A stretch of DNA of 64,000 bases from Streptomyces profundus (lineage in GTDB: Bacteria; Actinomycetota; Actinomycetes; Streptomycetales; Streptomycetaceae): contig NZ_CP082362.1 in NCBI RefSeq assembly GCF_020740535.1, positions 5,763,501 to 5,827,500 of the forward strand, given 5' to 3'. Under the pieces are notes generated by a model, which worked only from the letters and a program-made list of their open reading frames with translations, was not told the origin of the DNA and did not search any database. Shown in pieces: positions 1 through 64,000 of this stretch. A program made the translations under genes and the position numbers. Numbering within the stretch: position 1 is the stretch's first letter; each line of letters starts with the position of its first letter.

Positions 1-812
1 CCTCGATGGACGAGATCCACGAGTCCTTCGAGACCTTCGTCGAGCGGGTGCGCCCCGGCGGCACGCTGGTGGTCAACGCGGACCAGGAGGGCGCCCGCGA
101 GCTCACCTCCCGGCTGACGGGCCGCGCCGGGCTGAACATCGTCACCTACGGCGAGGCGCCCGACGCCGACGTCCGGGTGGTGCGGCTGCTGCCCAAGGGG
201 CTGACCAGCGAGGTCACCGTCGTGATCGACGGCGGCGAGCTGACGTTCGACGTCGCGGTGCCCGGTCGGCACTACGCGCACAACGCCGTCGCCGCGCTGG
301 CCGCCGGCGTCGCCGCCGGGGTGCCGGCCGCCGATCTCGCCCGCGCGCTGGGCGGCTACACCGGCGTGCGCCGCCGGCTCCAGCCCAAGGGCGAGGCGGC
401 CGGGGTGCGGGTGATCGACTCCTACGCGCACCACCCCACGGAGATGGCCGCCGATCTGGAGGCGATCAGGTCGGGCGCGGGCGAGGGCCGGGTGCTGGTG
501 GTGTTCCAGCCGCATCTCTTCAGCCGCACCAAGGAGTTGGCGACGGAGATGGGGCAGGCGCTGGCGCTCGCCGACTCCTGCCTGGTGCTGGAGATCTATC
601 CGGCCAGGGAGGACCCGATCCCCGGGGTGACGAGCGAGCTGATCATCGAGTCCGCCCGCGTCCACGGCGCCACGGTCGAGGCGGTCGCCGAAATGGACGC
701 GGTTCCCGACACCGTCGCGGGAATCGCCAGGCCGGGTGATCTGGTTCTCACCATGGGCGCGGGTGATGTCACCGAGCTGGGCCCGCGGATTCTGGCCCGG
801 CTCGCCCCCTAG
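1..812 (+). CDS. murC: UDP-N-acetylmuramate--L-alanine ligase, C-terminal part
   Basis: This is the 3' part of MurC, the cytoplasmic ligase that adds L-alanine to UDP-N-acetylmuramic acid in peptidoglycan precursor synthesis. The reading frame is open to the left edge of the window, so the N-terminal nucleotide-binding domain lies outside; an ATG at position 6 is internal, not a start. About 269 residues are visible. They include the Mur-ligase central-domain segment GRHYAHNAVAALAAG and the C-terminal Mur ligase motif SYAHHPTE, with VFQPHLFSRTK after it. These are typical of MurC rather than MurD, MurE or MurF. The next gene, msrB, starts 46 bp downstream with its own ribosome site. No division-cluster genes are visible on this side. 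Confidence 0.93.
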   Translation, partial: SMDEIHESFETFVERVRPGGTLVVNADQEGARELTSRLTGRAGLNIVTYGEAPDADVRVVRLLPKGLTSEVTVVIDGGELTFDVAVPGRHYAHNAVAALAAGVAAGVPAADLARALGGYTGVRRRLQPKGEAAGVRVIDSYAHHPTEMAADLEAIRSGAGEGRVLVVFQPHLFSRTKELATEMGQALALADSCLVLEIYPAREDPIPGVTSELIIESARVHGATVEAVAEMDAVPDTVAGIARPGDLVLTMGAGDVTELGPRILARLAP

Positions 813-858
813 GTCCGGTTCCCGTCGGGCCGGCAGTCAGAAGTACGGAGGAGAGACC

Positions 859-1275
859 ATGGCGTACAAGGTGGAGAAGTCCGACGAGGAGTGGCGCGAG
901 CAGCTGTCGGACGAGGAGTACCGGGTGCTGCGCGAGGCGGGCACCGAGCCCGCGTTCACCGGCGAGTACACGGACACCAAGACCGCCGGGATCTACCAGT
1001 GCCGGGCGTGCGGGGCCGAGCTGTTCCGCTCCGACACCAAGTTCGAGTCGCACTGCGGCTGGCCGTCGTTCTTCGACCCGGCGGACAGCGAAGCGGTGGA
1101 GACCAGGTCGGACACCTCGCTGCCAGGACGGCCGCGCACCGAGGTGCTCTGCCGCACCTGCGGTTCGCACCTCGGGCACGTCTTCGAGGGCGAGGGCTAC
1201 AACACCCCGACCGACCTGCGCTACTGCATCAACTCGATCGCGGTGCGGCTGGACCCGACCGGGGGCCCGGCGTAA
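859..1275 (+). CDS. msrB: peptide-methionine (R)-S-oxide reductase MsrB
   Basis: This 138-residue cytoplasmic enzyme reduces methionine-R-sulfoxide in damaged proteins. The start is the ATG at 859, which follows the ribosome site ACGGAGGAGA; an in-frame ATG at 736 would run back into murC and is not used. The family signature is clear: two CxxC zinc pairs (CRACG near residue 51 and CRTCG near 97), HCGWPSF in the middle and RYCINS near the C-terminus, where the cysteine is the catalytic residue. The gene runs tail to tail with the PfkB kinase and their 3' ends overlap by 47 bp, so the transcripts would be complementary there. Confidence 0.95.
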   Translation: MAYKVEKSDEEWREQLSDEEYRVLREAGTEPAFTGEYTDTKTAGIYQCRACGAELFRSDTKFESHCGWPSFFDPADSEAVETRSDTSLPGRPRTEVLCRTCGSHLGHVFEGEGYNTPTDLRYCINSIAVRLDPTGGPA

Positions 1276-2197
1276 CGGAGGCCGTTCCGGCGGCCAACTC
1301 CTCGGCGGTGATGTGCCGTTCGTGGGTGCCATGGTGGGTGACCGCGAACGCGCCGGCGGTCAGGCCGGCGTGCACACAGCGCTCCAGCGGGGCACCGTCG
1401 AACAGGGTGTGCAGGAACGCGGTGGCGAACGCGTCGCCCGCGCCGTTGCTGTCCACCACGGGGCGCGGCGGCGTCACCGCGGGGAAGTGCCGCACCTCCC
1501 CGTCGCCGCCCGCCTCGGGCCCGGCCAGCAGATGGCAGCCGTTCGCGCCGTCGGTGGCCACCGCGAGGCGGGCCCGGCCGCGCGCCAGGATCATCCGCAG
1601 CACCTCGGGCACCCGGCCGGGGATCGAGGCGGCGCTCAGGAAGACGTGGTCCACGCCGAAGGCCCACGGATGGGTGTCCTCCCGCACCCCGTCCCAGTCG
1701 TGCAGATCGGTGGACGTGGTCACCCCGCGCCGCCCCGCCAGCTCGGCCAGCAGCGCCCGGTTGAAGTCGCTGCGTCCCACATGCACATGGCGGGCGCGGT
1801 CGACCAGCGGCAGCGCGACATCGGGGGGCAGCGTCAGGTCCGCCGGGTGCCGACCGTCGTAGAACGAGAACCGCCGGCCCTCGGCGTCCACCAGGTTGAC
1901 GCTGCGCGGGGTGCCGGCCGGCGCGGGGAGCGTCACGAAGTCCAACCCGGCGGCGGCGAACCGGTCACGGACCAGCCGCCCGGGGACATCGTCGCCCAGA
2001 TAGTCGAGAAGGGTCGTCGGCCACCCCAGCGCCTGGAACCCCAGGGCGTAGCCGGTGCCGGTGTGCGCGACGTAGTCCCTGATGGGCTCGACGTGCAGGG
2101 TGTCGCCCGGCGGCACGGCGAGCCGCTCGACCCGGACGATGGTGTCCACCCCCGAGCCACCCACGACGAGGATCCGCCCCCGCGCGCTCCGCCTCAT
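1229..2197 (-). CDS. PfkB-family carbohydrate kinase
   Basis: This 322-residue protein belongs to the PfkB/ribokinase family of ATP-dependent sugar or nucleoside kinases. The N-terminus has the family glycine motif (LVVGGSGVDTI), and the C-terminal signature 2 is visible as DSNGAGDAFATAF near residue 250, where the Asp is the catalytic base. The sugar substrate cannot be read from the sequence. The start ATG at 2197 gives a family-typical length. The gene lies 42 bp downstream of treZ on the same strand and may be cotranscribed with it, which would suit a sugar-linked role. Its 3' end overlaps msrB on the opposite strand. Confidence 0.85.
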   Translation of the reverse strand: MRRSARGRILVVGGSGVDTIVRVERLAVPPGDTLHVEPIRDYVAHTGTGYALGFQALGWPTTLLDYLGDDVPGRLVRDRFAAAGLDFVTLPAPAGTPRSVNLVDAEGRRFSFYDGRHPADLTLPPDVALPLVDRARHVHVGRSDFNRALLAELAGRRGVTTSTDLHDWDGVREDTHPWAFGVDHVFLSAASIPGRVPEVLRMILARGRARLAVATDGANGCHLLAGPEAGGDGEVRHFPAVTPPRPVVDSNGAGDAFATAFLHTLFDGAPLERCVHAGLTAGAFAVTHHGTHERHITAEELAAGTASVTPGPRSGPAAPRSS

Positions 2198-2239
2198 CGC
2201 GTCGTCCTCCCGCTCTCCGACGAGCTGTCAGCGTACCCC

Positions 2240-4042
2240 TCAGGTGCGCAGCAGCACCTGGGCGGAGTTGGGCGGCAGCGCGACTTCCCCTCGGGGCGGC
2301 TCCTGGTGCGCGGTGGGGTGGGTGGCGGCCAGCGAGGTGAACGGGCCGGGGCCCAGCGGGAGCACCCTCGGCTCGGGCGCCAGGTTGACGGCCACGGTCA
2401 GCGGCCCGTTGTGCAGCACCAGCCAGCGGTCGGTCTCGTCGAACTCCACCCGCACCTGGTCCAGGCGCAGTCCGGGCGGCAGATGGCGATGCCGGATCGC
2501 GACCAGCCGGCGGCTCCAGTCGAGCAGCGCCGCCTTGGCGCCGTCCCGCAGCGGCTCGTCCCAGTCCAGGCAGGAGCGGTCCCGGGTGGCCGGATCCTGG
2601 GGATCGGGCACCTCGGTCGCCGTCCAGCCGTGCGCGGCGAACTCGCGCCGCCGCCCGTCGCGGACCGCGTCGGCCAGCTCCCGGTCCTGATGGTCGGTGA
2701 AGTACTGCCAGGGTGTGGTGGCGCCCCACTCCTCGCCCATGAACAGCATCGGTGTGAACGGACCGCACAGCACCAGGGCGGCGACCGGCGCCGCGCGCAC
2801 CGGGCCGAGCAGGGCGGCGAGCCGGTCGCCCTGGGCGCGGTTGCCCACCTGGTCGTGGGTCTGGGCGTAGCCCACCAGCCGGTGCGTCTGGACCCCGGAC
2901 CGCTCCAGGGGCCGCCCATGCCGTCGGCCGCGGAACGCCGAGAAGCCGCCGTCATGGAAGAAGCCACACGTCAGCGTCTTGGCCAGGGCGGCGAGCGGCG
3001 CGCGGGCGAAGTCCTCGTAGTAGCCCTGGGACTCGCCGGTCCAGGCGCAGTGCAACGTGTGGTGGAAGTCGTCGTTCCACTGCGCGTCGAGGCCGAGCCC
3101 GTGCGACGAGCGGGGCGCGACGGTGCGCGGGTCGTTGCGGTCCGACTCGGCGATCAGGAACAGCGGCCGGCGTTCCGCCTCCGCCAACGCCTCGACGGCC
3201 GCGGAGAGTTCGGCGAGCAGATGCTCGGCCCTGTCGTCCACCAGGGCGTGCACCGCGTCAAGCCGCAGCCCGTCGAGGCGGTAGTCCCGCAGGAAGGCCA
3301 GCGCGCTGCCCACGAAGTAGGCGCGCACCTGGTCGGATCCCGGGCCGTCCAGGTTGACCGCCGCCCCCCACGGGGTGTGGTGCCGCTCCGTGAAGTAGGG
3401 GCCGAACGCGGGCAGCCGGTTGCCCGAGGGGCCGAGGTGGTTGTGCACCACGTCGAGCACCACGCCGAGGCCGTGCCCGTGCGCCGCGTCGACAAAGCGG
3501 TAAAGCCCCTCGGGCCCGCCATAGGGCTCGTGCACCGCCCAGGGCGCCACCCCGTCATAGCCCCAGCCGTGCCGCCCGGGAAACGGACAGACCGGCATCA
3601 GCTGGACATGGGTGACGCCCAGGTCGGCCAGGTGGCCCAGGCGTTCGGCCGCGCCGTCGAACGTGCCGGCGGCGGTGAACGTGCCGATGTGCAGCTCGTA
3701 GAGGACGGCCCCGTCGAGGGCCAGGCCCTGCCACGAGTGCCGCCAGGCGAAGCCCGTCGGATCGACCACCGCGCTCAGGCCCTCGGGCCCCTCGGGCAAC
3801 GCCCGCCCGCGCGGGTCGGGCAGCACCTCGCCGCCGTCCAACGCGAACCCGTACCGCGCCCCCGGGCGGGCCTCGGCCTCGACCTCCCACCAGCCCTCGC
3901 CACCGGGCGCCGGGCGCATGGGCCGGGGGCGGCCGTTCAGCTGGAGCGAGACCTCGCGGGCGTGCGGCGCCCATACCTCGAACACCCGGACCGCCTCGGA
4001 CGCCTGGAATACCTCGGATACCTCAACCGACATGGCATCCAT
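2240..4042 (-). CDS. treZ: malto-oligosyltrehalose trehalohydrolase TreZ
   Basis: This 600-residue GH13 enzyme releases free trehalose from maltooligosyl-trehalose and is the second step of the TreY-TreZ route from glycogen-like glucans. The N-terminal part is a beta-sandwich CBM48/isoamylase-N domain (about residues 15-105). A TIM barrel follows, with the nucleophile in GLRLDAVHAL (Asp262), the acid/base in FLIAESDRNDPR (Glu298) and the transition-state Asp in AQTHDQVGNR (Asp395). The C-terminal beta domain ends in NSAQVLLR. The partner treY lies at 8573-10999 on the same strand, separated by an acetyltransferase, an FHA protein, an LPMO and two other genes. ATG 4033 is a possible alternative start. 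Confidence 0.95.
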   Translation of the reverse strand: MDAMSVEVSEVFQASEAVRVFEVWAPHAREVSLQLNGRPRPMRPAPGGEGWWEVEAEARPGARYGFALDGGEVLPDPRGRALPEGPEGLSAVVDPTGFAWRHSWQGLALDGAVLYELHIGTFTAAGTFDGAAERLGHLADLGVTHVQLMPVCPFPGRHGWGYDGVAPWAVHEPYGGPEGLYRFVDAAHGHGLGVVLDVVHNHLGPSGNRLPAFGPYFTERHHTPWGAAVNLDGPGSDQVRAYFVGSALAFLRDYRLDGLRLDAVHALVDDRAEHLLAELSAAVEALAEAERRPLFLIAESDRNDPRTVAPRSSHGLGLDAQWNDDFHHTLHCAWTGESQGYYEDFARAPLAALAKTLTCGFFHDGGFSAFRGRRHGRPLERSGVQTHRLVGYAQTHDQVGNRAQGDRLAALLGPVRAAPVAALVLCGPFTPMLFMGEEWGATTPWQYFTDHQDRELADAVRDGRRREFAAHGWTATEVPDPQDPATRDRSCLDWDEPLRDGAKAALLDWSRRLVAIRHRHLPPGLRLDQVRVEFDETDRWLVLHNGPLTVAVNLAPEPRVLPLGPGPFTSLAATHPTAHQEPPRGEVALPPNSAQVLLRT

Positions 4043-4102
4043 GCTGTGCCGCCCGGCGGGCTCAGGCCAGACCCCCCGCCGGGCGGCGTCAACGACGCGG
4101 CA

Positions 4103-5023
4103 CTAGTCCGCGGTCATGCAGTAGCGGTGTTGTGCGATCGGATAACCGGCCCGGGCGAACGAGGCGGCCATGGCGCTGTTGCCCACGTCGGTGGCCGCCG
4201 CGATCCGCTGGGCCCCCTCCGCCACCAGGGTGTGGGTGCACTCGGCCAGCAGGTCGTAGCCGTAGGAGTGCCCCCGCTGCTCGGGCACCACCCCGATCAG
4301 CCCCACACAGGGCCCAGCCGGGTTGTGCCCCGGGATCTGAATGCCCACCAACTCGCCCTCGGGGGTGTAGGCGAGCCGCAGCGCCGCACGACCAGAGGGG
4401 AGCCAGTCGATGAAGTCCATCTCGGACTGGGCCGCCCCGTCGGGGCCGTGTCGCTCGATGGCCCGCAGGGCGTGGTGGTCCCTGGTGTCGCTGTGCACCC
4501 GGCGCAGCACGTCGAAGAGCACCGCGTCGTCCGGCTCCGGCCGGAACTCCAGCCGCCGCGGGCGCTCGGGCAGCCCGTTCTCGGGGGTCCAGACATAGCG
4601 GAAGCGCTCGGTCAACGTCTGGTAGCCGGCGTCGGTCGCGGCCTCGATCCTGGCCTCGGCCGCGGCCAGCGTCGCCGGGTTCTCGCGCCAGTCGGGGGGC
4701 AGGATCAGCTCGTACTCGGCGTCGAACGGGGTCGCCTTGAGCAGGGCCACCGCCGCCTCGCGGTCGGTGAAGTCGAACCAGTCCAGCGCCTTGGGGCGCT
4801 CGTCCGTCTCGGCGCCCCAGTAGGCCACGCGGGCCACCACGGTGTCTCCGCGCAGGGCGAGCCAGGTCCAGTCGGGGCGGTACTCGCCGCCGGCGGCGAC
4901 GGTTTCGAAGCGGTCGTACGGCGGCGACAGCAGCGCGCGGCCCACCAGGCCGGGGTCCGACAGGGTGTGGAACAGGGCGGAGGTCTCGTCGTCAGCCAGG
5001 GGGCGAATGACCAGATCGGTCAT
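4103..5023 (-). CDS. GNAT-family acetyltransferase
   Basis: This is a 306-residue acetyltransferase-like protein. The C-terminal third carries the GNAT acetyl-CoA motif: a beta strand GPCVGLIGVVPEQRGHSYGYDLLAE followed by the motif-B segment IAAATDVGNSAMAASFARAGY. The N-terminal half is a divergent GNAT-like or substrate-binding region, giving a length closer to two-domain GNATs than to the usual 150-180 residues. The ATG at 5023 is preceded by GGAAGGA, a good ribosome site. The natural substrate is unknown. The gene is read toward treZ with a 60-bp gap and could be in the same transcript. Confidence 0.8.
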   Translation of the reverse strand: MTDLVIRPLADDETSALFHTLSDPGLVGRALLSPPYDRFETVAAGGEYRPDWTWLALRGDTVVARVAYWGAETDERPKALDWFDFTDREAAVALLKATPFDAEYELILPPDWRENPATLAAAEARIEAATDAGYQTLTERFRYVWTPENGLPERPRRLEFRPEPDDAVLFDVLRRVHSDTRDHHALRAIERHGPDGAAQSEMDFIDWLPSGRAALRLAYTPEGELVGIQIPGHNPAGPCVGLIGVVPEQRGHSYGYDLLAECTHTLVAEGAQRIAAATDVGNSAMAASFARAGYPIAQHRYCMTAD

Positions 5024-5058
5024 GGGGGTCCTTCCGGAAAGGCGTCACGCGCTTCCGG

Positions 5059-5118
5059 TCAGCCAGACGAACGCCCAGATGAGAGGCGGCGGAAGCACGA
5101 GTGATCAGTACGGTTCAC
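5059..5118 (-). CDS. candidate 19-residue upstream ORF
   Basis: A very strong ribosome-binding sequence (AAGGAGG on the minus strand, about 5128-5134) lies 8-9 nt before a GTG at 5118 that opens a 19-codon frame ending at 5059. The acetyltransferase start follows 35 bp later with its own ribosome site. The short peptide is rich in serine and arginine and has one cysteine; I recognise no family. It could be a regulatory upstream ORF for the acetyltransferase, or the ribosome site could be chance. Codon bias cannot decide on 19 codons. Confidence 0.25.
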   Translation of the reverse strand: MNRTDHSCFRRLSSGRSSG

Positions 5119-5230
5119 GATGTCCGCCTCCTTCCCAGTCCGTTGGGCGTCGCACGCACATTAACCGATCATCGGGACGACGGCAAAGGAGATGTGGACA
5201 GCCGGGCTGACCGTCACCGAGAATCCCGGC

Positions 5231-5794
5231 ATGACCCCGCCCGAGTCCGAAGCTCAGCAGCCGCGCATCTCCGACGCGGACCGGGAGCAGGCGCTCGACG
5301 TGCTGAGGGAGAGCATGGCCGAGGGGCGGCTGTCGCCCGACACCCTGCTCAGGCGGATCGAACGCATCCTGGCGGCCCGGCACCCGGACGAACTGGTCGC
5401 GGTCCTGGGCGATCTGCCGGAACGTCAGGTGGAGCCGCCCAGGGGCTGGCTGCTGGGCTCGGTCACCCGGATCTCCGCGTTCCACCAGCGCCTCCGGCTC
5501 GCCTGGCGCGCGGAGCGGCTGCCGCAGCTGGTGCTGCCGGCTCCTGGGCCGAGGCCGCTGGCCATAGGGCGCGCCTCGGGATCGGGACTGCGGCTGAACG
5601 ACGCCAGCGTCTCCCGCTACCACGCCCAGCTGCGCGGCACCGCCGCCGGCTGGACGCTGCGCGATCTGGGCTCGGCCAACGGCACCTGGGTCAACGGGCG
5701 CCGCGTCGTCGACACGATCCCGGTCCGCGCGGGGGACCAGGTCCGCTTCGGCGCCGTCTCCTACCGGCTGGCGCCCCGCGAACCCCAGCCCTGA
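5231..5794 (+). CDS. DUF1707 plus FHA-domain protein
   Basis: This is a cytoplasmic protein of about 187 residues with two parts. The first (residues about 10-65) is a DUF1707/SHOCT-like helical hairpin, RISDADREQALDVLRESMAEGRLSPDTLLRRIE. The second (about 105-180) is a forkhead-associated domain that binds phosphothreonine: IGRASGSGLRLNDASVSRYHAQL, followed by DLGSANGTWVNGRRV. The Arg/Ser/His phosphopeptide-binding residues are present (GRAS, SRYH). Partners are probably Ser/Thr protein kinase substrates, none of which is nearby. The start is uncertain: ATG 5231 fits the family, and ATG 5192 sits directly against AAGGAG, too close to serve as its ribosome site. No membrane segment is seen. 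Confidence 0.85.
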   Translation: MTPPESEAQQPRISDADREQALDVLRESMAEGRLSPDTLLRRIERILAARHPDELVAVLGDLPERQVEPPRGWLLGSVTRISAFHQRLRLAWRAERLPQLVLPAPGPRPLAIGRASGSGLRLNDASVSRYHAQLRGTAAGWTLRDLGSANGTWVNGRRVVDTIPVRAGDQVRFGAVSYRLAPREPQP

Positions 5795-5819
5795 GCGGCC
5801 CCTCCCCGGCACCCGGAAA

Positions 5820-5884
5820 CCCCGAAGCCGGCCTGTCGCCCTAGCGGGGGCTGGGAGGTGGGACGACAGGCCGGAGTTCGGGGG
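5820..5884. terminator. bidirectional hairpin terminator
   Basis: An inverted repeat with arms at about 5820-5838 (CCCCGAAGCCGGCCTGTCG) and 5864-5884 (CGACAGGCCGGAGTTCGGGG) pairs over almost 19 bp with a small bulge. It lies between two convergent genes, the FHA protein and the LPMO, and probably ends transcription from both. Confidence 0.8.
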
Positions 5885-5906
5885 TGCTACCGCGCGGGCG
5901 GGCGGC

Positions 5907-6827
5907 TCAGCCGGCCGTGCCGGACAGCAGCTGCTGGAACGCGGTCCTGGCGGCGGCGCCGGTGCTCACCGCGGTGGCGTGCGACGCGGCCTCGGTGTGG
6001 TGGGCACCGTGCTCCCCGTGCTCCGCGTGCTCCCCGTGTTCGAGGTCGAGCGGCGCGGTGAACTCGTTCATCACCTCGGGGGAGGCGGCGGTGTCCCCAC
6101 CGGGGACGGTGACCTCGCCGTTGCCGCCGTCGAAGACGACATCGGAGCAGCCGTAGAAGGTCTCCTCGCTGTCGGAGCGCTCCCACACGGTGTAGATGAT
6201 GTGCTGTCCGGTTTTGCCCGAGGGGAGTTGGGCGTCCCAGTAGTACTCGGACTCGGCGTCGCCCACGCCACCCCGGTAGGGCGGGTCGGTCTCGGAGTGG
6301 AACGGTGTGTCTTCGAGGTCGTCCCAGGTGAGGGGGGTGGTGGGGTCCCAGCCGTCGACGGTGACGTACTGGTGGAAGGTGCCGGGGTGGTGGGCCCAGG
6401 GGTTGTAGGTGAACTCCCAGTCGGCACCCGAGGTGAGGTGGGTGGTGGGCCAGTCCTCGTGGACGAGGTCGAAGCCGGAGAAGTCGTAGACGGTCGCGCC
6501 GCCGCTGCAGAGCTGGCCGTCGGGGATGAAGCCCTCGGTGCGTCCCGCGCCGTCCGAGCGGAGCACGGCGAACCAGTTGTAGAACGCGTTCTGGCCACCC
6601 TCCTCCAGGGCCGCCGCGCACGCGGGGTTGGCCGGGTCGATGGCGCCGGTCTCGTTGACGCCGTACTTCCAGCACAGGTAGGTGCGGCTGCCCGGGTCCA
6701 TGGGCGCGCCGTGCGCGGCGGCGCTGCCGCCGGTGAACACCACGGCCGTCATGGCCGGCAGGCTGGCGGCCACGGTCAACAGGCCGAGCTTCCGCAGGGC
6801 TCCTCGGCGCTTCTTCTGGTCTCTCAT
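5907..6827 (-). CDS. secreted AA10 lytic polysaccharide monooxygenase
   Basis: This 306-residue exported copper enzyme oxidatively cleaves crystalline cellulose or chitin. A basic signal peptide (KKRRGALRKLGLL..., cleavage after GSAAA near residue 38) exposes the obligatory N-terminal histidine (HGAPMDPGSRTYLCW). The second histidine of the copper brace is probably in the NPWAHHPGTFHQY segment. The AA10 core runs to about residue 235 and no carbohydrate-binding module follows. Instead there is a linker and a histidine-rich stretch (residues 264-283, seven His, for example HGEHAEHGEHGAHH) before a short C-terminal tail. A perfect CebR-type operator 51 bp upstream of the start suggests induction by cello-oligosaccharides and therefore cellulose as substrate. 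Confidence 0.9.
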   Translation of the reverse strand: MRDQKKRRGALRKLGLLTVAASLPAMTAVVFTGGSAAAHGAPMDPGSRTYLCWKYGVNETGAIDPANPACAAALEEGGQNAFYNWFAVLRSDGAGRTEGFIPDGQLCSGGATVYDFSGFDLVHEDWPTTHLTSGADWEFTYNPWAHHPGTFHQYVTVDGWDPTTPLTWDDLEDTPFHSETDPPYRGGVGDAESEYYWDAQLPSGKTGQHIIYTVWERSDSEETFYGCSDVVFDGGNGEVTVPGGDTAASPEVMNEFTAPLDLEHGEHAEHGEHGAHHTEAASHATAVSTGAAARTAFQQLLSGTAG

Positions 6828-6878
6828 CGCGTTGCGTCCCTTTCGCCGTGATGAGGTGGGGGGTCAACCAGGAACCTG

Positions 6879-6892
6879 TGGGAGCGCTCCCA
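6879..6892. promoter_or_regulatory. CebR-type operator
   Basis: TGGGAGCGCTCCCA is a perfect 14-bp palindrome and equals the consensus site of CebR, the LacI-family repressor of cellulose and cello-oligosaccharide utilisation in Streptomyces. It sits 51 bp upstream of the LPMO start, which suits repression of that gene; the divergent DinB-like gene starts 186 bp away and is less likely to be a target. Confidence 0.85.
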
Positions 6893-7064
6893 ATTCGGGA
6901 CGGTAGTGCCAAGCGGAGGCGCGTGTAAAGACATGTGCGTTACCTGATCGCGACCGACCCGGCCGTCCGATCCGGTCTGCCGCCGGGCCGGAGCCGGGCG
7001 CCGGGCGGGGCGTTCGGTGCCGTACGTCGACGGAAAACCCGGCGACAGCGGGAGGCCGGCACGC

Positions 7065-7070
7065 TAGCGT
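7065..7070 (+). promoter_or_regulatory. -10 hexamer of a probable leaderless promoter
   Basis: TAGCGT ends 8 nt before the ATG at 7079 and no ribosome site is present, so transcription probably starts at or next to the start codon. Confidence 0.55.
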
Positions 7071-7078
7071 GCGCCGGC

Positions 7079-7600
7079 ATGGTTCCCTCCCTTGAACGTC
7101 CCCCGTTCCAGGCCGACGAGCGCACCGCGCTGGTCGGCTGGCTGGAACTCCAGCGGCGGATTCTGCGATGGAAGTGCGACGGCCTCAGCGAGGCGGACGC
7201 GCACCGCTCCGTCGTCCCGACCTCGCCGGCGATGACGATCGCCGGGCTCATCCGCCATATGCGATGGGTCGAGCACACCTGGCTGGAGGTGGTGTTCCTC
7301 GGGGGAGACGGGGCGGGTAACCCGTCCTTCGACGAGACGGAAGACGACGAGGACGCCGACTGGCGCACCGACGGCGCCACGTTGCGGGAGCTGCTCGCGG
7401 ACTACGAGGCGCAGTGCGCCCGCAGCGACGAGATCGTCGCGGCGGCCTCCCTGGACGATGTCGGCCGCAACTCCGAGTACCGCGCCGGCCAGGCCAACCT
7501 TCGCTGGATGCTCATCCACCTCATCGAGGAGACCGGACGGCACGCGGGGCACGCGGACATCGTGCGGGAACTGCTCGACGGGACGAAGGGGTACTACTAG
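7079..7600 (+). CDS. DinB-like (DUF664) protein
   Basis: This is a 173-residue protein of the DinB/DUF664 four-helix-bundle family. Members often act as mycothiol- or bacillithiol-dependent transferases or stress proteins; the activity here is unknown. The metal-binding histidines expected of the fold are visible in LIRHMRWVEHTW and in the C-terminal helix ETGRHAGHADIVRE. ATG 7079 is chosen because the -10 hexamer TAGCGT lies 8 nt upstream and the family N-terminus begins here; the frame stays open upstream to 6935 without homology. The gene is divergent from the LPMO. Confidence 0.85.
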   Translation: MVPSLERPPFQADERTALVGWLELQRRILRWKCDGLSEADAHRSVVPTSPAMTIAGLIRHMRWVEHTWLEVVFLGGDGAGNPSFDETEDDEDADWRTDGATLRELLADYEAQCARSDEIVAAASLDDVGRNSEYRAGQANLRWMLIHLIEETGRHAGHADIVRELLDGTKGYY

Positions 7601-7626
7601 AGCCGGGTGACCTGCCGGCGGGCCCA

Positions 7627-7632
7627 TAGGGT
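7627..7632 (+). promoter_or_regulatory. -10 hexamer of a probable leaderless promoter
   Basis: TAGGGT is followed by 8 nt and the ATG at 7641, with no ribosome site between. It fixes ATG 7641 as the start rather than TTG 7632. Confidence 0.6.
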
Positions 7633-7640
7633 TGACGGCC

Positions 7641-8564
7641 ATGACGGACATGCGGAACAGGATCGAGATCACCGCGGAGTTGGTCCGGGGGCTGCTGCGT
7701 GATCAGCATCCCGATCTGGCGGATCGGCCCCTGGCGCTCGGTGCGCGGGGTTGGGACAACCAGCTGTGGCGGCTCGGCGAGGATCTCGCCGTCCGCCTGC
7801 CCTGGGCGACGCTCGCCGCGGACGCCTTGGTGCGCAAGGAGTACGACTGGCTGCCGGCCCTGGCCCCACGCCTCCCCTTGCCGGTGCCCGTCCCACGGCG
7901 TCTCGGTCAGCCGTCGGAGCGGTTTCCCCGGCCCTGGATCGTCACCACCTGGGTGCCGGGTGAGCCGGCCGACCGTGCCCCCGTCACGCGGGGCGAGGAG
8001 GCGGCCGACGCCCTGGCCGCCTTTCTGACGGCTCTGCACGGGCCCGCCCCCGCCGGGGCGCCGGCGGGGCGCGACCGTGGGGGGCCGTTGGCCGACCACG
8101 CCGGCTCCCTCGTCGAGCACCTCGCGTCGGCCGTCGAGCTGGGGCTGATCCCCGACCCGGACGCCGTCCGCGCGGTCTGGGAGGACGCCGCCGCCGCGCC
8201 CGACTGGGCGGGCCCCGCGCTGTGGATCCACGCCGACCTGCATCCGGCCAATGTGCTCACCGCTGACGGCGCCATCCGTGGCGTCATCGACTTCGGCGAC
8301 CTCTGCGCCGGCGATCCGGCCTGGGATCTCTCCGCCGCGTGGACGCTGCTGCCGGACGGTGTCCTGGACCGTTTCCACGCGGCCTACCGGCCGGCCCCGG
8401 ACGCCGCGACCCTGCGGCGGGCCCGGGGCGTGGCGGTGTCACGCGCACTTGTCGGCATCCTCATCGGGGACGCCGGCGTGCACGGCCGTCCCGGCGGCAA
8501 GGCCAGTTGGGGTCCGCCGGCGCGGGCCGCGCTGCGACGCCTCGTCGCGACGGCCGGCGGTTGA
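7641..8564 (+). CDS. aminoglycoside phosphotransferase (APH)-family kinase
   Basis: This 307-residue protein has the protein-kinase-like APH fold. The catalytic loop WIHADLHPANVL (near residue 203) and the metal-binding segment GVIDFGDLCAGDPAWDLS (near 220) are intact, as is an N-lobe lysine region (ADALVRKEYDWL). Such chromosomal APH-like proteins phosphorylate small hydroxylated substrates, and some confer aminoglycoside or macrolide resistance; the substrate here cannot be told. The gene runs convergent with treY, 8 bp apart. A second, broken APH-like gene is found at 12968-14007. Confidence 0.85.
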   Translation: MTDMRNRIEITAELVRGLLRDQHPDLADRPLALGARGWDNQLWRLGEDLAVRLPWATLAADALVRKEYDWLPALAPRLPLPVPVPRRLGQPSERFPRPWIVTTWVPGEPADRAPVTRGEEAADALAAFLTALHGPAPAGAPAGRDRGGPLADHAGSLVEHLASAVELGLIPDPDAVRAVWEDAAAAPDWAGPALWIHADLHPANVLTADGAIRGVIDFGDLCAGDPAWDLSAAWTLLPDGVLDRFHAAYRPAPDAATLRRARGVAVSRALVGILIGDAGVHGRPGGKASWGPPARAALRRLVATAGG

Positions 8565-8572
8565 CCCCGCGG

Positions 8573-10999
8573 TCAGTCCTGGTTGACGAGGAGCGCGACG
8601 GGGCGGGTGGCGAAGAGGAGGGCGAGGGGGGTGGCGTCGGTGTGCCGGTCGCCGCTGAGCTGTTCCCGCCAGTCGCCGGGGGGCAGCGCGAGATGGGTGT
8701 CCGTCCAGCCGCCGGCGGTGGTGGTGAGGCGGTGGGAGAGGCGGGTCGCGGCGACGACGACGCGTTCGCCCCTGCGGAACGCCACGCAGTGGTCGGCCGC
8801 CGCCCCCTCGGCGAACAGCGGCTCATAGCCCGCGCGTTGGTCGAACCACTCGGGGTGTCGGCGGCGCAGCCGCAGCGCGGTGGCGGTCAGCCACAGCTTC
8901 TCGTCGGCCAGGTCGAGGCTCTCCTCCGGGGCGTCGTCGCCGCCGAGCGCGTCGAGGGCGGCGAGCCGGGCGACGGGCGGTGACACCGGGCGGCGGTTGT
9001 CCGGGTCCACCAGCGCCAGGTAGTGCCCCTCGCTGCCCCGGTAGATGTCGGGCACCCCGGGCATGGCCAGGTGGAGCAGCGTGGCCGACAGCACGTTGGC
9101 CCGGATCGCCGGGGCCAACCGCAGGGCGAACTCGGTGAGTTGCTCGAAGGGCTGGCCGCAGGGGCCGGCCAGCACAAAGCGTTCGACGGCGGTCTCGTAC
9201 TCCTCGTTGGGCTCGGTCCAGCTGGTGTGGAGGGCGGCCTCGCGGACCGTCTTGAGCAGGGTGGCCAGCAGCCGTTCCCGGTCCTGGCCGCCCAGGCCGA
9301 AGGCCGTCTGCCAGGTGGTCCAGGCGAGGTGCGGATCCGGTGGCCTGACCCCGGTGGCGGCGGTCGCCTCGGTGACCTGGGTGACCAACGCGGCCCAGTC
9401 CCTCGGGCGTTCGGTCAACGTGGCCTGGGCGGCCCGGACATCGCCGCTGCGCTTGGTGTCGTGCGTGGTCAACACCGTGCCGGTGAGCGGCCAGTCGCGT
9501 TGCAGGCGGGCGCAGAAGGCGTGGAAGGCGGCCGGTGGCAGCGCGGGGGAGCCGGGGTCGTTCCCGACCTCGGCGGCCGAGAGCAGCGGGGCATAGCGGT
9601 AACCGGCGGTGTCCTCCACGGCCTTGGCGCGCAGCGCCGACGACACCTGGGCGAACCTGACGCGGAAGTCCGTCCGGTCCTGGCCCTCGCCGAACCGGCC
9701 GAGCGCCAGATCGCGCACCGTTGCCACGGCGGTGGCCTCGGCGGGCACCTGGAACGCGGCGCGTGCCCCGTCGGCCGCCGTGGCCAGCAGCGCCTCGTCC
9801 ACCGGGGACGGCGGGGCCTCGCCCGTGACATAGGGGCGGTAGACGGGCAGCCGCACCAGCAGCTCGATCAGCGCGGTGCGCAGCGCCCACGGGGCGTGGT
9901 CCCGCTGGCGCAGGCCGGGGATCTCGCGGCAGACCCGGAGGGCGGTGCGCAGCAGCCGTTCGCGCTCGGCGACCAGCTCGTGGTTGATCATGCGGTAGGC
10001 GGCGCGGCGCACCGTGGCGTCCCAGGCGCCGCCCTGGTCCGGTGGCGCGCCGGTGAACGCGCGGTAGTGCTCGGTGAGTTCGGTCCACCCTTCGGGGTCG
10101 ATGAAGAGGGCGTCCAGGTGTCTGAGGGCGTCGTAGCCCGTGGTGCCCGCGATCGGCCAGACGCCGGGCAGCTGTTCGCCCGAGGCGAGGATCTTCTCGG
10201 CCACGATCCAGGCGCCGTCCGTCGCCCGGTGCAGCCGGCGCAGATAGCCCCCCGGGTCGGCCAGGCCGTCCGGATGGTCGACGCGCAGCCCGTCGATCAC
10301 CCCCTCGTCGAGCAGTCGCAGCACCAGGGCGTGGCTGGCCTCGAAGACCTCCGGATCCTCCACCCGGACGCCGATCAGATCGCTGATGGTGAAGAAGCGG
10401 CGGTAGTTCAGCTCGCTGCGCCCCAGACGCCACCAGGCGAGGCGGTAGTGCTGGGCGTCCAGGAGATCGGGCAGGGGCAGCTCCTCCGTGCCGGGGTTGA
10501 GGGGAAAGCGATGCTCGGCGTAACGGAGCGTACCGTCGGTCACTGACAGTCGCCCCAGCTCCTCGCCCAGCGGCCCGCCCAGCACGGGGAGCAGCAGCCG
10601 GCCCTCGCCCGCGTCCCAGTCGACGTCGAACCAGGGGGCGGTCGCCGCCGTCGGCCCGTTCCGCAACAGCTCCCAGAGCGGGGCGTTGGCGCTGGTGTCG
10701 GCGGGCAGCGCCATGTGGTTGGGCACGATGTCCAGGACCAGGCCGAGCCCGTGCCGGCGCGCGGCCCCGGCGAGTTGACGGAGCCCGTCCTCGCCGCCCA
10801 GCTCGGGGCGCACCCGGCGGTGGTCGGTGACGTCGTAGCCGTGCTCGGAGCCGCGCACCGCGTCCAGCACGGGGGAGAGGTGGAGGTGGGAGACGCCGAG
10901 CGAGGCCGCGTACGGCACCAGCCGCTCGGCGGCGGCGAACGGGAACTCGGGGCCGATATGGAGTCGGTAGGTTGACGTGGGCACCCGTGCTGGCGTCAT
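8573..10999 (-). CDS. treY: malto-oligosyltrehalose synthase TreY
   Basis: TreY (about 808 residues) isomerises the terminal alpha-1,4 bond of a glucan to alpha-1,1, making maltooligosyl-trehalose for TreZ. The GH13 barrel starts at once (PTSTYRLHIGPEFPFAAAE). Family motifs are NHMALP (equivalent to DIVPNHMA), the nucleophile in GLRVDHPDGLADP, the acid/base in WIVAEKIL, and TTHDTKRSGDVRA. In the last motif most family members I know have SED, so the Gly is unusual. ATG 10999 is preferred over GTG 11032, because the family begins with this T-x-S-T-Y-R-L motif. treX and other glycogen genes are absent from the window. Confidence 0.94.
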   Translation of the reverse strand: MTPARVPTSTYRLHIGPEFPFAAAERLVPYAASLGVSHLHLSPVLDAVRGSEHGYDVTDHRRVRPELGGEDGLRQLAGAARRHGLGLVLDIVPNHMALPADTSANAPLWELLRNGPTAATAPWFDVDWDAGEGRLLLPVLGGPLGEELGRLSVTDGTLRYAEHRFPLNPGTEELPLPDLLDAQHYRLAWWRLGRSELNYRRFFTISDLIGVRVEDPEVFEASHALVLRLLDEGVIDGLRVDHPDGLADPGGYLRRLHRATDGAWIVAEKILASGEQLPGVWPIAGTTGYDALRHLDALFIDPEGWTELTEHYRAFTGAPPDQGGAWDATVRRAAYRMINHELVAERERLLRTALRVCREIPGLRQRDHAPWALRTALIELLVRLPVYRPYVTGEAPPSPVDEALLATAADGARAAFQVPAEATAVATVRDLALGRFGEGQDRTDFRVRFAQVSSALRAKAVEDTAGYRYAPLLSAAEVGNDPGSPALPPAAFHAFCARLQRDWPLTGTVLTTHDTKRSGDVRAAQATLTERPRDWAALVTQVTEATAATGVRPPDPHLAWTTWQTAFGLGGQDRERLLATLLKTVREAALHTSWTEPNEEYETAVERFVLAGPCGQPFEQLTEFALRLAPAIRANVLSATLLHLAMPGVPDIYRGSEGHYLALVDPDNRRPVSPPVARLAALDALGGDDAPEESLDLADEKLWLTATALRLRRRHPEWFDQRAGYEPLFAEGAAADHCVAFRRGERVVVAATRLSHRLTTTAGGWTDTHLALPPGDWREQLSGDRHTDATPLALLFATRPVALLVNQD

Positions 11000-11122
11000 G
11001 CGCTTCGCCTGCCCCGGGCCGACGGACGGCAAGCGCGGGGGATTCCGGATCTTGCTGCGTGGTGGGGACGTGCCACAGTAGGCTTCCTTGATCCATCAGT
11101 GGCGCGGAAGGTGGTACGAACG

Positions 11123-12352
11123 GTGGGCTCTTCGGGCCTGGAGCTGCCATCGGGCAACGGCGGCGAGGCCGCCGAGGCGGCGGCCGGGGCCGTTCCGGTA
11201 CCGCGCCCCATGGAGATGGGGGCCGATCTGGAGTGGAGCGCGGAGGACTGGTCGGAGGTCAGGCTGCGGGTGGAGCGGGCCGGGCGCGCGTATGTCTGGC
11301 TCAACCTGGTCGAGCAGCGGCTGCGGTCCGTGGTGGGCGCGGTGCTGCGTCCGGTGTACGAGCCGGTGCACGGCCCCGAGTGGGAGATGGCGGCGGCCGG
11401 CCCGACCGGCCAGGAGTGGGTGCAGCGCGCCGCGGCGCTGCGCGAGGTGAGTCGCCGCAAGGGGCATCTGCTGGATCCTGCCGATGACACGGTGCTCGCC
11501 TTTCTGACCCTGCCTCAGTTGCGTGAACTCATGGTGCAGCACTGGCCGTGCTTCGCGCCGTATTTCGACAACCGGCGCGAGGTGGAGCTGACGCTGGACG
11601 AGCTGGAGGTGGCGCGCAGCGCCGTCAGCCGCAACCGGGGTATCAACCGGGCGGTGCTGGAGCAGGCCGAGCGGGGCTGCTCCCGGCTGCTCAGGCTGCT
11701 GGACTCGGGCACCCCGCCGGCGGACGGGCGGCTGCCGGCCGATGTGGTGGAGCAGCTGGTGGGCGACCGGTTCACCGATGTGGCCGGGGTGCATCCGGAC
11801 CGGGTGCGCCTCCAGCGGCAGCTGCCGGCCGAGGAGCTGTTCGCCGGGGCGCGGCGGTTGGACGCGATGGGCATAGGGCTCGGCCTGCTGGTGCAGAACT
11901 ACCCGGGGCGGCGGTTGGCCCGGCTGGCGGAGTCCGGCTGCCGCACCCGGCTGCTCTTCCTGAACCCCGCCAGTGGCGCCATGCGCCGCCGCGAGCGTGA
12001 ACTCAGCCTGAAGCGGGGTGAGTTGGCCCGCGCGGTGGAGACGAACATCCTCCAGGTCCGGCGGATCCGCGCCCGGCTGCGGGATCAAGAGGCGTTCGAG
12101 ATCCATGTGTTCGACGAGACGCCCAGGTTCAGCGCCTACTTCGTGGACGGCGACGGTGCCGACGGGGTCGCGGTGATCCAGTCCTATCTGCGGCGAAGCC
12201 GTGGGGTGGAGACCCCGGCGCTGGTGCTGCGCCGCGCCGGGCGGGAGATCGTGCAGCGGGACTCCCCGGCGGCCGACGGCGAGCTGAGCCTCTTCGAGAC
12301 CTACCGGGAGGAGTTCGAGTGGGCCTGGGAGCACTCCCGGGCGGTCTCCTGA
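11123..12352 (+). CDS. SAV2148-family HEPN-domain protein
   Basis: This protein of 409 residues belongs to an actinobacterial family named for the S. avermitilis protein SAV2148 and annotated as HEPN-containing; its function is unknown. The N-terminal region is helical and basic. From about residue 240 a second domain (GIGLGLLVQNYPGRRLARL, then CRTRLLFLNP and ELARAVETNILQVRRIRARL) resembles the C-terminal domain of DUF5919 regulators. GTG 11123 is chosen because GGAAGGTGG lies 9 nt before it; GTG 11099 in the same frame lacks a ribosome site. The gene is divergent from treY and convergent with an acetyltransferase 10 bp away. Confidence 0.7.
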   Translation: MGSSGLELPSGNGGEAAEAAAGAVPVPRPMEMGADLEWSAEDWSEVRLRVERAGRAYVWLNLVEQRLRSVVGAVLRPVYEPVHGPEWEMAAAGPTGQEWVQRAAALREVSRRKGHLLDPADDTVLAFLTLPQLRELMVQHWPCFAPYFDNRREVELTLDELEVARSAVSRNRGINRAVLEQAERGCSRLLRLLDSGTPPADGRLPADVVEQLVGDRFTDVAGVHPDRVRLQRQLPAEELFAGARRLDAMGIGLGLLVQNYPGRRLARLAESGCRTRLLFLNPASGAMRRRERELSLKRGELARAVETNILQVRRIRARLRDQEAFEIHVFDETPRFSAYFVDGDGADGVAVIQSYLRRSRGVETPALVLRRAGREIVQRDSPAADGELSLFETYREEFEWAWEHSRAVS

Positions 12353-12362
12353 CGCGGGCCGC

Positions 12363-12923
12363 TCAGCCCGGAGCCGGGTCGGTGGCCAGGCGGGCGTGGG
12401 TCTCGACGTCGTGGCGGACGGCGCCGTAACGGAGCTTCGCGCGTTGCCGCCCCTCCGCCCGGTAGCCGGCGGCCAGGGCCACCCGGCAGGACGCCGGGTT
12501 GTCCATCCGGTGGCCCAACTCCAGACGGAACAGCTGGAGTTCGTCGAAGCACCAGGCGCTGAGCGCGCGCACGGCCGCCGTCGCCACGCCCCGGCCCTGG
12601 GCGGCGGGGACGGTCCAGTACGCCACCCAGCCGCTGTCGTGCACATGGTTGACCTGGCTCACGGAGACACAGCCGAGCAGGCTGGGCCCCTCGGTGACGG
12701 CCCAGGAGAAGGCGCTCTCGTCCGCCCACCGCTGCTCGGCCCGGCCGATCCACCGCCCGGCCGCCGCGTCGTCCACCTCGCCGCTCTCCACGGTTGAGCC
12801 GAACTGCCGGTACATTCCCGGTGCGTTGAAGGCGTCGCGGACGGCCGGCAGATCGCTCTCGGCCCAGCGTCGCAACAGCAGCTCGGCCCCGGCCGCCGAG
12901 CCGGCCCTGAGTTGGTCGTTCAT
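12363..12923 (-). CDS. GNAT-family N-acetyltransferase
   Basis: This 186-residue protein has the RimJ/RimL-type GNAT layout: LLLRRWAESDLPAVRDAF at the N-terminus, the acetyl-CoA loop motif VPAAQGRGVATAAVRAL and the C-terminal LELGHRMDNPASCRVALAAGYRAEG. The acetyl acceptor is unknown; RimJ-like enzymes modify protein N-termini or small amines. The start ATG at 12923 lies 7 nt downstream of a TAGGCT hexamer, so its mRNA is probably leaderless. The gene follows the interrupted APH pseudogene on the same strand with a 44-bp gap. Confidence 0.87.
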   Translation of the reverse strand: MNDQLRAGSAAGAELLLRRWAESDLPAVRDAFNAPGMYRQFGSTVESGEVDDAAAGRWIGRAEQRWADESAFSWAVTEGPSLLGCVSVSQVNHVHDSGWVAYWTVPAAQGRGVATAAVRALSAWCFDELQLFRLELGHRMDNPASCRVALAAGYRAEGRQRAKLRYGAVRHDVETHARLATDPAPG

Positions 12924-12930
12924 CCGGCCG

Positions 12931-12936
12931 AGCCTA
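12931..12936 (-). promoter_or_regulatory. -10 hexamer of a probable leaderless promoter
   Basis: On the minus strand TAGGCT is followed by 7 nt and the ATG at 12923. It gives the acetyltransferase its own promoter downstream of the APH pseudogene. Confidence 0.5.
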
Positions 12937-12967
12937 GAGGGCTCGCCCGGGGCGCCGCCGGCGGGGC

Positions 12968-14007
12968 TCAGCGGACGCGTTGTTCGGCGAGGTCCGGCCA
13001 GGACTCCACGTCGGCCGGGGTGAAGTGCCTGATGGCCCAGTCGACCATGCGCAGGCTCATATGGGCCCAGGCGGGCCGCAGCACCTCGTCCGGCAGCGTG
13101 TCGAGGATCGCGTCCAGACGCCGGGCCACGGCCGGGTCCATGTCCTTCCCCTGGACGCCGAAGCGCAGCGTGACCAGGTCGAACCGGTGATCGCCACGGG
13201 CGGCGCCGTCCCAGTCGATGACTCCGGTGATCGATCCCTCGGCGGCCAGCAGGTTGCCGGGGTGGAAGTCCTGGTGCACGGCGTCGGGGCCCTCCAGAAG
13301 CGTCGGGCAGTCGGCGCCGACGGCGGCGACCCAGCCCTCAAGTGCGGCGGCCCTGCGGTTGTGCCGGCGCAGGGGCTCGTGCAGGCAGTAGCCCGGCCCG
13401 TCCGCCCGCAGGTGCAGGGCCACCGCCGGGATGTCGGGGCGGTCCGCGAGCCGTCCTGCCTGCGCCTGGTTGAGCGCGAGCGCCTGGTCGAGACCGTGCT
13501 GGTCGAGCCGGTCGACCTTCGTGCCGGGCAGCAGCTCCTGCACGGTGACCACCGCGTCGTCCACCTGGGCGACCAACTCGGTGGCCGGCGCCGGATAGTC
13601 CGCCAGCCGCAGCGCCTCGACCACCGCGAGCGGTCCGGCCCGCATCGCCGTCGCCCGACTGCCCGGCCGCCACTTGAGGACGGAACGGTGGCCGTCCGGC
13701 CAGCGCAAGTGCCGCGTCAGTCGGGGTTTGCCCGGTAGCGAGGTGTCCTGGTGCGTGCGATCGCCAGGCAGCCGGGAGCCGCATGTAGTTGTCCTACCTG
13801 GGCTTTCGGCTAACGCAGCGAGTGTGCGTGCCAGGGCGCCGAGCGGGGCCAACCCTGGCTGACGCGGCACCAGGCCGCGCCCACCTGGCCGCCGGGGCAG
13901 GGGCCCTCGACGGTCAGGCGGACACCGGTTCGGGAGTGGACGCCGTCGGCCATCCGGTCGGCATCGAGCCGCCTGGCGCGGGCCCAGCTCTGCGGTGCGG
14001 AAGTCAT
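12968..14007 (-). pseudogene. APH-family kinase gene split by a foldback insertion
   Basis: Two fragments of one phosphotransferase gene are visible. The N-terminal part (14007 to about 13873, beginning MTSAPQSWARARRLDADRMA and reaching CPGGQVGAAW) runs into the 162-bp foldback element and stops at 13810. The C-terminal part (13708 to 12968) is in another frame and resumes with LRWPDGHRSVLKWRPG. It keeps the catalytic AVHQDFHPGNLL and GVIDWDGAARGDHRFDL. Removing 164 bp would restore a single 291-residue protein. A continuous frame from GTG 14014 bridges the element but replaces the N-lobe start with unrelated residues, so a normal kinase is unlikely. Confidence 0.75.
13709..13870. mobile_element. 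162-bp MITE-like foldback element
   Basis: The ends are inverted repeats: GTGCCGCGTCAGTCGGGGTT inward from 13709 and GTGCCGCGTCAGCCAGGGTT inward from 13870 (complement strand), 20 of the first 24 positions matching. Weaker pairing continues inward (CCTGGTGCGTGC against CCTGGCACGCAC, then AGCCGGGAGCC against AGCCGAAAGCC) almost to the centre, so the whole element can fold into one long imperfect hairpin. It has no coding capacity and interrupts an APH-family gene. The extra 2 bp needed to restore the frame could be a target duplication, but the flanks (AA and CA on the plus strand) do not match perfectly. Confidence 0.65.
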
Positions 14008-14021
14008 GGGTCAACTATCGC

Positions 14022-14063
14022 CGCCCCTCGGCTGTCAGCGAATGCGCTGAGAGCCGAGGGGCG
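14022..14063. promoter_or_regulatory. strong hairpin between divergent genes
   Basis: CGCCCCTCGGCTGTCAGCG (14022-14040) pairs with 14045-14063 over 19 bp with a single mismatch and a 4-nt loop. It lies between the APH pseudogene start and the epimerase start. A terminator is not expected between divergent genes, so it may be an operator or another foldback remnant. Confidence 0.55.
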
Positions 14064-14098
14064 TTCCACGGGCCCGGCCGGGCGGGCAGGGTAGGGCC

Positions 14099-15094
14099 AT
14101 GAAGGTACTGGTGTTGGGCGGGACGGCGTTCGCCGGGCCCGCGATCGTGGACGAGGCGTTGGCCCGAGGCTGGGAGGTCACCGTCTTCAACCGGGGACGG
14201 ACCCCCGCGCCGCCAGGGGTGCGGGCGCTGCGCGGCGACCGGACGGCGTCCGACGGGCTTGCCGCCCTGGCGGACGGCGCGTGGGATCTGGTGGTCGACA
14301 CCTGGAGCCACGCGCCGACGGCCGTGCGGGACACCGCCCGGCTGCTGGCCGACAGGGCCGGCCACTACAGCTATGTCTCCAGCCGTTCCGTCTACACCTG
14401 GCCCGCGCCGTCGGGAGCGGACGAGTCCAGCCCGGTGGTCGACGGGTCGCCGGACGCGGAGGCCCGCGACTACGCCCTGGACAAGCGTGGCGGCGAGCTG
14501 GCCGTGGAACGGGAGTTCGGCGCCGAACGGAGCCTGCTGGTGCGCTGCGGGCTGCTGCTCGGGCCGGGCGAGGACGTCGGCCGGCTGCCCTGGTGGCTCT
14601 CCAGGATCGCCGCCGGCGGCGAGGTGTTGGCGCCCGGACCGCGTGAACTGCCCCTTCAGTACCTGGACATCAGGGATGTCGCGCGGTGGACGCTGGACGC
14701 GGCGGCGCGGGGGCGCGGCGGCCCCTTCGACCTGGTCAGCCCGCCGGGCGCGGCCACCATGGGGGAGCTGCTCGAAACCTGTCGCGCGGTCACCGGCTCC
14801 GAGGCGGTGCTGTGCTGGGCCGACCCCGAGGTGGTGCTGGCCGCCGAGATCGCGCCCTGGACCGAGCTGCCGGCCTGGCTCCCGCCGGGCCCCGAACACC
14901 AGGCCCTGCACGGCTCGGACGTGAGCCGCGCGCTGGCCGCCGGGCTCACGGTCCGGCCGCTGGCCGAGACGGTCCGGGACACGTGGGCCTGGCTCGGCAC
15001 GCTGGCCCCGGACCACCAGCTCGGCTCGACCCGCTCCCGGGTCGGCCTCCCACCGGACAAGGAGGCCGCAGCCCTTTCCGCCGCGCGGCGCTGA
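14099..15094 (+). CDS. NAD-dependent epimerase/dehydratase family protein
   Basis: This 331-residue protein has the extended short-chain dehydrogenase fold. The N-terminus carries the nucleotide-binding glycine motif in variant form (VLVLGGTAFAGPAIVDEALARG), followed by VFNRGR. The mid-region has SYVSSRSVY, where the usual catalytic tyrosine environment is partly kept. LPLQYLDIRDVARWTLDAA is typical of the atypical SDR group that includes reductases and RNA-binding homologues. The substrate is unknown. A CAGGGT hexamer 7 nt before the ATG could be a leaderless promoter. No partner genes are linked: the next gene is 401 bp away on the other strand. Confidence 0.8.
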   Translation: MKVLVLGGTAFAGPAIVDEALARGWEVTVFNRGRTPAPPGVRALRGDRTASDGLAALADGAWDLVVDTWSHAPTAVRDTARLLADRAGHYSYVSSRSVYTWPAPSGADESSPVVDGSPDAEARDYALDKRGGELAVEREFGAERSLLVRCGLLLGPGEDVGRLPWWLSRIAAGGEVLAPGPRELPLQYLDIRDVARWTLDAAARGRGGPFDLVSPPGAATMGELLETCRAVTGSEAVLCWADPEVVLAAEIAPWTELPAWLPPGPEHQALHGSDVSRALAAGLTVRPLAETVRDTWAWLGTLAPDHQLGSTRSRVGLPPDKEAAALSAARR

Positions 15095-15495
15095 GCGGTC
15101 CGCCGCGCGGCGCCGCGCCGACGTGGCGGGCCGTACCGGGGCCGGTGCGGGCCCCGTGGGCGGTTGGCAACGGCACTGGCCCAGCGGGCCGTTGCGCGGC
15201 GCTGGCGCGGTGGGCCGGCCATGGGGCGCCGGGGCCGATGCCGGCGGGGGGCCGACCATGGTGCGGGCGGTCGGGCGCTGCCGTGAGGTGCCCGACGGCT
15301 GCGCGCCTCGTCCGGCGCGGCCGGTGGGGCGTGGGGCGGTGGTGGCGTGGTGCGCCCGTGGGTTGCCGGGGGCCGACAACGGTGCTGGTGTTTGGGCGCT
15401 GCCGTCGGGGTGCGCTCGCCGGCGTAGCCGTGGGGCGTGGGGCCGGAAGCAACTCCCGCTCGTGCGAACGCCCCCGGCGGCGCGCGGCGGGCGCG
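15095..15495. other. GC-rich intergenic stretch with degenerate repeats
   Basis: No gene is supported in these 401 bp; the frames crossing them are low-complexity Gly/Arg/Pro. Two related segments start near 15246 and 15368 and share GGGGGCCGAC, GGTGC and GGGCGCTGCCGT, about 121 bp apart. A weaker relative lies near 15210. GTGGGGCGTGGGGC also occurs twice. The stretch may be a decayed duplication. Confidence 0.4.
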
Positions 15496-15891
15496 TCAGC
15501 GTTTCGGTGGGGTGAGGGGGAGGCCCGCGGCGCGCCAGCTCTGGAAGCCGCCGATGAGGTCGGTGGCCCGGTGGAGGCCGAGGGAGCGGAGTGACGCCGC
15601 CGCCAGCGAGGAGGCGTAGCCCTCGTCGCAGAAGAGGATCCAGCGGACCCCGGTGTCCGTCGCCTCCGGCACCGACGCGCCGCTGCCCGGGTCGCACCGC
15701 CACTCCAGGTGGTTGCGCTCGATGACGAGCGCCCCGGGGACGGTGCCGTCCCGGTCCCGCTGGGGCGTGGTGCGGGTGTCGACCAGCACCGCGCCCCCGG
15801 CCGCCTCCTGGTGTGCCCGGAGCGCCGTCACCCGGTCCAGGGTGGCGCGCGCGGCGGCGAGTTGGGCCGCTATGCCGAGGTGTTCCGTCAT
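15496..15891 (-). CDS. rhodanese-like sulfurtransferase
   Basis: This is a single rhodanese domain of 131 residues. AVLVDTRTTPQRDRDGTVPGALVIERNHLEW gives the family N-terminal signature and ILFCDEGYASSLAAASL is the active-site loop, with the persulfide-forming cysteine followed by DEGYAS. ATG 15891 is chosen over GTG 15915, since the family begins here and neither has a strong ribosome site. The gene lies 52 bp downstream of cysteine dioxygenase on the same strand. The pair probably acts on cysteine-derived sulfur, the dioxygenase oxidising cysteine and the rhodanese handling sulfane sulfur. Confidence 0.88.
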   Translation of the reverse strand: MTEHLGIAAQLAAARATLDRVTALRAHQEAAGGAVLVDTRTTPQRDRDGTVPGALVIERNHLEWRCDPGSGASVPEATDTGVRWILFCDEGYASSLAAASLRSLGLHRATDLIGGFQSWRAAGLPLTPPKR

Positions 15892-15943
15892 GGGTGCCGC
15901 CCTGTCTCTCGTCACTGCCCGGCCGCCCGCCGGGAGGGTTCCG

Positions 15944-16450
15944 TCACTTCTCGACGGGGTCCGTGCGGTCGAGCCGCAGGCGGCCCTCGGCGATCTCCGT
16001 GTAGTACGACATGGTGGTCAGCGCCGGCGCGTAGGCGTGGATGCTGACGGCGGGCTGCTCGCCCCTGTTGGTCACCTCGTGCACATGGCGCGGGCCGAAG
16101 GAGCGTAGCCCCTCGGTGGGCAGCGAACGGACGCCGGGCCCGCGTGTCGTTCCGGCCTCCGGCGGGGCGAAGGAGCGCTCGGTGAGGGTGCCGCGCACCA
16201 CGCCGAAGGCGCCGGACGCGCCGCCGTGGTCGTGGATCTCGGTGCCCTGGCCCGGCAGCCAGGTCAGCAGCCACACCTCGTGTTCGGCGCCCGTGTCGAG
16301 GCGGTGGTACCAGCGGTCGGGGGTGGTGAACCGCACCAGCGGTTCCCAGAGCGCGCGGCGGGCGGCGAAGGCGCGCACCGTGGCGGCCAACTCCTGGGGC
16401 GTGCGCGGGTCCTGGGGCGGTGCGGGCAGGGCGGGGGCGGATGTCGACAT
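15944..16450 (-). CDS. cysteine dioxygenase-type cupin
   Basis: This is a 168-residue cupin of the cysteine dioxygenase type I family, which oxidises cysteine to cysteine sulfinate with Fe(II) and O2. The metal-binding segment TEIHDHGGASGAFGVVRG supplies two histidines, with no glutamate, as in other bacterial enzymes, and HVHEVTNRG supplies the third. LLTWLPGQ and AYAPALTTMSYY are typical family positions. The start is ATG 16450; the frame continues upstream but only into low-complexity sequence. A cysteine-containing leader peptide is encoded 167 bp upstream, and the rhodanese gene follows, so expression probably responds to cysteine. Confidence 0.9.
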   Translation of the reverse strand: MSTSAPALPAPPQDPRTPQELAATVRAFAARRALWEPLVRFTTPDRWYHRLDTGAEHEVWLLTWLPGQGTEIHDHGGASGAFGVVRGTLTERSFAPPEAGTTRGPGVRSLPTEGLRSFGPRHVHEVTNRGEQPAVSIHAYAPALTTMSYYTEIAEGRLRLDRTDPVEK

Positions 16451-16616
16451 GCGGACCTCGCAGGCGGTGTGGTGCAGGTGGGGGGTGCGGGGGCGCGCGC
16501 CTCGCCCCGGCGGGCAAGGCGGCGCGGGAACCCGTGCGGAGCGGGCCGGGGGCAGCGGGCCCCGAGTCGGCACGCGAGGAGAGAGAAGGGGGAGCCGGCG
16601 GCGCGGGCTCGGCGGC

Positions 16617-16703
16617 TCAGCTGGAGCCGCGACGACAGAGCGCGCTGGCCACGCGGACCAGGTCCACATGGCATCGCGAGAAAAGGCGCTTGCCCGTCGT
16701 CAT
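16617..16703 (-). CDS. 28-residue cysteine leader peptide (cysteine dioxygenase transcript)
   Basis: This short frame encodes a peptide ending in ...SRCHVDLVRVASALCRRGSS. It matches the actinobacterial putative leader peptides found before sulfur genes, whose core is R-x-H-V-D-L-x-R-x-x-S-A-x-C. It has two cysteines, at codons 11 and 23. ATG 16703 lies 7 nt after TAAATC with TTGACC 18 nt further upstream, so the mRNA is probably leaderless. The cysteine dioxygenase gene begins 167 bp downstream after a C- and T-rich, G-poor stretch. Stalling at the cysteine codons when charged tRNA-Cys is scarce would report cysteine level. Confidence 0.85.
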   Translation of the reverse strand: MTTGKRLFSRCHVDLVRVASALCRRGSS

Positions 16704-16710
16704 GGCGAAA

Positions 16711-16740
16711 GATTTACCGTGCCCCGCCCGGCCAGGTCAA
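16711..16740 (-). promoter_or_regulatory. promoter of the cysteine dioxygenase leader
   Basis: On the minus strand TTGACC (16735-16740), an 18-nt spacer and TAAATC (16711-16716) precede the leader ATG by 7 nt. This is close to the vegetative Streptomyces promoter pattern. Confidence 0.6.
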
Positions 16741-16748
16741 GCCGGGCC

Positions 16749-16763
16749 ATATTCCTGGAATAT
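16749..16763. promoter_or_regulatory. 15-bp palindrome upstream of the -35
   Basis: ATATTCCTGGAATAT is a perfect palindrome around a single central T. Its centre is about 53 bp upstream of the predicted leader start, where an activator would sit. It lies in the region shared by the two divergent leader promoters. The binding protein is unknown. Confidence 0.55.
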
Positions 16764-16788
16764 CGGAACGCGGACGGGCCGCGTTCCG
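16764..16788. promoter_or_regulatory. hairpin next to the palindrome
   Basis: CGGAACGCGG (16764-16773) and CCGCGTTCCG (16779-16788) form a perfect 10-bp stem with a 5-nt loop, directly beside the 15-bp palindrome and inside the divergent promoter region. Confidence 0.5.
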
Positions 16789-16813
16789 TGATGTGAGATG
16801 GATCGCCAATATC

Positions 16814-16843
16814 TTGACGTCACCTCGGTGTTGCTGGCATGCT
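16814..16843 (+). promoter_or_regulatory. promoter of the TauD leader
   Basis: TTGACG (16814-16819), an 18-nt spacer and CATGCT (16838-16843) precede the leader GTG at 16852 by 8 nt, again a leaderless arrangement. CCAATAT lies just before the -35. Confidence 0.5.
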
Positions 16844-16851
16844 CACTTATC

Positions 16852-16935
16852 GTGAGTCAAGCTGACTTTCTCGTAACGCGGCTGCACGTCGATCTTCGGC
16901 GGCAGGCCAGCGCCATCTGTGCCGTCGGTTGCTGA
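16852..16935 (+). CDS. 27-residue cysteine leader peptide (TauD transcript)
   Basis: This GTG-initiated frame encodes a peptide whose core is TRLHVDLRRQASAICAVGC followed by a stop. It has the same HVDL...SA-x-C pattern as the other two leaders in this window, with cysteines at codon 23 and at the last codon. CTCACTTATCGTGAG, a 5-5-5 inverted repeat, spans its start. The TauD-type dioxygenase gene begins 313 bp downstream. Between them are a C/T-rich tract, a small hairpin (16988-17010) and a hairpin with a T run (17060-17081). The arrangement suggests attenuation by ribosome stalling at cysteine codons. Confidence 0.82.
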   Translation: MSQADFLVTRLHVDLRRQASAICAVGC

Positions 16936-17059
16936 AACAGCATCCAGCCGACGCACTTCCCCTACGCGCCTTCGCGTGACGCTCTTCCCTCCGCCGTAGT
17001 CCCGCGGAGGTGTTCGTCGCATTTCGCCGCTTTTCCGGTCCGGTGTCCCGAACCTCTCG

Positions 17060-17081
17060 TCCGGCATTCCGCCGGATTTTT
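17060..17081 (+). terminator. candidate attenuator in the TauD leader
   Basis: TCCGGC-ATTCC-GCCGGA followed by TTTTT is a 6-bp stem with a 5-nt loop and a U tract, rare in such GC-rich DNA. It lies 125 nt after the leader stop codon and 167 nt before tauD. A competing pairing could use the downstream CCGG-containing repeats (ATCCGG at 17093 and 17106). Confidence 0.55.
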
Positions 17082-17248
17082 CGGATGCCGTCGATCCGGT
17101 GGTCGATCCGGCCGGTAGACGTCCGGTAGGCGCCTTCTCGGTCGGTGAGCCAGGGGATTTCTCGGCTGCCTGGGGACCAATGTGTCCCACCCCACAGTGA
17201 TGAGTATTTCCATCAGGCATCAGGCATCAGGGAAAGGCAGCAACAGAC

Positions 17249-18148
17249 ATGACCGGCAGTGGCTTTGACATTCGAAGGATCGGCGGCCGGATCGGCGCCG
17301 AGATCCTCGGTGTCGACATCTCCCGCCCCCTCGACCCCGGCGTCGTCGCCGAGGTCAACGGCGCACTGATCGAGCACAAGGCGCTGTTCTTCCGGGGCCA
17401 GGACCTGGACGACGCGGCGCAGCTCAGGTTCGCCTCCCTCTTCGGCGAGCTGACCACCGCGCACCCCACCGTGCCTTCGGCCGACGGCCAGCCCCACGTG
17501 CTCGCCGTCAACGGCGAGGAGGGCATCCGTTCCAACCGGTGGCACACCGACGTCACTTTCCTCCGCACCCCGCCCAAGGCGACCACCCTGCGCAGCCTGG
17601 TGGTGCCGCCCTACGGCGGGAACACGCTGATCGCCAACTCGGCCGCCGCCTACCGCGATCTGCCGGACGCGCTGCGGCAGTTGGCCGACGGGCTGTGGGC
17701 GGAGCACACCAACGACCACTACTACGCCGAGCCGAGGACGGCCAAGGCCGCCGAGCACCGGCGTCGGTTCGTCTCCCGGAAGTACCGCACGGCGCACCCG
17801 GTGGTGCGGGTCCATCCGGAGAGCGGTGAACGCGGCCTCTTCATCGGGGGGTTCGCACAGCGCCTCGTCGGCCTGAACGCCGACGACTCGCGCGATCTGC
17901 TGCGCATACTCCAGAACTACGTGATCCGCCCGGAGAACGTGGTGCGCTGGAGCTGGGCCCCCGGTGACCTGGTCCTCTTCGACAACCGCAGCACCCAGCA
18001 CTACGCCCCGGACGACTACGGCACCCTGCCGCGCCTGCTGCACCGGGTGACCGTCGCCGGAGACGTGCCCGTCGGTATCGACGGTGAACGCAGCCGTGTC
18101 GTCGAAGGCGACGACGCGGAGCACTACACCCCCGCCGCGGCGGCCTGA
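17249..18148 (+). CDS. tauD: TauD/TfdA-family alpha-ketoglutarate dioxygenase
   Basis: This 299-residue Fe(II)/2-oxoglutarate dioxygenase resembles taurine and alkylsulfonate/alkylsulfate dioxygenases, which release sulfite from organosulfur compounds. The iron ligands are visible as H-x-D in NRWHTDVTF (near residue 95) and the distal histidine in RSTQHYAPDDYG. The arginine that binds 2-oxoglutarate lies in RLLHRVTVAG. HKALFFRGQ is a typical N-terminal family segment. Neighbours (sulfonate transporter genes and sulfite reductase on the other strand) support a role in organosulfur scavenging. The exact substrate (taurine, another sulfonate or a sulfate ester) is not certain. Confidence 0.85.
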   Translation: MTGSGFDIRRIGGRIGAEILGVDISRPLDPGVVAEVNGALIEHKALFFRGQDLDDAAQLRFASLFGELTTAHPTVPSADGQPHVLAVNGEEGIRSNRWHTDVTFLRTPPKATTLRSLVVPPYGGNTLIANSAAAYRDLPDALRQLADGLWAEHTNDHYYAEPRTAKAAEHRRRFVSRKYRTAHPVVRVHPESGERGLFIGGFAQRLVGLNADDSRDLLRILQNYVIRPENVVRWSWAPGDLVLFDNRSTQHYAPDDYGTLPRLLHRVTVAGDVPVGIDGERSRVVEGDDAEHYTPAAAA

Positions 18149-18175
18149 CCCCTTAACCCAAGGAAGGAGCCACCC

Positions 18176-18682
18176 ATGCGGCACCTCACCGCGCTCCCCG
18201 ATCTGTCCGAACTCTCCGACGTGACGGTGACCCTGGCACCGGAGAGCCAGGACCAGGCGGACGGCTCCGTGCCGCTCGTCGGCTATCTGGTTCTGGCCCC
18301 CGCCGGGACCCAGCCGGCGCAGCTCAGCGAACTGCTCGCCGCCCAGGGCGCGTTGACCGCGCCCAAGCCGGCCGCCGCCACCCCCGGCCGGGGCCGCGGC
18401 ATCGTGGTGGACACCGAGGAACGCACCGCGACCGTCGACGGCGAACCGCTGCGGCTGACCTATCTGGAGTTCGAGCTGCTGGCGCACCTGGTGCGACACC
18501 CGCACCGGGTCTACACCAGGGAGCAGCTGGTCGCCACCATCTGGGGCTACGGCCCGGTGGGGGACCAGCGCACCGTGGACGTGCATATCGCCAGGCTGCG
18601 CCGCAAGTTGGGCGAGTCCTACCGGGAGCGCATCGTCACGGTGCGGCGGGTCGGCTACAAGTACGTGCCGGCCACCGGCTGA
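18176..18682 (+). CDS. winged-helix regulator lacking a receiver domain
   Basis: This is a 168-residue protein whose C-terminal 95 residues form an OmpR/PhoB-type winged helix: IVVDTEERTATVDGEPLRLTYLEFELLAHL, then TREQLVATIW, then RTVDVHIARLRRKLG and VRRVGYKYVP. The N-terminal 70 residues have no phosphoacceptor aspartate pattern and do not look like a receiver domain; the segment VGYLVLAPAGTQPAQLSELL may be a small ligand- or protein-binding part. It starts 27 bp after tauD with the ribosome site AAGGAAGGAG, so the two are probably cotranscribed. It may regulate the sulfur genes here, but that is inference from position only. Confidence 0.8.
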   Translation: MRHLTALPDLSELSDVTVTLAPESQDQADGSVPLVGYLVLAPAGTQPAQLSELLAAQGALTAPKPAAATPGRGRGIVVDTEERTATVDGEPLRLTYLEFELLAHLVRHPHRVYTREQLVATIWGYGPVGDQRTVDVHIARLRRKLGESYRERIVTVRRVGYKYVPATG

Positions 18683-18694
18683 ATCAGGCCACGG

Positions 18695-19462
18695 TCAGCC
18701 GACCAGCGCGGCGGTGCGTCGTTCCCGACGTGCCGCCGCGTAGCGGCGCACCAGCAGCTCCGCCAGCTCGGGAGCCGCACCCAGCACCGGAGCCAACACG
18801 TCGGCGCCCGCCTCGCGGGCGCCGGCCGCGATCCGGTCGGGCAGCCGCCCGGGCGCGATCACATAGGGCGCCACCACGACCCGGCCCAGGCCGGCGGAGC
18901 GCAGCGCGCGCACCGCCTGGGCCGGGTCCGGTGCGCTCGCCGAGGCGTAGGCGGAGACCACCGCGCCCCAACCGGCGCTCGCCCGCCAGCCGGCGGCGAC
19001 CCGCTCCAGCGCGGCGCGCGCCGCCGGATCCGAGGTGCCGGCCGAGGCGAGCACCACGCCGGTGTCCGAACGGCGCGCCAGGGCAGCGGAGTCGGCCTCG
19101 GCCAGCCGCCGCTCCAGGGCCCGCGTCAGCAGCGGGTCGGGCCCCAGCACCGCGGCCTGCCGCACCGAGAGCCCCGGCAGCCTGGCCTGTTCGCCGGCCA
19201 GCACAGCCGGGATGTCCGTGGTCGCGTGGAAGGCGCGGTTCAACAGCAGCGGCAGCGCCACCACCTCGCGCCGCGAGGACGCGTGCAGCCCGGCGAGCAC
19301 CGTCTCGACGCGGGGCGCGGCGAAGTCCAGGAAACCATGGGCCACCGACACTCCGGGGGCGAGCGTGCGCACCCGGGCCGCGAGCGCGGTGACCGTCGCG
19401 GCATGGCGGGCATCCCTGCTGCCATGCGCGACGATCAACAGCGTCGGTGGCCGGCCGGTCAT
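18695..19462 (-). CDS. sirohydrochlorin chelatase (CbiX/SirB type)
   Basis: This is a 255-residue chelatase with two related halves. The first begins LLIVAHGSRDARHA, with the catalytic histidine. The second half has VVVAPYVIAPGRLPDRIAAGA, where long CbiX enzymes keep a second metal-side histidine; it is not obvious here. The gene overlaps the end of ssuC by 4 bp (ATGA), so it is the last gene of the sulfur operon. Ferrochelation of sirohydrochlorin would supply siroheme to the sulfite reductase encoded at the operon's start, a fitting partnership. Confidence 0.85.
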   Translation of the reverse strand: MTGRPPTLLIVAHGSRDARHAATVTALAARVRTLAPGVSVAHGFLDFAAPRVETVLAGLHASSRREVVALPLLLNRAFHATTDIPAVLAGEQARLPGLSVRQAAVLGPDPLLTRALERRLAEADSAALARRSDTGVVLASAGTSDPAARAALERVAAGWRASAGWGAVVSAYASASAPDPAQAVRALRSAGLGRVVVAPYVIAPGRLPDRIAAGAREAGADVLAPVLGAAPELAELLVRRYAAARRERRTAALVG

Positions 19463-20373
19463 GTCGTCCTGGCCAACAGCCCACGGGAGCGCAGCACCCG
19501 GCGCTCCAGCGGCGAGAAGAACAGCAGGTCGATGGCGACGCCCACGACCAGGATCAGGATGATCGTGGCCAGCACCCCCGACATGTTCTGCATGGTGCGG
19601 TAGTTCTCCATCAGCTGCCCGAGCCCGGTGCCCAGATCGGGCGAGTGGACGATCAGCTCGGCCGCCATCAGCGACCGCCAGGAGAACGCCCAGCCCTGCT
19701 TGAGGCCCGCCAGGTAGCCGGGCAGCGCCGCCGGCAGCAGCACATGCCGCACGCTGGTCAGCCCGCGCGCGCCCAGGGTGCGGCCGGCCCGCAGATAGAG
19801 CGGCGGGATCTGGTCGACGCCCGCGACGATGCCGTTGGCGATCGACGGCACCGCGCCCAGCAGCACCACCGCGTAGATGGTGCCGTTGGTCAGCCCGAAC
19901 CAGATGATGGCGGCGGGCACCCACGCGATCGAGGGCAGCGACTGGAGGCCGGTCAGCACCGGACCTATCGCCGCCCGCACCAGCTTGACCCGCGCCACGA
20001 GCAGCCCCAGCGGGGTGCCCACGCAGATCGCGATCAGAAAGCCGAGCAGGCCACGTGAGACGCTGGTCCAGATGTACTCCAGCAGGGTGCCCTCACGCCA
20101 CATGTCCTGGAAGACCGAGCCCACGTCGCCCGGGCTGGGCAGCAGGTAGTCCGGCTGCACATCCGACCAGTAGGCGATCTGCCAGGCCGTCAGCACCAGG
20201 CCGACCGCGACGAACGGCGGCAGCACCTTGGTCAGCAGGATCTTGCCGACGGGGGTCCGTTCCGCCGTCGCCTGGCTCTCCAGCGCGTCCAGGCCGGCTT
20301 CCAGGCCCGCCAGATCGCCTCCGGTCTCCCGTGGCTCCTTCGTCTCCCGGGACGCGGTCTCACTGCTGGCCAT
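19459..20373 (-). CDS. ssuC: ABC transporter permease, sulfonate/nitrate/taurine type
   Basis: This 304-residue inner-membrane permease has about six predicted helices, beginning near residue 50 (LPPFVAVGLVLTAWQIAY) and ending at VLATIILILVVGVAIDLLFF. The cytoplasmic EAA loop is visible as the segment LYLRAGRTLGARGLTSVRHVLLPAALPGYLAGLK. It resembles SsuC and TauC. It overlaps ssuB by 14 bp at its start and the chelatase gene by 4 bp at its end, which indicates translational coupling in the operon. The sulfonate substrate is inferred from the operon. Confidence 0.9.
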   Translation of the reverse strand: MASSETASRETKEPRETGGDLAGLEAGLDALESQATAERTPVGKILLTKVLPPFVAVGLVLTAWQIAYWSDVQPDYLLPSPGDVGSVFQDMWREGTLLEYIWTSVSRGLLGFLIAICVGTPLGLLVARVKLVRAAIGPVLTGLQSLPSIAWVPAAIIWFGLTNGTIYAVVLLGAVPSIANGIVAGVDQIPPLYLRAGRTLGARGLTSVRHVLLPAALPGYLAGLKQGWAFSWRSLMAAELIVHSPDLGTGLGQLMENYRTMQNMSGVLATIILILVVGVAIDLLFFSPLERRVLRSRGLLARTT

Positions 20374-21157
20374 GGCGGCGGATCTCCTCCCGGAGTCGTT
20401 CGGTGATCTCCACGGAGAGCGCGGAGACCTCGGCGTCCTCGATCCGGCGGGGCTGCTCGATGTCGACGCGCCACTCGGTGACGATCCGGCCCGGCCGGGA
20501 GGAGAGCAGGATGACCCGCTGGGCCAGCCGCACCGCCTCCCGGACGTTGTGCGTCACAAAGAGCACCGAGACGCCGGTCTCGGACCAGATCCGGGTCAGC
20601 TCCTCGTGCAGCACGTCCCTGGTGATGGCGTCGAGCGCCGCGAACGGCTCGTCCATCAGCAGCAGTTGGCTGGCCTGGGCGAGCGCCCTGGCCAGTGCCA
20701 CGCGCTGCCGCATGCCGCCGGACAGCTCGTGCACCCGCTTGTCGTAGCTGCCGCCGAGCCGCACCAGGCTCAGCAGCCGCTCCGCCTCCGGGCGCCGCTC
20801 CGCCTTGGGCACCCCGCGCAGCCGCAGCGCCAACTCGACGTTGCGGCCGGCGGTGAGCCACGGGAACAGCGCGTGCTCCTGGAACATCAGCGCCGGGCGC
20901 CCGCCGGGGACCGAGATCTCCCCCGCGGACGGCGCGTCGAGACCGGCGGCCAGGTTGAGCAGCGTCGACTTGCCGCACCCCGAGGCGCCGATCAGCGTGA
21001 CGAACTCCCCGGGAGCGACATCCAGGCTGATGTCGTCCAGCACGAGTTGCTGTTTGCCCTGGCGGCCGAAGGATTTCGACACATGCTCGAACCGCACGGC
21101 GTAAGCGGCCTCGGCTGCGGCGTCCTCACCGACCGAGCTGTCGAGGGCCATGGCCAT
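20360..21157 (-). CDS. ssuB: ABC transporter ATP-binding protein, sulfonate type
   Basis: This is a 265-residue ATPase for the SsuABC importer. Walker A is GASGCGKST (near residue 56), the signature is LSGGMRQRVALARAL, Walker B is LLLMDEPFAALD, and the switch histidine is in VLFVTHNVREAVRLAQR. The domain closely follows the SsuB/TauB/NrtD pattern. It lies between ssuA and ssuC, with a 46-bp gap after ssuA and an overlap with ssuC. Confidence 0.92.
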   Translation of the reverse strand: MAMALDSSVGEDAAAEAAYAVRFEHVSKSFGRQGKQQLVLDDISLDVAPGEFVTLIGASGCGKSTLLNLAAGLDAPSAGEISVPGGRPALMFQEHALFPWLTAGRNVELALRLRGVPKAERRPEAERLLSLVRLGGSYDKRVHELSGGMRQRVALARALAQASQLLLMDEPFAALDAITRDVLHEELTRIWSETGVSVLFVTHNVREAVRLAQRVILLSSRPGRIVTEWRVDIEQPRRIEDAEVSALSVEITERLREEIRRHGQQ

Positions 21158-21203
21158 CGGAAGTCACCTCCTGGGGTGAACGTGAGCGGAAGGGGACGGA
21201 GGC

Positions 21204-22325
21204 TCAGCCGACGCCGAGACCGGCGTCGCCGGCCTCGGGCAGGTCGGCCTCGGCCAGCACCGAGTTGAGGATCGACAGGTCGTAGATGCCGGTCAGGTCC
21301 GTCTCGTCCAACAGGCCGACCTCGGTGGCGTTCTCGGCGCCGACCAGCAGCGTCTCGGCCAGCGGGTCGTTGAGGAACTCGACGTTCTCGAAGGCCGGGT
21401 CCAGCACCTCGGCCGGCAGTTCGTTGCCGCCGGGCAGCCGGCCGAGCGCGCCGTTGAAGACGCTCTTGGCCTCGTCCGGGTTCTCGTTGATCCAGGCGTT
21501 GGTGCGCACCACGCCCCGCACCACGGCCTCGACCACGTCGGGGTGTTCGTCCAGGAAGCTCTGGGCGGCGATCACATGGGTGACCACGTACTGGCCGTTG
21601 TCCCACAGCTCGCCCTCGTCCAGCAGGGTCTCGGCGCCCCGGCTGATCAGGTTGGCCGCGGTGGGCTCCGGCACCCAGGCGCCGTCGATGTCGCCGCCGT
21701 CGAAGGCCGCCGGGATCTCCGAGTTGGCGATCCGCAGCACCGAGACGTCGCCCGAGCCGCTCTGCGGGTCGACCTCGAAGCCCTGGTCGTTGAGGTAGCT
21801 GAGCAGCGCCACGTCCTGGGTGTTGCCGAGCTGCGGGGTGGCGATCCGCTTGCCCGCCAGATCGTCCAGGCTGGCGACGGTGTCCGGGTTGACGACCAGC
21901 GAGGCGCCGCCGGAGGCCGCGCCGGAGACGACCCGCAGGCTCTGCCCGCCGGAGCCGGCGAAGCCGTTGATCGCGGGGTTGGGGCCGATGAAGGTGATGT
22001 CCAGATCCCCGGCGTTCAGCGCCTCGATCGCCGACGGACCGGCGTTGAAGATCTGCGTCTTCACCTCGGTGCCGCCCAGCTCCTCGCGGATCAGCCCGTC
22101 GTTCTCCAGACCGATCACGCCGGTCGCGTGCGTGATGTTGGCGAAGTAGCCGACGCGCACCTCGTCGGTGGAGAGCGCGGGGCCGCTGGCGCTGTTGGTC
22201 GGCGTGGGCTCGTCGTCGTCGGAGTCGGAGCCGTAACCGCAGGCGGCGAGCGGTGCCAACAGCAGCGTCAGGGAGGTCAGCGCGACCAGCGGGGTTCTGC
22301 GACGCACGGGGCGGGGAGCGGTCAT
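21204..22325 (-). CDS. ssuA: sulfonate ABC transporter substrate-binding lipoprotein
   Basis: This is a 373-residue lipoprotein that should bind sulfonates outside the membrane. The signal peptide ends in a lipobox (LLAPLAACGYG), with the cysteine near residue 28. The body follows the NMT1/SsuA pattern: VRVGYFANITHATGVIGLENDGL, then TQIFNAGPSAIEALNAGDLDITFIGPNPAINGF. ATG 22325 is preferred; an upstream GTG would add 67 residues without a signal peptide. The gene lies 213 bp downstream of cysN, the longest gap in the operon, so an additional promoter there is possible. Confidence 0.9.
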   Translation of the reverse strand: MTAPRPVRRRTPLVALTSLTLLLAPLAACGYGSDSDDDEPTPTNSASGPALSTDEVRVGYFANITHATGVIGLENDGLIREELGGTEVKTQIFNAGPSAIEALNAGDLDITFIGPNPAINGFAGSGGQSLRVVSGAASGGASLVVNPDTVASLDDLAGKRIATPQLGNTQDVALLSYLNDQGFEVDPQSGSGDVSVLRIANSEIPAAFDGGDIDGAWVPEPTAANLISRGAETLLDEGELWDNGQYVVTHVIAAQSFLDEHPDVVEAVVRGVVRTNAWINENPDEAKSVFNGALGRLPGGNELPAEVLDPAFENVEFLNDPLAETLLVGAENATEVGLLDETDLTGIYDLSILNSVLAEADLPEAGDAGLGVG

Positions 22326-22538
22326 GGCTCGGGGTTCCTCTCGGCGGTCCCGCGCCACGGACCTGCGGCGCGGGGGAAGGGGTGGGCTTACGGGCATCGG
22401 AAGGACGGGCCGGAAGACGCGGGAGGCGTCAACGAGAGCCCGCACATCGCGCGATGCCGCCGTGGCCGCTGCCAAGCGACCCACTGCCCACCCGTCCGCC
22501 CTCCTTGGCGAAGGTGGAGAAGACATCCCTCGGCATGA

Positions 22539-23891
22539 TCAGAAGTCCCACCCGTCCTCGTCGGCCGCCTCGGCGCCGCCCGACGGGTCGGCGAACGCCT
22601 CGCCCGCCATGCCGGCGGTCAGCGTCGCGCCGTCGGCCGGGTCGATCAGCAGGAAGGAGCCGGTGGCGCGGGAGTCCGCGTAGCGGTCGACCGGCAGCGG
22701 CTCGGCGGTGCGGACGACCACCCGGCCGATGTCGTTGGCCACCAGCCGTCCGGGCTCGGGGTGTTGGGAGAGATCGTCCAGGGTCAGCCGGGACGGGATC
22801 TCCCTGACGATCGCCTTGACGGTGCGGGTGGTGTGCTTGAGCAGCACCCGGGCGCCCGGGGTCAGCGGACGGTCGTGCAGATGGCAGACGGTGGCCGTGA
22901 GGTCCTGGCTGGTCGGCGCCGCGCTGTCGGCGGGGGCGATCAGATCGCCCCGGGAGATGTCCAGATCGTCCGCCAGGCTGAGCGTCACCGACTGCGGGGC
23001 CCACGCCACATCCACCGACTGGCCCAGCGCGTCGATCCCGGTGATCACGCTGCCGCGGCCCGAGGGGGCCACCGTCACCCGCTCGCCCACCCGCAGCACG
23101 CCGGACGCGATCTGGCCCGCGTACCCCCGGTAGTCCGGGTGTGCGGCGGACTGCGGCCTGATCACGTACTGCACGGGGAAGCGCGCCGGATCCCGCGACG
23201 GGTCGTGCGCCACCGGCACCGTCTCCAGGTGTTCGAGCACGGTGGGGCCGCCGTACCAGTCCATGGTGGCCGACGGGGTCACCACGTTGTCGCCCGCGAG
23301 CGCCGAGATGGGGATCGGGGTGATCTCGGGGACGCCGAGGGAGGCGGCGTACCGGGTGAACTCGGCGGCGATCGCGGCGAAGACGGGCTCCGCGTAGTCG
23401 ACCAGATCCATCTTGTTGACGGCCAGCACCACCTGCGGGACGCGCAGCAGGGCCGCGACCGCCGCGTGCCGGCGGGTCTGCTCCACCACGCCGTTGCGGG
23501 CGTCCACCAGGATGATCGCCAACTCGGCCGTCGAGGCGCCGGTCACCATGTTCCGGGTGTACTGCACATGCCCGGGGGTGTCGGCCAGGACGAAGCGCCG
23601 GCGTGCCGTGGCGAAGTAGCGGTAGGCCACGTCGATGGTGATGCCCTGCTCGCGCTCGGCGCGCAGCCCGTCCGTGAGCAGCGCCAGATCGGGCGCCTCC
23701 TGGCCCCGGTTGCGGGAGGCCAGCTCCACGGCCGCCAGCTGGTCGCTCAGCACCGACTTGGAGTCGTGCAACAGCCGCCCCACCAGCGTGGACTTGCCGT
23801 CGTCGACGGATCCGGCGGTGGCGAACCGCAGCAGCGAGGTGGCGGATATCGCCGCGCTGTCGGCGGTGTCGGCGGCGCTCTGGCCGGTCAT
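22539..23891 (-). CDS. cysN: sulfate adenylyltransferase GTPase subunit
   Basis: CysN (450 residues) couples GTP hydrolysis to the formation of adenosine phosphosulfate by CysD. The GTPase motifs are complete: G1 AGSVDDGKSTL, G3 DTPGHVQYTRN and G4 VNKMDL, followed by EF-Tu-like beta domains. There is no fused CysC kinase domain, and a separate cysC gene is present. The start ATG at 23891 overlaps the cysD stop codon by one base (TGATG), so translation is coupled. A frame opening upstream belongs to cysD in another phase. Confidence 0.95.
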   Translation of the reverse strand: MTGQSAADTADSAAISATSLLRFATAGSVDDGKSTLVGRLLHDSKSVLSDQLAAVELASRNRGQEAPDLALLTDGLRAEREQGITIDVAYRYFATARRRFVLADTPGHVQYTRNMVTGASTAELAIILVDARNGVVEQTRRHAAVAALLRVPQVVLAVNKMDLVDYAEPVFAAIAAEFTRYAASLGVPEITPIPISALAGDNVVTPSATMDWYGGPTVLEHLETVPVAHDPSRDPARFPVQYVIRPQSAAHPDYRGYAGQIASGVLRVGERVTVAPSGRGSVITGIDALGQSVDVAWAPQSVTLSLADDLDISRGDLIAPADSAAPTSQDLTATVCHLHDRPLTPGARVLLKHTTRTVKAIVREIPSRLTLDDLSQHPEPGRLVANDIGRVVVRTAEPLPVDRYADSRATGSFLLIDPADGATLTAGMAGEAFADPSGGAEAADEDGWDF

Positions 23892-24826
23892 CAGAAGTAC
23901 CCCTCGCGCTTGCGGTCCTCCATGGCGGCCTCCGACAGCTTGTCGTCGGCCCGGGTGGCGCCCCGTTCGGTCAGCCGGGAGGCGGCGATCTCGGCGATGA
24001 TCTGCTCGATGGTCTCCGCCGACGACTCCACGGCCCCGGTGCAGGACATGTCGCCGACGGTGCGGTACCGCACCTGGCGGCTGGCCACCGTCTCGGCCCC
24101 CTTGGCGCCGCCCCACTCGCCCGGGGCCAGCCACATGCCGTCGCGCCGGAACACGTCGCGGTGGTGCGCGTAGTAGATCGCCGGGATCTCGATCTTCTCC
24201 CTGGCGATGTACTGCCAGACGTCCAGCTCGGTCCAGTTGGAGAGCGGGAACACCCGGACGTGCTCGCCGGGCGCGTGCCGCCCGTTGTAGAGCTGCCACA
24301 GCTCGGGCCGCTGCCGCCTCGGGTCCCAGCCGCCGAACTCGTCGCGCAGCGAGAACACCCGCTCCTTGGCCCTGGCCTTCTCCTCGTCGCGCCGCCCGCC
24401 GCCGAAGACCGCGTCGAAGCGGTGTGCGTCGATGGCGTGCAGCAGCGGCACCGTCTGTAGCGGGTTGCGCGTTCCGTCGGGCCTCTCGCGCAGTTCGCCC
24501 CTGTCGATGAAGTCCTGCACCAGCGCGACTTCGAGGCGCAGTCCGTGCCTGGCCACCACCGCGTCGCGGTAGGCGATGACCTCGGGGAAGTTGTGCCCCG
24601 TGTCGACGTGCAGCAGGGCGAACGGGAGCGGCGCGGGCGCGAACGCCTTGAGCGCCAGGTGCAGCATGACGATGGAGTCCTTGCCGCCCGAGAAGAGGAT
24701 CACCGGCCGCTCGAACTCGCCCGCCACCTCGCGGAAGATATGGACCGCCTCGGACTCCAGCACATCTAGATGGGAGAGGGCGAAGGGCCCGCCGACCTCG
24801 TCGGTGATCGAGAGTGCCGCCTTCAT
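23891..24826 (-). CDS. cysD: sulfate adenylyltransferase subunit 2
   Basis: CysD (311 residues) is the catalytic subunit that activates sulfate with ATP. The PP-loop is VILFSGGKDSIVMLHLA, and the family segments FGGGRRDEEKARAKER and FPLSNWTELDVWQYI are present. ATG 24826 is chosen because AAAGGA lies 8 nt upstream and because it gives the usual family length; GTG 24856 would overlap cysC. The gene lies between cysC and cysN in the sulfur operon. Confidence 0.95.
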   Translation of the reverse strand: MKAALSITDEVGGPFALSHLDVLESEAVHIFREVAGEFERPVILFSGGKDSIVMLHLALKAFAPAPLPFALLHVDTGHNFPEVIAYRDAVVARHGLRLEVALVQDFIDRGELRERPDGTRNPLQTVPLLHAIDAHRFDAVFGGGRRDEEKARAKERVFSLRDEFGGWDPRRQRPELWQLYNGRHAPGEHVRVFPLSNWTELDVWQYIAREKIEIPAIYYAHHRDVFRRDGMWLAPGEWGGAKGAETVASRQVRYRTVGDMSCTGAVESSAETIEQIIAEIAASRLTERGATRADDKLSEAAMEDRKREGYF

Positions 24827-24852
24827 GGAGGAGTCCTTTCGTTCGTCCTCGA

Positions 24853-25398
24853 TCACGCCAACCCCCGGTCGGTCAGCAGCGCGTGCAGCGCCGACGCGGA
24901 CTCGGCGACCGTCTGCTCGTGCGCCGCGATCCGCAGATCCGGGTCCGCCGGCGCCTCGTAGGGGTCGTCGACGCCGGTCAGCCCCGTCAGTTCACCGCTG
25001 GCCTGCCGGGCGTAGAGGCCCTTGACGTCGCGCTCCGAGCAGACCTCGACCGGGGTCGCCACATGCACCTCCAGATAGCCGGTGCCGCCCGCCTGGTGGT
25101 GCTTGCGGACGGCCTCGCGGCTGTCGGCGTAGGGGGCTATCACCGGCACCAGGACCTTCACCCCGTGCGAGGCGAGCAGTTCGGCGACGAAGCCGATCCG
25201 CCGGACGTTGGTGTGCCGGTCCTCCCGGGAGAAGCCGAGCCCGGCGGAGAGGAAGGTGCGGATCTCGTCCCCGTCGAGCACCTCGACCCGGTGGCCCTCG
25301 TCGGCGAGCCGGGCGGCCAGCGCCTCGGCGATGGTGGTCTTGCCCGCGCTGGGCAGCCCGGTGAGCCAGACGGTGGCACCACGCTCGACCGTCGCCAT
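24853..25398 (-). CDS. cysC: adenylyl-sulfate kinase
   Basis: This 181-residue kinase phosphorylates APS to PAPS. The P-loop is TGLPSAGKTTIAEAL, followed by EVLDGDEIRTFLSAGLGFSREDR and a family VKGLYA segment. ATG 25398 is chosen because GAGGAG lies 7 nt upstream; ATG 25440 overlaps the cysH stop and is the alternative. Because the neighbouring CysH has the iron-sulfur ligands of an APS reductase, CysC may serve PAPS needs rather than the main reductive route. Confidence 0.93.
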   Translation of the reverse strand: MATVERGATVWLTGLPSAGKTTIAEALAARLADEGHRVEVLDGDEIRTFLSAGLGFSREDRHTNVRRIGFVAELLASHGVKVLVPVIAPYADSREAVRKHHQAGGTGYLEVHVATPVEVCSERDVKGLYARQASGELTGLTGVDDPYEAPADPDLRIAAHEQTVAESASALHALLTDRGLA

Positions 25399-25439
25399 GT
25401 CCCCACTCCTCGCGTCCCGCGCCGTTTCGGTCCTGGTCA

Positions 25440-26156
25440 TCAGCCGTGCAACCCGCACTCGGTCTTGCCCAGGCCCGCCCAGCGGCCGGCCCGCGCGTCC
25501 TCGCCCTCGGCGACCCTGCGGGTGCAGGGCGCGCAGCCGATCGAGGCGTAGCCGTCCTGGAGCAGCGGGTTGGTGAGCACGCCGTGCTCGGCGACATACG
25601 CCGCCACGTCGTCCTGGGTCCAGCGGGCGATGGGGGCGATCTTCACCAGCGCGCGCCGCGCGTCCCAGCCGACCACGGGCGTGTCGGCCCGGGTGGGGGA
25701 CTCGTCCCTGCGCAGGCCCGTGGCCCACGCGTCGTAGCCGGCGAGCCCGCGCTCCAGCGGGGCGACCTTGCGCAGCGCGCAGCAGCGGTCGGGGTCGCGC
25801 TCATGGAGCCGGGGGCCCCACTCGGCGTCCTGCTCGGCGACGGTCCTGGCCGGCGTCAACGTCCGCACGTTGACGTCCAGCACGGTGGCGACCGCGTCCC
25901 TGGTGCCGATGGTCTCGGGGAAGTGGTAGCCGGTGTCCAGGAACACCACGTCGACGCCCGGCCTGGCGCGGGAGGCCAGATGGGCGACGACGGCGTCCTC
26001 CATCGACGAGGTGACGCAGAACCGGTCGCCGAAGGTGTCGGTGGCCCAACGCAGGATGTCGACCGCGTCCGCGTCCTCAAGCTCGCGGCCCGCGCGCTCG
26101 GCCAGGTCCCGCAACTCCTCGACGCGTGCGGCGGATCGGCTGGTGGTGGTGTCCAA
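25440..26156 (-). CDS. cysH: phosphoadenylyl/adenylyl-sulfate reductase
   Basis: This 238-residue enzyme reduces activated sulfate to sulfite. The C-terminus ends with the catalytic KTECGLHG. The pairs DRCCALRK and GCAPCTRR supply the CC...CxxC ligands of a [4Fe-4S] cluster, which mark APS-type assimilatory reductases. It starts at TTG 26156, the only start codon near the ribosome site AAGGAGG (26162-26168), which overlaps the stop codon of the zinc-ribbon gene. VTSSMEDAVVAHLA is the nucleotide-binding P-loop variant of the family. Confidence 0.93.
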   Translation of the reverse strand: MDTTTSRSAARVEELRDLAERAGRELEDADAVDILRWATDTFGDRFCVTSSMEDAVVAHLASRARPGVDVVFLDTGYHFPETIGTRDAVATVLDVNVRTLTPARTVAEQDAEWGPRLHERDPDRCCALRKVAPLERGLAGYDAWATGLRRDESPTRADTPVVGWDARRALVKIAPIARWTQDDVAAYVAEHGVLTNPLLQDGYASIGCAPCTRRVAEGEDARAGRWAGLGKTECGLHG

Positions 26157-26167
26157 CGTGCCCTCCT

Positions 26168-26353
26168 TCAGCTGGCGTCCTGGCCGTCGTCGGCGACGGG
26201 GCGGGTGAGACCGCTGGCCAACAGGCCCAGGAACGACAGTCGGAACGCCCGGTTGCAGGCGCCGCATTCCCAGGCGCCGTGACCGGCCTCGCTGGGCCGG
26301 AGATCCTCGTCGGCGCAGTAGGGGCAGTAGAACGGCGCGGCCCGCTCGCTCAC
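26168..26353 (-). CDS. small zinc-ribbon protein of the sulfite reductase operon
   Basis: This 61-residue protein has two CxxC pairs, YCPYC near residue 10 and CGAC near residue 30, spaced like a zinc ribbon or rubredoxin-type knuckle. A short hydrophobic segment follows (RLSFLGLLASGL). GTG 26353 overlaps the sir stop codon by 4 bp (GTGA), so it is translationally coupled to sir, and cysH begins 11 bp after it. It corresponds to a small gene that lies between sir and cysH in other Streptomyces. The role is unknown; zinc binding or electron-carrier binding to sulfite reductase is possible. Confidence 0.8.
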   Translation of the reverse strand: MSERAAPFYCPYCADEDLRPSEAGHGAWECGACNRAFRLSFLGLLASGLTRPVADDGQDAS

Positions 26354-28044
26354 GTGAGCTCCTCCTCGGTGGCGCGGGCCGCCCACTGGGCGAAGCGCTC
26401 CCCGGGCTCGCGCCCGGCCTCGAAGGCACGCAGCACCCGCTCCGCGTAGTCGGCGAGACCGGTAGCGGTGACCTTGAGGCCGCGCACCTTGCGGCCGAAG
26501 CCGGGGTCGAGGCCGAGGGAGCCGCCGAGGTGCACCTGGAAGCCCTCCACCTGCTTGCCCTCGTCGTCGGTGACCAGCTGGCCCTTGAGGCCGATGTCGG
26601 CGACCTGGATACGGGCGCAGGAGTTGGGGCAGCCGTTGATGTTGATGGTGATGGGCTCGGCGAAGTCCGGGAGCCTGCGCTCCAGTTCGTCGATCAGCCA
26701 CTGGCCCCGGCTCTTGGTCTCCACGATGGCGAGCTTGCAGAACTCGATGCCGGTGCAGGCCATGGTGCCGCGCCGGAACGAGGAGGGGCGGGTGGTGAGG
26801 TCCAACGCCTCCAGGCCGTCGGCGAGCTGCTCGACCTGGTCCTCGGGCACGTCCAGGATCAGCATCTTCTGGTGGACGGTGGTGCGCACCCGGTGCGAGC
26901 CGTGGGCCTCGGCGAGATCGGCGATCTTGGCGAGTGTGGTGCCGTCGACCCGCCCCACGCGCGGCGCGAAGCCCAGGTAGAACCGGCCGTCCTTCTGCCG
27001 GTGCACGCCGATGTGGTCCCGCCAGTCGTTGGGCGGCTGCTCGGGCGCCGGGCCGTCGACCATCCGGCGCAGCAGGTACTCGTCCTCCAGCACCTGGCGG
27101 AACTTGGCGACGCCCCAGTCCTTCAGCAGGAACTTGATCCGGGCGCGGGTGCGCAGCCGCCGGTAGCCGTAGTCGCGGAAGAGGCCGACCACGCCCTCGT
27201 GCACGTCGGCGACCTCCTCCAACGGGACCCAGGCGCCGAGGCGTTGCCCGAGGCTCGGGTTGGTGGAGAGACCGCCGCCGACCCACACGTCGAAGCCCGG
27301 GCCGCGCTCGGGGTGGACCACGCCGACGAAGGCGATGTCGTTGATCTCGTGCACCACGTCCAGCAGCGGTGACCCCGAGATCGCCGACTTGAACTTGCGC
27401 GGGAGGTTGGAGTAGGCCCTGTTGCCGATCACCCGGCGCTGGATGGCCTCGATGGCCGGGGTGCCGTCGATGATCTCGTCGGCCGCGATGCCGGCGACGG
27501 GGGAGCCCACGATCACCCGGGGGGTGTCGCCGCACGCCTCGGTGGTGGAGAGGCCGACGCCCTCAAGGCGCCGCCAGATCTCCGGCATGTCCTCGATGCG
27601 GATCCAGTGGTACTGGACGTTCTGCCGGTCGGTGATGTCGGCGGTGCCGCGCGCGAACTCCTGTGATATCTCGCCGATCACCCGCAGCTGCTCGGTGGTC
27701 AATAGCCCGCCGTCGATGCGGACGCGGAGCATGAAGAACTCGTCGTCCAGCTCCTCGGGCTCCAGGATCGCGGTCTTGCCGCCGTCGATCCCCGGCTTGC
27801 GCTGGGTGTACAGACCCCACCAGCGCATCCGGCCGCGCAGGTCGGCGCCGTCGATCGAGTCGAATCCCCGGTGCGCGTAGATCGTCTCAATGCGTGTCCG
27901 CACATTGAGACCGTTGTCGTCCTTCTTCGTCTGCTCGTTGGCGTTGAGAGGCGTCATGTGCCCGGCGGCCCACTGGCCTTCGCCGCGGTGACGGCCGACC
28001 TTGCGGCGGGGGGTGCCGACGGGCTTCTTGGCGGAGTCCGACAT
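26350..28044 (-). CDS. sir: ferredoxin-type nitrite/sulfite reductase
   Basis: This 564-residue enzyme reduces sulfite to sulfide using siroheme and a [4Fe-4S] cluster. The cluster and siroheme ligands are visible as ACTGIEFCKLA and NGCPNSCARIQ in the C-terminal half. Siroheme-pocket segments TDRQNVQYHWI and AYSNLPRKFKSAISG are also present. ATG 28044 is chosen (MSDSAKK), with ATG 28025-proximal residues in frame; GTG 28101 would add 19 residues without family support. It is the first large gene of the operon. A cysteine leader peptide lies 157 bp upstream, separated from it by a C-rich tract. Siroheme for it can come from the chelatase at the operon's end. Confidence 0.93.
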   Translation of the reverse strand: MSDSAKKPVGTPRRKVGRHRGEGQWAAGHMTPLNANEQTKKDDNGLNVRTRIETIYAHRGFDSIDGADLRGRMRWWGLYTQRKPGIDGGKTAILEPEELDDEFFMLRVRIDGGLLTTEQLRVIGEISQEFARGTADITDRQNVQYHWIRIEDMPEIWRRLEGVGLSTTEACGDTPRVIVGSPVAGIAADEIIDGTPAIEAIQRRVIGNRAYSNLPRKFKSAISGSPLLDVVHEINDIAFVGVVHPERGPGFDVWVGGGLSTNPSLGQRLGAWVPLEEVADVHEGVVGLFRDYGYRRLRTRARIKFLLKDWGVAKFRQVLEDEYLLRRMVDGPAPEQPPNDWRDHIGVHRQKDGRFYLGFAPRVGRVDGTTLAKIADLAEAHGSHRVRTTVHQKMLILDVPEDQVEQLADGLEALDLTTRPSSFRRGTMACTGIEFCKLAIVETKSRGQWLIDELERRLPDFAEPITININGCPNSCARIQVADIGLKGQLVTDDEGKQVEGFQVHLGGSLGLDPGFGRKVRGLKVTATGLADYAERVLRAFEAGREPGERFAQWAARATEEELT

Positions 28045-28200
28045 GATCACGGTCTTTCTGCGGGCAGCAGGGACGCTCCGTCCTGGGGACCGGCGCGACA
28101 TCGCGGCGGGCAGGGCAGAGTCGGGAGGAAAAGACAGCAGGAAGGCGCGGAGGGAGCCGGGAGCTCGGCGGGCGGGACGAACCGTGCGGCTCGGCGCGAA

Positions 28201-28284
28201 CTAGGACACCGGACAGATGGCGCTTGACATTCGACCGAGATCCACATGGCGGCGACTCACCAAGGCAATTCCCGCTCGCGACAT
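28201..28284 (-). CDS. 27-residue cysteine leader peptide (sir operon)
   Basis: This frame encodes a peptide with the core VSRRHVDLGRMSSAICPVS and a stop at 28201. It has one cysteine, at codon 24, after the conserved R-H-V-D-L and S-A-I segments shared with the leaders at 16617 and 16852. ATG 28284 follows AACGCT by 6 nt, compatible with a leaderless mRNA. The sir start is 157 bp downstream. The region between them is rich in C and T and poor in G on the transcript strand, as expected for a Rho-loading site. The peptide probably couples expression of the whole sulfur operon to cysteine supply. Confidence 0.87.
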   Translation of the reverse strand: MSRAGIALVSRRHVDLGRMSSAICPVS

Positions 28285-28324
28285 GACGGCAGCGTTGCAC
28301 GCGGTGACCCCGCCGTCCACCACC

Positions 28325-28339
28325 GTCCAATATGTGGAC
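28325..28339. promoter_or_regulatory. 15-bp inverted repeat upstream of the sir leader
   Basis: GTCCAATATGTGGAC is an inverted repeat GTCCA-N5-TGGAC. Its centre is about 48 bp upstream of the leader start, a distance similar to that of the palindrome at 16749-16763. CCAATATNTNGAC also occurs upstream of the third leader at 16806-16818. Confidence 0.5.
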
Positions 28340-28431
28340 GCGGGTGTCCTGCATCATGGACGGGGTGAAGGGGGTCTCACTCTCCGTGGCGCACGCCCCC
28401 CTGGCACCCTCCCGACCGGGTCCCGGCATCG

Positions 28432-28469
28432 CGAACGGCCCCGAGGTGTGGGGTCCCAGGGGCCGTTCG
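28432..28469 (-). terminator. hairpin terminator
   Basis: CGAACGGCCCC (28432-28442) pairs perfectly with GGGGCCGTTCG (28459-28469). It lies 29 bp downstream of the 28498-29004 gene and probably ends that transcript. Confidence 0.75.
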
Positions 28470-28497
28470 GTGGGGGGACGGAGAGGGGCCGGTCCGG

Positions 28498-29004
28498 TCA
28501 GATCCGGATCAGCAGCTCCAGCAGGTCCCGGTAGTCGCGGAGTGCGGTGCGCTGGGCCTCCGTGTCGCCGGCGGCGTCGCCGGCGTCGGGCGCGTCCACC
28601 GGGCCCTGCCAGCCGTCACGCAGCGCGCGGCGCCGGTTCGCCAGCTCCTCGGTGAGGCGGGCCACCGCCTGTTCGAGCGCGGCGTCCGCCGCCGCGACCG
28701 ACTCCCGGGGGGCGTCGACGAAGCCGGCGACCGCGCCCTTGACCTCGGCGCGCAGCCGGTCCGCCTCCTCGGGCGTGAACAGCGGGCCCACGGCGCGGCG
28801 TTCCCCGCTCCCGACCATGGGGTCAGGGGTGTGGTCGGGAGCGGAGCCTCCTGGCCGCTGGTCGGCGGCGGCCACCGGCTGGGGGGTTCCGGTGTCGCCC
28901 TCGGGAAGGTCCTTCGGGGATTCCGGCGCCGTCGGGGCCTCCTGGCTCTCGGCGCGGGGCGCGTCATCGGCGCGGTTCTTGCTGAGACGTTCGGTCAGCC
29001 TCAT
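28498..29004 (-). CDS. hypothetical protein, partner of the next gene
   Basis: This 168-residue protein is not recognised. Residues 1-75 are low-complexity (Pro, Glu, Asp, Ala) and probably disordered. Residues 85-168 are helical and include GAVAGFVDAPRESVAAADAA and end in LRDYRDLLELLIRI. The segment FVDAP with the helix after it resembles FVDSPAGAIAEVDQLLNRLIREL in the neighbouring protein, so the two may share a domain. There is no signal peptide or membrane segment. Its start codon overlaps the stop of the upstream gene by one base, so the two are coupled. Confidence 0.7.
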   Translation of the reverse strand: MRLTERLSKNRADDAPRAESQEAPTAPESPKDLPEGDTGTPQPVAAADQRPGGSAPDHTPDPMVGSGERRAVGPLFTPEEADRLRAEVKGAVAGFVDAPRESVAAADAALEQAVARLTEELANRRRALRDGWQGPVDAPDAGDAAGDTEAQRTALRDYRDLLELLIRI

Positions 29005-29651
29005 CAGACGTCGCCTCCTCGGCTCTGCGTGGTGCCCGTGGCCTCGGCCGGCGTGCCCCCCGCCTCGGTGTCCGCGCTCTCGTCGGCGGCCGGCTTCCCC
29101 GCCAGCAGCGCGTCGAACAGCTCGCGGGCGGCGAGCAGCGACGAGCGCAGCTCCTCCGTGCGCTCCGCCATGGCCCGGGCCAGATCCTCCCGGCTCGCCA
29201 GGGTGTGCACCCGGCGATAGCCGTCCACCTGGTGCGGATGGTGCACGGAGACGGCGGCCAACTGCTCGCCGTAGCCGTCCGACGGGTAGCCGAGCTCCCG
29301 GATCAGCCGGTTGAGCAACTGGTCCACCTCGGCGATCGCGCCGGCCGGGGAGTCGACGAACTGCTCCTGGGCCCTGGCCCAGGAGGCCCGGTACGCGTCA
29401 TGCCGTTCGGCGGGCAGGGAGCGGGCGCGGAAGCGGCGGTGGAGCCGCAGCCGGCTGGCCAACTCCTTGTGGGCGGCCCTGGTGTCCCCCTGGTGTCGTG
29501 CCACGGCGCGCTCGTACTCCGGGCCGAAGCGTCGCCGCAGCAGGCCGCCACCCGGGGCCATCGTCGGCAGGGGCCGTCCCGTCGCGGCCAGCCCACCCAG
29601 CACCAGGGCCGCGAGGACCACCAGGCTCAGGATGATGATCAGTATCGTCAT
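29004..29651 (-). CDS. hypothetical membrane-anchored protein
   Basis: This 215-residue protein is not recognised by family. One N-terminal membrane helix (TILIIILSLVVLAALVLGGLA) would anchor it, with a mostly helical, charged cytoplasmic part (residues 30-195) and a disordered C-terminal tail rich in Ala, Glu and Thr. The helix pair around FVDSPAGAIAEVDQLL resembles a segment in the downstream protein. Its stop overlaps the start of that gene by one base. A structural or stress role with its partner is possible, but nothing in the sequence names one. Confidence 0.75.
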   Translation of the reverse strand: MTILIIILSLVVLAALVLGGLAATGRPLPTMAPGGGLLRRRFGPEYERAVARHQGDTRAAHKELASRLRLHRRFRARSLPAERHDAYRASWARAQEQFVDSPAGAIAEVDQLLNRLIRELGYPSDGYGEQLAAVSVHHPHQVDGYRRVHTLASREDLARAMAERTEELRSSLLAARELFDALLAGKPAADESADTEAGGTPAEATGTTQSRGGDV

Positions 29652-29790
29652 GACGTCCCTTTCGCAGAGATCCTCTCAGCGAGGTTGTCATCAGGACGCG
29701 TTACCCAATCGAAACCTTCCAAACGTGCCCGATGGCCTGACAGTTGGCGGAACGCGACCGCCGCACGGGGCCAGCCGCGCCCGGCGCCCG

Positions 29791-29827
29791 CCCGGCCTGG
29801 CGGCTTCGGTGTTCCCGCCGGGCCGGG
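29791..29827 (-). terminator. hairpin terminator
   Basis: CCCGGCCTGGCGG (29791-29803) and CCGCCGGGCCGGG (29815-29827) pair at 12 of 13 positions with an 11-nt loop. The hairpin lies 43 bp past the end of the acyl-CoA dehydrogenase gene and probably ends it. Confidence 0.7.
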
Positions 29828-29869
29828 CCGTGGTTTGGCCCGCTGCCCCCCGGGGCCCCGTTGCTCCTC

Positions 29870-31519
29870 CTACTCCGGAAGGGGGCGGGCCCGTTCGACC
29901 ACGGCGGTCAGCGACCCGCCGGGGAGGGTGCCGAAGCTGTCGCCCCAGTTCCGGCCCAGCCGGGAGGCGCAGAACGCGTCGGCCACCTCGGGCGGGGCGT
30001 GCCGCACCAGCAGCGAGCCCTGGAGCACCAGCGCCAGCCGCTCAACCACCCGGCGTGCCCTGGCCTCCACGCCCTCCAGATCGGACAGCTCGGTCAGCAG
30101 ATCCTTGAGCGCCGCGTCCAACCGGTGGTCGGCGCCGGCGGCCTGGCCCACCTCGACCAGATACGCGTTGAGCGCGCCCGGCTCCCGTTGCAGCGCGCGC
30201 AGCGCGTCCAGGGCCTGGACATTGCCCGAGCCCTCCCAGAGGGAGTTGAGCGGGGACTCGCGCAGCAGCCTGGGCAGGCCCGACTCCTCCACGTAGCCGT
30301 TGCCGCCCAGACACTCGAGCGCCTCGGCCGCCACCGGCGTGCAGCGTTTGGTGACCCAGTACTTGGCGGCCGGCAGCGCCAGCCGCAGCAGGTGGCGGTC
30401 ATGGGCGCTGCCGTCCGCCGCCGCGTCGACCGCGGCGGCCAGGCGCAGCGCCAGCGCCGTCGCGGCCTCGGACTCAAGGGCCAGATCGGCCAGCACATTG
30501 GTCATCAGCGGCTTGTCGATCAGCGGGCCGCCGAACGCCGAACGGTGCGCCGCGTGGTGGGTGGCCCGCGCGACGGCCTGCCGCATGATCGCCGCCGAGC
30601 CCGTGACGCAGTCGAGACGGGTGGCCGCCACCATCTCGATGATGGTGCGCACCCCACGCCCCTCCTCGCCGACCAGCCAGGCCAGCGTCTCGCCGTCGAA
30701 CTCCACCTCGGACGAGGCGTTGGAGCGGTTGCCCAGCTTGTCCTTGAGCCGCTGGAGCCGGAAGGAGTTGCGGGTGCCGTCCGGCAGCACCCGGGGCAGC
30801 AGGAAGCAGCTGAGCCCGCCGGGCGCCTGGGCCAGCACCAGGAAGACATCGGACATCGGCGCCGAGCAGAACCACTTGTGCCCGGTCAGCCGGTAGAGGC
30901 CGGGATCGCCCGCCGGCTCCGCCCTGGTGGTGTTGGCCCGCACATCGGAGCCCCCCTGCTTCTCCGTCATCCCCATGCCGGCGACCGCGCCCGCCTTGGC
31001 CGTGGCCGGGACGTCGAGCCCTGGCTGGTAGCGGTGGGAGGTGAGCAGCGGCTCCCAGACGGCGGCCAACTCGGGGGTGGCGCGCAGCGCCGGCACCGCC
31101 GCATGCGTCATCGAGACGGGGCAGCCGTGCCCCGCCTCCACCTGGCTCCAGACGAGAAAACCAGCCGTCCTACGCAGTTGGCCCGATGGCCACGTCCAGG
31201 CGTCGGTGAGCCCGGACGACACCGCCCGGTCGAGCAGTTGATGCCAGGCGGGATGGAACTCGACCTCGTCGATCCGATGCCCGCGCGGATCGAAGACCCG
31301 CAGGACAGGAGGGTTCTCATTGGCCAGCCGCCCCCATTCGGCCGCCTCCGCCGAGCCGGCCGCCCGGCCGAGCTCCGTCAGCTCCGCGCCCGCCTCGGCC
31401 GCCGCCTCGGGCGTGACCAGCCGCGCGAAGCCCTCGGAGAGGACGGCGTCCTGACCGAACACGTCGTAGTCGATCAAGGGGGGGACCTGATTGGTGACCG
31501 TGTGGGTGCTGGGCGTCAT
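29870..31519 (-). CDS. AidB-like acyl-CoA dehydrogenase
   Basis: This is a 549-residue flavoprotein of the AidB branch of acyl-CoA dehydrogenases. Family marks are MGMTEKQGGSDVRANTT, the HKWFCSAPMSDVFLVLAQ segment and a C-terminal ECLGGNGYVEESGLPRLLRE with SLWEGSGNVQALD. AidB protects DNA in the alkylation response of E. coli. Here the AlkA and Ogt repair genes lie 6 kb away, which may or may not be meaningful. The start is ATG 31519, with TAACGT 6 nt upstream, so the mRNA may be leaderless. It is divergent from the XRE regulator. Confidence 0.88.
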   Translation of the reverse strand: MTPSTHTVTNQVPPLIDYDVFGQDAVLSEGFARLVTPEAAAEAGAELTELGRAAGSAEAAEWGRLANENPPVLRVFDPRGHRIDEVEFHPAWHQLLDRAVSSGLTDAWTWPSGQLRRTAGFLVWSQVEAGHGCPVSMTHAAVPALRATPELAAVWEPLLTSHRYQPGLDVPATAKAGAVAGMGMTEKQGGSDVRANTTRAEPAGDPGLYRLTGHKWFCSAPMSDVFLVLAQAPGGLSCFLLPRVLPDGTRNSFRLQRLKDKLGNRSNASSEVEFDGETLAWLVGEEGRGVRTIIEMVAATRLDCVTGSAAIMRQAVARATHHAAHRSAFGGPLIDKPLMTNVLADLALESEAATALALRLAAAVDAAADGSAHDRHLLRLALPAAKYWVTKRCTPVAAEALECLGGNGYVEESGLPRLLRESPLNSLWEGSGNVQALDALRALQREPGALNAYLVEVGQAAGADHRLDAALKDLLTELSDLEGVEARARRVVERLALVLQGSLLVRHAPPEVADAFCASRLGRNWGDSFGTLPGGSLTAVVERARPLPE

Positions 31520-31639
31520 GGCGCCACGTTAGGCGCCGTCGAGGGGGCGCGCCATCCCTCGAACCCGCTCATCAGGGGCTACCGTTCGCCGACTGCCCTA
31601 GTACAGTGAGGCGTTCGCGGCGACGGCAGGGAGCGACCG

Positions 31640-32554
31640 ATGGAGTTGGAACTGGATTCCGATAGCACGGTCGACGAGTTCGGAGTGTCGCCGGTGGCTT
31701 TGGACTTTCGACAGACAGGGCCAACTGTGCCCCGGATGGTCCTCGGGAACCGGCTGCGCGCCCTGCGGGAGGCCCAGGGCATCACCGGCGCGGACGCGGG
31801 GCGCCGCATCCGGGGGTCGCACTCCAAGATCAGCCGCCTGGAGATGGGGAGAACCGGCTTCAAGGCGCGCGATGTCCTCGACCTGCTCACCTACTACGGC
31901 GTCGCCGACGAGGCGGAGCGCGTCACCCTGCTGGCCCTGGCCCGCCAGTCCAACACCCACGGGTGGTGGCAGTTCTACCACGACATCGTCCCCAGCTGGT
32001 TGAACGTCTATCTCGGCCTTGAGCAGACCGCGACCGTGATCAGGGGCTACGAGCTGCAGTTCGTCCCCGGCCTGTTGCAGACCGAGGAGTACGCCCGCGC
32101 GGTGATGTCCCTGGTGCCCGACGAGGAGGAGCGCCTTGAGCGCCGGGTACGGCTGCGGATGGCCAGGCAGCAGGTGCTGCGCCGGCCCCAGCCGCCGTTC
32201 CTGTGGGTGGTCATCGACGAGACGGCGCTGCGCCGCTCGATGGGCGGCCGTGGGCTGATGCGCCGGCAGCTGGAGTATCTGCTGGAGGTCTCCCGGCTGT
32301 CGCATGTCACCGTGCAGGTGGTCCCGTTCACGGCCGGGGCGCACTCGGCGATCGCGGGCCCGGTGACGCTGCTGCGCCCGCCGGGCGGTGAGCTGTCGGA
32401 CGTCGTCTATCTGGAGCAGCTCACCGGCGGCGCCTACCCGGACAAGCCGTCCGAGGTCGAGCAGTATCGCCATGTGATGAACCGCCTTTCCGTCGAGGCG
32501 CTGCCGCCCGCCGCGACCACGGACTTCCTGTTCGACGCGCTGCGCGAGCTGTGA
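31640..32554 (+). CDS. XRE-family regulator with DUF5753
   Basis: This 304-residue regulator has an N-terminal helix-turn-helix (LGNRLRALREAQGITGADAGRRIRG, then SKISRLEMGR) and a C-terminal DUF5753 domain (YELQFVPGLLQTEEYARAVM, then VTVQVVPF and DVVYLEQL). It belongs to the abundant Streptomyces family whose members usually sit beside a DUF397 partner; no DUF397 gene is next to it here. The first 30 residues precede the HTH. The ligand and the target genes are unknown. It runs convergent with the LPFR gene 12 bp downstream. Confidence 0.88.
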   Translation: MELELDSDSTVDEFGVSPVALDFRQTGPTVPRMVLGNRLRALREAQGITGADAGRRIRGSHSKISRLEMGRTGFKARDVLDLLTYYGVADEAERVTLLALARQSNTHGWWQFYHDIVPSWLNVYLGLEQTATVIRGYELQFVPGLLQTEEYARAVMSLVPDEEERLERRVRLRMARQQVLRRPQPPFLWVVIDETALRRSMGGRGLMRRQLEYLLEVSRLSHVTVQVVPFTAGAHSAIAGPVTLLRPPGGELSDVVYLEQLTGGAYPDKPSEVEQYRHVMNRLSVEALPPAATTDFLFDALREL

Positions 32555-32566
32555 CGCCCCGGCGCG

Positions 32567-32695
32567 TCAGTGGCGCCCACGCGTGCTGTCGGACGCGCCG
32601 CCGAAGAGGCGGGCGATCGCCCGGAAGGGCAGAGTGACGAGGGTGGCGATGGCGCCGCCCACCATGCGCAGCAGATCGGCGATGGCGCGGAACAT
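32567..32695 (-). CDS. LPFR-motif small protein
   Basis: This 42-residue protein is amphipathic and basic: MFRAIADLLRMVGGAIATLV, then TLPFRAIARLFGG, then a short polar tail. It matches the small actinobacterial proteins named for their central LPFR motif. The ATG at 32695 follows GGAGGAGAG by 5 nt. A single short membrane or interface helix is likely. Function is unknown. It sits between a DUF5753 regulator and lon, reading away from lon. Confidence 0.85.
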   Translation of the reverse strand: MFRAIADLLRMVGGAIATLVTLPFRAIARLFGGASDSTRGRH

Positions 32696-32893
32696 GGGTT
32701 CTCTCCTCCGATAGGTCTTCGTCGGTCCCTTGCTGGTCCCTTGCTGACTCCTTGGCGATCCTTTGGCGATCGCCGGTTGTCCTGAGCTGTCTCGGATGTC
32801 CGAACCATCCGTGCCGAAACGGGCGCTCCCGTTTCGTTGATCGCCCACAGCGAACACGTCCTGGCGTCGGGAACATCCGGACGGGTCTCCAGC

Positions 32894-32914
32894 ATTGAGT
32901 CGGCATAGCTCAAT
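32894..32914. promoter_or_regulatory. HAIR-like HspR operator before lon
   Basis: ATTGAGT-N7-GCTCAAT matches the HspR element CTTGAGT-N7-ACTCAAG at 11 of 14 fixed positions with the exact spacing. It ends 21 bp before the lon start. lon is a known HspR target in Streptomyces, so heat-shock control is likely. Confidence 0.75.
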
Positions 32915-32935
32915 TTGCCTGCCAAGGGAGACGTC

Positions 32936-35332
32936 ATGGAAGCATCGTTCGACGTACTCACTCTCCCGGTGTTGCCGTTGGAGAACGAGGTCGTACTGCC
33001 CGGCATGGTGGTGCCGCTCGAACTCTCCGACGCCGAGGTGCGCGCCGCGGTCGAGGCGGCGCAGGCCGCCGCGCCCCGGGGGGAGAAGCCGCGTGTGCTG
33101 CTGGTGCCGCGGATCGACGGGAACTACCCGGCCATCGGCGTCGAGGGCCGGGTGGAGCAGGTCGGCCGGCTGGCCGACGGCGACCCCGGCGCCCTGGTGC
33201 GCGGCATCCGCCGGGTGCGGGTGGGCACCGGCACCACCGGCCCTGGGCGGGCGCTGTGGGTGGAGGTCGGCCCGGTGGCGGAGCCGGTGCCCGACCCGCT
33301 GCCGGGCGCCGTCGCCGAGCTGGTCAAGGAGTACCGCGCGCTGAGCACCAGCTGGCTGCGGAAGCGCGGCGCCTGGCAGGTGGTGGACCGGGTGGCGGGC
33401 ATCGACGAGGTCGGCGCCCTCGCTGACAACGCCGGATATCTCCCCTTCCTCGGCGCCGAACAGCGCCGCACCCTGCTGGAGACGCTGGACCCGGTGGAGC
33501 GGCTGCGGCAGGCCACGGCCTGGCTGAGCGAGCACCTGGCGGAGGAGGAGGTCACCGAGTCCATCGCCAAGGACGTCCAGGACGGCGTGGAGAAGCAGCA
33601 GCGCGAGTTCCTGCTCCGCCGCCAACTGGCGGCCGTCCGCAAGGAGTTGGCCGAGCTGAACGGGGAGGCGGAGGACGAGGGCGACGACTACCGGGCCCGC
33701 GTCGAGGCCGCCGACCTGCCCGAGCGGGTCCGCGAGGCCGCGCTCAAGGAGGTCGACAAGCTGGAGCGCGCCTCCGAGGCCAGCCCCGAGGGCGGCTGGA
33801 TCCGCACCTGGCTGGACACCGTGCTCGAACTGCCGTGGCACGAGCGCACCGACGACGCCTACGACATCGCGGGCGCGCGGGCCGTGCTGGACGCCGACCA
33901 CGCCGGTCTCGCCGACGTCAAGGAGCGGATCACGGAGTATCTGGCCGTGCGCAAGCGGCGCGAGGAGCGCGGTCTCAAGGTGGTCGGCGGCCGGCGCGGC
34001 GGCGCGGTGCTGGCCCTGGTGGGGCCGCCCGGCGTCGGCAAGACCTCGCTGGGGGAGAGCGTCGCGCGCGCCATGGGGCGGAAGTTCGTCCGGGTGGCCC
34101 TCGGCGGCGTCCACGACGAGGCGGAGATCAGGGGCCACCGGCGCACCTATGTGGGCGCGCTGCCCGGCCGGATCGTCCGGGCCGTCAAGGAGGCCGGCTC
34201 GATGAACCCGGTGGTGCTGCTCGACGAGATCGACAAGGTCGGCGCCGACTACCGGGGCGACCCGACGGCGGCGCTCCTCGAAGTGCTGGACCCGGCGCAG
34301 AACCACACGTTCAGGGACCACTATCTGGAGGTCGAGCTGGACCTCTCCGACGTGGTGTTCCTGGCCACGGCGAATGTGCTGGAGTCCATCCCGCAGCCCC
34401 TGTTGGACCGGATGGAGCTGGTCCGCCTCGACGGCTACACCGAGGACGAGAAGGTCACCATCGCCCGGGACCACCTGCTGCCCCGGCAGCTGGAGCGGGC
34501 GGGTCTGGCGGCCGACGAGGTCACCGTCGACGAGTCGGCGCTCCGGAAGCTGGCCGGCGAGTACACCAGGGAGGCCGGGGTGCGCGGCCTTGAGCGCACG
34601 GTCGCCCGGGTGCTGCGGAAGGTCGCGGCCCGCGCCGAGTTGGGCGAGCTGACCCTGCCGTACGCCGTCGCCGAGGACGGGCTCGGCGGCCTGATCGGTC
34701 GGCCGCACCACACGCCCGAGGCGGCCCAGGAGCCGGGGCGGCAGCGCACCGCGGTGCCGGGCGTCGCCACCGGGCTCGCGGTCACCGGCGCCGGCGGCGA
34801 CGTCCTCTATGTGGAGGCGTCGCTGGCCGATCCGGAGACGGGCGGCTCGGGGCTCACCCTCACCGGGCAGCTGGGCGACGTGATGAAGGAGTCGGGGCAG
34901 ATCGCGCTCTCCTATCTGCGGTCACGCGGCGCGGAGCTGGAGCTGCCGGTCGGCGACCTCAGGGAGCGCGGCATCCACCTCCATGTGCCGGCCGGCGCCG
35001 TCCCCAAGGACGGCCCGAGCGCCGGGGTCACCATGACCACGGCCCTGGCGTCGCTGCTCAGCGGGCGCCGGGTGCGGCCCGAGGTGGCCATGACGGGCGA
35101 GGTCTCGCTCACCGGCCGGGTGCTGCCGATCGGCGGTGTCAAGCAGAAGCTGCTCGCCGCCCACCGCGCCGGGCTGACCACGGTGGTCATCCCGCTCCGC
35201 AACGAGCCGGATCTGGACGACGTGCCGGCCGAGGTGCTCGCCGATCTGCGGGTGCATCCGGTCTCCGACGTCCGGCAGGTGCTCGAACTGGCGCTGGCCC
35301 CGGCCGAGTCGGCCGTCCCGCTGGCCGCCTGA
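32936..35332 (+). CDS. lon: ATP-dependent protease Lon
   Basis: Lon (798 residues) is a homo-oligomeric cytoplasmic protease that degrades damaged and regulatory proteins. In order it has an N-terminal LON substrate-recognition domain (LPVLPLENEVVLPGMVVPLEL), a coiled region, an AAA+ module with Walker A GPPGVGKTSL and Walker B PVVLLDEID, and a C-terminal protease domain. The catalytic serine is in PKDGPSAGVTM and the lysine in GGVKQKLLAA. ATG 32936 follows AAGGGAGA. An HspR-like site just upstream suggests heat-shock control. A hairpin follows 14 bp after the stop. Confidence 0.97.
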   Translation: MEASFDVLTLPVLPLENEVVLPGMVVPLELSDAEVRAAVEAAQAAAPRGEKPRVLLVPRIDGNYPAIGVEGRVEQVGRLADGDPGALVRGIRRVRVGTGTTGPGRALWVEVGPVAEPVPDPLPGAVAELVKEYRALSTSWLRKRGAWQVVDRVAGIDEVGALADNAGYLPFLGAEQRRTLLETLDPVERLRQATAWLSEHLAEEEVTESIAKDVQDGVEKQQREFLLRRQLAAVRKELAELNGEAEDEGDDYRARVEAADLPERVREAALKEVDKLERASEASPEGGWIRTWLDTVLELPWHERTDDAYDIAGARAVLDADHAGLADVKERITEYLAVRKRREERGLKVVGGRRGGAVLALVGPPGVGKTSLGESVARAMGRKFVRVALGGVHDEAEIRGHRRTYVGALPGRIVRAVKEAGSMNPVVLLDEIDKVGADYRGDPTAALLEVLDPAQNHTFRDHYLEVELDLSDVVFLATANVLESIPQPLLDRMELVRLDGYTEDEKVTIARDHLLPRQLERAGLAADEVTVDESALRKLAGEYTREAGVRGLERTVARVLRKVAARAELGELTLPYAVAEDGLGGLIGRPHHTPEAAQEPGRQRTAVPGVATGLAVTGAGGDVLYVEASLADPETGGSGLTLTGQLGDVMKESGQIALSYLRSRGAELELPVGDLRERGIHLHVPAGAVPKDGPSAGVTMTTALASLLSGRRVRPEVAMTGEVSLTGRVLPIGGVKQKLLAAHRAGLTTVVIPLRNEPDLDDVPAEVLADLRVHPVSDVRQVLELALAPAESAVPLAA

Positions 35333-35346
35333 GCCGGCGGGCCCGG

Positions 35347-35384
35347 CCCTCCGCCCATCGCCGCGAGGCCGATGGGCGGGAGGG
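35347..35384 (+). terminator. terminator after lon
   Basis: CCCTCCGCCCATCG (35347-35360) pairs with CGATGGGCGGGAGGG (35370-35384) with one bulged base and a 9-nt loop, 14 bp after the lon stop. The next promoter hexamer begins only 4 bp later. Confidence 0.75.
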
Positions 35385-35387
35385 GCG

Positions 35388-35393
35388 TAGGGT
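35388..35393 (+). promoter_or_regulatory. -10 hexamer of a probable leaderless promoter
   Basis: TAGGGT is followed by 8 nt and the ATG at 35402, without a ribosome site. Confidence 0.6.
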
Positions 35394-35401
35394 CTGCGGT
35401 T

Positions 35402-35869
35402 ATGAGTCCTTCGATCGCGACCAACACCCGCGTTGACCTCGACGGCCTGCTGGACTTCGTCCGGGCCAGGCACCGCGCCGTCCTGCTGACCCGGCGCTCC
35501 GACGGCTCTCCGCAGGCGTCCCCGCTGACCTGCGGCGTGGACGACGCCGGCCGGCTGGTGATGTCGACCTACCCCGAGCGGGCCAAGACCCGCAACGCCG
35601 AGCGGGACGCCGAGGTCAGCGTCCTGGTCCTGTCCGACGAGTGGGACGGCCCCTGGGTGCAGGTGGACGGCGAGGCCGAGGTGCTGCATGTGCCGGAGGC
35701 GATCGAGCCGCTGGTGGAGTACTACCGCAACATCGCGGGCGAGCACCCGGACTGGGCCGAGTACCGGGAGGCCATGGCCCGGCAGGGCAAGTCCCTGATC
35801 CGGGTCACCCCGCGCCGCTGGGGCCCGCTCGCCACCGGCGGCTTCCCGGCCCGCCTCGCGAAGGACTAG
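35402..35869 (+). CDS. PPOX-class F420-dependent oxidoreductase-like protein
   Basis: This 155-residue protein has the split beta-barrel of flavin/deazaflavin-binding PPOX proteins. LLTRRSDGSPQASPLTCGVDDAGRLVMSTYPERAKTRNAERDAEVSVLVL shows the family N-terminal pattern, and KSLIRVTPRRWGP is the family C-terminal motif. Actinobacterial members use cofactor F420 or FMN; which applies here cannot be seen. ATG 35402 is supported by TAGGGT 8 nt upstream. The 3' end runs into three imperfect copies of CGCGAAGGACYA (35855-35892). Confidence 0.82.
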   Translation: MSPSIATNTRVDLDGLLDFVRARHRAVLLTRRSDGSPQASPLTCGVDDAGRLVMSTYPERAKTRNAERDAEVSVLVLSDEWDGPWVQVDGEAEVLHVPEAIEPLVEYYRNIAGEHPDWAEYREAMARQGKSLIRVTPRRWGPLATGGFPARLAKD

Positions 35870-35895
35870 CTCGCGAAGGACCAGTACGCGAACGC

Positions 35896-37257
35896 CTAGG
35901 CGGTACCGCCCCGGGCGGCGGTCGCACGTCGGTCGTGCGCACGCAGGACGAGGCCGTGTGGGGCCATCACGATGCGCGGCTTGGGCCGCACCCGGGCGTC
36001 GGGCTCGGCCCGCAGGTCCCACCTGCCGGCCAGCGCGGAGACGGCGATGACGGCCTCGTGCTGGGCGAACCTGGCGCCGATGCAGATCCGCGCGCCCGCG
36101 CCGAACGGCACATAGCCGGCGGACGGCACCAGCGCTGAGCGCTTGGTCCACCGGTCGGGGTCGAAGCGCTCGGGATCGGGGAAGACCTCCGGATCGTGGT
36201 GGAGCTGGTACGGGCTGACATAGAACTCGGTGCCCTCGGGGAACCGGTGCCCGCCGAGCTCCACCTCCCGGGTCGCACAGCGGGCGATGATCCAGGTGGG
36301 GGAGTGCACCCGCAGCGTCTCGGCGAACACCGCGTTGGTGAACGGCAGTAGCGGCACGTCGTCGGCGGTGGCGGTGCGGCCGTCGAGGACGGTGTCCAGC
36401 TCCGCGTGCAGCCGCTCGCGCAGCGCCGGGTCCTCGGCGACCCGGTGGAAGAACCAGGCCAGCACGCTGGCCGTGGTCTCGGTGCCGGCCGCCAGAAACG
36501 TGACGACCTGGGCCTTCAGCTCCTCGTCGGAGAAGAGCGCCTCCTCGCCCGCCACGCTCTCCATCAGCGCGTTCAGCAGCCCGCCGGCGTCCGGATCGGC
36601 CCGCGCGCTCGCCACGGCGTGGGCGCAGGTGGCGTCCGCCTCCGCCACGGCGGCGGCGAACCTGCGGGCCGAGGGCAGCGGGAGGTTCCGCGCCCATTCG
36701 GGCAGCACCGCGTGCCGGAACACCTCGCCGTCGAGTAGCCGGTCGAAGACGCTCACCATCTCGTCGATGCTGGACAGGTCGAAGCTGGTCAACAGGGAAC
36801 GTATCGTGACGCGTTGGGTCAGCCGGTTCAGCAGTGGCAGCAGGTCGAGGCGCTCGCCGTCCCGCCAGGAGCCGGCCAGCCGCTCGGCCTCCTCGACCAT
36901 GACGACGCCGGCCTCGCCGACCCGCTCGCGGGTGAACGCCGGCTGCATCAGCCGCCGCTGCCTGCGGTGTTCGGAGGCCGGGCAGGTGAGCAGGCCGTTC
37001 CCCAGCACCGCGCGAGCCTGCTCGGCGATCTGCCCGCCCTTGTCGAAATCGCTGACATTGGTCAGCACCGATTGGGCAAGCTTCGCATCGGCAACCAAAT
37101 AGCCTCGACGTCCGCGCAACTTCAGCTCCAGAACGCCGGCCTGCCCCGAGCACTCGCGGAGCCAGCCCAGCGGGTCCCGCCAGAGTGCCCCCGTGTGGCC
37201 GAGGACCGGAATGGACCCAGGTGCCCTGGGCACGGTTTGTTGCTCGGATATCGACAT
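35896..37257 (-). CDS. cytochrome P450
   Basis: This is a 453-residue haem monooxygenase. The I-helix has FLAAGTETTASVLAW, the K-helix ETLRVHSPT and the haem loop PFGAGARICIGARFA with the axial cysteine. The sequence resembles the CYP183-like terpene oxidases of Streptomyces, but no terpene cyclase is nearby and no redox partner is encoded. The substrate is therefore unknown. The start at ATG 37257 gives a normal length. The divergent neighbour is the AdaA-AlkA gene, 338 bp away. Confidence 0.93.
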   Translation of the reverse strand: MSISEQQTVPRAPGSIPVLGHTGALWRDPLGWLRECSGQAGVLELKLRGRRGYLVADAKLAQSVLTNVSDFDKGGQIAEQARAVLGNGLLTCPASEHRRQRRLMQPAFTRERVGEAGVVMVEEAERLAGSWRDGERLDLLPLLNRLTQRVTIRSLLTSFDLSSIDEMVSVFDRLLDGEVFRHAVLPEWARNLPLPSARRFAAAVAEADATCAHAVASARADPDAGGLLNALMESVAGEEALFSDEELKAQVVTFLAAGTETTASVLAWFFHRVAEDPALRERLHAELDTVLDGRTATADDVPLLPFTNAVFAETLRVHSPTWIIARCATREVELGGHRFPEGTEFYVSPYQLHHDPEVFPDPERFDPDRWTKRSALVPSAGYVPFGAGARICIGARFAQHEAVIAVSALAGRWDLRAEPDARVRPKPRIVMAPHGLVLRAHDRRATAARGGTA

Positions 37258-37595
37258 ACTGTGTCCCCCGTGCGGTGTTTGAGGCGATTTCTGGCTGTCG
37301 CACGCATCCCCCGGCCCCCCGGACCGGGGAGCGTCGAGGCGTTCCCGTGGTCGTGGGAACGCGGCGCTCCGGCCGGTTCCTCGTCATGCTACGTGCTGCC
37401 GCACCCCTCGAACAGGTTTCAATGGCTACGGATCGAGAAGCTTTGCCCCCTGGTTGGCCGTCGGGCCGGTTCGCTGCCGTGAACGTTGCCTCGGTGGTTG
37501 GTCGCGGTGTTGCGCGCCGCCGCTCCCCGGCCGGTACCTCCCTGTCCGATTCCCGCCAGTGCCGACGTCCGGAGGCGTCGCACACTGGACGGGTG
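37258..37595. other. divergent promoter region with hairpin
   Basis: No gene is supported in these 338 bp. An inverted repeat GCGTTCCC (37339-37346) and GGGAACGC (37355-37362), 8 nt apart, is 82 bp from the P450 start and could be an operator. The rest is unremarkable. Confidence 0.4.
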
Positions 37596-39050
37596 ATGGA
37601 CGACGACAGCAGGTACGAGGCGGTGCGCAGCCGCGACGAGCGATTCGACGGGGTGTTCTTCACCGCCGTCCTGACCACCGGGATCTTCTGCCGTCCCAGC
37701 TGCCCGGCGACCACGCCCAAGCGGGCCAACGTCCGCTTCCTCGCCTCGGCCGCGGCGGCGCAGGGCGCGGGCTTCCGGGCCTGCCGTCGTTGCCGCCCCG
37801 ACGCCGTGCCGGGATCGGCCGAGTGGAACGTCAGGGCCGACCTGGTCGGCCGGGCGATGCGGCTGATCGGGGACGGCGTGGTCGACCGGGAGGGCGTCGC
37901 GGGCCTGGCCGGCCGGCTCGGCTACAGCACCCGGCAGGTCCAGCGGCAGCTGGTCGCCGAGCTGGGGGCCGGGCCCATCGCGCTGGCCAGGGCCGGGCGG
38001 GCCCACACCGCGCGGGTCCTGCTCCAGACGACCGAACTGCCGATCACCGAGATCGCCTTCGCCGCCGGCTTCACCAGCGTCCGCCAGTTCAACGACACCC
38101 TGCGCGACGCCTATGACCGCACCCCCAGCGCGCTGCGCGCCGCCGCCCCCGCGGCCGGCCGCGCCGAGCCCGTCGAGGGCGCCGGCGTTCCGCTGCGGCT
38201 CGCCTACCGGGGGGCCTACGCCGCGCGGCAGGTCTTCGACTTCCTCGCCCGCCGGGCGCTGCCAGGCGTGGAGGAGACGCTCGGCGCGCCAGGCGCCCGC
38301 GTCTACCGGCGCACGTTGGCGCTGCCGCACGGCGGCGGCATCGCCGAGGTGGCCGAGAGCGCCGGCGCCCCGGGCCGCCGCTGGCTGCCCTGCCGGCTGT
38401 ACCTCAGCGATCTGCGCGATCTGACCTGCGCCGTCCAGCGCCTGCGTCGCCTCTTCGACCTGGACGCCGACCCCTACGCGGTGGCCGAGCGGCTCGGCGG
38501 CCATCCACGGCTCGGGCCGCTGGTCGCGAAGGCGCCGGGGCTGCGTTCGCCCGGCGCCGTCAGCTCCGACGAACTGGCGATCCGGGCGGTGCTCGGCCAA
38601 CAGGTCACGGTGGGCGCGGCCCGCACCCTGGGCGGCCGGCTGGTCGCCGCGCTGGGCAAGCCGCTGGGGCGGCCCGACGGCGGCCTCACCCATCTCTTCC
38701 CGGAGCCGGCGGCGCTGGCCGAGGCCGAACTCGCCGAACTCGGCATGCCGGCCGCGCGCCGCGCCACCCTGCGCACCCTGGGCGCCGCGCTCGCCGACGG
38801 CCGCGTCCAGCTCAGCCCGGGGGCCGACCGGGACGAGGCCGAGCGGCGGCTGCGCGCGCTGCGCGGTATCGGCCCCTGGACGGCCGGCTATGTGCGGATG
38901 CGGGCCCTGGGCGACCCGGATGTCTTCCTGCCGGGGGACGCCGCCGTCCGCCACGGGCTGGCCGCGATCGGCGCGACGGTCGACGAGTCGGAGGAGTGGC
39001 GCCCCTGGCGCTCCTACGCCCTGCACCATCTGTGGTGGGCCATCGCCTGA
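37596..39050 (+). CDS. alkA: AdaA-AlkA fusion, alkylation repair protein
   Basis: This 484-residue protein joins three modules. Residues about 1-75 are the Ada zinc domain that takes methyl groups from phosphotriesters (GIFCRPSCPA, then ACRRCRPD, giving four cysteines). Residues 80-170 are an AraC-type helix-turn-helix (ITEIAFAAGFTSVRQFNDTLR). The rest is AlkA, 3-methyladenine DNA glycosylase, with helix-hairpin-helix LRGIGPWTAGYVRMRALGDPD and the catalytic Asp in FLPGDAAV. Methylation would turn it into an activator of its own regulon. The M. tuberculosis AlkA has the same organisation, followed like here by ogt. Confidence 0.93.
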   Translation: MDDDSRYEAVRSRDERFDGVFFTAVLTTGIFCRPSCPATTPKRANVRFLASAAAAQGAGFRACRRCRPDAVPGSAEWNVRADLVGRAMRLIGDGVVDREGVAGLAGRLGYSTRQVQRQLVAELGAGPIALARAGRAHTARVLLQTTELPITEIAFAAGFTSVRQFNDTLRDAYDRTPSALRAAAPAAGRAEPVEGAGVPLRLAYRGAYAARQVFDFLARRALPGVEETLGAPGARVYRRTLALPHGGGIAEVAESAGAPGRRWLPCRLYLSDLRDLTCAVQRLRRLFDLDADPYAVAERLGGHPRLGPLVAKAPGLRSPGAVSSDELAIRAVLGQQVTVGAARTLGGRLVAALGKPLGRPDGGLTHLFPEPAALAEAELAELGMPAARRATLRTLGAALADGRVQLSPGADRDEAERRLRALRGIGPWTAGYVRMRALGDPDVFLPGDAAVRHGLAAIGATVDESEEWRPWRSYALHHLWWAIA

Positions 39051-39192
39051 CCGAAAATCGACTCCCCCCGGTGACGAGTTGACGCCGCCCGATGACCGCC
39101 GGATGGCCGGTCGATGGCTGGTCGATGAACACCGGACCAACAACCACCCCATGACCCGGACCCACCGCACCCGCAGAACAACGGAGAGAACC

Positions 39193-39675
39193 GTGCGTTA
39201 CACCATCCACCCCAGCCCGCTCGGCGATCTGCTGATCGCCGGCCCCCGCCCCGGCGTGCTGGCGTCGGTCACCGTGCCGGACCAGCGGCGCGGCGCGAGT
39301 GTCCAGCCGGACTGGGTGCGGGCCGACCCGGACTTCCGTGGCGCGACCGAGCAGTTCGACGCGTACTTCGCCGGCGAGCTGACGGAGTTCACCCTCACGC
39401 TGGAGGCGGCCGGCACCCCGTTCCGGCAACAGGTCTGGGCCGCGCTGGACAAGATCCCGCTCGGCACGACCACCACCTATGGCGCGCTGGCCGCCCGGAT
39501 CGGGGTTCCGCCCCGCTCGGTGCGCGCGGTCGGCGGCGCGGTGGGCGCCAACCCGCTGCTCCTGATCCGGCCCTGCCACCGGGTGCTGGGCGCCAACGGC
39601 TCGCTGACCGGCTACGCGGGCGGCCTGGACCGCAAGCGGCAGCTGCTGGTGCACGAGGGCGTGGCGTTGGGCTGA
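39193..39675 (+). CDS. ogt: methylated-DNA--protein-cysteine methyltransferase
   Basis: This 160-residue repair protein removes methyl groups from O6-methylguanine. The acceptor cysteine is in LLIRPCHRVLGANG, and TPFRQQVWAALDKIPLGTTTTYGALAARIG is the conserved DNA-binding segment. GTG 39193 is chosen because GGAGAG lies 5-6 nt upstream and the domain starts here. It lies 142 bp after the AdaA-AlkA gene on the same strand, giving the usual adaptive-response pair. Confidence 0.95.
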   Translation: MRYTIHPSPLGDLLIAGPRPGVLASVTVPDQRRGASVQPDWVRADPDFRGATEQFDAYFAGELTEFTLTLEAAGTPFRQQVWAALDKIPLGTTTTYGALAARIGVPPRSVRAVGGAVGANPLLLIRPCHRVLGANGSLTGYAGGLDRKRQLLVHEGVALG

Positions 39676-39697
39676 GGCGTGGCCCGTGGCCTCGCCG

Positions 39698-40180
39698 TCA
39701 GCTGAGCAGCAGCACCGCGAGCCACAGACCCACCACCAACAGGCAGGCGCACAGCTCCACCAGGGTGTAGCGGCCCGTGGTGCGCAGGATGTCCCGGGTG
39801 GAGGCCCAGGCGGAGCCGTGCCCGCCCAGCCGCACCCGCTCCCAACCGTAGAGGCCGGCGACAAAGCCCGGCACCGCGCCGACCACCGGGAGCAGGAAGA
39901 AGCCGGCCGTCCCGGTGCCCGAGGCGAACAGCAGCTGCCTGGTGCGGACTTCGGCGACCTGACTGGCGCCGGACGGCAGCAGCCAGCGGACGACCTGGCT
40001 GATCAGCAGCAACGCGGTCGCGCCGACCAGCACCCACCAGGCGCGGGTGGTGCCGTCCGCGGACGACCACCAGAACACCCCGGCCCAGACGGCCAGGGTG
40101 CTCGGGACATGGGGGAGCGCGGTGGCCAGCAGGCCGCAGAGCATCACCGCGCCCACCAGCGCCGTCTGCCAGGTCCCCAT
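39698..40180 (-). CDS. DUF456 membrane protein
   Basis: This 160-residue integral membrane protein has four or five hydrophobic helices, the first at residues 5-28 (TALVGAVMLCGLLATALPHVP). It has the glycine-rich segment FLLPVVGAVPGFVAGLYGWE of the DUF456 family. The function of the family is unknown. It runs convergent with ogt (22 bp) and follows a terminator hairpin from the DUF2637 gene. Confidence 0.8.
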   Translation of the reverse strand: MGTWQTALVGAVMLCGLLATALPHVPSTLAVWAGVFWWSSADGTTRAWWVLVGATALLLISQVVRWLLPSGASQVAEVRTRQLLFASGTGTAGFFLLPVVGAVPGFVAGLYGWERVRLGGHGSAWASTRDILRTTGRYTLVELCACLLVVGLWLAVLLLS

Positions 40181-40198
40181 GGGCCAAGGCTGCCCCAA

Positions 40199-40225
40199 GC
40201 CCCCGGGGCGCGTCACCCCGGGGGC
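40199..40225 (-). terminator. hairpin terminator
   Basis: GCCCCCGGGG (40199-40208), a 7-nt loop and CCCCGGGGGC (40216-40225) form a perfect 10-bp stem, 17 bp past the end of the DUF2637 gene. Confidence 0.8.
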
Positions 40226-40241
40226 GGGAGAGCGCTCTCGA

Positions 40242-41219
40242 CTAGCCGAACTGGCGCTCGATTCTGGCCAATTTCTCCTCAAGCGAGTCGAGGCGGGGCG
40301 CGGCGGTCGACATCGAGCCGGCGTCGCCGTCCGCCGCCGGGCCCTGGAGCGCTCTGGGCGCCGCGGCGGCCTCAAGGGCGGCCGGCTCGGACGCGGACGC
40401 CGGCGGCATGCCGACCCCCAACTGTCGCCTGCCACGCCCGAAGAGCCGCTGCTGGCCGCCGCCGATCGCGCGCAACCTGGCCCGCTCCAGCTGGCGTTGC
40501 TCCCGCCGGCGCAGCTTGGCCTCCTCCTTCTTGCGGCGTTCCTCGCGCACCTCCTCGACCGCCTCGTCCAGGGTGCGCACCCCCTCAAGCAGCATCAGCG
40601 ACCAGGCGCCGAAGGTCTCACGCGGGGCCCGCAGCCAGCGGACGAACCGGATCTGCGGCATCGGCCTGGGCACCAGGCCCTGCTCGCGCAGCGCGGCCCG
40701 CCTGGTCTGCTTCAGCGCCCGGTCGAAGAGCACCGCCGCGGAGAGCGACATGCCGGCGAAGAAGTGCGGCGCGCCCGCGTGGCCCGTACCCCTGGGCGCG
40801 TGCACCCAGTTGAACCAGGCGGCGGCCCCGGCGAAGAGCCACACCAGCATCCGGGAGCCCATCGACGAGTCGCCGTGGCTGGCCTCGCGCACCGCGATCA
40901 CCGCGCAGAACATCGCCGCGCCGTCGAGGCCGAACGGCACCAGGTACTCCCAGCCGCCGGAGAGCGCGAGGTTCTCGCGGCCGAAGCCGACCAGGCCCTG
41001 GAAGGACAGCGCCGCCGCGACCCCGGCGCAGCAGAACAGCAGCGTGTAGGAGGCCGAGGCGTACACCCGCTCACGCCGGCGCCGTTGGGCCTCAAGGCGT
41101 TCCCAGGAGTCCGTCTCCTGAGCCTCCCCCGCCGGCTTGCGGCCCCGGGTGAGCAGGGCCGTGGCGGCCAGGAAACCCACCAGCAGGATGCCCGCCGCCA
41201 ACACCCAACTGAACTGCAT
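40242..41219 (-). CDS. DUF2637 (SpdB2-like) membrane protein
   Basis: This is a 325-residue membrane protein. The N-terminal half has five hydrophobic stretches (WVLAAGILLVGFLAATALL, YTLLFCCAGVAAALSF, YLVPFGLDGAAMFCAVIAVRE and others) in the pattern of DUF2637. Homologues include SpdB2 of Streptomyces conjugative plasmids. The C-terminal half is soluble, with a highly charged coiled coil (EEVREERRKKEEAKLRRREQ) and a terminal SLEEKLARIERQFG. ATG 41219 is preferred, with GAAGGTG before it. No plasmid transfer gene is adjacent, so this is probably a chromosomal core copy. Confidence 0.82.
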   Translation of the reverse strand: MQFSWVLAAGILLVGFLAATALLTRGRKPAGEAQETDSWERLEAQRRRRERVYASASYTLLFCCAGVAAALSFQGLVGFGRENLALSGGWEYLVPFGLDGAAMFCAVIAVREASHGDSSMGSRMLVWLFAGAAAWFNWVHAPRGTGHAGAPHFFAGMSLSAAVLFDRALKQTRRAALREQGLVPRPMPQIRFVRWLRAPRETFGAWSLMLLEGVRTLDEAVEEVREERRKKEEAKLRRREQRQLERARLRAIGGGQQRLFGRGRRQLGVGMPPASASEPAALEAAAAPRALQGPAADGDAGSMSTAAPRLDSLEEKLARIERQFG

Positions 41220-41414
41220 GTCCGTCACCTTCACCGCGATGTTGCCCCTCGCCCGGGTGTGCCGTGCGCCCGGCGAGGCCGGGCGCTCTCGGATTCCAGC
41301 TGTTTCGAGAAAGCGTGATGCTACCTGAGGCCCCGTCAGTTCCAATTCGGGCGTAATGCCACCAACGAGTGGTAATTTGGGGGAACTTGCCGCCAGGCGC
41401 CGGATGATCTGTTA

Positions 41415-42239
41415 TCAACCGGCGGTCAGGCGCTCCACCCGGTCGCTGTCGCACATCCGCGGACAGGTCACACAGGTGTTCTCCGGGCGCAGCGTGTAGT
41501 ACATGCAGCAGCTCGCCCGGTCCCGGGTGCGCAGCGGCTCGTCGGCGGGCCCGGCCAACTCGCGGAAGCCGGCGTCGGCGCGGAACGGCGCGGTGTTCCC
41601 GGGGAGGAGCAGCTCCAACTCCCGCACGGCGCGCGCCTCGTCGTTCAGCAGATGGCCGAAGTACCAGAGGGACTCGGCGAGTTCGTCCGTGGCCACCCCC
41701 CACAGGGCGCGGGCCCTGCGGCGCATCCTCGGGCCGAAGGCGTCCAGCAGCGGGCCGAGATGCTCGGCCGCGGCCCGTCGTACCTCGGTGCGCAGCGCCT
41801 CCTCGTCGGGGACGACCAGCGCCCCGGGGTGACCGGCTGACGGGTCGTCGGGCAGGCAGGCGAACGCGGTGACGCGGACGGTGAGCCCGGTCGGAGCGCG
41901 CCGGATCGCGACATCCTCGGGCGCCAGCCGAGGCACCCGGCGCAGCAGGAAGTAGGGCAGCGTGAAGAGCACGGCCGCCGGCCAGGCGTACCGGTGCAGC
42001 GCGAAACTGGCGACCACGTCGGGCCTGGCATCCCGGCCGTAGGCGGCGCGCGCCTGCTCGGCCTCCTCGACGAGGAACGCGTCCAGCGCCGCGCCCCCTG
42101 CGGCCAGGTCGTCGGCCCGTGTCCAGCCCGCACCCGAACGCGGCTCGCCCTCGACGACGCGCAACGTGGGCATCGCCTCGGTCACCCGGGCGAAAGCGGG
42201 GGTCAGCGGCGTTGTGGTGGTCAACGCGGGCACGGTCAT
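41415..42239 (-). CDS. FhuF-type (2Fe-2S) ferric-siderophore reductase
   Basis: This 274-residue cytoplasmic protein has the C-terminal FhuF cluster motif CC-x10-C-x2-C (ASCCMYY, then CVTCPRMC), which binds an unusual [2Fe-2S] centre and releases iron from siderophores. The N-terminal 240 residues form the helical FhuF/IucA-like domain (LHRYAWPAAVLFTLPYFL). An iron box 23 bp upstream of the start indicates repression under iron sufficiency. No siderophore biosynthesis or transport genes are adjacent. Confidence 0.9.
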   Translation of the reverse strand: MTVPALTTTTPLTPAFARVTEAMPTLRVVEGEPRSGAGWTRADDLAAGGAALDAFLVEEAEQARAAYGRDARPDVVASFALHRYAWPAAVLFTLPYFLLRRVPRLAPEDVAIRRAPTGLTVRVTAFACLPDDPSAGHPGALVVPDEEALRTEVRRAAAEHLGPLLDAFGPRMRRRARALWGVATDELAESLWYFGHLLNDEARAVRELELLLPGNTAPFRADAGFRELAGPADEPLRTRDRASCCMYYTLRPENTCVTCPRMCDSDRVERLTAG

Positions 42240-42262
42240 CTGGCCACCGATCCGTTACTGGT

Positions 42263-42281
42263 ACAGGTAAGCCTTACCTTA
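42263..42281. promoter_or_regulatory. iron box (DmdR/IdeR-type)
   Basis: TAAGGTAAGGCTTACCTGT on the minus strand matches the 19-bp DmdR/IdeR/DtxR consensus TTAGGTTAGGCTAACCTAA at 14 positions. It lies just upstream of the FhuF-type gene. Confidence 0.8.
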
Positions 42282-42373
42282 CCTGACCGAGGTCTGGGGT
42301 TTGCCGGTGCGGAAACTCCGCCTAGGGTGCTGGAACCCACTTGATTCGGGGGCAGGAGGGATGGAGCGGACAG

Positions 42374-43090
42374 ATGGAACCCACCCGAATGGAATCGGCC
42401 ATTTCGGTGGCCGGGCCCGTGGCTGGCCGTGTCCCGCCCAGGCGCCGTTCACCGCTGCCGGTGCGCCCCCGGTCCCTGCCGAAGCGCTACTCGGTCAGGG
42501 CCCAGGTGCTGGCCGCCCTGCGGGACGCCCTGGCCAGCGGCGAGCTGGCCGCGGGCGAGACCTACTCGGCGCCGCTGCTGGCCGAGCGGTACGGCGTCTC
42601 CGCCACCCCCGTGCGGGAGGCGATGCAGCGGCTGGCCAGCGAGGGCGTGGTGGAGACGGTGCCCAACCGGGGTTTCCGGGTCACCGGGCGCAGCCAGCGC
42701 GATCTGGCCGAGGTGGCCGAGGTGCGCGCCGCCCTGGAGATCCCCGCCCTGCTCGCGCTCGGGCGCACGCTGCCCCGGGAACGCTGGGAGGAACTGCGCC
42801 CGCTGGCCGACGCGACGGTCCGCGTCGCGCTGCTCGGCGACCGCGCGGGCTACGCGGACGCGGACCGCGCGTTCCACCGCGAGCTGCTCGGCCTGACGGG
42901 CAACCGTCATCTGGTCGCCGTCGCCCAGGAGATGCACCGCAAGGCCCAGAGCCCGCGCGTCGGCGGACGCCCTGCCGGCTGCGTCGAGCTCGTCACCAAC
43001 GCCCGCCAACACGGCTTCCTGCTCGACGCGTTGGCCTGCGGCGACCTCGTCACGGTCGAACGCCTGGCCCGCGCCCACCTGGCGGCGTAG
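42374..43090 (+). CDS. GntR-family (FadR subgroup) regulator
   Basis: This 238-residue regulator has an N-terminal winged helix (YSVRAQVLAALRDALASGELAAGETYSAPLLAERYGVSATPVREAMQRLASEGVVETVPNRGFRV) and a C-terminal all-helical FCD ligand-binding domain (EVRAALEIPALLALGR, then ADRAFHRELLGLTGN). The ligand is unknown. ATG 42374 is chosen with GGAGCGGA upstream; TTG 42341 lies further out. It is divergent from the FhuF-type gene and could use the same promoter region, which contains the iron box. Confidence 0.88.
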   Translation: MEPTRMESAISVAGPVAGRVPPRRRSPLPVRPRSLPKRYSVRAQVLAALRDALASGELAAGETYSAPLLAERYGVSATPVREAMQRLASEGVVETVPNRGFRVTGRSQRDLAEVAEVRAALEIPALLALGRTLPRERWEELRPLADATVRVALLGDRAGYADADRAFHRELLGLTGNRHLVAVAQEMHRKAQSPRVGGRPAGCVELVTNARQHGFLLDALACGDLVTVERLARAHLAA

Positions 43091-43415
43091 CGGGACGCGT
43101 CGGCTGTCGTCCGACGCCGTCGGATGGCGGGCCGACCCCCTTGCCCCCCTTTCCCCCGCGCTGGCCGGTACGTCCGCTGCGACGGCCATCAGCCGGCCGG
43201 GCCGCCCTGGCCCGACGGCGGGGCTTGCCGTCGGCGGGTGGGCTGGTGCCGTGGCATCCCGTCCGGGGCCCAGCTCGCCCGCCGTCGCCAGGCGGCGGGT
43301 TGTCCTGGTGTCCGGTGCGACGGTCGGGCCTGCCGTGGCCGGGCGGCCGTTCCGGCCGCTGCCCGGCCCTGGCACCGTCGCCAGGCGGGCGATCCGCCCC
43401 CGTGCCGGGGCGGTG
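43091..43415. other. GC-rich gap without a gene
   Basis: These 325 bp hold no supported gene. The frames that cross it are low-complexity. It contains repeated elements such as CCGTCGCCAGGCGG, found near 43281 and 43377, and short GC palindromes. It probably ends the GntR and TPR-like transcripts that converge here. Confidence 0.4.
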
Positions 43416-44210
43416 TCAGTCGGTCCGGTCGCCGGTGGGGGCGGGGGCCAGTTGGGGGGCCAGCCAGTGGGGCACCTCGCCGAGCAGGCGGAAGAGGCGG
43501 GTCGCCTCGGCGCGCAGCCGGTCGGCCTCCTGCGGTGGCTGCACGCCGGCGAGCGCGACCAGGGCCGGCGCGATGCCGACCAGGAAGCCCAACTCCTCGC
43601 GCAGCCGCAGCGATTCGGCGAAGCCGTGCCGCGCCTCCGCCACCTCGCCGTTCTCCAGCGCCAGCGCCGCCAGATGGCGCCAGGTGTAGGAGCTGAGCAG
43701 CGCGTCCCCCCTGCTGAGCGCCTCGTTGTGGGCGCGGCGGTAGCCCGTCTCCGCCGCCTGCGGATTGCCGCTCACATGCTCGGCCATCAGCCCGCGCCGG
43801 AAGTCCAGCAGTGGTCGTCCCGGGGAGCCGGGCGCCAGCAGCGCCGCCGCGCGGCCCAGCGCGGCGCGCGCCTCGTCGGCGCGGTCGCGCACGCGCAACA
43901 GCGTTGCCGTGTAGGCGAGATAGCCGCGCTCGCAGGCGGCGGTGCCGCGTTCCTCGTCGGTGAGCGCCATCGACTCGGCGGCCCGCAGCGCCTCTTCGGC
44001 GCGGTCCCAGCCCTGGCTGGTGAACATGCAGCGTTCCACCAGCAGTCGGGCGCGGAGCAGCGCCGACCTCGGCTGGTCCTTCGCGGTGGGATCGAGGAGC
44101 GCCGCCGCGTCCTCCCAACAGCCTCGTGACCGCAGCCGCCATACCGCACTTTCGAGCGCGGTTCCGCTCGCCGTCTCCAGAACCGGATGTGGCACGGCGG
44201 TATCCGTCAC
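43416..44210 (-). CDS. TPR-like hypothetical protein
   Basis: This 264-residue protein is made of helix pairs that look like tetratricopeptide repeats: ALLRARLLVERCMFTSQGWDRAEEALRAAE, RGYLAYTATLLRVRDRADEARAALGRAA and YTWRHLAALALENGEVAEARHGFAESLRLRE. No catalytic motif is seen. Such proteins usually bind partners; the partner is unknown. The start at 44210 (ATG or equivalent) gives a disordered lead of about 20 residues. It lies alone between a GC-rich gap and a 221-bp gap. Confidence 0.75.
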   Translation of the reverse strand: MTDTAVPHPVLETASGTALESAVWRLRSRGCWEDAAALLDPTAKDQPRSALLRARLLVERCMFTSQGWDRAEEALRAAESMALTDEERGTAACERGYLAYTATLLRVRDRADEARAALGRAAALLAPGSPGRPLLDFRRGLMAEHVSGNPQAAETGYRRAHNEALSRGDALLSSYTWRHLAALALENGEVAEARHGFAESLRLREELGFLVGIAPALVALAGVQPPQEADRLRAEATRLFRLLGEVPHWLAPQLAPAPTGDRTD

Positions 44211-44431
44211 ATTGCCCTCTCAGCGCGTCGTTGTGCTGTCAGGGCACGTCGTTTGGATCTTCGCGGGCTCGCGACGCAAACGACGCACCCTAGCCCCTCG
44301 TGATGTGAGTGCATCTCAGCATGAGAGACGGCGCCCGGCCAAGAGGGGAGCGTGAACCAGTTCACAAGTACCTTCCCCGGTCAGGGCGTTATGCGCTGCG
44401 GTTGGGTCGTGAATCGGCCATTCGTGGTGGG

Positions 44432-46069
44432 TCACTCCAGCCGGAGCGCCAACAGGAAGTCCACCGCGTCCTCAAGGCGGCGCAGATCGCGTCCGGTCAA
44501 CTGCTCGACGCGGCCGATGCGGTAGCGCAACGTGTTCACATGGAGGTGGAGCCGGGCGGCGCAGCGGGTCCAGGAGCCGTCCTCCTCAAGGAAGACCTTC
44601 AGGGTGGGCAGCAGCGCCGCGTTGTTCCGCTCGTCGTAGGCGCGCAGCGGCGCCAGCAGCCGTTCGGTGAACGCGCGGCGCACGTCGTCGGGGACAAAGG
44701 GGAGCAGCAGCACATGGGAGGCCAGCTCCTCGTGCCCGGCGACGGACACCGCGCCGCCCCTGGCGGCGGCCACCCGGCGGGCGTGCCTGGCCTCCTCCAG
44801 CGCCCCGCGCAGCCCGCCGGCCGACGAGACGGCGGCGCTGACGCCCAACGTCAGCCGGGCGCCGTCGCCGAGCCCAGCGGCCAGCGGACGGCTGATCGCG
44901 CCGGCGATCGCCTCGGCCCGCAGCGGCGCGCCCGCGGTGCCCGCCTCGGCCAGACGGCAGACCGGGACCAGCGCCACCGCCTCCGCCTCGGTGTGGGCGA
45001 CGGCGCAGCCGGTCTCGGGGGAGGTGGGGTCCCAGAGCAGCTCCTCCAGGACCGCGCGGGCCGCAGGGCCTGACGCCGACTCGCCGCCCGGGTCGCGGAG
45101 TTCGGCCACCACCACCTGCCAGTCCGGGTCGCCCCCGCCGGGCAGCGGCACCGAGGCGGCGACCCGGAGACGGGCCGCCATCTCGGCGGGCGCGGCGCCG
45201 GCCGTCACCAGGTCGAGGATCTGTCCGGCCAGTCGGCGGCGCACTCCGCGCGCGGCCTCCCGCCGGTCCCGTTCGGCGGCCACCAGATCGGCGACCCCGG
45301 CGAGCAGGTCGAGCCGCTCGGACGGCCAGTCGGCGGCGTCGGCGTGGACGGCGAGCAGCCAGTCGGCGAGCGGCGTGGCGCCAGGCGCCGCTTCGTCGCC
45401 CCGGACCGCGAAGACGGAGTACACCCCCTGCCCCGCCGGCGGCTCGACCCGGTGTGGGCCGGGCCGGCCGGCGCGCAGGGCGGCGAGCTGCCCGGCCGCC
45501 AGCGCCGGGCCGACGCCGGGCGGCAGCGGATCGTCGGTCGCGCCGGCGATCTCCCGCCCGGTGGCGGTCAACAGCCAGGCGGACAGGTCGAGGTCGGAGG
45601 CCAGCAGGGCCAGCACCGCGCGCGGTCCCTCGCCGGCCGGGCCGGCGGACATCAGCCGCCGGTGCCGGTCCACCACGGCGGCCAGATCGCCGGCGCGCTC
45701 GCCCGACACCTGGCGGACCACATGTTCGGTGAGTTCGGCGAAGCCCACCTCCTCGGCGACCGCGAAGAGCGGCAGCCCGTGCTGTGCGCAGGTCACGGCC
45801 AGCTCGTCGGGCACCGCGCCGAACTCCACCTCGCCGGCGGCCAGTCCGGCCACCCCGGCGTCGACCAGCGTCCGCACGAAGGGGTCCGCGTCCGCGGGGC
45901 CGCGCCACCAGGCCAGGCCCGTGAGCACCAGCTCGCCGCCCCGCAGATAGCGGCTGGGGTCCCGCAGATCGGTGGTCATCACCCCGCGCACGGGCCGGTC
46001 GAGTTCGGCCTCGCCGCTCAGCAGGCGCAGTCCGAGGCGGTCGGACTCCAGCAGGGCGCGCAGTCGCAC
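44432..46069 (-). CDS. PucR-family transcriptional regulator
   Basis: This 545-residue regulator has the PucR layout: an N-terminal purine-catabolism sensor domain (LRALLESDRLGLRLLSGEAELDRPVRGVMTTDLRDPSRYLRGGELVLTGLAWW), a central GGDEF-like domain and a C-terminal helix-turn-helix (CAARLHLHVNTLRYRIGRVEQLTGRDL). It starts at GTG 46069, which follows GAGGAGC. The gene is divergent from xanthine dehydrogenase genes 46364-51363, which makes it the likely regulator of that operon, as PucR is in Bacillus. Confidence 0.9.
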   Translation of the reverse strand: MRLRALLESDRLGLRLLSGEAELDRPVRGVMTTDLRDPSRYLRGGELVLTGLAWWRGPADADPFVRTLVDAGVAGLAAGEVEFGAVPDELAVTCAQHGLPLFAVAEEVGFAELTEHVVRQVSGERAGDLAAVVDRHRRLMSAGPAGEGPRAVLALLASDLDLSAWLLTATGREIAGATDDPLPPGVGPALAAGQLAALRAGRPGPHRVEPPAGQGVYSVFAVRGDEAAPGATPLADWLLAVHADAADWPSERLDLLAGVADLVAAERDRREAARGVRRRLAGQILDLVTAGAAPAEMAARLRVAASVPLPGGGDPDWQVVVAELRDPGGESASGPAARAVLEELLWDPTSPETGCAVAHTEAEAVALVPVCRLAEAGTAGAPLRAEAIAGAISRPLAAGLGDGARLTLGVSAAVSSAGGLRGALEEARHARRVAAARGGAVSVAGHEELASHVLLLPFVPDDVRRAFTERLLAPLRAYDERNNAALLPTLKVFLEEDGSWTRCAARLHLHVNTLRYRIGRVEQLTGRDLRRLEDAVDFLLALRLE

Positions 46070-46363
46070 GTGGCCGCTCCTCGGGGACGCGTGTCGGCCT
46101 GGCGGGCCCGCCTCCACGGAGACGCCGAGCCCGTGTGTTCGTATGAACCTACAAGAACGGTAACTCCTCCCGTCGTGTGCTTCGGCCCTTCGGTGACTGC
46201 CCTCCCGGTCCCGGCCGCGGTGTACTGGAGCGCGCGACGGCGAACGACGGCGCCCGCCTCGGGCGGAGGGCCGGCGAGGCGCTGTGCCCGGCGCCCGCCC
46301 CCAGTCGATCCCGTTGCCGCCCGTACCGACTCCCCGCCCGTACCGACGCGGAAAGAGCGACCG
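46070..46363. promoter_or_regulatory. divergent pucR/xdh promoter region
   Basis: This 294-bp region lies between the PucR and xanthine dehydrogenase starts. It contains GTTC-GTAT-GAAC (46137-46148) and another GAAC 8 bp later, a candidate binding site. No other gene is seen. Confidence 0.4.
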
Positions 46364-47263
46364 ATGGAGTTCTTTCGTCCGGCCACCTGGCAGGAGGCGC
46401 TGGCCCTCCGGGCGGCGTACCCCGACGCGGTCCCGCTGGCCGGCGGCACCGATGTGATGGTGGAGATCAACTTCGGCCGACGGCGGCCGGAGCGGCTGCT
46501 CGACCTGACCCGGATCGCCGAGCTGCGCGAGTGGCGCGCCACGGACGACACCGTCCGACTCGGCGCCCTCGTCCCCTACCGCACGGTGATCGACCGGCTG
46601 GCCGTCGAGCTGCCGGGGCTGGCCCTCGCCGCCCGCACGGTCGGCTCGCCGCAGATCCGCAACCGGGCGACCGTCGCCGGCAACCTCGCCACCGGCTCGC
46701 CGGCGGGGGACGCCCATCCGGCGCTGCTGGCCGCCGGCGCGCGGGTGGAGCTGGCCAGCGTGCGCGGTGAGCGCACCGTGCCCGTCGAGGGCTTCTTCAC
46801 CGGACCCAAACGCACGGTGCTCGCCCCCGACGAGTTGATCAGCGGGGTGTCGGTCGACCGGGCGCGCGGGCCCCAGGAGTTCGCCAAGGCCGGCACCCGC
46901 AACGCCATGGTGATCGCCGTCTGCGCGTTCGCCGTGGCCCTGCACCCGCACACCCGCACCGTGCGCACCGGCGTCGGCTCGGCGGCGCCCACGCCGATCA
47001 GGGCCACGGCCGCCGAGGAGTTCCTGGCCGGGGTGCTGGCCGAGGGCGACCACTGGACGAACGGGCGGCCACCGCCGCCGGCCGCCGCCAGGCGGTTCGC
47101 CGAGCTGGCCGCCGAAGCCTGCTCCCCCATCGACGATGTGCGGGGCAGCGCCGACTACCGCCGCACCGCGGTACGGGTGCTGGCCCGCCGCACCCTGGAC
47201 TGGGCCTGGCGCGCCCGGACGATGCCTGAAGGAGGCACGCCATGCGGCTCGAACTCACGGTGA
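46364..47263 (+). CDS. xanthine dehydrogenase FAD-binding subunit
   Basis: This 299-residue flavin subunit carries electrons in the molybdenum hydroxylase that converts hypoxanthine and xanthine to urate. The FAD-binding motifs are visible as VPLAGGTDVMVEINFG (near residue 30) and VGSPQIRNRATVAGNLATGSPAGD (near 95). ATG 46364 is clear, with GAAAGAG upstream. Its end overlaps the next gene by 22 bp, so the two are coupled. Confidence 0.92.
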   Translation: MEFFRPATWQEALALRAAYPDAVPLAGGTDVMVEINFGRRRPERLLDLTRIAELREWRATDDTVRLGALVPYRTVIDRLAVELPGLALAARTVGSPQIRNRATVAGNLATGSPAGDAHPALLAAGARVELASVRGERTVPVEGFFTGPKRTVLAPDELISGVSVDRARGPQEFAKAGTRNAMVIAVCAFAVALHPHTRTVRTGVGSAAPTPIRATAAEEFLAGVLAEGDHWTNGRPPPPAAARRFAELAAEACSPIDDVRGSADYRRTAVRVLARRTLDWAWRARTMPEGGTPCGSNSR

Positions 47264-47760
47264 ACGGGCGCCCGCACAGCGCGGATGACGTGTGGGAGGG
47301 CGAGAGCCTCCTCTATGTCCTGCGCGAACGGCTCGGGCTGCCGGGATCCAAGAACGCCTGCGAACAGGGCGAGTGCGGCTCCTGCACGGTCCGGATGGAC
47401 GGCGACCTCGTCTGTGCCTGCCTGGTCGCGGCCGGCCAGGCCGAGGGCGCCGAGATCCGCACCGTCGAGGGCATGGCCGATCCCGATGGACAACTCGCCC
47501 CGCTCCAGGCGGCATTCGTGGAGGCGGGCGCGGTGCAGTGCGGTTTCTGCACCCCGGGGCTGCTGCTGGCCGCCGAGGAGCTGCTGGAGCGGGTGCCCCG
47601 TCCCGCCGACGCGGACATCAGGGAGGCGCTCTCCGGCAACCTCTGCCGCTGCACCGGCTACGAGAACATCCTGGACGCCGTCCGGCTGGCCGCCACCAGG
47701 ACGCCGGACGCGCCGGCACCCACGCGGACGTCCGGCCTGACCCCCGAACGGAGGCCCTGA
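47242..47760 (+). CDS. xanthine dehydrogenase 2Fe-2S subunit
   Basis: This 172-residue protein binds two [2Fe-2S] clusters. The plant-type cluster ligands are in NACEQGECGSCTVRMDG with the fourth cysteine in VCACLV. The second cluster has QCGFCTPG and NLCRCTGY. It overlaps the FAD subunit gene by 22 bp; the ribosome site GAAGGAGG lies inside that gene. The large subunit follows 2 bp later. Confidence 0.94.
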   Translation: MRLELTVNGRPHSADDVWEGESLLYVLRERLGLPGSKNACEQGECGSCTVRMDGDLVCACLVAAGQAEGAEIRTVEGMADPDGQLAPLQAAFVEAGAVQCGFCTPGLLLAAEELLERVPRPADADIREALSGNLCRCTGYENILDAVRLAATRTPDAPAPTRTSGLTPERRP

Positions 47761-47762
47761 CC

Positions 47763-50165
47763 ATGGGCGTGGTGCCACCCCCCGCCGGGTTGACCCAGCG
47801 CGCCGGCGCCGGCCAGGGGACCGAGGGCGGCGTCGGCACCTCCCCGCAGCGCCCGGACGGGGTGCTCAAGGTGACCGGCGAGTTCGCCTACTCCTCCGAT
47901 CTGTGGCACCAGGACATGCTCTGGGGCCACACCCTCCGCAGCCCGCACGCGCACGCCGAGATCCGCGCGATCGACATCAGCGAGGCACTGACCGTGCCCG
48001 GTGTGCACTGCGTGCTCACCCACGCCGATCTGCCGGCGGCCACCCACTACGGCCTGGAGTTCCAGGACCAGCCGGTGCTCGCCGTCGACCGGGTCCGCTA
48101 CCAGGGCGAGCCCGTCGCGCTGGTGGCCGCCGACCACCCGGAGACCGCCCGCCGCGCCGCCGAGCGGATCCGGGTCGACTACGTCCCGCTGCCCGTGGTG
48201 CACGACGAGGCCAGTGCCACCGCGCCCGAAGCGCCCGTGCTCCACCCGGACCGCGACGATCACCACGCCGAGCATGTGCCGCACCCCAATGTGGTGCATG
48301 TCCAGCCCGTGGTGAGCGGCGATGTCGAGGCGGCCCGCGCCGAGGCCGAGGTGGTGGTGCGCGGCAGCTACACCGTCGGCATGCAGGACCAGGCGTTCCT
48401 CGGGCCCGAGTCCGGCCTCGCGGTGCCCGCCGAGGACGGCGGCGTCGACCTCTATGTCGCCACCCAGTGGCTCCACGTGGACCAGCGGCAGCTCGCCCCG
48501 GTGCTGGGCCTGCCGCCCGAGCGGGTGCGGCTCACCCTGGCCGGCGTCGGCGGCGCCTTCGGGGCCCGCGAGGACCTCTCGATGCAGGCCCACGCCTGCC
48601 TGTTGGCGCTCCGCGCCGACCGCCCGGTGAAGATGGTCTACAACCGGTACGAGTCCTTCTTCGGCCATGTGCACCGCCACCCGGCCCGGTTGACCTACGA
48701 ACACGGCGCCACCAGGGACGGCCGGCTGGTCTATGTGACGGGCCGGATCGTGCTCGACGGCGGCGCCTACGCCTCGTCCTCGCCCGCCGTGGTCGGCAAC
48801 GCCGCCTCGCTGGGCGTCGGGCCCTACCGGGTGCCGCATGTGGCGATGGAGGCGGTCGGGCTCTACACCAACAACCCGCCCTGCGGCGCGATGCGCGGCT
48901 TCGGCGCGGTACAGGCGTGCTTCGCCTACGAGGCGCAGATGGACAAGCTGGCCGCCGCCCTGGGGCTGGACCCGGTGGAGCTGCGGCAGCGCAACGCGCT
49001 GAGCCAGGGCACCGCGCTGCCCACCGGGCAACGGGTCGACGCGCCGGCCCCGGTCGCCGAGCTGCTCCGCCTGGTCAAGGCCAGGCCGCTGCCGCCCGAG
49101 CGCCCCTGGGAGGCGCTTGACGGCGGGGGACTGCCGACCGTCGACCTGCGCGCGCTGCCCGGCGGGCTGGCCAACACCACCCACGGCGAGGGCGTGGTGC
49201 GCGGCGTCGGCTATGCCGTCGGCATCAAGAACGTCGGCTTCTCCGAGGGCTTCGACGACTACTCGACGGCCCGGGTGCGGCTGGCCGTCACGGCCGGTGA
49301 GCCGCAGGTCACCGTGCACACCGCGATGGCCGAGGTGGGGCAGGGCGGCGTCACCGTGCACGCCCAGATCGCCCGCACCGAGCTGGGCGTGGGCCAGGTG
49401 AGCATCCTGCCGGCCGACACCAGGGTCGGCTCGGCCGGATCCACCTCCGCCTCCCGGCAGACCTATATGACCGGCGGCGCGGTGCGGAACACCTGTGTCG
49501 CGGTGCGCGCCGAGGTGCTGAGACTGGGCAGGGAGCGGTTCGCCGATCAGCATCCGGGTTGGTCGGACGCGGAGTTGCGGTTGTCCGACGGCGCGGTGCT
49601 GGCCGAGGACGGCACGGTGCTGGCCGGGCTGGCCGAGGTGCTGGGCGACACCGCGATCGATCTGGAGCTGGAGTTCCGACACCGGCCGACCGAACCGTTC
49701 GACCGGGTGACCGGGCAGGGCTTCGGGCATGTCCAGTACTCGTTCTGCGCGCACCGCGCGGTGGTCGACGTGGACGTGGAGCTCGGCCTGGTCAAGGTGG
49801 TGGAGCTGGCCGCCGCCCAGGACGTGGGCCGGGCCATCAACCCGCAGGCGGTGCGCGGCCAGATCCACGGCGGCAGCACCCAGGGGCTCGGCCTCGCGGT
49901 GCTGGAGGAGATCCTCGTCGGCCCGGACGGCACCATCCGCAACCCGTCCTTCACCGACTATCTGATCCCCACCATCCTGGACACCCCGCCGATGCCCGTC
50001 GACGTGCTGGAACTGGCCGACCCGCACGCGCCGTACGGGCTGCGCGGCGTGGGCGAGGCGCCCACCCTGTCGGCCACCCCGGCGATCGTCGCCGCCATCC
50101 GGCAGGCCACGGGACTGGACCTGACCCGGGTGCCGGTGCGGCCGGAGCACCTGGCCAGGGGCTGA
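47763..50165 (+). CDS. xanthine dehydrogenase molybdopterin-binding subunit
   Basis: This 800-residue subunit holds the molybdenum cofactor and the substrate site. Family motifs include GDVEAARAEAEVVVRGSY, GVGGAFGAREDLSMQAHA, NNPPCGAMRGFGAVQACFAYE and the C-terminal GVGEAPTLSATPA with the catalytic glutamate. The N-terminal 40 residues are variable. The gene follows the iron-sulfur subunit by 2 bp and precedes xdhC by 16 bp. The substrate (xanthine rather than another purine or aldehyde) is inferred from the regulator and the pathway genes nearby. Confidence 0.93.
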   Translation: MGVVPPPAGLTQRAGAGQGTEGGVGTSPQRPDGVLKVTGEFAYSSDLWHQDMLWGHTLRSPHAHAEIRAIDISEALTVPGVHCVLTHADLPAATHYGLEFQDQPVLAVDRVRYQGEPVALVAADHPETARRAAERIRVDYVPLPVVHDEASATAPEAPVLHPDRDDHHAEHVPHPNVVHVQPVVSGDVEAARAEAEVVVRGSYTVGMQDQAFLGPESGLAVPAEDGGVDLYVATQWLHVDQRQLAPVLGLPPERVRLTLAGVGGAFGAREDLSMQAHACLLALRADRPVKMVYNRYESFFGHVHRHPARLTYEHGATRDGRLVYVTGRIVLDGGAYASSSPAVVGNAASLGVGPYRVPHVAMEAVGLYTNNPPCGAMRGFGAVQACFAYEAQMDKLAAALGLDPVELRQRNALSQGTALPTGQRVDAPAPVAELLRLVKARPLPPERPWEALDGGGLPTVDLRALPGGLANTTHGEGVVRGVGYAVGIKNVGFSEGFDDYSTARVRLAVTAGEPQVTVHTAMAEVGQGGVTVHAQIARTELGVGQVSILPADTRVGSAGSTSASRQTYMTGGAVRNTCVAVRAEVLRLGRERFADQHPGWSDAELRLSDGAVLAEDGTVLAGLAEVLGDTAIDLELEFRHRPTEPFDRVTGQGFGHVQYSFCAHRAVVDVDVELGLVKVVELAAAQDVGRAINPQAVRGQIHGGSTQGLGLAVLEEILVGPDGTIRNPSFTDYLIPTILDTPPMPVDVLELADPHAPYGLRGVGEAPTLSATPAIVAAIRQATGLDLTRVPVRPEHLARG

Positions 50166-50181
50166 GCGAAGGAGGCCGGTC

Positions 50182-51363
50182 ATGCTGGACATCGCCACGG
50201 AGCTGGCCGACTGGTGCCGCGGCGGCCGGGTGTTCGCGGTCGCGACGGTGGTCGGCGTCAGCGGCAGCGCGCCGCGCCGTCCGGGCGCGGCGCTGGCCGT
50301 GGACGCGACGGGACGGGCGCTGGGCAGCGTCTCGGGCGGCTGTGTGGAGGGCGCCCTCTTCGAGGAGTGCCGCCAGGCGCTCGACGAGGGCGTTCCGCGT
50401 CTGGTCGACTACGCGGCCGACCCGGCCGATCCGTTCGCCCCCGCGCTCACCTGCGGAGGCGCCGTCGAGCTGCTGGTCACCCCGGTCGTCACCGCGCCCC
50501 AACGGGCGCTGCTGGCCAGGGCGTTGGCGGCCGTCACCGACGGCGAGCCGGTCGCTCTGGTCCGCTCGCTCCGGGGCCCTGGCACGCTGCTGCTGTGCGG
50601 GTGGGACGACACCGTGCGCGGCACCCTGGGGCGGGGCCGGGAGTACGACCTCGCCGCGCTGGCGCGGGCGCGGGCGATGCGCGCCGAGGGGCGCACCGGC
50701 ACGGTGCGGCTCGGCCCCGAGACGCTGCTGGTGGAGACCCGCCAACCGCCGCCCCGGCTGCTGGTCTTCGGCGCGGTCGACTTCGCCGTCGCGCTCAGCC
50801 GGGTCGGCGCCCTGCTCGGCCACCGGGTCACCGTCTGCGACCCCCGTCCGGTGTTCACCACCCCGGAGCGTTTCCCCGAGGCGGACGAGGTGATCGTCGA
50901 CCGGCCGCACCGCTACCTCGATGCCCAGCGACTGAGCGACCGCGATGCCGTCTGTGTGCTCACCCACGATCCCGAGGTCGATGTGCCGCTGCTGGTGCGC
51001 GCGTTGCGGCTGCCGCTCGGCTATGTCGGCGCCATGGGCTCCCGCCGCACCCACGAGGACCGGCTGCGCCGGCTGCGGGCGGCCGGGGTCACCGAGGCCG
51101 AACTCGCCACGCTGCGCTCGCCGATCGGGCTCGACCTCGGCGCCCGCACCCCCGCCGAGACCGCGCTCTCCATCGCGGCCGAGATCGTCGCGCTGCGCGG
51201 GGGCGGCAGCGGCGCGCCGCTCACCGGCGGCCGGATGCCCATCCACCGTGACCCGGCGGGCGACGCCTTCGCCGACCGCCGGCGGCCGGACCAGGGCCCC
51301 TCCCCCCGCCCTGAGCGCTCGGTCCGGACGCGCACGGAGCCCGTTCGGTCCGCGTGGTGCTGA
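50182..51363 (+). CDS. XdhC/CoxI-family cofactor-insertion protein
   Basis: This 393-residue protein matures molybdenum hydroxylases by binding and sulfurating the cofactor. It has an N-terminal XdhC/CoxI domain (VVGVSGSAPRRPGAALAVD, SGGCVEGAL) and a C-terminal Rossmann domain (GYVGAMGSRRTHEDRL, then GLDLGARTPAETALSIAAEIVALR). The last 45 residues are disordered and basic. It begins 16 bp after the large subunit, with a GAAGGAGG ribosome site, as the last gene of the xdh operon. Confidence 0.93.
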   Translation: MLDIATELADWCRGGRVFAVATVVGVSGSAPRRPGAALAVDATGRALGSVSGGCVEGALFEECRQALDEGVPRLVDYAADPADPFAPALTCGGAVELLVTPVVTAPQRALLARALAAVTDGEPVALVRSLRGPGTLLLCGWDDTVRGTLGRGREYDLAALARARAMRAEGRTGTVRLGPETLLVETRQPPPRLLVFGAVDFAVALSRVGALLGHRVTVCDPRPVFTTPERFPEADEVIVDRPHRYLDAQRLSDRDAVCVLTHDPEVDVPLLVRALRLPLGYVGAMGSRRTHEDRLRRLRAAGVTEAELATLRSPIGLDLGARTPAETALSIAAEIVALRGGGSGAPLTGGRMPIHRDPAGDAFADRRRPDQGPSPRPERSVRTRTEPVRSAWC

Positions 51364-51369
51364 TCCCGG

Positions 51370-52356
51370 TCAGTCCAGGTTGGCGTCCGGGCCGAGGTGG
51401 AGCAGCAGTTCGGCCGACTCGTTGACGGGCTGCGGGGTGCCGCTGAGGTCCAGCACCAGCAGGGGCAGCCCCAGCCCCTCCGCCTTGTCCCTGGCGTTCC
51501 TGCGGTAGCCGGCGAGCGAGAACGCCACCGGCTGCGAGGAGCTCAACAGGCCGTGCAGCCACAGCACTTCCAGCTCCTCGTCCCCCGTCGGCTGGGTGCT
51601 GGTGTCCACCAGGCCCACGACGGAGGGGCCGCGCAGGTCGAGCCCGGACGCCGTCCTGGGGACGGTGGTGCGCACGCCGGCGAAGCCCAGCCAGCGCAGG
51701 AAGTGCGCGGCGCAGGCCACCGCGTCGTACCGGGTCCTGATGGTCAACGGGCGGAACACGCCGCGCGCCGCGACGGCGGCCGTCGGGTCCGTCTCCTCCT
51801 CGGCCGAGCCGCGCGCGGCGCGCCGGCCCACCGCGAAGTCCCTGGCGATCCGGCCCCCGGAGCCGGAGTTGGCGGCCGGCCCCCCGCCGCCCTCGGCGGC
51901 CGGGCGCCGGGCCCTGGCCGGGCCACGGCGCCGCCGGGGCAGCGGGCCCGCCGGTCCTGAACCCTTCGCCACCGGCGGCTCGTCCACCGCCGCGCGCCTG
52001 CGCTGCGAGGGCACGACGGGCCCGTCCACCGCGTCCAACTCGCCCAGCGCCTCCTTCTCGTCCGGCGCGGTGCCCTCAACTCCGCCGGCTATCAGGGGAG
52101 CCAGCGGCGTGAGCCGCACGGCGGCCCCGCAGGGGCAGTCGAAGCCCGGCTGGGGCCACTGCCCCGGCTCCCCGCACGCCGGGCACTCCACCTCGGTCCA
52201 GGCGTCGGCCCAGGAGCGGAAGGCCACCCGCTCCGGCCGGCTGTCGACCGCCACCGGGAGCGTCACGGGGGCGCCGCAGGCACATGGGTACTCCGGCGGG
52301 ATGTAACGGTGCTCACGTCGGCACACGGGGCACCGTGTCACCACGCTTTTCGCCAT
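51370..52356 (-). CDS. double zinc-ribbon protein with C-terminal nuclease-like domain
   Basis: This 328-residue protein is not assigned to a known function. It begins with two zinc-ribbon-like units: CPVCRREHRYIPPEYPCACG (residues 8-28) and CPACGEPGQWPQPGFDCPCG (about 58-77). Residues 90-190 are low-complexity and basic. Residues 200-328 form a globular domain (AVACAAHFLRWLGFAGVRTT, then VVGLVDTS, then PLLVLDLSG) that resembles in outline a restriction-endonuclease-like fold, but I see no clear catalytic motif. It is convergent with the xdh operon, 6 bp apart. The start ATG 52356 places the first zinc ribbon at the N-terminus. Confidence 0.7.
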   Translation of the reverse strand: MAKSVVTRCPVCRREHRYIPPEYPCACGAPVTLPVAVDSRPERVAFRSWADAWTEVECPACGEPGQWPQPGFDCPCGAAVRLTPLAPLIAGGVEGTAPDEKEALGELDAVDGPVVPSQRRRAAVDEPPVAKGSGPAGPLPRRRRGPARARRPAAEGGGGPAANSGSGGRIARDFAVGRRAARGSAEEETDPTAAVAARGVFRPLTIRTRYDAVACAAHFLRWLGFAGVRTTVPRTASGLDLRGPSVVGLVDTSTQPTGDEELEVLWLHGLLSSSQPVAFSLAGYRRNARDKAEGLGLPLLVLDLSGTPQPVNESAELLLHLGPDANLD

Positions 52357-52684
52357 CTCTCGCTCCCCGGACGGAACTTCTTGACGGGATTCTCACAGGG
52401 CCCGTCGCACTTCTTATGACCATACGGTCCTATGCTGGAACTCCCCTCGCTCTTCTGCCCGAGCGCCCCCCGAACAACTCCGAACCCCACCCGGAGGAGA
52501 CCGGGGAACGACCGGAGAACATTGTTCATCGGAATGTGACACGCAATCTAGCCCTCCGTATGGCGTGATGCGCGGACAGTGATATTTACTTTCCCTGCTG
52601 GGTCTTGTCGCTTTGAGTTCGTCGTCTGTGGCCGAGGCGACGGGTTCGGGCGGCGGCGACGAGAGACGGGCAGGGGAGGGCTGA
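52357..52684. other. divergent promoter region
   Basis: The 328 bp between the zinc-ribbon gene and the helical hypothetical gene have a lower GC content than the genes. Promoter-like pieces include TTGACG at 52380 and TATGCT at 52431, but no spacing is convincing. An ORF from ATG 52416 has unusually A/T-rich third positions and is not supported. Confidence 0.4.
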
Positions 52685-53083
52685 GTGGCAGGAGAAGCTG
52701 AGACGGCCCACACGGTGCGCGGCGTACCGGTGGCCGGGCTCGACCCCCGGGTGACGACACTGCGCGCGGCCGTGCACCGGCTGCGCCGCGAGCTGGGCGG
52801 CTATCGCGCGGCGCTCGCCGACCGCGAGGTCGCCGAAGGCCAGTTGGCGCGGCTCGACGAGCTGTCGATCTCCGGGGTTCCCGACGAGGTGGCGCTGGGG
52901 CAGGCGCTGTTGGTGATCGCGGCGGCGCTCGGCTCGGTCAGCGCGCTGGCGCCGGCCGTCGCGGAGTTTCGTAGGGCCGTCGAGCTGTTCGGCGTCCCGC
53001 ACTATCGCATCCAGGGCGGTTCCTGGATGTCCGTTCCCCGTCCGGGCGTCGGGCGGGGGCAGGGAGCGGGCGCCGGGTTCTGA
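52685..53083 (+). CDS. small helical hypothetical protein (DUF5955-like)
   Basis: This 132-residue protein is mostly helical: DPRVTTLRAAVHRLRRELGGYRAALADREVAEGQLARLDEL and EVALGQALLVIAAALGSVSALAPAVAEFRRAVELFG. It looks like the Streptomyces family DUF5955, an assignment made from memory. It has no catalytic motif, signal peptide or membrane segment. GTG 52685 follows GGGGAGGG. A hairpin overlaps its stop codon. Its function is unknown. Confidence 0.65.
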   Translation: MAGEAETAHTVRGVPVAGLDPRVTTLRAAVHRLRRELGGYRAALADREVAEGQLARLDELSISGVPDEVALGQALLVIAAALGSVSALAPAVAEFRRAVELFGVPHYRIQGGSWMSVPRPGVGRGQGAGAGF

Positions 53084-53093
53084 CCCGGTGCCC
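53068..53093 (+). terminator. hairpin overlapping a stop codon
   Basis: GGGCGCCGGGT (53068-53078) pairs with ACCCGGTGCCC (53083-53093) at 10 of 11 positions, with a 4-nt loop. The stop codon of the preceding gene lies between the arms. Confidence 0.5.
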
Positions 53094-53172
53094 CTGATCG
53101 GTGCGCGGACGGCGTGACGACGGGTGCGGGCGCCGGCGTGGCGGGCGTCCGGCACCGGGTTAGGTTGGCCGT

Positions 53173-53475
53173 GTGCGACTGAGACTCGAGTTCACCACCG
53201 AACCCTTCGACCTGGACGAATCCCCACCGCACGCCGTGGTGGCGCGCGAGGTGGTGGGAGCCGCCGAGTTGGAGGCGGTGGAGGTGGGCCCGTTCGGGAA
53301 CACCGCCGAGGGCACGCCCGAGGCGGTGTTCTCCTGTGTGGACGCCCTGTTGCGCCAGGCCATCGCCGCCGGCGCCACCCGAATATCCCTCCAGGTCAAC
53401 GCCCTTGGCGCGAGCGGCGAGCAGGACGGGCAGCAGGGCTCGGCGCCGGCGGTGGACGGAGGGCTCCCCGCATGA
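53173..53475 (+). CDS. MTH1187-type thiamine-binding-like protein
   Basis: This 100-residue protein has the ferredoxin-like fold of the MTH1187/YkoF thiamine-binding family. EFTTEPFDLDESPPHAVVAREVV is followed by AVEVGPFGNTAEGTPEAVFSCVDALLRQAIAAGATRISLQVN, which shows the family's central G-P-x-G-x-x-x-E-G motif. Ligand binding is unproven. GTG 53173 lies 6 nt after TAGGTT and has no ribosome site, so it may be leaderless. It overlaps the next gene by 4 bp. Confidence 0.65.
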   Translation: MRLRLEFTTEPFDLDESPPHAVVAREVVGAAELEAVEVGPFGNTAEGTPEAVFSCVDALLRQAIAAGATRISLQVNALGASGEQDGQQGSAPAVDGGLPA

Positions 53476-53876
53476 GCGGACCCGTCGTGCCCGAAGGGGC
53501 GCACGAAGCGGACGAGTCGGAGGAGGCGCGCTTCCTCGCGGCCGTGGCCCCGCTGCTGGACGCCATCGGCGGCGAGCTGGTCGGCCCGACGGAGGCGGGC
53601 GAGGACGATGTCCCCCTCCGCTGGGAGGGCGCCACCGTGGCCGCGGTGCGGCTGCCGTTGCTCTCCGACTCCCTTGAGCACCTCCTGGACGATCTCAGGA
53701 GGCGGCACGGCCGGCCGCTGGCCGATCTCGACCGGCGGACCAAGCAGCGGATCGTCCGCGGCCTGGAACACCGGGGCGCGTTCGCGATGCGCCACGGTGT
53801 GGAGACCGTGGCCGGCGCCCTCGGGGTGAGCCGGTTCACCGTCTACAACTACCTCAACCGCGCGAGCGGCGGCTGA
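53472..53876 (+). CDS. helix-turn-helix protein
   Basis: This 134-residue protein ends with a helix-turn-helix (TVAGALGVSRFTVYNYLNRAS) preceded by helices (RRTKQRIVRGLEHRGAFAMRHGVE). The N-terminal 60 residues hold a beta-rich segment (PLRWEGATVAAVRLPLLSDSLEHLLDDLRR). It is translationally coupled to the thiamine-binding-like gene by an ATGA overlap. Together they might form a small regulator and ligand-binding pair. Targets are unknown. Confidence 0.75.
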   Translation: MSGPVVPEGAHEADESEEARFLAAVAPLLDAIGGELVGPTEAGEDDVPLRWEGATVAAVRLPLLSDSLEHLLDDLRRRHGRPLADLDRRTKQRIVRGLEHRGAFAMRHGVETVAGALGVSRFTVYNYLNRASGG

Positions 53877-53922
53877 CGGGCCGGGGCGGGCGGGCCACCG
53901 AGGGCGCCGCGTCGCCGCGCAC

Positions 53923-53939
53923 TTCAACAAACTGTTGAC
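53923..53939. promoter_or_regulatory. purine-catabolic operator upstream of the uraD/H fusion
   Basis: TTCAAC-AAACT-GTTGAC is a near-perfect inverted repeat. It overlaps a -35-like TTGACG (53935-53940), and 31 bp later the gene starts at 53970. TTAGCT (53958-53963) stands 17 nt after the -35. The same repeat occurs at 63576-63592 before allantoinase, matching at 14 of 17 positions. Confidence 0.75.
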
Positions 53940-53969
53940 GCCCGTCGGTCCTGCGGCTTAGCTGGCCCC

Positions 53970-54821
53970 ATGACCTCGCCTCCGCAACCCGGGCTGACCT
54001 GGCTCAACCACGCCCCGGAGAACGCCGTCAGGGAGACGCTGCGGCATGTCTGTGCCGCGTCCGCCTGGGGTGAACAGCTGCTGGCCGCACGCCCGTTCGC
54101 CGATCTGGCGGCGCTGCTGGCCACCCAGGACGCCGCGTTGGCCGGGCTGTCGGCCGAGGGCTTCGACGAGGCGGTGGCCGGCCATCCGCCGATCGGCCGA
54201 CCCAAGCCGGGGGACCCCACGTCGGCGCGTGAGCAGAGCGGTCTCGCGGAGTCGGACAGCGCGGTGCGGGAGGCCCTGCTCGACCTCAACATCAGCTATC
54301 AGGAGCGCTTCGGCCGGGTCTTCCTGATCTGCGCCAGCGGGCTGACGGGGGAGGCGATGCGGGAGGCGCTGCTCGCCCGCCTCGACCACGATCCGGTGCG
54401 TGAGGCGGCCGTGGCGCGCGCCGAGTTGGGCAAGATCAACCGGCTGCGGCTGACCCGGCTGGTCCAGACGCCGGTCGCCGTCTCCACCCATGTGCTGGAC
54501 ACCAGCGCGGGCCGGCCGGCCGCCGGGATCGTGGTGCGCCTCGCGGTGCGCGAGGCCGGCCGGGGGGAGGGCGCGGACTGGCGCCCGCACGCCGAGGGGC
54601 GCACGGACGCGGACGGGCGCTGTGCCACGCTGCCGCCGCTGCCGGGCGGCGCCCTGGCGGCCCGGCTGACCTTCGCCGTCGAGCCCTACCTCACCGGGGG
54701 CGGCACCGGCACGGCGTTCTTCCCCGAGGCCACGGTCGCCTTCGCCGTCACCGCGGGCGAGCGCTACCACATCCCGCTGCTGTTGAACCCGTTCGGCTAT
54801 TCCGTCTATCGAGGGAGCTGA
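53970..54821 (+). CDS. fused OHCU decarboxylase / 5-hydroxyisourate hydrolase
   Basis: This 283-residue protein joins two enzymes of uric acid breakdown. Residues about 10-165 are an OHCU decarboxylase (UraD type): LTWLNHAPENAVRETLRHVCAASAWGEQLL, then YQERFGRVFLICASGLTGEAM. Residues about 170-283 are a transthyretin-like 5-hydroxyisourate hydrolase (UraH/PucM type), starting VSTHVLDTSAGRPAAGI and ending with the hallmark PFGYSVYRGS. Together with uricase in the next gene they convert urate to S-allantoin. In Streptomyces the two activities usually come from separate genes; the fusion recalls plant allantoin synthase. The promoter has a likely repressor site at the -35. Confidence 0.93.
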   Translation: MTSPPQPGLTWLNHAPENAVRETLRHVCAASAWGEQLLAARPFADLAALLATQDAALAGLSAEGFDEAVAGHPPIGRPKPGDPTSAREQSGLAESDSAVREALLDLNISYQERFGRVFLICASGLTGEAMREALLARLDHDPVREAAVARAELGKINRLRLTRLVQTPVAVSTHVLDTSAGRPAAGIVVRLAVREAGRGEGADWRPHAEGRTDADGRCATLPPLPGGALAARLTFAVEPYLTGGGTGTAFFPEATVAFAVTAGERYHIPLLLNPFGYSVYRGS

Positions 54822-54825
54822 TTCC

Positions 54826-55716
54826 ATGCCGGTGCTCGGCCAGAACCAGTACGGCAAGGCGCAGACCCGGGTGGTCCGGGTGGGCAGGGCTGGTGACACC
54901 CACCAACTCACCGATCTCACCGTTTCGTTGGCGTTCTCCGGGGCGATGGAGCGGGTGCATCGGGAGGGCTCCAACGAGGCGGTGCTGCCGACGGACACGG
55001 CCAAGAACACCGTCTACGCCTTCGCCAGGGAGCACGGCATCGCCTCGCCGGAGGACTTCGGGGCCCGGCTCGCGTGCCACTTCGTGGACTCCCAGCCCAC
55101 CATCCACCGCGTGGTGGCGGATATCGAGGAGCACCGCTGGGAGCGGTTGGGCGGGCACTCCTTCGTCCGGAGCGGTCAGGAGACCAGGACGGTCCGGGTC
55201 TCCTACGACGGCGAACGCGTCGAGGTGCTCTCGGGGTTGACCGGGCTGACCGTGCTCAACACCACGGACTCCGAGTTCCACGGCTTCGTCAGGGACCGCT
55301 ACACCACGCTGGCGGAGACCACGGACCGGGTGCTGGCCACGGAGGTCACCGCGTGCTGGCGGCATGCCGCCGAGGACGCCGAGACGGTCGGGGCCACCGA
55401 CTGGAACGCGGCCTACGCCGCCGCCAGGGAACAGCTGTTGGCGGCGTTCACCGGCACCTACTCCCTCTCGCTCCAGCAGACACTCTTCGAGATGGGTTCG
55501 GCAGTGATCGAACGTATTGCGGGGGTGCAGGAAATACGTCTCTCTCTGCCCAACAAGCACCATTTCCTGGTTGATTTGAGTCCTTTCGGAATCGAGAACG
55601 GAACAGGGGACGGTGCGGTCTATGTGGCGACCGATCGGCCCTTCGGCCTGATCGAGGCCACGGTGCTGCGGGACGGCGCGCAGGAGCGCATTCCCGTCGA
55701 GCTCACCCGCCCCTGA
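54826..55716 (+). CDS. urate oxidase (uricase)
   Basis: This 296-residue cofactor-free enzyme oxidises urate to 5-hydroxyisourate. Family motifs are NQYGKAQTRVVRV at the N-terminus, LPTDTAKNTVYAFARE with the active-site threonine, LTVLNTTDSEFHGFV and NKHHFLVDLSPFGIEN. The gene starts 4 bp after the fusion gene, with GAGGGAG upstream, so the three genes 53970-57144 form an operon. Confidence 0.96.
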   Translation: MPVLGQNQYGKAQTRVVRVGRAGDTHQLTDLTVSLAFSGAMERVHREGSNEAVLPTDTAKNTVYAFAREHGIASPEDFGARLACHFVDSQPTIHRVVADIEEHRWERLGGHSFVRSGQETRTVRVSYDGERVEVLSGLTGLTVLNTTDSEFHGFVRDRYTTLAETTDRVLATEVTACWRHAAEDAETVGATDWNAAYAAAREQLLAAFTGTYSLSLQQTLFEMGSAVIERIAGVQEIRLSLPNKHHFLVDLSPFGIENGTGDGAVYVATDRPFGLIEATVLRDGAQERIPVELTRP

Positions 55717-55764
55717 CCGCTCCCAACCCCACTCCGACCCGTTCCCGCCCAAGAAGGTGACCGT

Positions 55765-57144
55765 GTGACCGACGAGCCACGCATTCTGATCGAGAACTGC
55801 GCCATCGCGACCATGGACGGCGCCGAGACCGAGCACGCGCCCGGGTATCTGGTGCTCGCGGGCCGCCGGATCGTCGCCGTCGGTCCGGGCTCCGCGCCCG
55901 CCGAACTCGGCCCGTTCCAGCGCAGGATCGACGCGGCCGGCCATCTCGCCACGCCGGGCCTTGTCAACACCCACCACCACTTCTACCAGTGGCTCACCAG
56001 GGGGCTGGCCCAGGACGCCCATCTCTTCGACTGGCTGGTCGCCCTCTACCCCACCTGGGCCAGGATCGACGAGCCCATGGTCCACGCGGCGGCCCGCGCC
56101 TCGCTGGCCATGATGGCGCGGGGCGGCGTCACCACCGCCATGGACCACCACTATGTCTTCCCGCGCGGGGCCGGCGACCTGCTGGGCGCCGAGATCCGCG
56201 CGGCCAGCGAGCTGGGCGTGCGGTTCACCGCGGCCCGTGGCTCGATGGACCTGGGGCAGTCCCAGGGCGGGTTGCCGCCGGACTTCGCCGTGGAGACCAC
56301 CGAGGAGGCGCTGGCCGCCACCGAGCTGGCCGTCGCCACCCACCACGACCCGGCCCCCGAAGCGATGCTGCGGATCGCCGTGGCGCCCTGTTCGCCGTTC
56401 TCCGTGACAACGGAACTCATGCGGGAGTCCGCCCGGTTGGCCCGCCGTCTCGGGGTGCGGCTGCACACCCACGGCTCGGAGACGGTGGAGGAGGCGGCGT
56501 TCTGCGAGCAGCGGTTCGGGATGGGGCCGACCGCCTACTTCGAGAGCACCGGCTGGCTCGGCGACGACGTGTGGATGGCGCACTGCGTGCATATGACGGA
56601 CGCGGACATCGCCGCCTTCGCCCGCACCGGGACCGGCGTCGCGCACTGCCCCTCGTCCAACGCGCGGTTGGCCGCCGGCATCGCCCGGGTGCCCGAGATG
56701 CTGGCCGCCGGCGTGCCGGTGGGCCTGGGCGTGGACGGCACCGCGTCCAACGAGTCCGGCGAGCTGCACACCGAGCTGCGCAACGCCCTGCTGATCAACC
56801 GCCTCGGCCCCGGCCGGGAGAAGGCGCTGACGGTCCGCCAGGCACTGCGCCTGGCCACCATGGGCGGCGCCGAGGTGCTGGGCCGGCAGGGCGAGATCGG
56901 CTCGCTTGAGCCGGGCAAGCTGGCCGATCTGGTGCTGTGGCGGCTGGACGGTCTCGGCCACTCCACCATCGAGGACCCGGTGGCCGCGCTGGTGCTCGGC
57001 CCGCCGGCGCCGATCACGCTCTCCCTGGTGAACGGCGTCCCCGTGGTGGAGAACGGCGAGCTGCGCACGGCCGACGAGGCCGCCGTCGCGGCCGAGGCCA
57101 GGGCCCAGTCCCTGCGGCTGGCCCAACTCGCGGCGCACGGCTGA
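55765..57144 (+). CDS. 8-oxoguanine deaminase-type amidohydrolase
   Basis: This 459-residue amidohydrolase has the ATZ/TRZ metal-binding layout: the HxH in NTHHHFYQ, the lid histidine in LHTHGSE, MAHCVHM, and the metal aspartate in GLGVDGTASNES. The whole length fits 8-oxoguanine or guanine-related deaminases, which make urate or xanthine. That product would enter the uricase step of the same operon. GTG 55765 follows AAGAAGGTGA. The exact base preference cannot be told from sequence alone. Confidence 0.85.
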   Translation: MTDEPRILIENCAIATMDGAETEHAPGYLVLAGRRIVAVGPGSAPAELGPFQRRIDAAGHLATPGLVNTHHHFYQWLTRGLAQDAHLFDWLVALYPTWARIDEPMVHAAARASLAMMARGGVTTAMDHHYVFPRGAGDLLGAEIRAASELGVRFTAARGSMDLGQSQGGLPPDFAVETTEEALAATELAVATHHDPAPEAMLRIAVAPCSPFSVTTELMRESARLARRLGVRLHTHGSETVEEAAFCEQRFGMGPTAYFESTGWLGDDVWMAHCVHMTDADIAAFARTGTGVAHCPSSNARLAAGIARVPEMLAAGVPVGLGVDGTASNESGELHTELRNALLINRLGPGREKALTVRQALRLATMGGAEVLGRQGEIGSLEPGKLADLVLWRLDGLGHSTIEDPVAALVLGPPAPITLSLVNGVPVVENGELRTADEAAVAAEARAQSLRLAQLAAHG

Positions 57145-57171
57145 TCGTTCGACGTTCGCCGCGCCTGGACT

Positions 57172-57223
57172 CGTGCACGGAGCTCGTGCATGGATACCGT
57201 GCATCGATACGGTGCACGGCATT
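57172..57223. repeat. four imperfect 13-bp tandem repeats
   Basis: CGTGCACGGAGCT, CGTGCATGGATAC, CGTGCATCGATAC and GGTGCACGGCATT follow one another from 57172 to 57223. They lie between the deaminase and the molybdenum oxidoreductase, 66 bp before the latter's start, and could be an operator array or simple expansion. Confidence 0.6.
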
Positions 57224-57288
57224 TGTTCACGGCATCGCAATGTGGCGCAATGGCGCCGGGCCCGGCGCCGGGCCCAGGATGCTTGGCC

Positions 57289-58560
57289 ATGACGATCAAC
57301 GAGAGACGCTACGACCGCCGTCGGCTGCGCCAGTTCCTCGCCGGCACCGCGCGTGCCGACGGGATCGAGCGCAGGGATCTGCTCCGGCTGCTCGCCGCCG
57401 GCGGCGCCGTCGCCGCCACCTCGTCGCTGGCCCTGGCGCCGCCGGCCTCGGCGGCCGGGCCGGCGGCGGATCCCGCGCCCGGCATCGTCAAGCCGCTGCC
57501 CGAGGACCGGTTCGTGGTGCACGGCACCAACGCGGAGACCCGCTGGTCGGCGCTGCGTGGCACCGGCTACCACACGCCCAACGAGCTGTTCTTCGTCCGT
57601 AACCACACCGGCACCCCGACGATCGCGGCGGCGGACTGGCGGCTGCGGGTGTGGGGGAGCGGGCTCAGCGGCGGCGAGGTGGAACTCGATCTGGACGCGC
57701 TGCGCGCGCTGCCAGTGACCGTGCACACCGCCGCCGTGGAGTGCGCCGGCAACGGGCGTAGTTTCTATACCTCCCAGCAGGGTGAGGCCGTCTCCGGCAC
57801 CGCCTGGCAGCTGGGCGCCATCGGCGTCGCCCGCTGGCGCGGCGTGCGGCTGGGCGAGGTGCTGCGCCGCGCGGGGCTGCGACGGGACGCCGTGGACGTC
57901 CAGCCGCGCGGTCTCGACGACCCGTTCGTGGACTCGTCCGGCGCCGAACTGGGCCGGGTGCGCCGCCCGTTGCCGCTGGCCAAGGCACTGGACGACGTGC
58001 TGTTGGCCTATGAGATGAACGGTGAGCCGCTGCCGCCCGACCACGGCCATCCGGTGCGGGTGCTGGTGCCGTCCTGGGTAGGCATCGCCTCCATCAAGTG
58101 GGTGGGGGACATCGAGGTGTCGGCCGAGCCGCTCTACTCCCCGTGGAACACCGATCTCTACCGCCTCTTCGGGCCCGACCACCCGGAGGAGGGCAGCGCG
58201 CCGCTGACCCGGCAGACGGTCAAGAGCGCCTTCGAGCTGCCCTTCGACGCGCCGCTCGCGGCCGGCCGCACCCACCGGCTGACCGGCCGGTCCTGGTCGG
58301 GCGCCGGGGTGATCCGCTCGGTCGAGGTCAGCACGGACGGCGGCGGGCGGTGGCAGCCGGCGCGGCTGACGGATGTGCCGCGCCGCGACGGCTGGGTGCG
58401 CTGGTCCCTGCCGTGGACGCCGCGCCGTCCTGGGGCGGCGACCCTGTTGGCGCGCGCCACCGACTCGGCCGGGCGGCGACAGCCCGAGCGCTCCGTCTTC
58501 AACGCCCAGGGCTACCTCTTCGACGCGGTGGTGCGTCACCCGGTGCTGGTCACCGGCTGA
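57289..58560 (+). CDS. sulfite oxidase-family molybdopterin enzyme
   Basis: This 423-residue molybdoenzyme has an N-terminal twin-arginine-like segment (ERRDLLRLLAAGGAVAATSSLALAPPASA), so it is probably exported folded. The oxidoreductase domain (about 95-265) contains the molybdenum-ligand cysteine in AAVECAGNGRSFY, and the C-terminal dimerisation domain runs from about 295. It resembles sulfite oxidase/YedY-family enzymes. The substrate is unknown; sulfite oxidation is the family default. CAGGAT 8 nt before ATG 57289 suggests a leaderless mRNA. The gene is not coupled to its neighbours. Confidence 0.87.
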   Translation: MTINERRYDRRRLRQFLAGTARADGIERRDLLRLLAAGGAVAATSSLALAPPASAAGPAADPAPGIVKPLPEDRFVVHGTNAETRWSALRGTGYHTPNELFFVRNHTGTPTIAAADWRLRVWGSGLSGGEVELDLDALRALPVTVHTAAVECAGNGRSFYTSQQGEAVSGTAWQLGAIGVARWRGVRLGEVLRRAGLRRDAVDVQPRGLDDPFVDSSGAELGRVRRPLPLAKALDDVLLAYEMNGEPLPPDHGHPVRVLVPSWVGIASIKWVGDIEVSAEPLYSPWNTDLYRLFGPDHPEEGSAPLTRQTVKSAFELPFDAPLAAGRTHRLTGRSWSGAGVIRSVEVSTDGGGRWQPARLTDVPRRDGWVRWSLPWTPRRPGAATLLARATDSAGRRQPERSVFNAQGYLFDAVVRHPVLVTG

Positions 58561-58590
58561 GCACCGGGGAGTGCCGGCCGCCGGCCGGGC

Positions 58591-58621
58591 GACGGGGACC
58601 GCGTCAGGCGCGGTCCCCGTC
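58591..58621. terminator. bidirectional terminator with a stop codon in its loop
   Basis: GACGGGGACCGCG (58591-58603) and CGCGGTCCCCGTC (58609-58621) form a perfect 13-bp stem with a 5-nt loop, and the loop holds the stop codon of the Lrp gene. It separates the convergent molybdoenzyme and Lrp genes. Confidence 0.75.
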
Positions 58622-59089
58622 GGCGTCGCCGAAGGCGGTCAGCACCCGGGTGCTGGTCTCCCGGTAGATCATCGAGCTGCGGAAGCTGACCACCTCGCGG
58701 CGGGCGCTGAGGCGGTCCATCAGAAAGCCGTGCAGATGCTCGATATCGGTGACGGACACATGGACCACGAAGTCCTCGTCCCCCGAGACGACCATCACGG
58801 AGCGCACCTCGGGCAGCTTGGCGAGATAGCTCTCGAAGCTGTCGATCACCTCCCTGGTCAGCGGGCGCAGCCGGGCGAAGATCAGCGCCTGCACGGAGCG
58901 CCCGAGCGCCCTGGGGTTGACGGCCGCGTGGTAGCCGGTGATCACCTCGCGGGCGCGCAGACCACGGACGCGCTCCAGACAAGTGGAGGGCGCGATTCCG
59001 ACCAGGCGCGCCAGCTCCCGATTGGTCAGCCGTGCGTCCCGCTGGAGATGACCGAGTATCGCCGAATCAATGTCGTCCATGGGGGCCAT
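58604..59089 (-). CDS. Lrp/AsnC-family regulator
   Basis: This 161-residue regulator has the N-terminal helix-turn-helix (DSAILGHLQRDARLTNRELARLVGIAPSTCLERVRGLRARGV-like segment) and a C-terminal RAM ligand-binding domain (QALIFARLRPLTREVIDSFESYLAKLPEVRSVMVVSGDEDFVVHVSV). Such proteins respond to amino acids and wrap DNA. Targets are unknown; it is divergent from a methyltransferase. The last coding bases form one arm of the terminator hairpin. Confidence 0.93.
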   Translation of the reverse strand: MAPMDDIDSAILGHLQRDARLTNRELARLVGIAPSTCLERVRGLRAREVITGYHAAVNPRALGRSVQALIFARLRPLTREVIDSFESYLAKLPEVRSVMVVSGDEDFVVHVSVTDIEHLHGFLMDRLSARREVVSFRSSMIYRETSTRVLTAFGDADGDRA

Positions 59090-59197
59090 TCTCCGGTCAA
59101 CTCCGAACAGCGTTCGGTGCGGTCACCGGAGACCCGTCGCGCGGGCTAGGTTCCTGGGGTACTCCCGCACCGCCCGCTGTCGCAGAAGGAGTCGCCC

Positions 59198-59971
59198 ATG
59201 ACGCCCGCCGTCGATCACTACGACCGTCTCCTGGCCGAGCACTACACCTGGATGCTGGGCGGTGACGTCCCCGGTCTTGTGCCCACCCAGCGGGAGCTCC
59301 TCGTCGACCTGGGGGTCGATCCGGGGACGGGGGGAGGGTTCGCCGTCGATCTGGGCTGCGGCCCGGGCCACACCAGCCTGGCGCTGGCGTCGCTGGGCTT
59401 CGGGACCGTGCTCGCCGTGGATCTCAGCCGGCCGCTGCTGGCCGAACTGACCGACTACGCGCGGGAGGTGCCGGCGGTGCGCCCGGTGCTGGCCGATGTG
59501 CGCACGGTGCTCCGCGAGCGGGTCCCCGCCGGCACGGCGGACGCCGTGGTCTGTCTCGGGGACACCCTGACCCATCTGCCGAGCCGGGGCGATGTCGCGG
59601 CTCTGCTCAACGATGTCGCCGCCGCGCTGGCCCCGGACGGGGTCGCCGTGCTGTCGTACCGCGATCTGACCGTCGCGCTGACCGGTACCGACCGTTTCCT
59701 TCCGGTCCGGGCCACGGGCGACCGGATCATGACCAGCTTTCTGGAGTACCCCGACGACGACAACGCCTACACGGTGGTCGTCCACGATCTGGTGCACACC
59801 CGCCAGGACCCGGGCGACGACTGGACGTTGCGCACCAGCAGCTACCGCAAGCTGCGCCTCTCCCACGAGTGGGTGAAGCGGCAGTGCCGGACGGCCGGGC
59901 TGCGCGTCGTCGGCGACCACCAGGGCGCCAGGGGCGGCCTGCGCACCGTCGCCCTGCGGCTGGTCGGCTGA
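59198..59971 (+). CDS. SAM-dependent methyltransferase, class I
   Basis: This 257-residue methyltransferase has the class I SAM-binding motif I in FAVDLGCGPGHTSLALASLG, motif II in PVLADVRTVL and motif III in DAVVCLGDTLTHLPS. ALAPDGVAVLSYRDLT is the typical post-III strand. The acceptor is unknown. ATG 59198 follows AGAAGGAG by 7 nt. It is divergent from the Lrp gene and convergent with malate synthase. Confidence 0.88.
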   Translation: MTPAVDHYDRLLAEHYTWMLGGDVPGLVPTQRELLVDLGVDPGTGGGFAVDLGCGPGHTSLALASLGFGTVLAVDLSRPLLAELTDYAREVPAVRPVLADVRTVLRERVPAGTADAVVCLGDTLTHLPSRGDVAALLNDVAAALAPDGVAVLSYRDLTVALTGTDRFLPVRATGDRIMTSFLEYPDDDNAYTVVVHDLVHTRQDPGDDWTLRTSSYRKLRLSHEWVKRQCRTAGLRVVGDHQGARGGLRTVALRLVG

Positions 59972-60010
59972 CCCGCCGACCGGGCGGGGGGCGACGGTGC
60001 GAGACGGCGG

Positions 60011-61606
60011 TCAGTCGAGCAACTGGTAGGCCGGGAGCGTCAGGAAGTCCACATAGGACTCGTCCAGCGCGATCTCCATCAGCAGGTCGAAGGCCCGCTC
60101 CCAGCCGCCCTCCACATAGGCGTCCTCGCCCAACTCATCGCGGATGGCGAGCAGTTGATCGGCGGCGACCTGTCGGACATAGGACCGCGTGACCCGCTCG
60201 CCGTTGTCGAGCAGCACCTCGGCGTTGATCCACTGCCAGATCTGCGAACGGGAGATCTCGGCGGTGGCCACGTCCTCCATCAGGTTGAAGACCGCGACGG
60301 CGCCCCGGCCGGCGAGCCACGCCTGGAGATAACGGGTGCCGACCTGGACCGCGTTGCGCAGCCCGTCGGCCGTGGGCCGGGCCGGCACCGAGCCGATGTC
60401 GAGCAACTCCTCGGCGGTGACCTTGACCTCGGGACGCAGCCGGTCCTTCTGGTGGGGCCGCTCGCCGAGCACCGCGTCGAAGGCGCCCTCGGCGACGGGC
60501 ACCAGGCCGGGGTGCGCCACCCAGGACCCGTCGAAGCCGTCGCCCGCCTCCCGCTCCTTGTCGGCCCGCACCTTGTCGAACGCGGCCTTGTTGACCTCGG
60601 CGTCCTTGGCCGGGATGAAAGCGGCCATGCCGCCGATGGCGTGCGCGCCGCGCTTGTGGCAGGTGCGCACCAGGAGTTCGGTGTAGGCACGCATGAAGGG
60701 GGCCGTCATGGTGATCGCGTTGCGGTCGGGGAGCACGAAACGCTCGCCGCCGTCGCGGAAGTTCTTGACGATCGAGAACAGGTAGTCCCAGCGGCCCGCG
60801 TTCAACCCGGAGGCGTGCTCGCGCAGTTCGTAGAGGATCTCCTCCATCTCGAACGCGGCGGTGACCGTCTCGATCAGCACGGTGGCCCGGATGGTGCCCT
60901 GCGGGACGCCCAGCGCGTCCTGGGCGAAGCGGAACACCTCGTTCCAGAGGCGTGCCTCCAGATGGGACTCCAGCTTGGCCAGGTAGAAGTAGGGGCCCCG
61001 GCCCTCCCGCGCGAGCAGGGCCGCGTTGTGGAAGAAGTAGAGCCCGAAGTCCACCAGGGAGCCGGGGACGGGGCGGCCGTCGACGGTGAGATGCCGCTCG
61101 TCCAGATGCCAGCCACGCGGGCGGGTCACCACCGTGGCCAACTCGGCGTCGGGGCGCAGCGCGTACTCCTTGCCGCGCTCGTCGGTGAAGTCGATCCGCC
61201 GACGGAAGGCGTCGGCCAGGCTGAGCTGCCCGCCGATCACATTGGCCCAGGTCGGCGAGAGGGCGTCCTCGAAGTCCGCCAGCCAGATCCGGGCGCCCGA
61301 GTTCAGCGCGTTGACCGTCATCTTGCGGTCGGTCGGCCCGGTGATCTCCACCCGGCGGTCCTGGAGCGCGGGCGGCGCCGGGGCGACCGACCAGTCGCCG
61401 TCCCTGACCTCGGCCGTCTCGGGCAGGAAGTCCAGCCGGGCGGTGCGGGCGATCTCCTCCCGCCTCCGGGCGCGCAGGGCCAACAGCTCGTCCCGGCGCG
61501 GGGTGAACCGCCGGTGCAGCTCGGCGAGGAAGTCGAGAGCCTGCGGGGTGAGCACCTCGTCCTGGCGTGACACCCGGTCCCGAGCTTCCACGGTGACGGC
61601 TGACAT
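60011..61606 (-). CDS. aceB: malate synthase A
   Basis: This 531-residue cytosolic enzyme condenses glyoxylate with acetyl-CoA to malate. Family motifs are TGPTDRKMTVNALNSGARIWLADFEDALSPTW near the N-terminus, TVLIETVTAAFEMEEILYELREHASGLNAGRWDY in the middle and AVFNLMEDVATAEISRSQIWQW near the C-terminus. Isocitrate lyase is absent from the window, so its glyoxylate here is probably supplied by allantoin breakdown. The start at ATG 61606 follows GAAGGAG. A palindrome upstream (61654-61676) suggests control by an IclR-type protein. Confidence 0.95.
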   Translation of the reverse strand: MSAVTVEARDRVSRQDEVLTPQALDFLAELHRRFTPRRDELLALRARRREEIARTARLDFLPETAEVRDGDWSVAPAPPALQDRRVEITGPTDRKMTVNALNSGARIWLADFEDALSPTWANVIGGQLSLADAFRRRIDFTDERGKEYALRPDAELATVVTRPRGWHLDERHLTVDGRPVPGSLVDFGLYFFHNAALLAREGRGPYFYLAKLESHLEARLWNEVFRFAQDALGVPQGTIRATVLIETVTAAFEMEEILYELREHASGLNAGRWDYLFSIVKNFRDGGERFVLPDRNAITMTAPFMRAYTELLVRTCHKRGAHAIGGMAAFIPAKDAEVNKAAFDKVRADKEREAGDGFDGSWVAHPGLVPVAEGAFDAVLGERPHQKDRLRPEVKVTAEELLDIGSVPARPTADGLRNAVQVGTRYLQAWLAGRGAVAVFNLMEDVATAEISRSQIWQWINAEVLLDNGERVTRSYVRQVAADQLLAIRDELGEDAYVEGGWERAFDLLMEIALDESYVDFLTLPAYQLLD

Positions 61607-61653
61607 GGGTCACTCCTTCACTACGGTTCACTGGTTCACTACGACATAAGACC

Positions 61654-61676
61654 TGGAAATGGATAGTAGTTTCTAC
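61654..61676. promoter_or_regulatory. candidate operator of malate synthase
   Basis: TGGAAA (61654-61659) and TTTCTA (61670-61675) form an inverted pair, and inside it GTAGTTTCTAC (61666-61676) is a perfect 11-bp palindrome. The region resembles IclR-type half-sites in outline. Three copies of TTCACT lie at 61617-61644 nearer the gene. Confidence 0.45.
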
Positions 61677-61687
61677 ATCGTGGAAGA

Positions 61688-62308
61688 TCAACGATCCGAT
61701 GGCGGTCCTGACAGCCTGCGCAGGTCGGCCGGTTGGTCGATATCGTCTGGAACCGCCACATCCCCACACTCCACCAGCGTGAGCCGATCCTGGTGCGCCC
61801 GCAGATAGTCGCGCGCGCCCCGGTCGCCGCGCGCGGCGGCGGCCACCCCGGCGAAGTGGTCGGCCCCCAGCAGCACCGGATGCCCGCGCCGCCCGCCATA
61901 GCCGGCCGCGGCCAGGGACGCCGGGGAACGGAACGCCGCCCGCACCCGGGCCATCGCCTCGACGCCCACCCACGGTTGGTCGACCAGCGCCACCAGCGCG
62001 CCCGCCGGCGGCTCGGCCAGCGCGTCCAGCGCGGCGAGCCCGGCGCGCAACGAGGAGCCCATCCCCGAGGCCCAGTCCGGGTTGCGCACGATCCGGCAGG
62101 CGCCCAGCGACGCGCGCTCCTGGATCTCGTCCGCGCCGGCGCCCAACACCACCAGCACCGGCGCGCAACCGGCCGCGCGCAACGCCCCGGACGTCAACTC
62201 CACCAGGGGGCGCCCCTCATGCTCCAGCAGCGCCTTGACCCGCCCGCCCAGCCGCCTCCCGCTGCCGGCCGCCAACACCACCCCGGCCACCGCCGCCGCA
62301 CCCGTCAT
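61688..62308 (-). CDS. MobA/MocA-like molybdenum cofactor nucleotidyltransferase
   Basis: This 206-residue protein has the nucleotidyltransferase signature LAAGSGRRLGGRVKALLEHEG (Walker-like P-loop with LAAGxxxRLGxxK) and the metal-binding ALVDQPWVG. It belongs to the MobA/MocA type that activates molybdopterin with GTP or CTP, as used for xanthine dehydrogenases. ATG 62308 is preferred, with the hexamer TACGCT (62316-62321 on the minus strand) 7 nt upstream, so it may be leaderless. Its place beside purine-catabolism genes fits a role in cofactor supply for the xanthine dehydrogenase. Confidence 0.82.
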   Translation of the reverse strand: MTGAAAVAGVVLAAGSGRRLGGRVKALLEHEGRPLVELTSGALRAAGCAPVLVVLGAGADEIQERASLGACRIVRNPDWASGMGSSLRAGLAALDALAEPPAGALVALVDQPWVGVEAMARVRAAFRSPASLAAAGYGGRRGHPVLLGADHFAGVAAAARGDRGARDYLRAHQDRLTLVECGDVAVPDDIDQPADLRRLSGPPSDR

Positions 62309-62694
62309 GCCGGCCAGCGTAGGCCCGCGGCGCCAAGCCGTGCGAGGCGGACGGCCGGGGCGGGGTAGCCGCTGTGCCGGCGTCCGCCGCCCGCCCCGGT
62401 GACCAGGCGACAACGAGTGCCGCCCCGAGCGGCAGGCACCCGCGATCGAGCGGTCAGGGGCCCCAGGCGCCGGCGGAAGCCACCCGTCTCAGCGGCCCGC
62501 CGCCAGCGCGGCGGCCGTCTGACGGGATCCCCCCGGCGGCGGGGCCGGCTGTGCCGCTGCCTTGTCGGTCCGCCTCCGGCGCGGTCTCATCCGTCCGCTG
62601 TTCCTTCGGGTTGGAGGTAAAGGCCCTGCCGGGCCGGTGGCCGTCACCTCGCTGAGTTGGGCGTCACCGCTCTGCCGGGCCGGAGGCCACCGGG
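62309..62694. other. GC-rich gap without a gene
   Basis: These 386 bp hold no supported gene. They include the -10 hexamer of the MobA-like gene and two near-copies of CTGCCGGGCCGG at 62628 and 62672. The remaining frames are low-complexity. Confidence 0.4.
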
Positions 62695-63483
62695 TCAGCC
62701 GTCTGCCTCCGGCTCGGCGGCCAGGGCCGTGCCCAGTTCGTGGGCGACCTCGCGCAGCAGGGGGGCCAGTTTCTCGACCGCCTCGTCCGTCAGCCGGCCC
62801 GCCGGGCCCGAGACGGATATGGCGGCCGGGGTCGGGGCGTGCGGCAGCGGGACCGCGAGGCAGCGCACGCCGATCTCCTGCTCGTTGTCGTCCACCGCGA
62901 AGCCCCGCGTCCGCACCATGCGCAGCTCGCGCAGGAAGGCGTCGGGCGAGGTCAGGGTGCGCTCGGTGATCGCCGGCATCCCGGTGCGGCGCAGCAGCGC
63001 CCGCACCTCGTCATCACTCAGCCCGGCGAGCAGCGCCTTGCCGACGCCGGTGGCGTGCGGCAGCACCCGCCGGCCCACCTCCGTGAACATCCGCATGGAG
63101 TGACGCGAGGGCGCCTGTGCCACATAGACCGCGTCGTCCCCGTCGAGCAGCGCCATGTTGGCCGTCTCGCCGGTCTCGGCCGCCAGCCTGGCCAGATAAG
63201 GGCGCGCCCAGGTGGCCAGCGGGCGGGCGGCTGCCTCGCCCAGACGGATCAGCCGGGGGCCCAACGCATAGCGTCTGTTGGGCTGTTGGCGGACATAGCC
63301 GCAGGCGACCAGGGTGCGCATCAGGCGGTGGATGGTGGGGAGCGGCAGCCCGCTGCTGCTGGCCAGCTCGCTCAGCCCGGTGACGCCGCCGGCATCGGCC
63401 ATCTGTTCGAGCAGCCCGAAGGCCCGCTCAAGAGACTGAACCCCGCCGCTGGCGGAGGACTTGCGCACGTCGGACGGCGGCAC
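62695..63483 (-). CDS. IclR-family regulator, AllR-like
   Basis: This 262-residue regulator has the IclR layout: winged helix GVQSLERAFGLLEQMADAGGVTGLSELASSSGLPLPTIHRLMRTLVACGYVRQ and a C-terminal ligand domain (GETANMALLDGDDAVYVAQ, VLPHATGVGKALLAGL, DNEQEIGVRCLAVPL). It resembles AllR, the allantoin-pathway repressor next to allantoinase in S. coelicolor. It is divergent from allantoinase, and the palindrome at 63576-63592 lies between them. It is the natural candidate for binding the shared operator. Confidence 0.9.
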   Translation of the reverse strand: MPPSDVRKSSASGGVQSLERAFGLLEQMADAGGVTGLSELASSSGLPLPTIHRLMRTLVACGYVRQQPNRRYALGPRLIRLGEAAARPLATWARPYLARLAAETGETANMALLDGDDAVYVAQAPSRHSMRMFTEVGRRVLPHATGVGKALLAGLSDDEVRALLRRTGMPAITERTLTSPDAFLRELRMVRTRGFAVDDNEQEIGVRCLAVPLPHAPTPAAISVSGPAGRLTDEAVEKLAPLLREVAHELGTALAAEPEADG

Positions 63484-63575
63484 GTCGCGTTCCTCATTCG
63501 GTGGTAGCGGTCCCCCAGAGCCTACCGGCCCTTGACGGGCCGCCCCGGTCCGTCGACCATCGAACCCTGACCGGC

Positions 63576-63592
63576 TTCAACAAAACGTTGAA
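63576..63592. promoter_or_regulatory. purine-catabolic operator upstream of allantoinase
   Basis: TTCAAC-AAAAC-GTTGAA is a perfect inverted repeat with a 5-nt spacer, 44 bp upstream of the allantoinase start and between it and the IclR gene. It matches the site before the uraD/H fusion at 14 of 17 positions. Confidence 0.8.
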
Positions 63593-63636
63593 CGCATGGA
63601 AAGTGATGTCGTCAGCGAGCGCTGAGGAGTGGCCGG

Positions 63637-64000
63637 TTGTCCGAGGCAGACGCGTTCCCCGCGCGGCCGATCGATGTGCTCCTCCGCTCCCGCCGGGTGG
63701 TCACCCCCACCGGCACCCGCCCCGCCTGCGTCGCGGTCGCCGGGGAGCGGATCGAGGCGCTGCTCTCGCACGACGCCCCGCCGCCCCCTGGCGCCCGCCT
63801 CGTCGACTACGGCGACGCGGCGCTGCTGCCCGGGCTGGTCGACACCCATGTGCATATCAACGACCCCGGGCGCGCGGCCTGGGAGGGCTTCGCCTCCGCG
63901 ACCAGGGCGGCGGCGGCCGGCGGTGTCACCACCCTGCTCGACATGCCCCTCAACAGCGTGCCGCCGACCGTCAGCCCCGAGGCGTTGGCCGTCAAGAGGG
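63637..64000 (+). CDS. allB: allantoinase, N-terminal part
   Basis: This is the first 121 residues of allantoinase, which hydrolyses allantoin to allantoate. The frame is open at the right edge. The metal-binding DTHVHIN and the segment [16 protein letters not shown] are the allantoinase/dihydropyrimidinase hallmarks. The start is TTG 63637, the first start codon after the ribosome site GAGGAG (63624-63629); no ATG or GTG in frame is better placed. It is the next enzyme after the products of the uricase operon. Confidence 0.9.

Follow-up and report, generated by a model that had tools for sequence, protein, structure and literature searches.

Two divergent putative leader peptides with an invariant UGU cysteine codon precede cysteine-dioxygenase-family and TauD-family genes in Streptomyces

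Several described systems resemble the pair of leader ORFs that we analyze here. In mycobacteria, the Cys-rich upstream ORFs (uORFs) of Msmeg_5788/cysA2, Msmeg_4527/nirA, and Msmeg_0932 are likewise short and located ahead of sulfur genes, and are leaderless, as ours probably are; ribosome occupancy has been reported on the uORF ahead of cysA2 (PMC4633059). These uORFs are cysteine-responsive attenuators according to Canestrari 2020, as cited elsewhere, and a paper citing that study states that they work by translation attenuation. The Cys leaders predicted by Seliverstov 2005 for cys and cbs operons of Mycobacterium, P. acnes, and B. longum are also short, with Cys near the stop codon and no terminator hairpin, and Rho was suggested there (PMC1262725). 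They contain runs of Cys codons, and the passages describing them name no Streptomyces cys leader, cysteine dioxygenase (CDO), or tauD (PMC1262725). In S. lividans, leaders similarly precede amino acid genes and most are described as leaderless; eight are listed, none assigned to cysteine (PMC8079986). Finally, NCBIfam holds a profile, NF042934 (“putative leader peptide”, cis_reg_atten), from which we found no difference in kind for either of our leaders.

The two leaders lie in a 64,000-nucleotide stretch of Streptomyces profundus DNA (the window). The left leader ORF (16617-16703, minus strand) consists of 28 codons plus a stop (MTTGKRLFSRCHVDLVRVASALCRRGSS), and the right one (16852-16935, plus strand) of 27 codons plus a stop, with a GTG start at 16852 (VSQADFLVTRLHVDLRRQASAICAVGC). 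The ORFs are divergent, as described in the body of an initial annotation whose title had them facing each other; the 148 bp that it gave as a spacing separate the start codons. Its translations are correct: both peptides contain, in register, HVDLxRxxSA[L/I]C, and this shared block of the predicted peptides is far above chance level. Against the curated NF042934 cut-off of 27 bits, the left peptide scores 28.2 bits (E 9.9e-7) and the right 36.1 bits (E 3.4e-9), with matches that cover 17/19 and 19/19 model positions, respectively, and end at the core Cys. In a genome-wide scan, the right leader scored 34.4 bits and the left 26.5 bits, or 27.1 bits with its neighbours. The mycobacterial Cys-rich leader profiles, NF042933 and NF042936, showed weak similarity at 13.4-14.7 bits, below their cut-off of 45. 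Both putative leaders are of a kind already catalogued, as NF042934.

We compared 28 loci containing CDO relatives, with leader counts based on 18 Streptomyces loci plus our own (L063 and L073 were left out). The left leader precedes the CDO gene in all 19 Streptomyces sequences with readable upstream DNA, and the right leader is present in 14 of these 19, our locus included in both counts; it was not found in L053, L057, L060, L061, or L062. A broad regular expression detected no leader in any of eight non-Streptomyces loci. In the left leader, residues R6, R10, HVD, V, and RVASALC never vary (19/19), and the same holds for VSQA, LV, R, HVDLRR, ASA, and CA in the right (14/14). Since most codons for these residues vary synonymously, selection acts on the peptide. 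The initial annotation had named a lack of conservation in related genomes as one outcome that would speak against it; the conservation found, together with NF042934 membership, supports the assignment as sulfur-type leader peptides. The description of the peptides as cysteine-rich does not hold, as the core Cys is the only invariant one: Cys11 of the left leader is Cys in 4/19 sequences and H, W, S, Q, or E elsewhere, and the terminal Cys of the right leader is Cys in 2/14. In this, the leaders differ from the mycobacterial uORFs, which are described as enriched in Cys (PMC4633059).

The left leader begins with ATG in 18 sequences and with GTG in one, while all 14 right leaders begin with GTG. 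An ORF finder starts the plus-strand ORF at an ATG (16798; 45 aa) instead of the GTG at 16852. Since the plus frame is closed 11 codons ahead of the GTG in five relatives (L047, L048, L050, L051, and L056), and the GTG and VSQA are unchanged in 14/14 sequences, the start at 16852 is supported.

Promoter-like elements precede both ORFs. For the left leader, these are a −35-like TTGACC (16735-16740, minus strand; TTGAC in 18/19 sequences, absent from L062) and a −10-like TAAATC (16711-16716, minus strand), a hexamer that varies in relatives and lies 7 nt ahead of the ATG, a leaderless spacing. For the right leader, they are a −35-like TTGACG (16814-16819, plus strand; unchanged in 14/14) and a partly conserved −10-like CATGCT (16838-16843, plus strand), 8 nt ahead of the GTG. 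A sigma-70 consensus scan returned no promoter for either leader. At both, the distance from the −10-like box fits a start codon at the transcription start, as on a leaderless mRNA. The DNA immediately 5′ of the right leader is also conserved, as a promoter-like block. We found no operator common to both promoters by eye; a palindrome between them, ATATTCCTGGAATAT, is broken in the nearest relative and was not seen in the other upstream stretches compared, and was rejected. A conserved block like GGCATGCTCACNTATCGTGAG (16836-16857, plus strand) contains CTCAC and GTGAG as an inverted repeat that spans the start codon of the right leader. This CTCAC-N5-GTGAG is partly kept and overlaps promoter and leader, and the block could be a promoter or an operator.

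Each leader is followed by genes on its own strand. The CDO-family gene (CDO_I; 15944-16450, minus strand; PF05995, E 5.9e-19) begins 166 nt past the left leader stop and is followed by a rhodanese-like gene (15496-15915, minus strand; PF00581), which is also located downstream of CDO in 19/19 Streptomyces relatives (L046-L063 and L068). A TauD-family dioxygenase gene (17249-18148, plus strand; PF02668, E 1.5e-63) begins 313 nt past the right leader stop and reaches 235 of 313 bits with the taurine dioxygenase model NF007104, below cut-off. Next is a gene for a winged-helix DNA-binding protein with an OmpR-type output domain (18176-18682, plus strand; PF00486), in which Pfam detects no receiver domain.

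The winged-helix gene is present on the same strand downstream of the right leader at 14/14 loci by tblastn (partial in L058 and L059), making it a steadier partner of this leader than tauD. A full-length tauD match is close behind the leader at 7/14 loci (our own, L046-L049, L055, and L068). Two loci, L050 and L056, have kept the leader and the winged-helix gene around a tauD remnant (ORFs of 54 and 46 codons). The leader is followed directly by the winged-helix gene in L051 and L054, and by another ORF in L052, and tauD is 3.4 kb away in L058 and L059. In these last two, ORFs between leader and tauD read, from their translations, like an ABC transporter ATPase and permease. The winged-helix protein may regulate the neighbouring sulfur cluster.

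The nearest relatives found for the CDO-family protein are from Streptomyces (best, 94%). It retains HDH, and most members of its clade have a [YW]xR motif, whose Arg would correspond to the substrate Arg of true CDOs. Its best solved relatives, 8qfr and 8qfl, are both “Cysteine dioxygenase” by entry name. We regard the gene as a CDO-family member next to a rhodanese gene, with a presumed role in cysteine catabolism. In a tree of 80 rows, for which bootstrap support is not settled, its clade is separate from the two CDO types that other Streptomyces carry, and the sister of the clade is not fixed. The second-type CDO-family gene occurs in 23/24 congeners, forms one clade, and is followed by a rhodanese gene in 23/23. 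A related leader of the form VxLWRRVHMDLVRYAGCVCRPSC precedes it in 22/23 other Streptomyces, the exception being L125; 20 of the 23 were chosen because a leader had already matched beside them, and 3 were chosen without that criterion. The regular expression used is broad and takes in HMDL-type leaders; a narrower one catches 2/23. With the broad expression, no leader was found at the CDO homologues of L017-L045 (0/29; 19 Streptomyces and 10 from other genera) or at the second CDO of our own genome (L127).

We examined the codon for the core Cys, taken as the last codon of the NF042934 match, where the model ends, and thus read without a regular expression. It is TGT in the left leader (16635-16637, minus strand; 19/19 sequences) and the right leader (16918-16920, plus strand; 14/14), or 33/33 for the two leaders of this clade. 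It is also TGT in 77/77 leaders of our genome and the genus (70/70 by unique sequence), comprising our own genome (11/11), genus-sample loci (30/30), further hand-picked matches (16/16), and CDO leaders (20/20), although at least two places, the CDO leaders of G022 and G023, are in two of these sets. This count leaves out two kinds of sequence from our genome, L011 (no core Cys) and L013-L015 (weak matches). In a class-wide sample, the codon is TGT in 29/29 leaders over 16 family labels. The sets of 77, 29, and 33 overlap, and our two leaders are in both the 33 and the 77. The sequences without a core Cys are L011 and one leader of L175.

Other Cys codons behave differently. Between the motif and the stop, those of the 77 leaders are TGC in 85 cases and TGT in 6, and those of the class-sample leaders TGC in 49 and TGT in 11; the 50 ORFs of the window contain 133 TGC and 30 TGT. 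Besides the core Cys, none of the 16 codon columns examined exceeds 31% A or T at the third base. Since many of these sequences are related, the paralogues within our genome (11/11, versus 30 TGT among 163 window Cys codons) provide the cleaner test. The rule of an invariant core UGU is apparently new. The NF042934 model, a protein model, does not itself contain it, and among the literature matches listed, no title or abstract opening names either a CDO leader or the UGU rule.

The family is widespread, with matches in 41/41 genomes of the genus sample and 57/79 of the class sample. With 150 of 250 candidates scored, our genome contains at least 15 NF042934 matches with an E value no higher than 1, of which at least 8 exceed the cut-off, two of them helped by neighbours. 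Of the six other over-cut-off leaders listed, four are followed by genes of sulfur type, namely those for a mercaptopyruvate-sulfurtransferase-like rhodanese, a nitrite/sulfite-reductase-like protein, an SsuA-like protein, and SsuE. Behind the remaining two are genes for a binding protein of peptide/nickel type and for an SCO4226-like protein. Among the weaker matches, four are located ahead of genes for a class II aldolase, an SBP56/methanethiol-oxidase-like protein, a protein with a GST C-domain, and an SDF symporter. SsuE is the only one of all these downstream proteins over its NCBIfam cut-off, in a comparison in which several proteins were cut by locus ends.

Other divergent leader pairs occur in the class sample. 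Their two matches are separated by 127 nt in L173, 67 nt in L174, 489 nt in L175, where one leader lacks Cys, and 886 nt in L176. Their core codon is TGT in 7/8 leaders, two of which are also in the class-sample count. Read from translations rather than by profile, L174 and L176 have a sulfite reductase on one side, with cysC/cysD-like genes on the other side of L176, and L173 has a cysH-like gene. Thus, back-to-back leaders are a recurrent layout in the class.

We consider it likely that each of these two NF042934 leaders is a cis attenuator of its own operon, with ribosome pausing at the core UGU. Each leader would probably be on a leaderless mRNA, the left one attenuating CDO-rhodanese and the right one tauD and the winged-helix regulator. 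When cysteinyl-tRNA is scarce, the ribosome would slow at the invariant UGU, and the conserved HVDLxRxxSA segment, by then inside the exit tunnel, would probably contribute to this pause. A parked ribosome would turn the downstream gene on and one that has finished and gone would turn it off, through Rho or another output step; we infer that expression is on at low Cys. The profile matches, the genomic copies ahead of sulfur-type genes, the invariant residues, the kept starts and −35 boxes, and the UGU all support this explanation. Two independent cis attenuators are the best reading of the sequences; the initial annotation had proposed that one region senses cysteine for both operons, but each operon has its own leader, giving two putative sensors back to back. 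For classical attenuation, a single Cys codon is a thin sensor.

A bolder proposal, which we hold tentatively and on balance doubt, is that all NF042934 leaders work as single-codon sensors, in which HVDLxRxxSA primes the ribosome and a wobble-read UGU, never UGC, decides sulfur-operon expression. The fixed UGU would then be a built-in slow step, such that one Cys codon is enough, and in our clade two sensors, back to back, would place a thiol dioxygenase operon in opposition to a sulfonate-plus-regulator operon.

TnaC-like inducible arrest, in which nascent HVDLxRxxSAxC stalls when a thiol or sulfur ligand is plentiful and the sign of control of CDO is reversed, seems unlikely. Such a stall would suit a cysteine-degrading enzyme, the number of Cys is not conserved, and there are conserved residues 6-11 ahead of the core Cys; arrest peptides have conserved residues similarly placed ahead of the stall residue. 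However, the same family precedes assimilatory genes, which are expected to be on when sulfur is short, and a pure peptide sensor does not predict the UGU-only rule. One silent base change in the UGU is expected to disable the sensor if it depends on decoding speed, but not if it depends on the peptide alone. We find it much less probable still that the ORFs encode small, merely co-transcribed proteins acting in trans, through signaling or metal or thiol binding: this would explain the strong amino acid conservation, but those leaders whose flanking DNA was examined are all 5′ ORFs that share one core and are located before different genes, and the fixed synonymous UGU points to a decoding role. 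Although mechanical ORFs abound in GC-rich DNA, the matches to a curated model, the conservation (19/19 and 14/19), and the invariant codon leave chance or over-read ORFs a negligible prospect.

For the cis attenuators that we favor, we examined possible output steps. A simple consensus scan of 16200-17300 found no terminator hairpin with a U-tract, and no Rfam family was above gathering, both of the matches at E up to 1 being below it. Folding of 19 left-leader sequences revealed no general unmasking of the CDO Shine-Dalgarno sequence by a stalled ribosome, as the mean unpaired value was 0.16 for free RNA, 0.19 with a ribosome at the Cys, and 0.19 with one at the stop; the exception was L068 (0.01 to 0.51). 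This result gives no support to a Shine-Dalgarno model, although translation attenuation is stated for mycobacterial uORFs. Rho-dependent termination is a possible output step. C exceeds G in 62/62 leader spacers, as it also does in 20/20 CDO-A upstream regions without a leader and 15/25 intergenic controls from the window; compared with pooled controls, the left leader gave a p value of 0.35 and the other three sets gave 0.03-0.04.

Hairpins over the leader stop codons were also found. The left leader has one of 7 bp (16612-16630, minus strand; p 0.24 in our genome; 9-10 bp in 9/19 sequences) and the right one of 9 bp (16923-16953, plus strand; p 0.005; 9 bp in 3/14). The p value is 0.05 or better in 5/19 left and 3/14 right leaders, and about half of the relatives have only a short hairpin or none. 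As a functional element, it is suggestive only.

The initial annotation had also proposed that two opposite physiological needs are read at this locus. This contrast is weak, as both operons fit a sulfur-shortage response, a common logic supported by the sulfur-type genes behind four of the six other leaders. In most Streptomyces sampled, a presumed cysteine-catabolic enzyme is linked to the type of leader that also precedes sulfur assimilation genes, which suggests a place for the CDO-family dioxygenase in the recycling of sulfur and not in detoxification.

A third NF042934 leader in the window, MSRAGIALVSRRHVDLGRMSSAICPVS (28213-28266, minus strand), precedes the nitrite/sulfite-reductase-like gene (ORF 26350-28101). 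Elsewhere in the genome, the L010 leader, with HVDLGRVHTAVC and 21.8 bits (below cut-off), is the one ahead of the SBP56/methanethiol-oxidase-like gene, a further, possibly sulfur-releasing enzyme under an NF042934-type leader.
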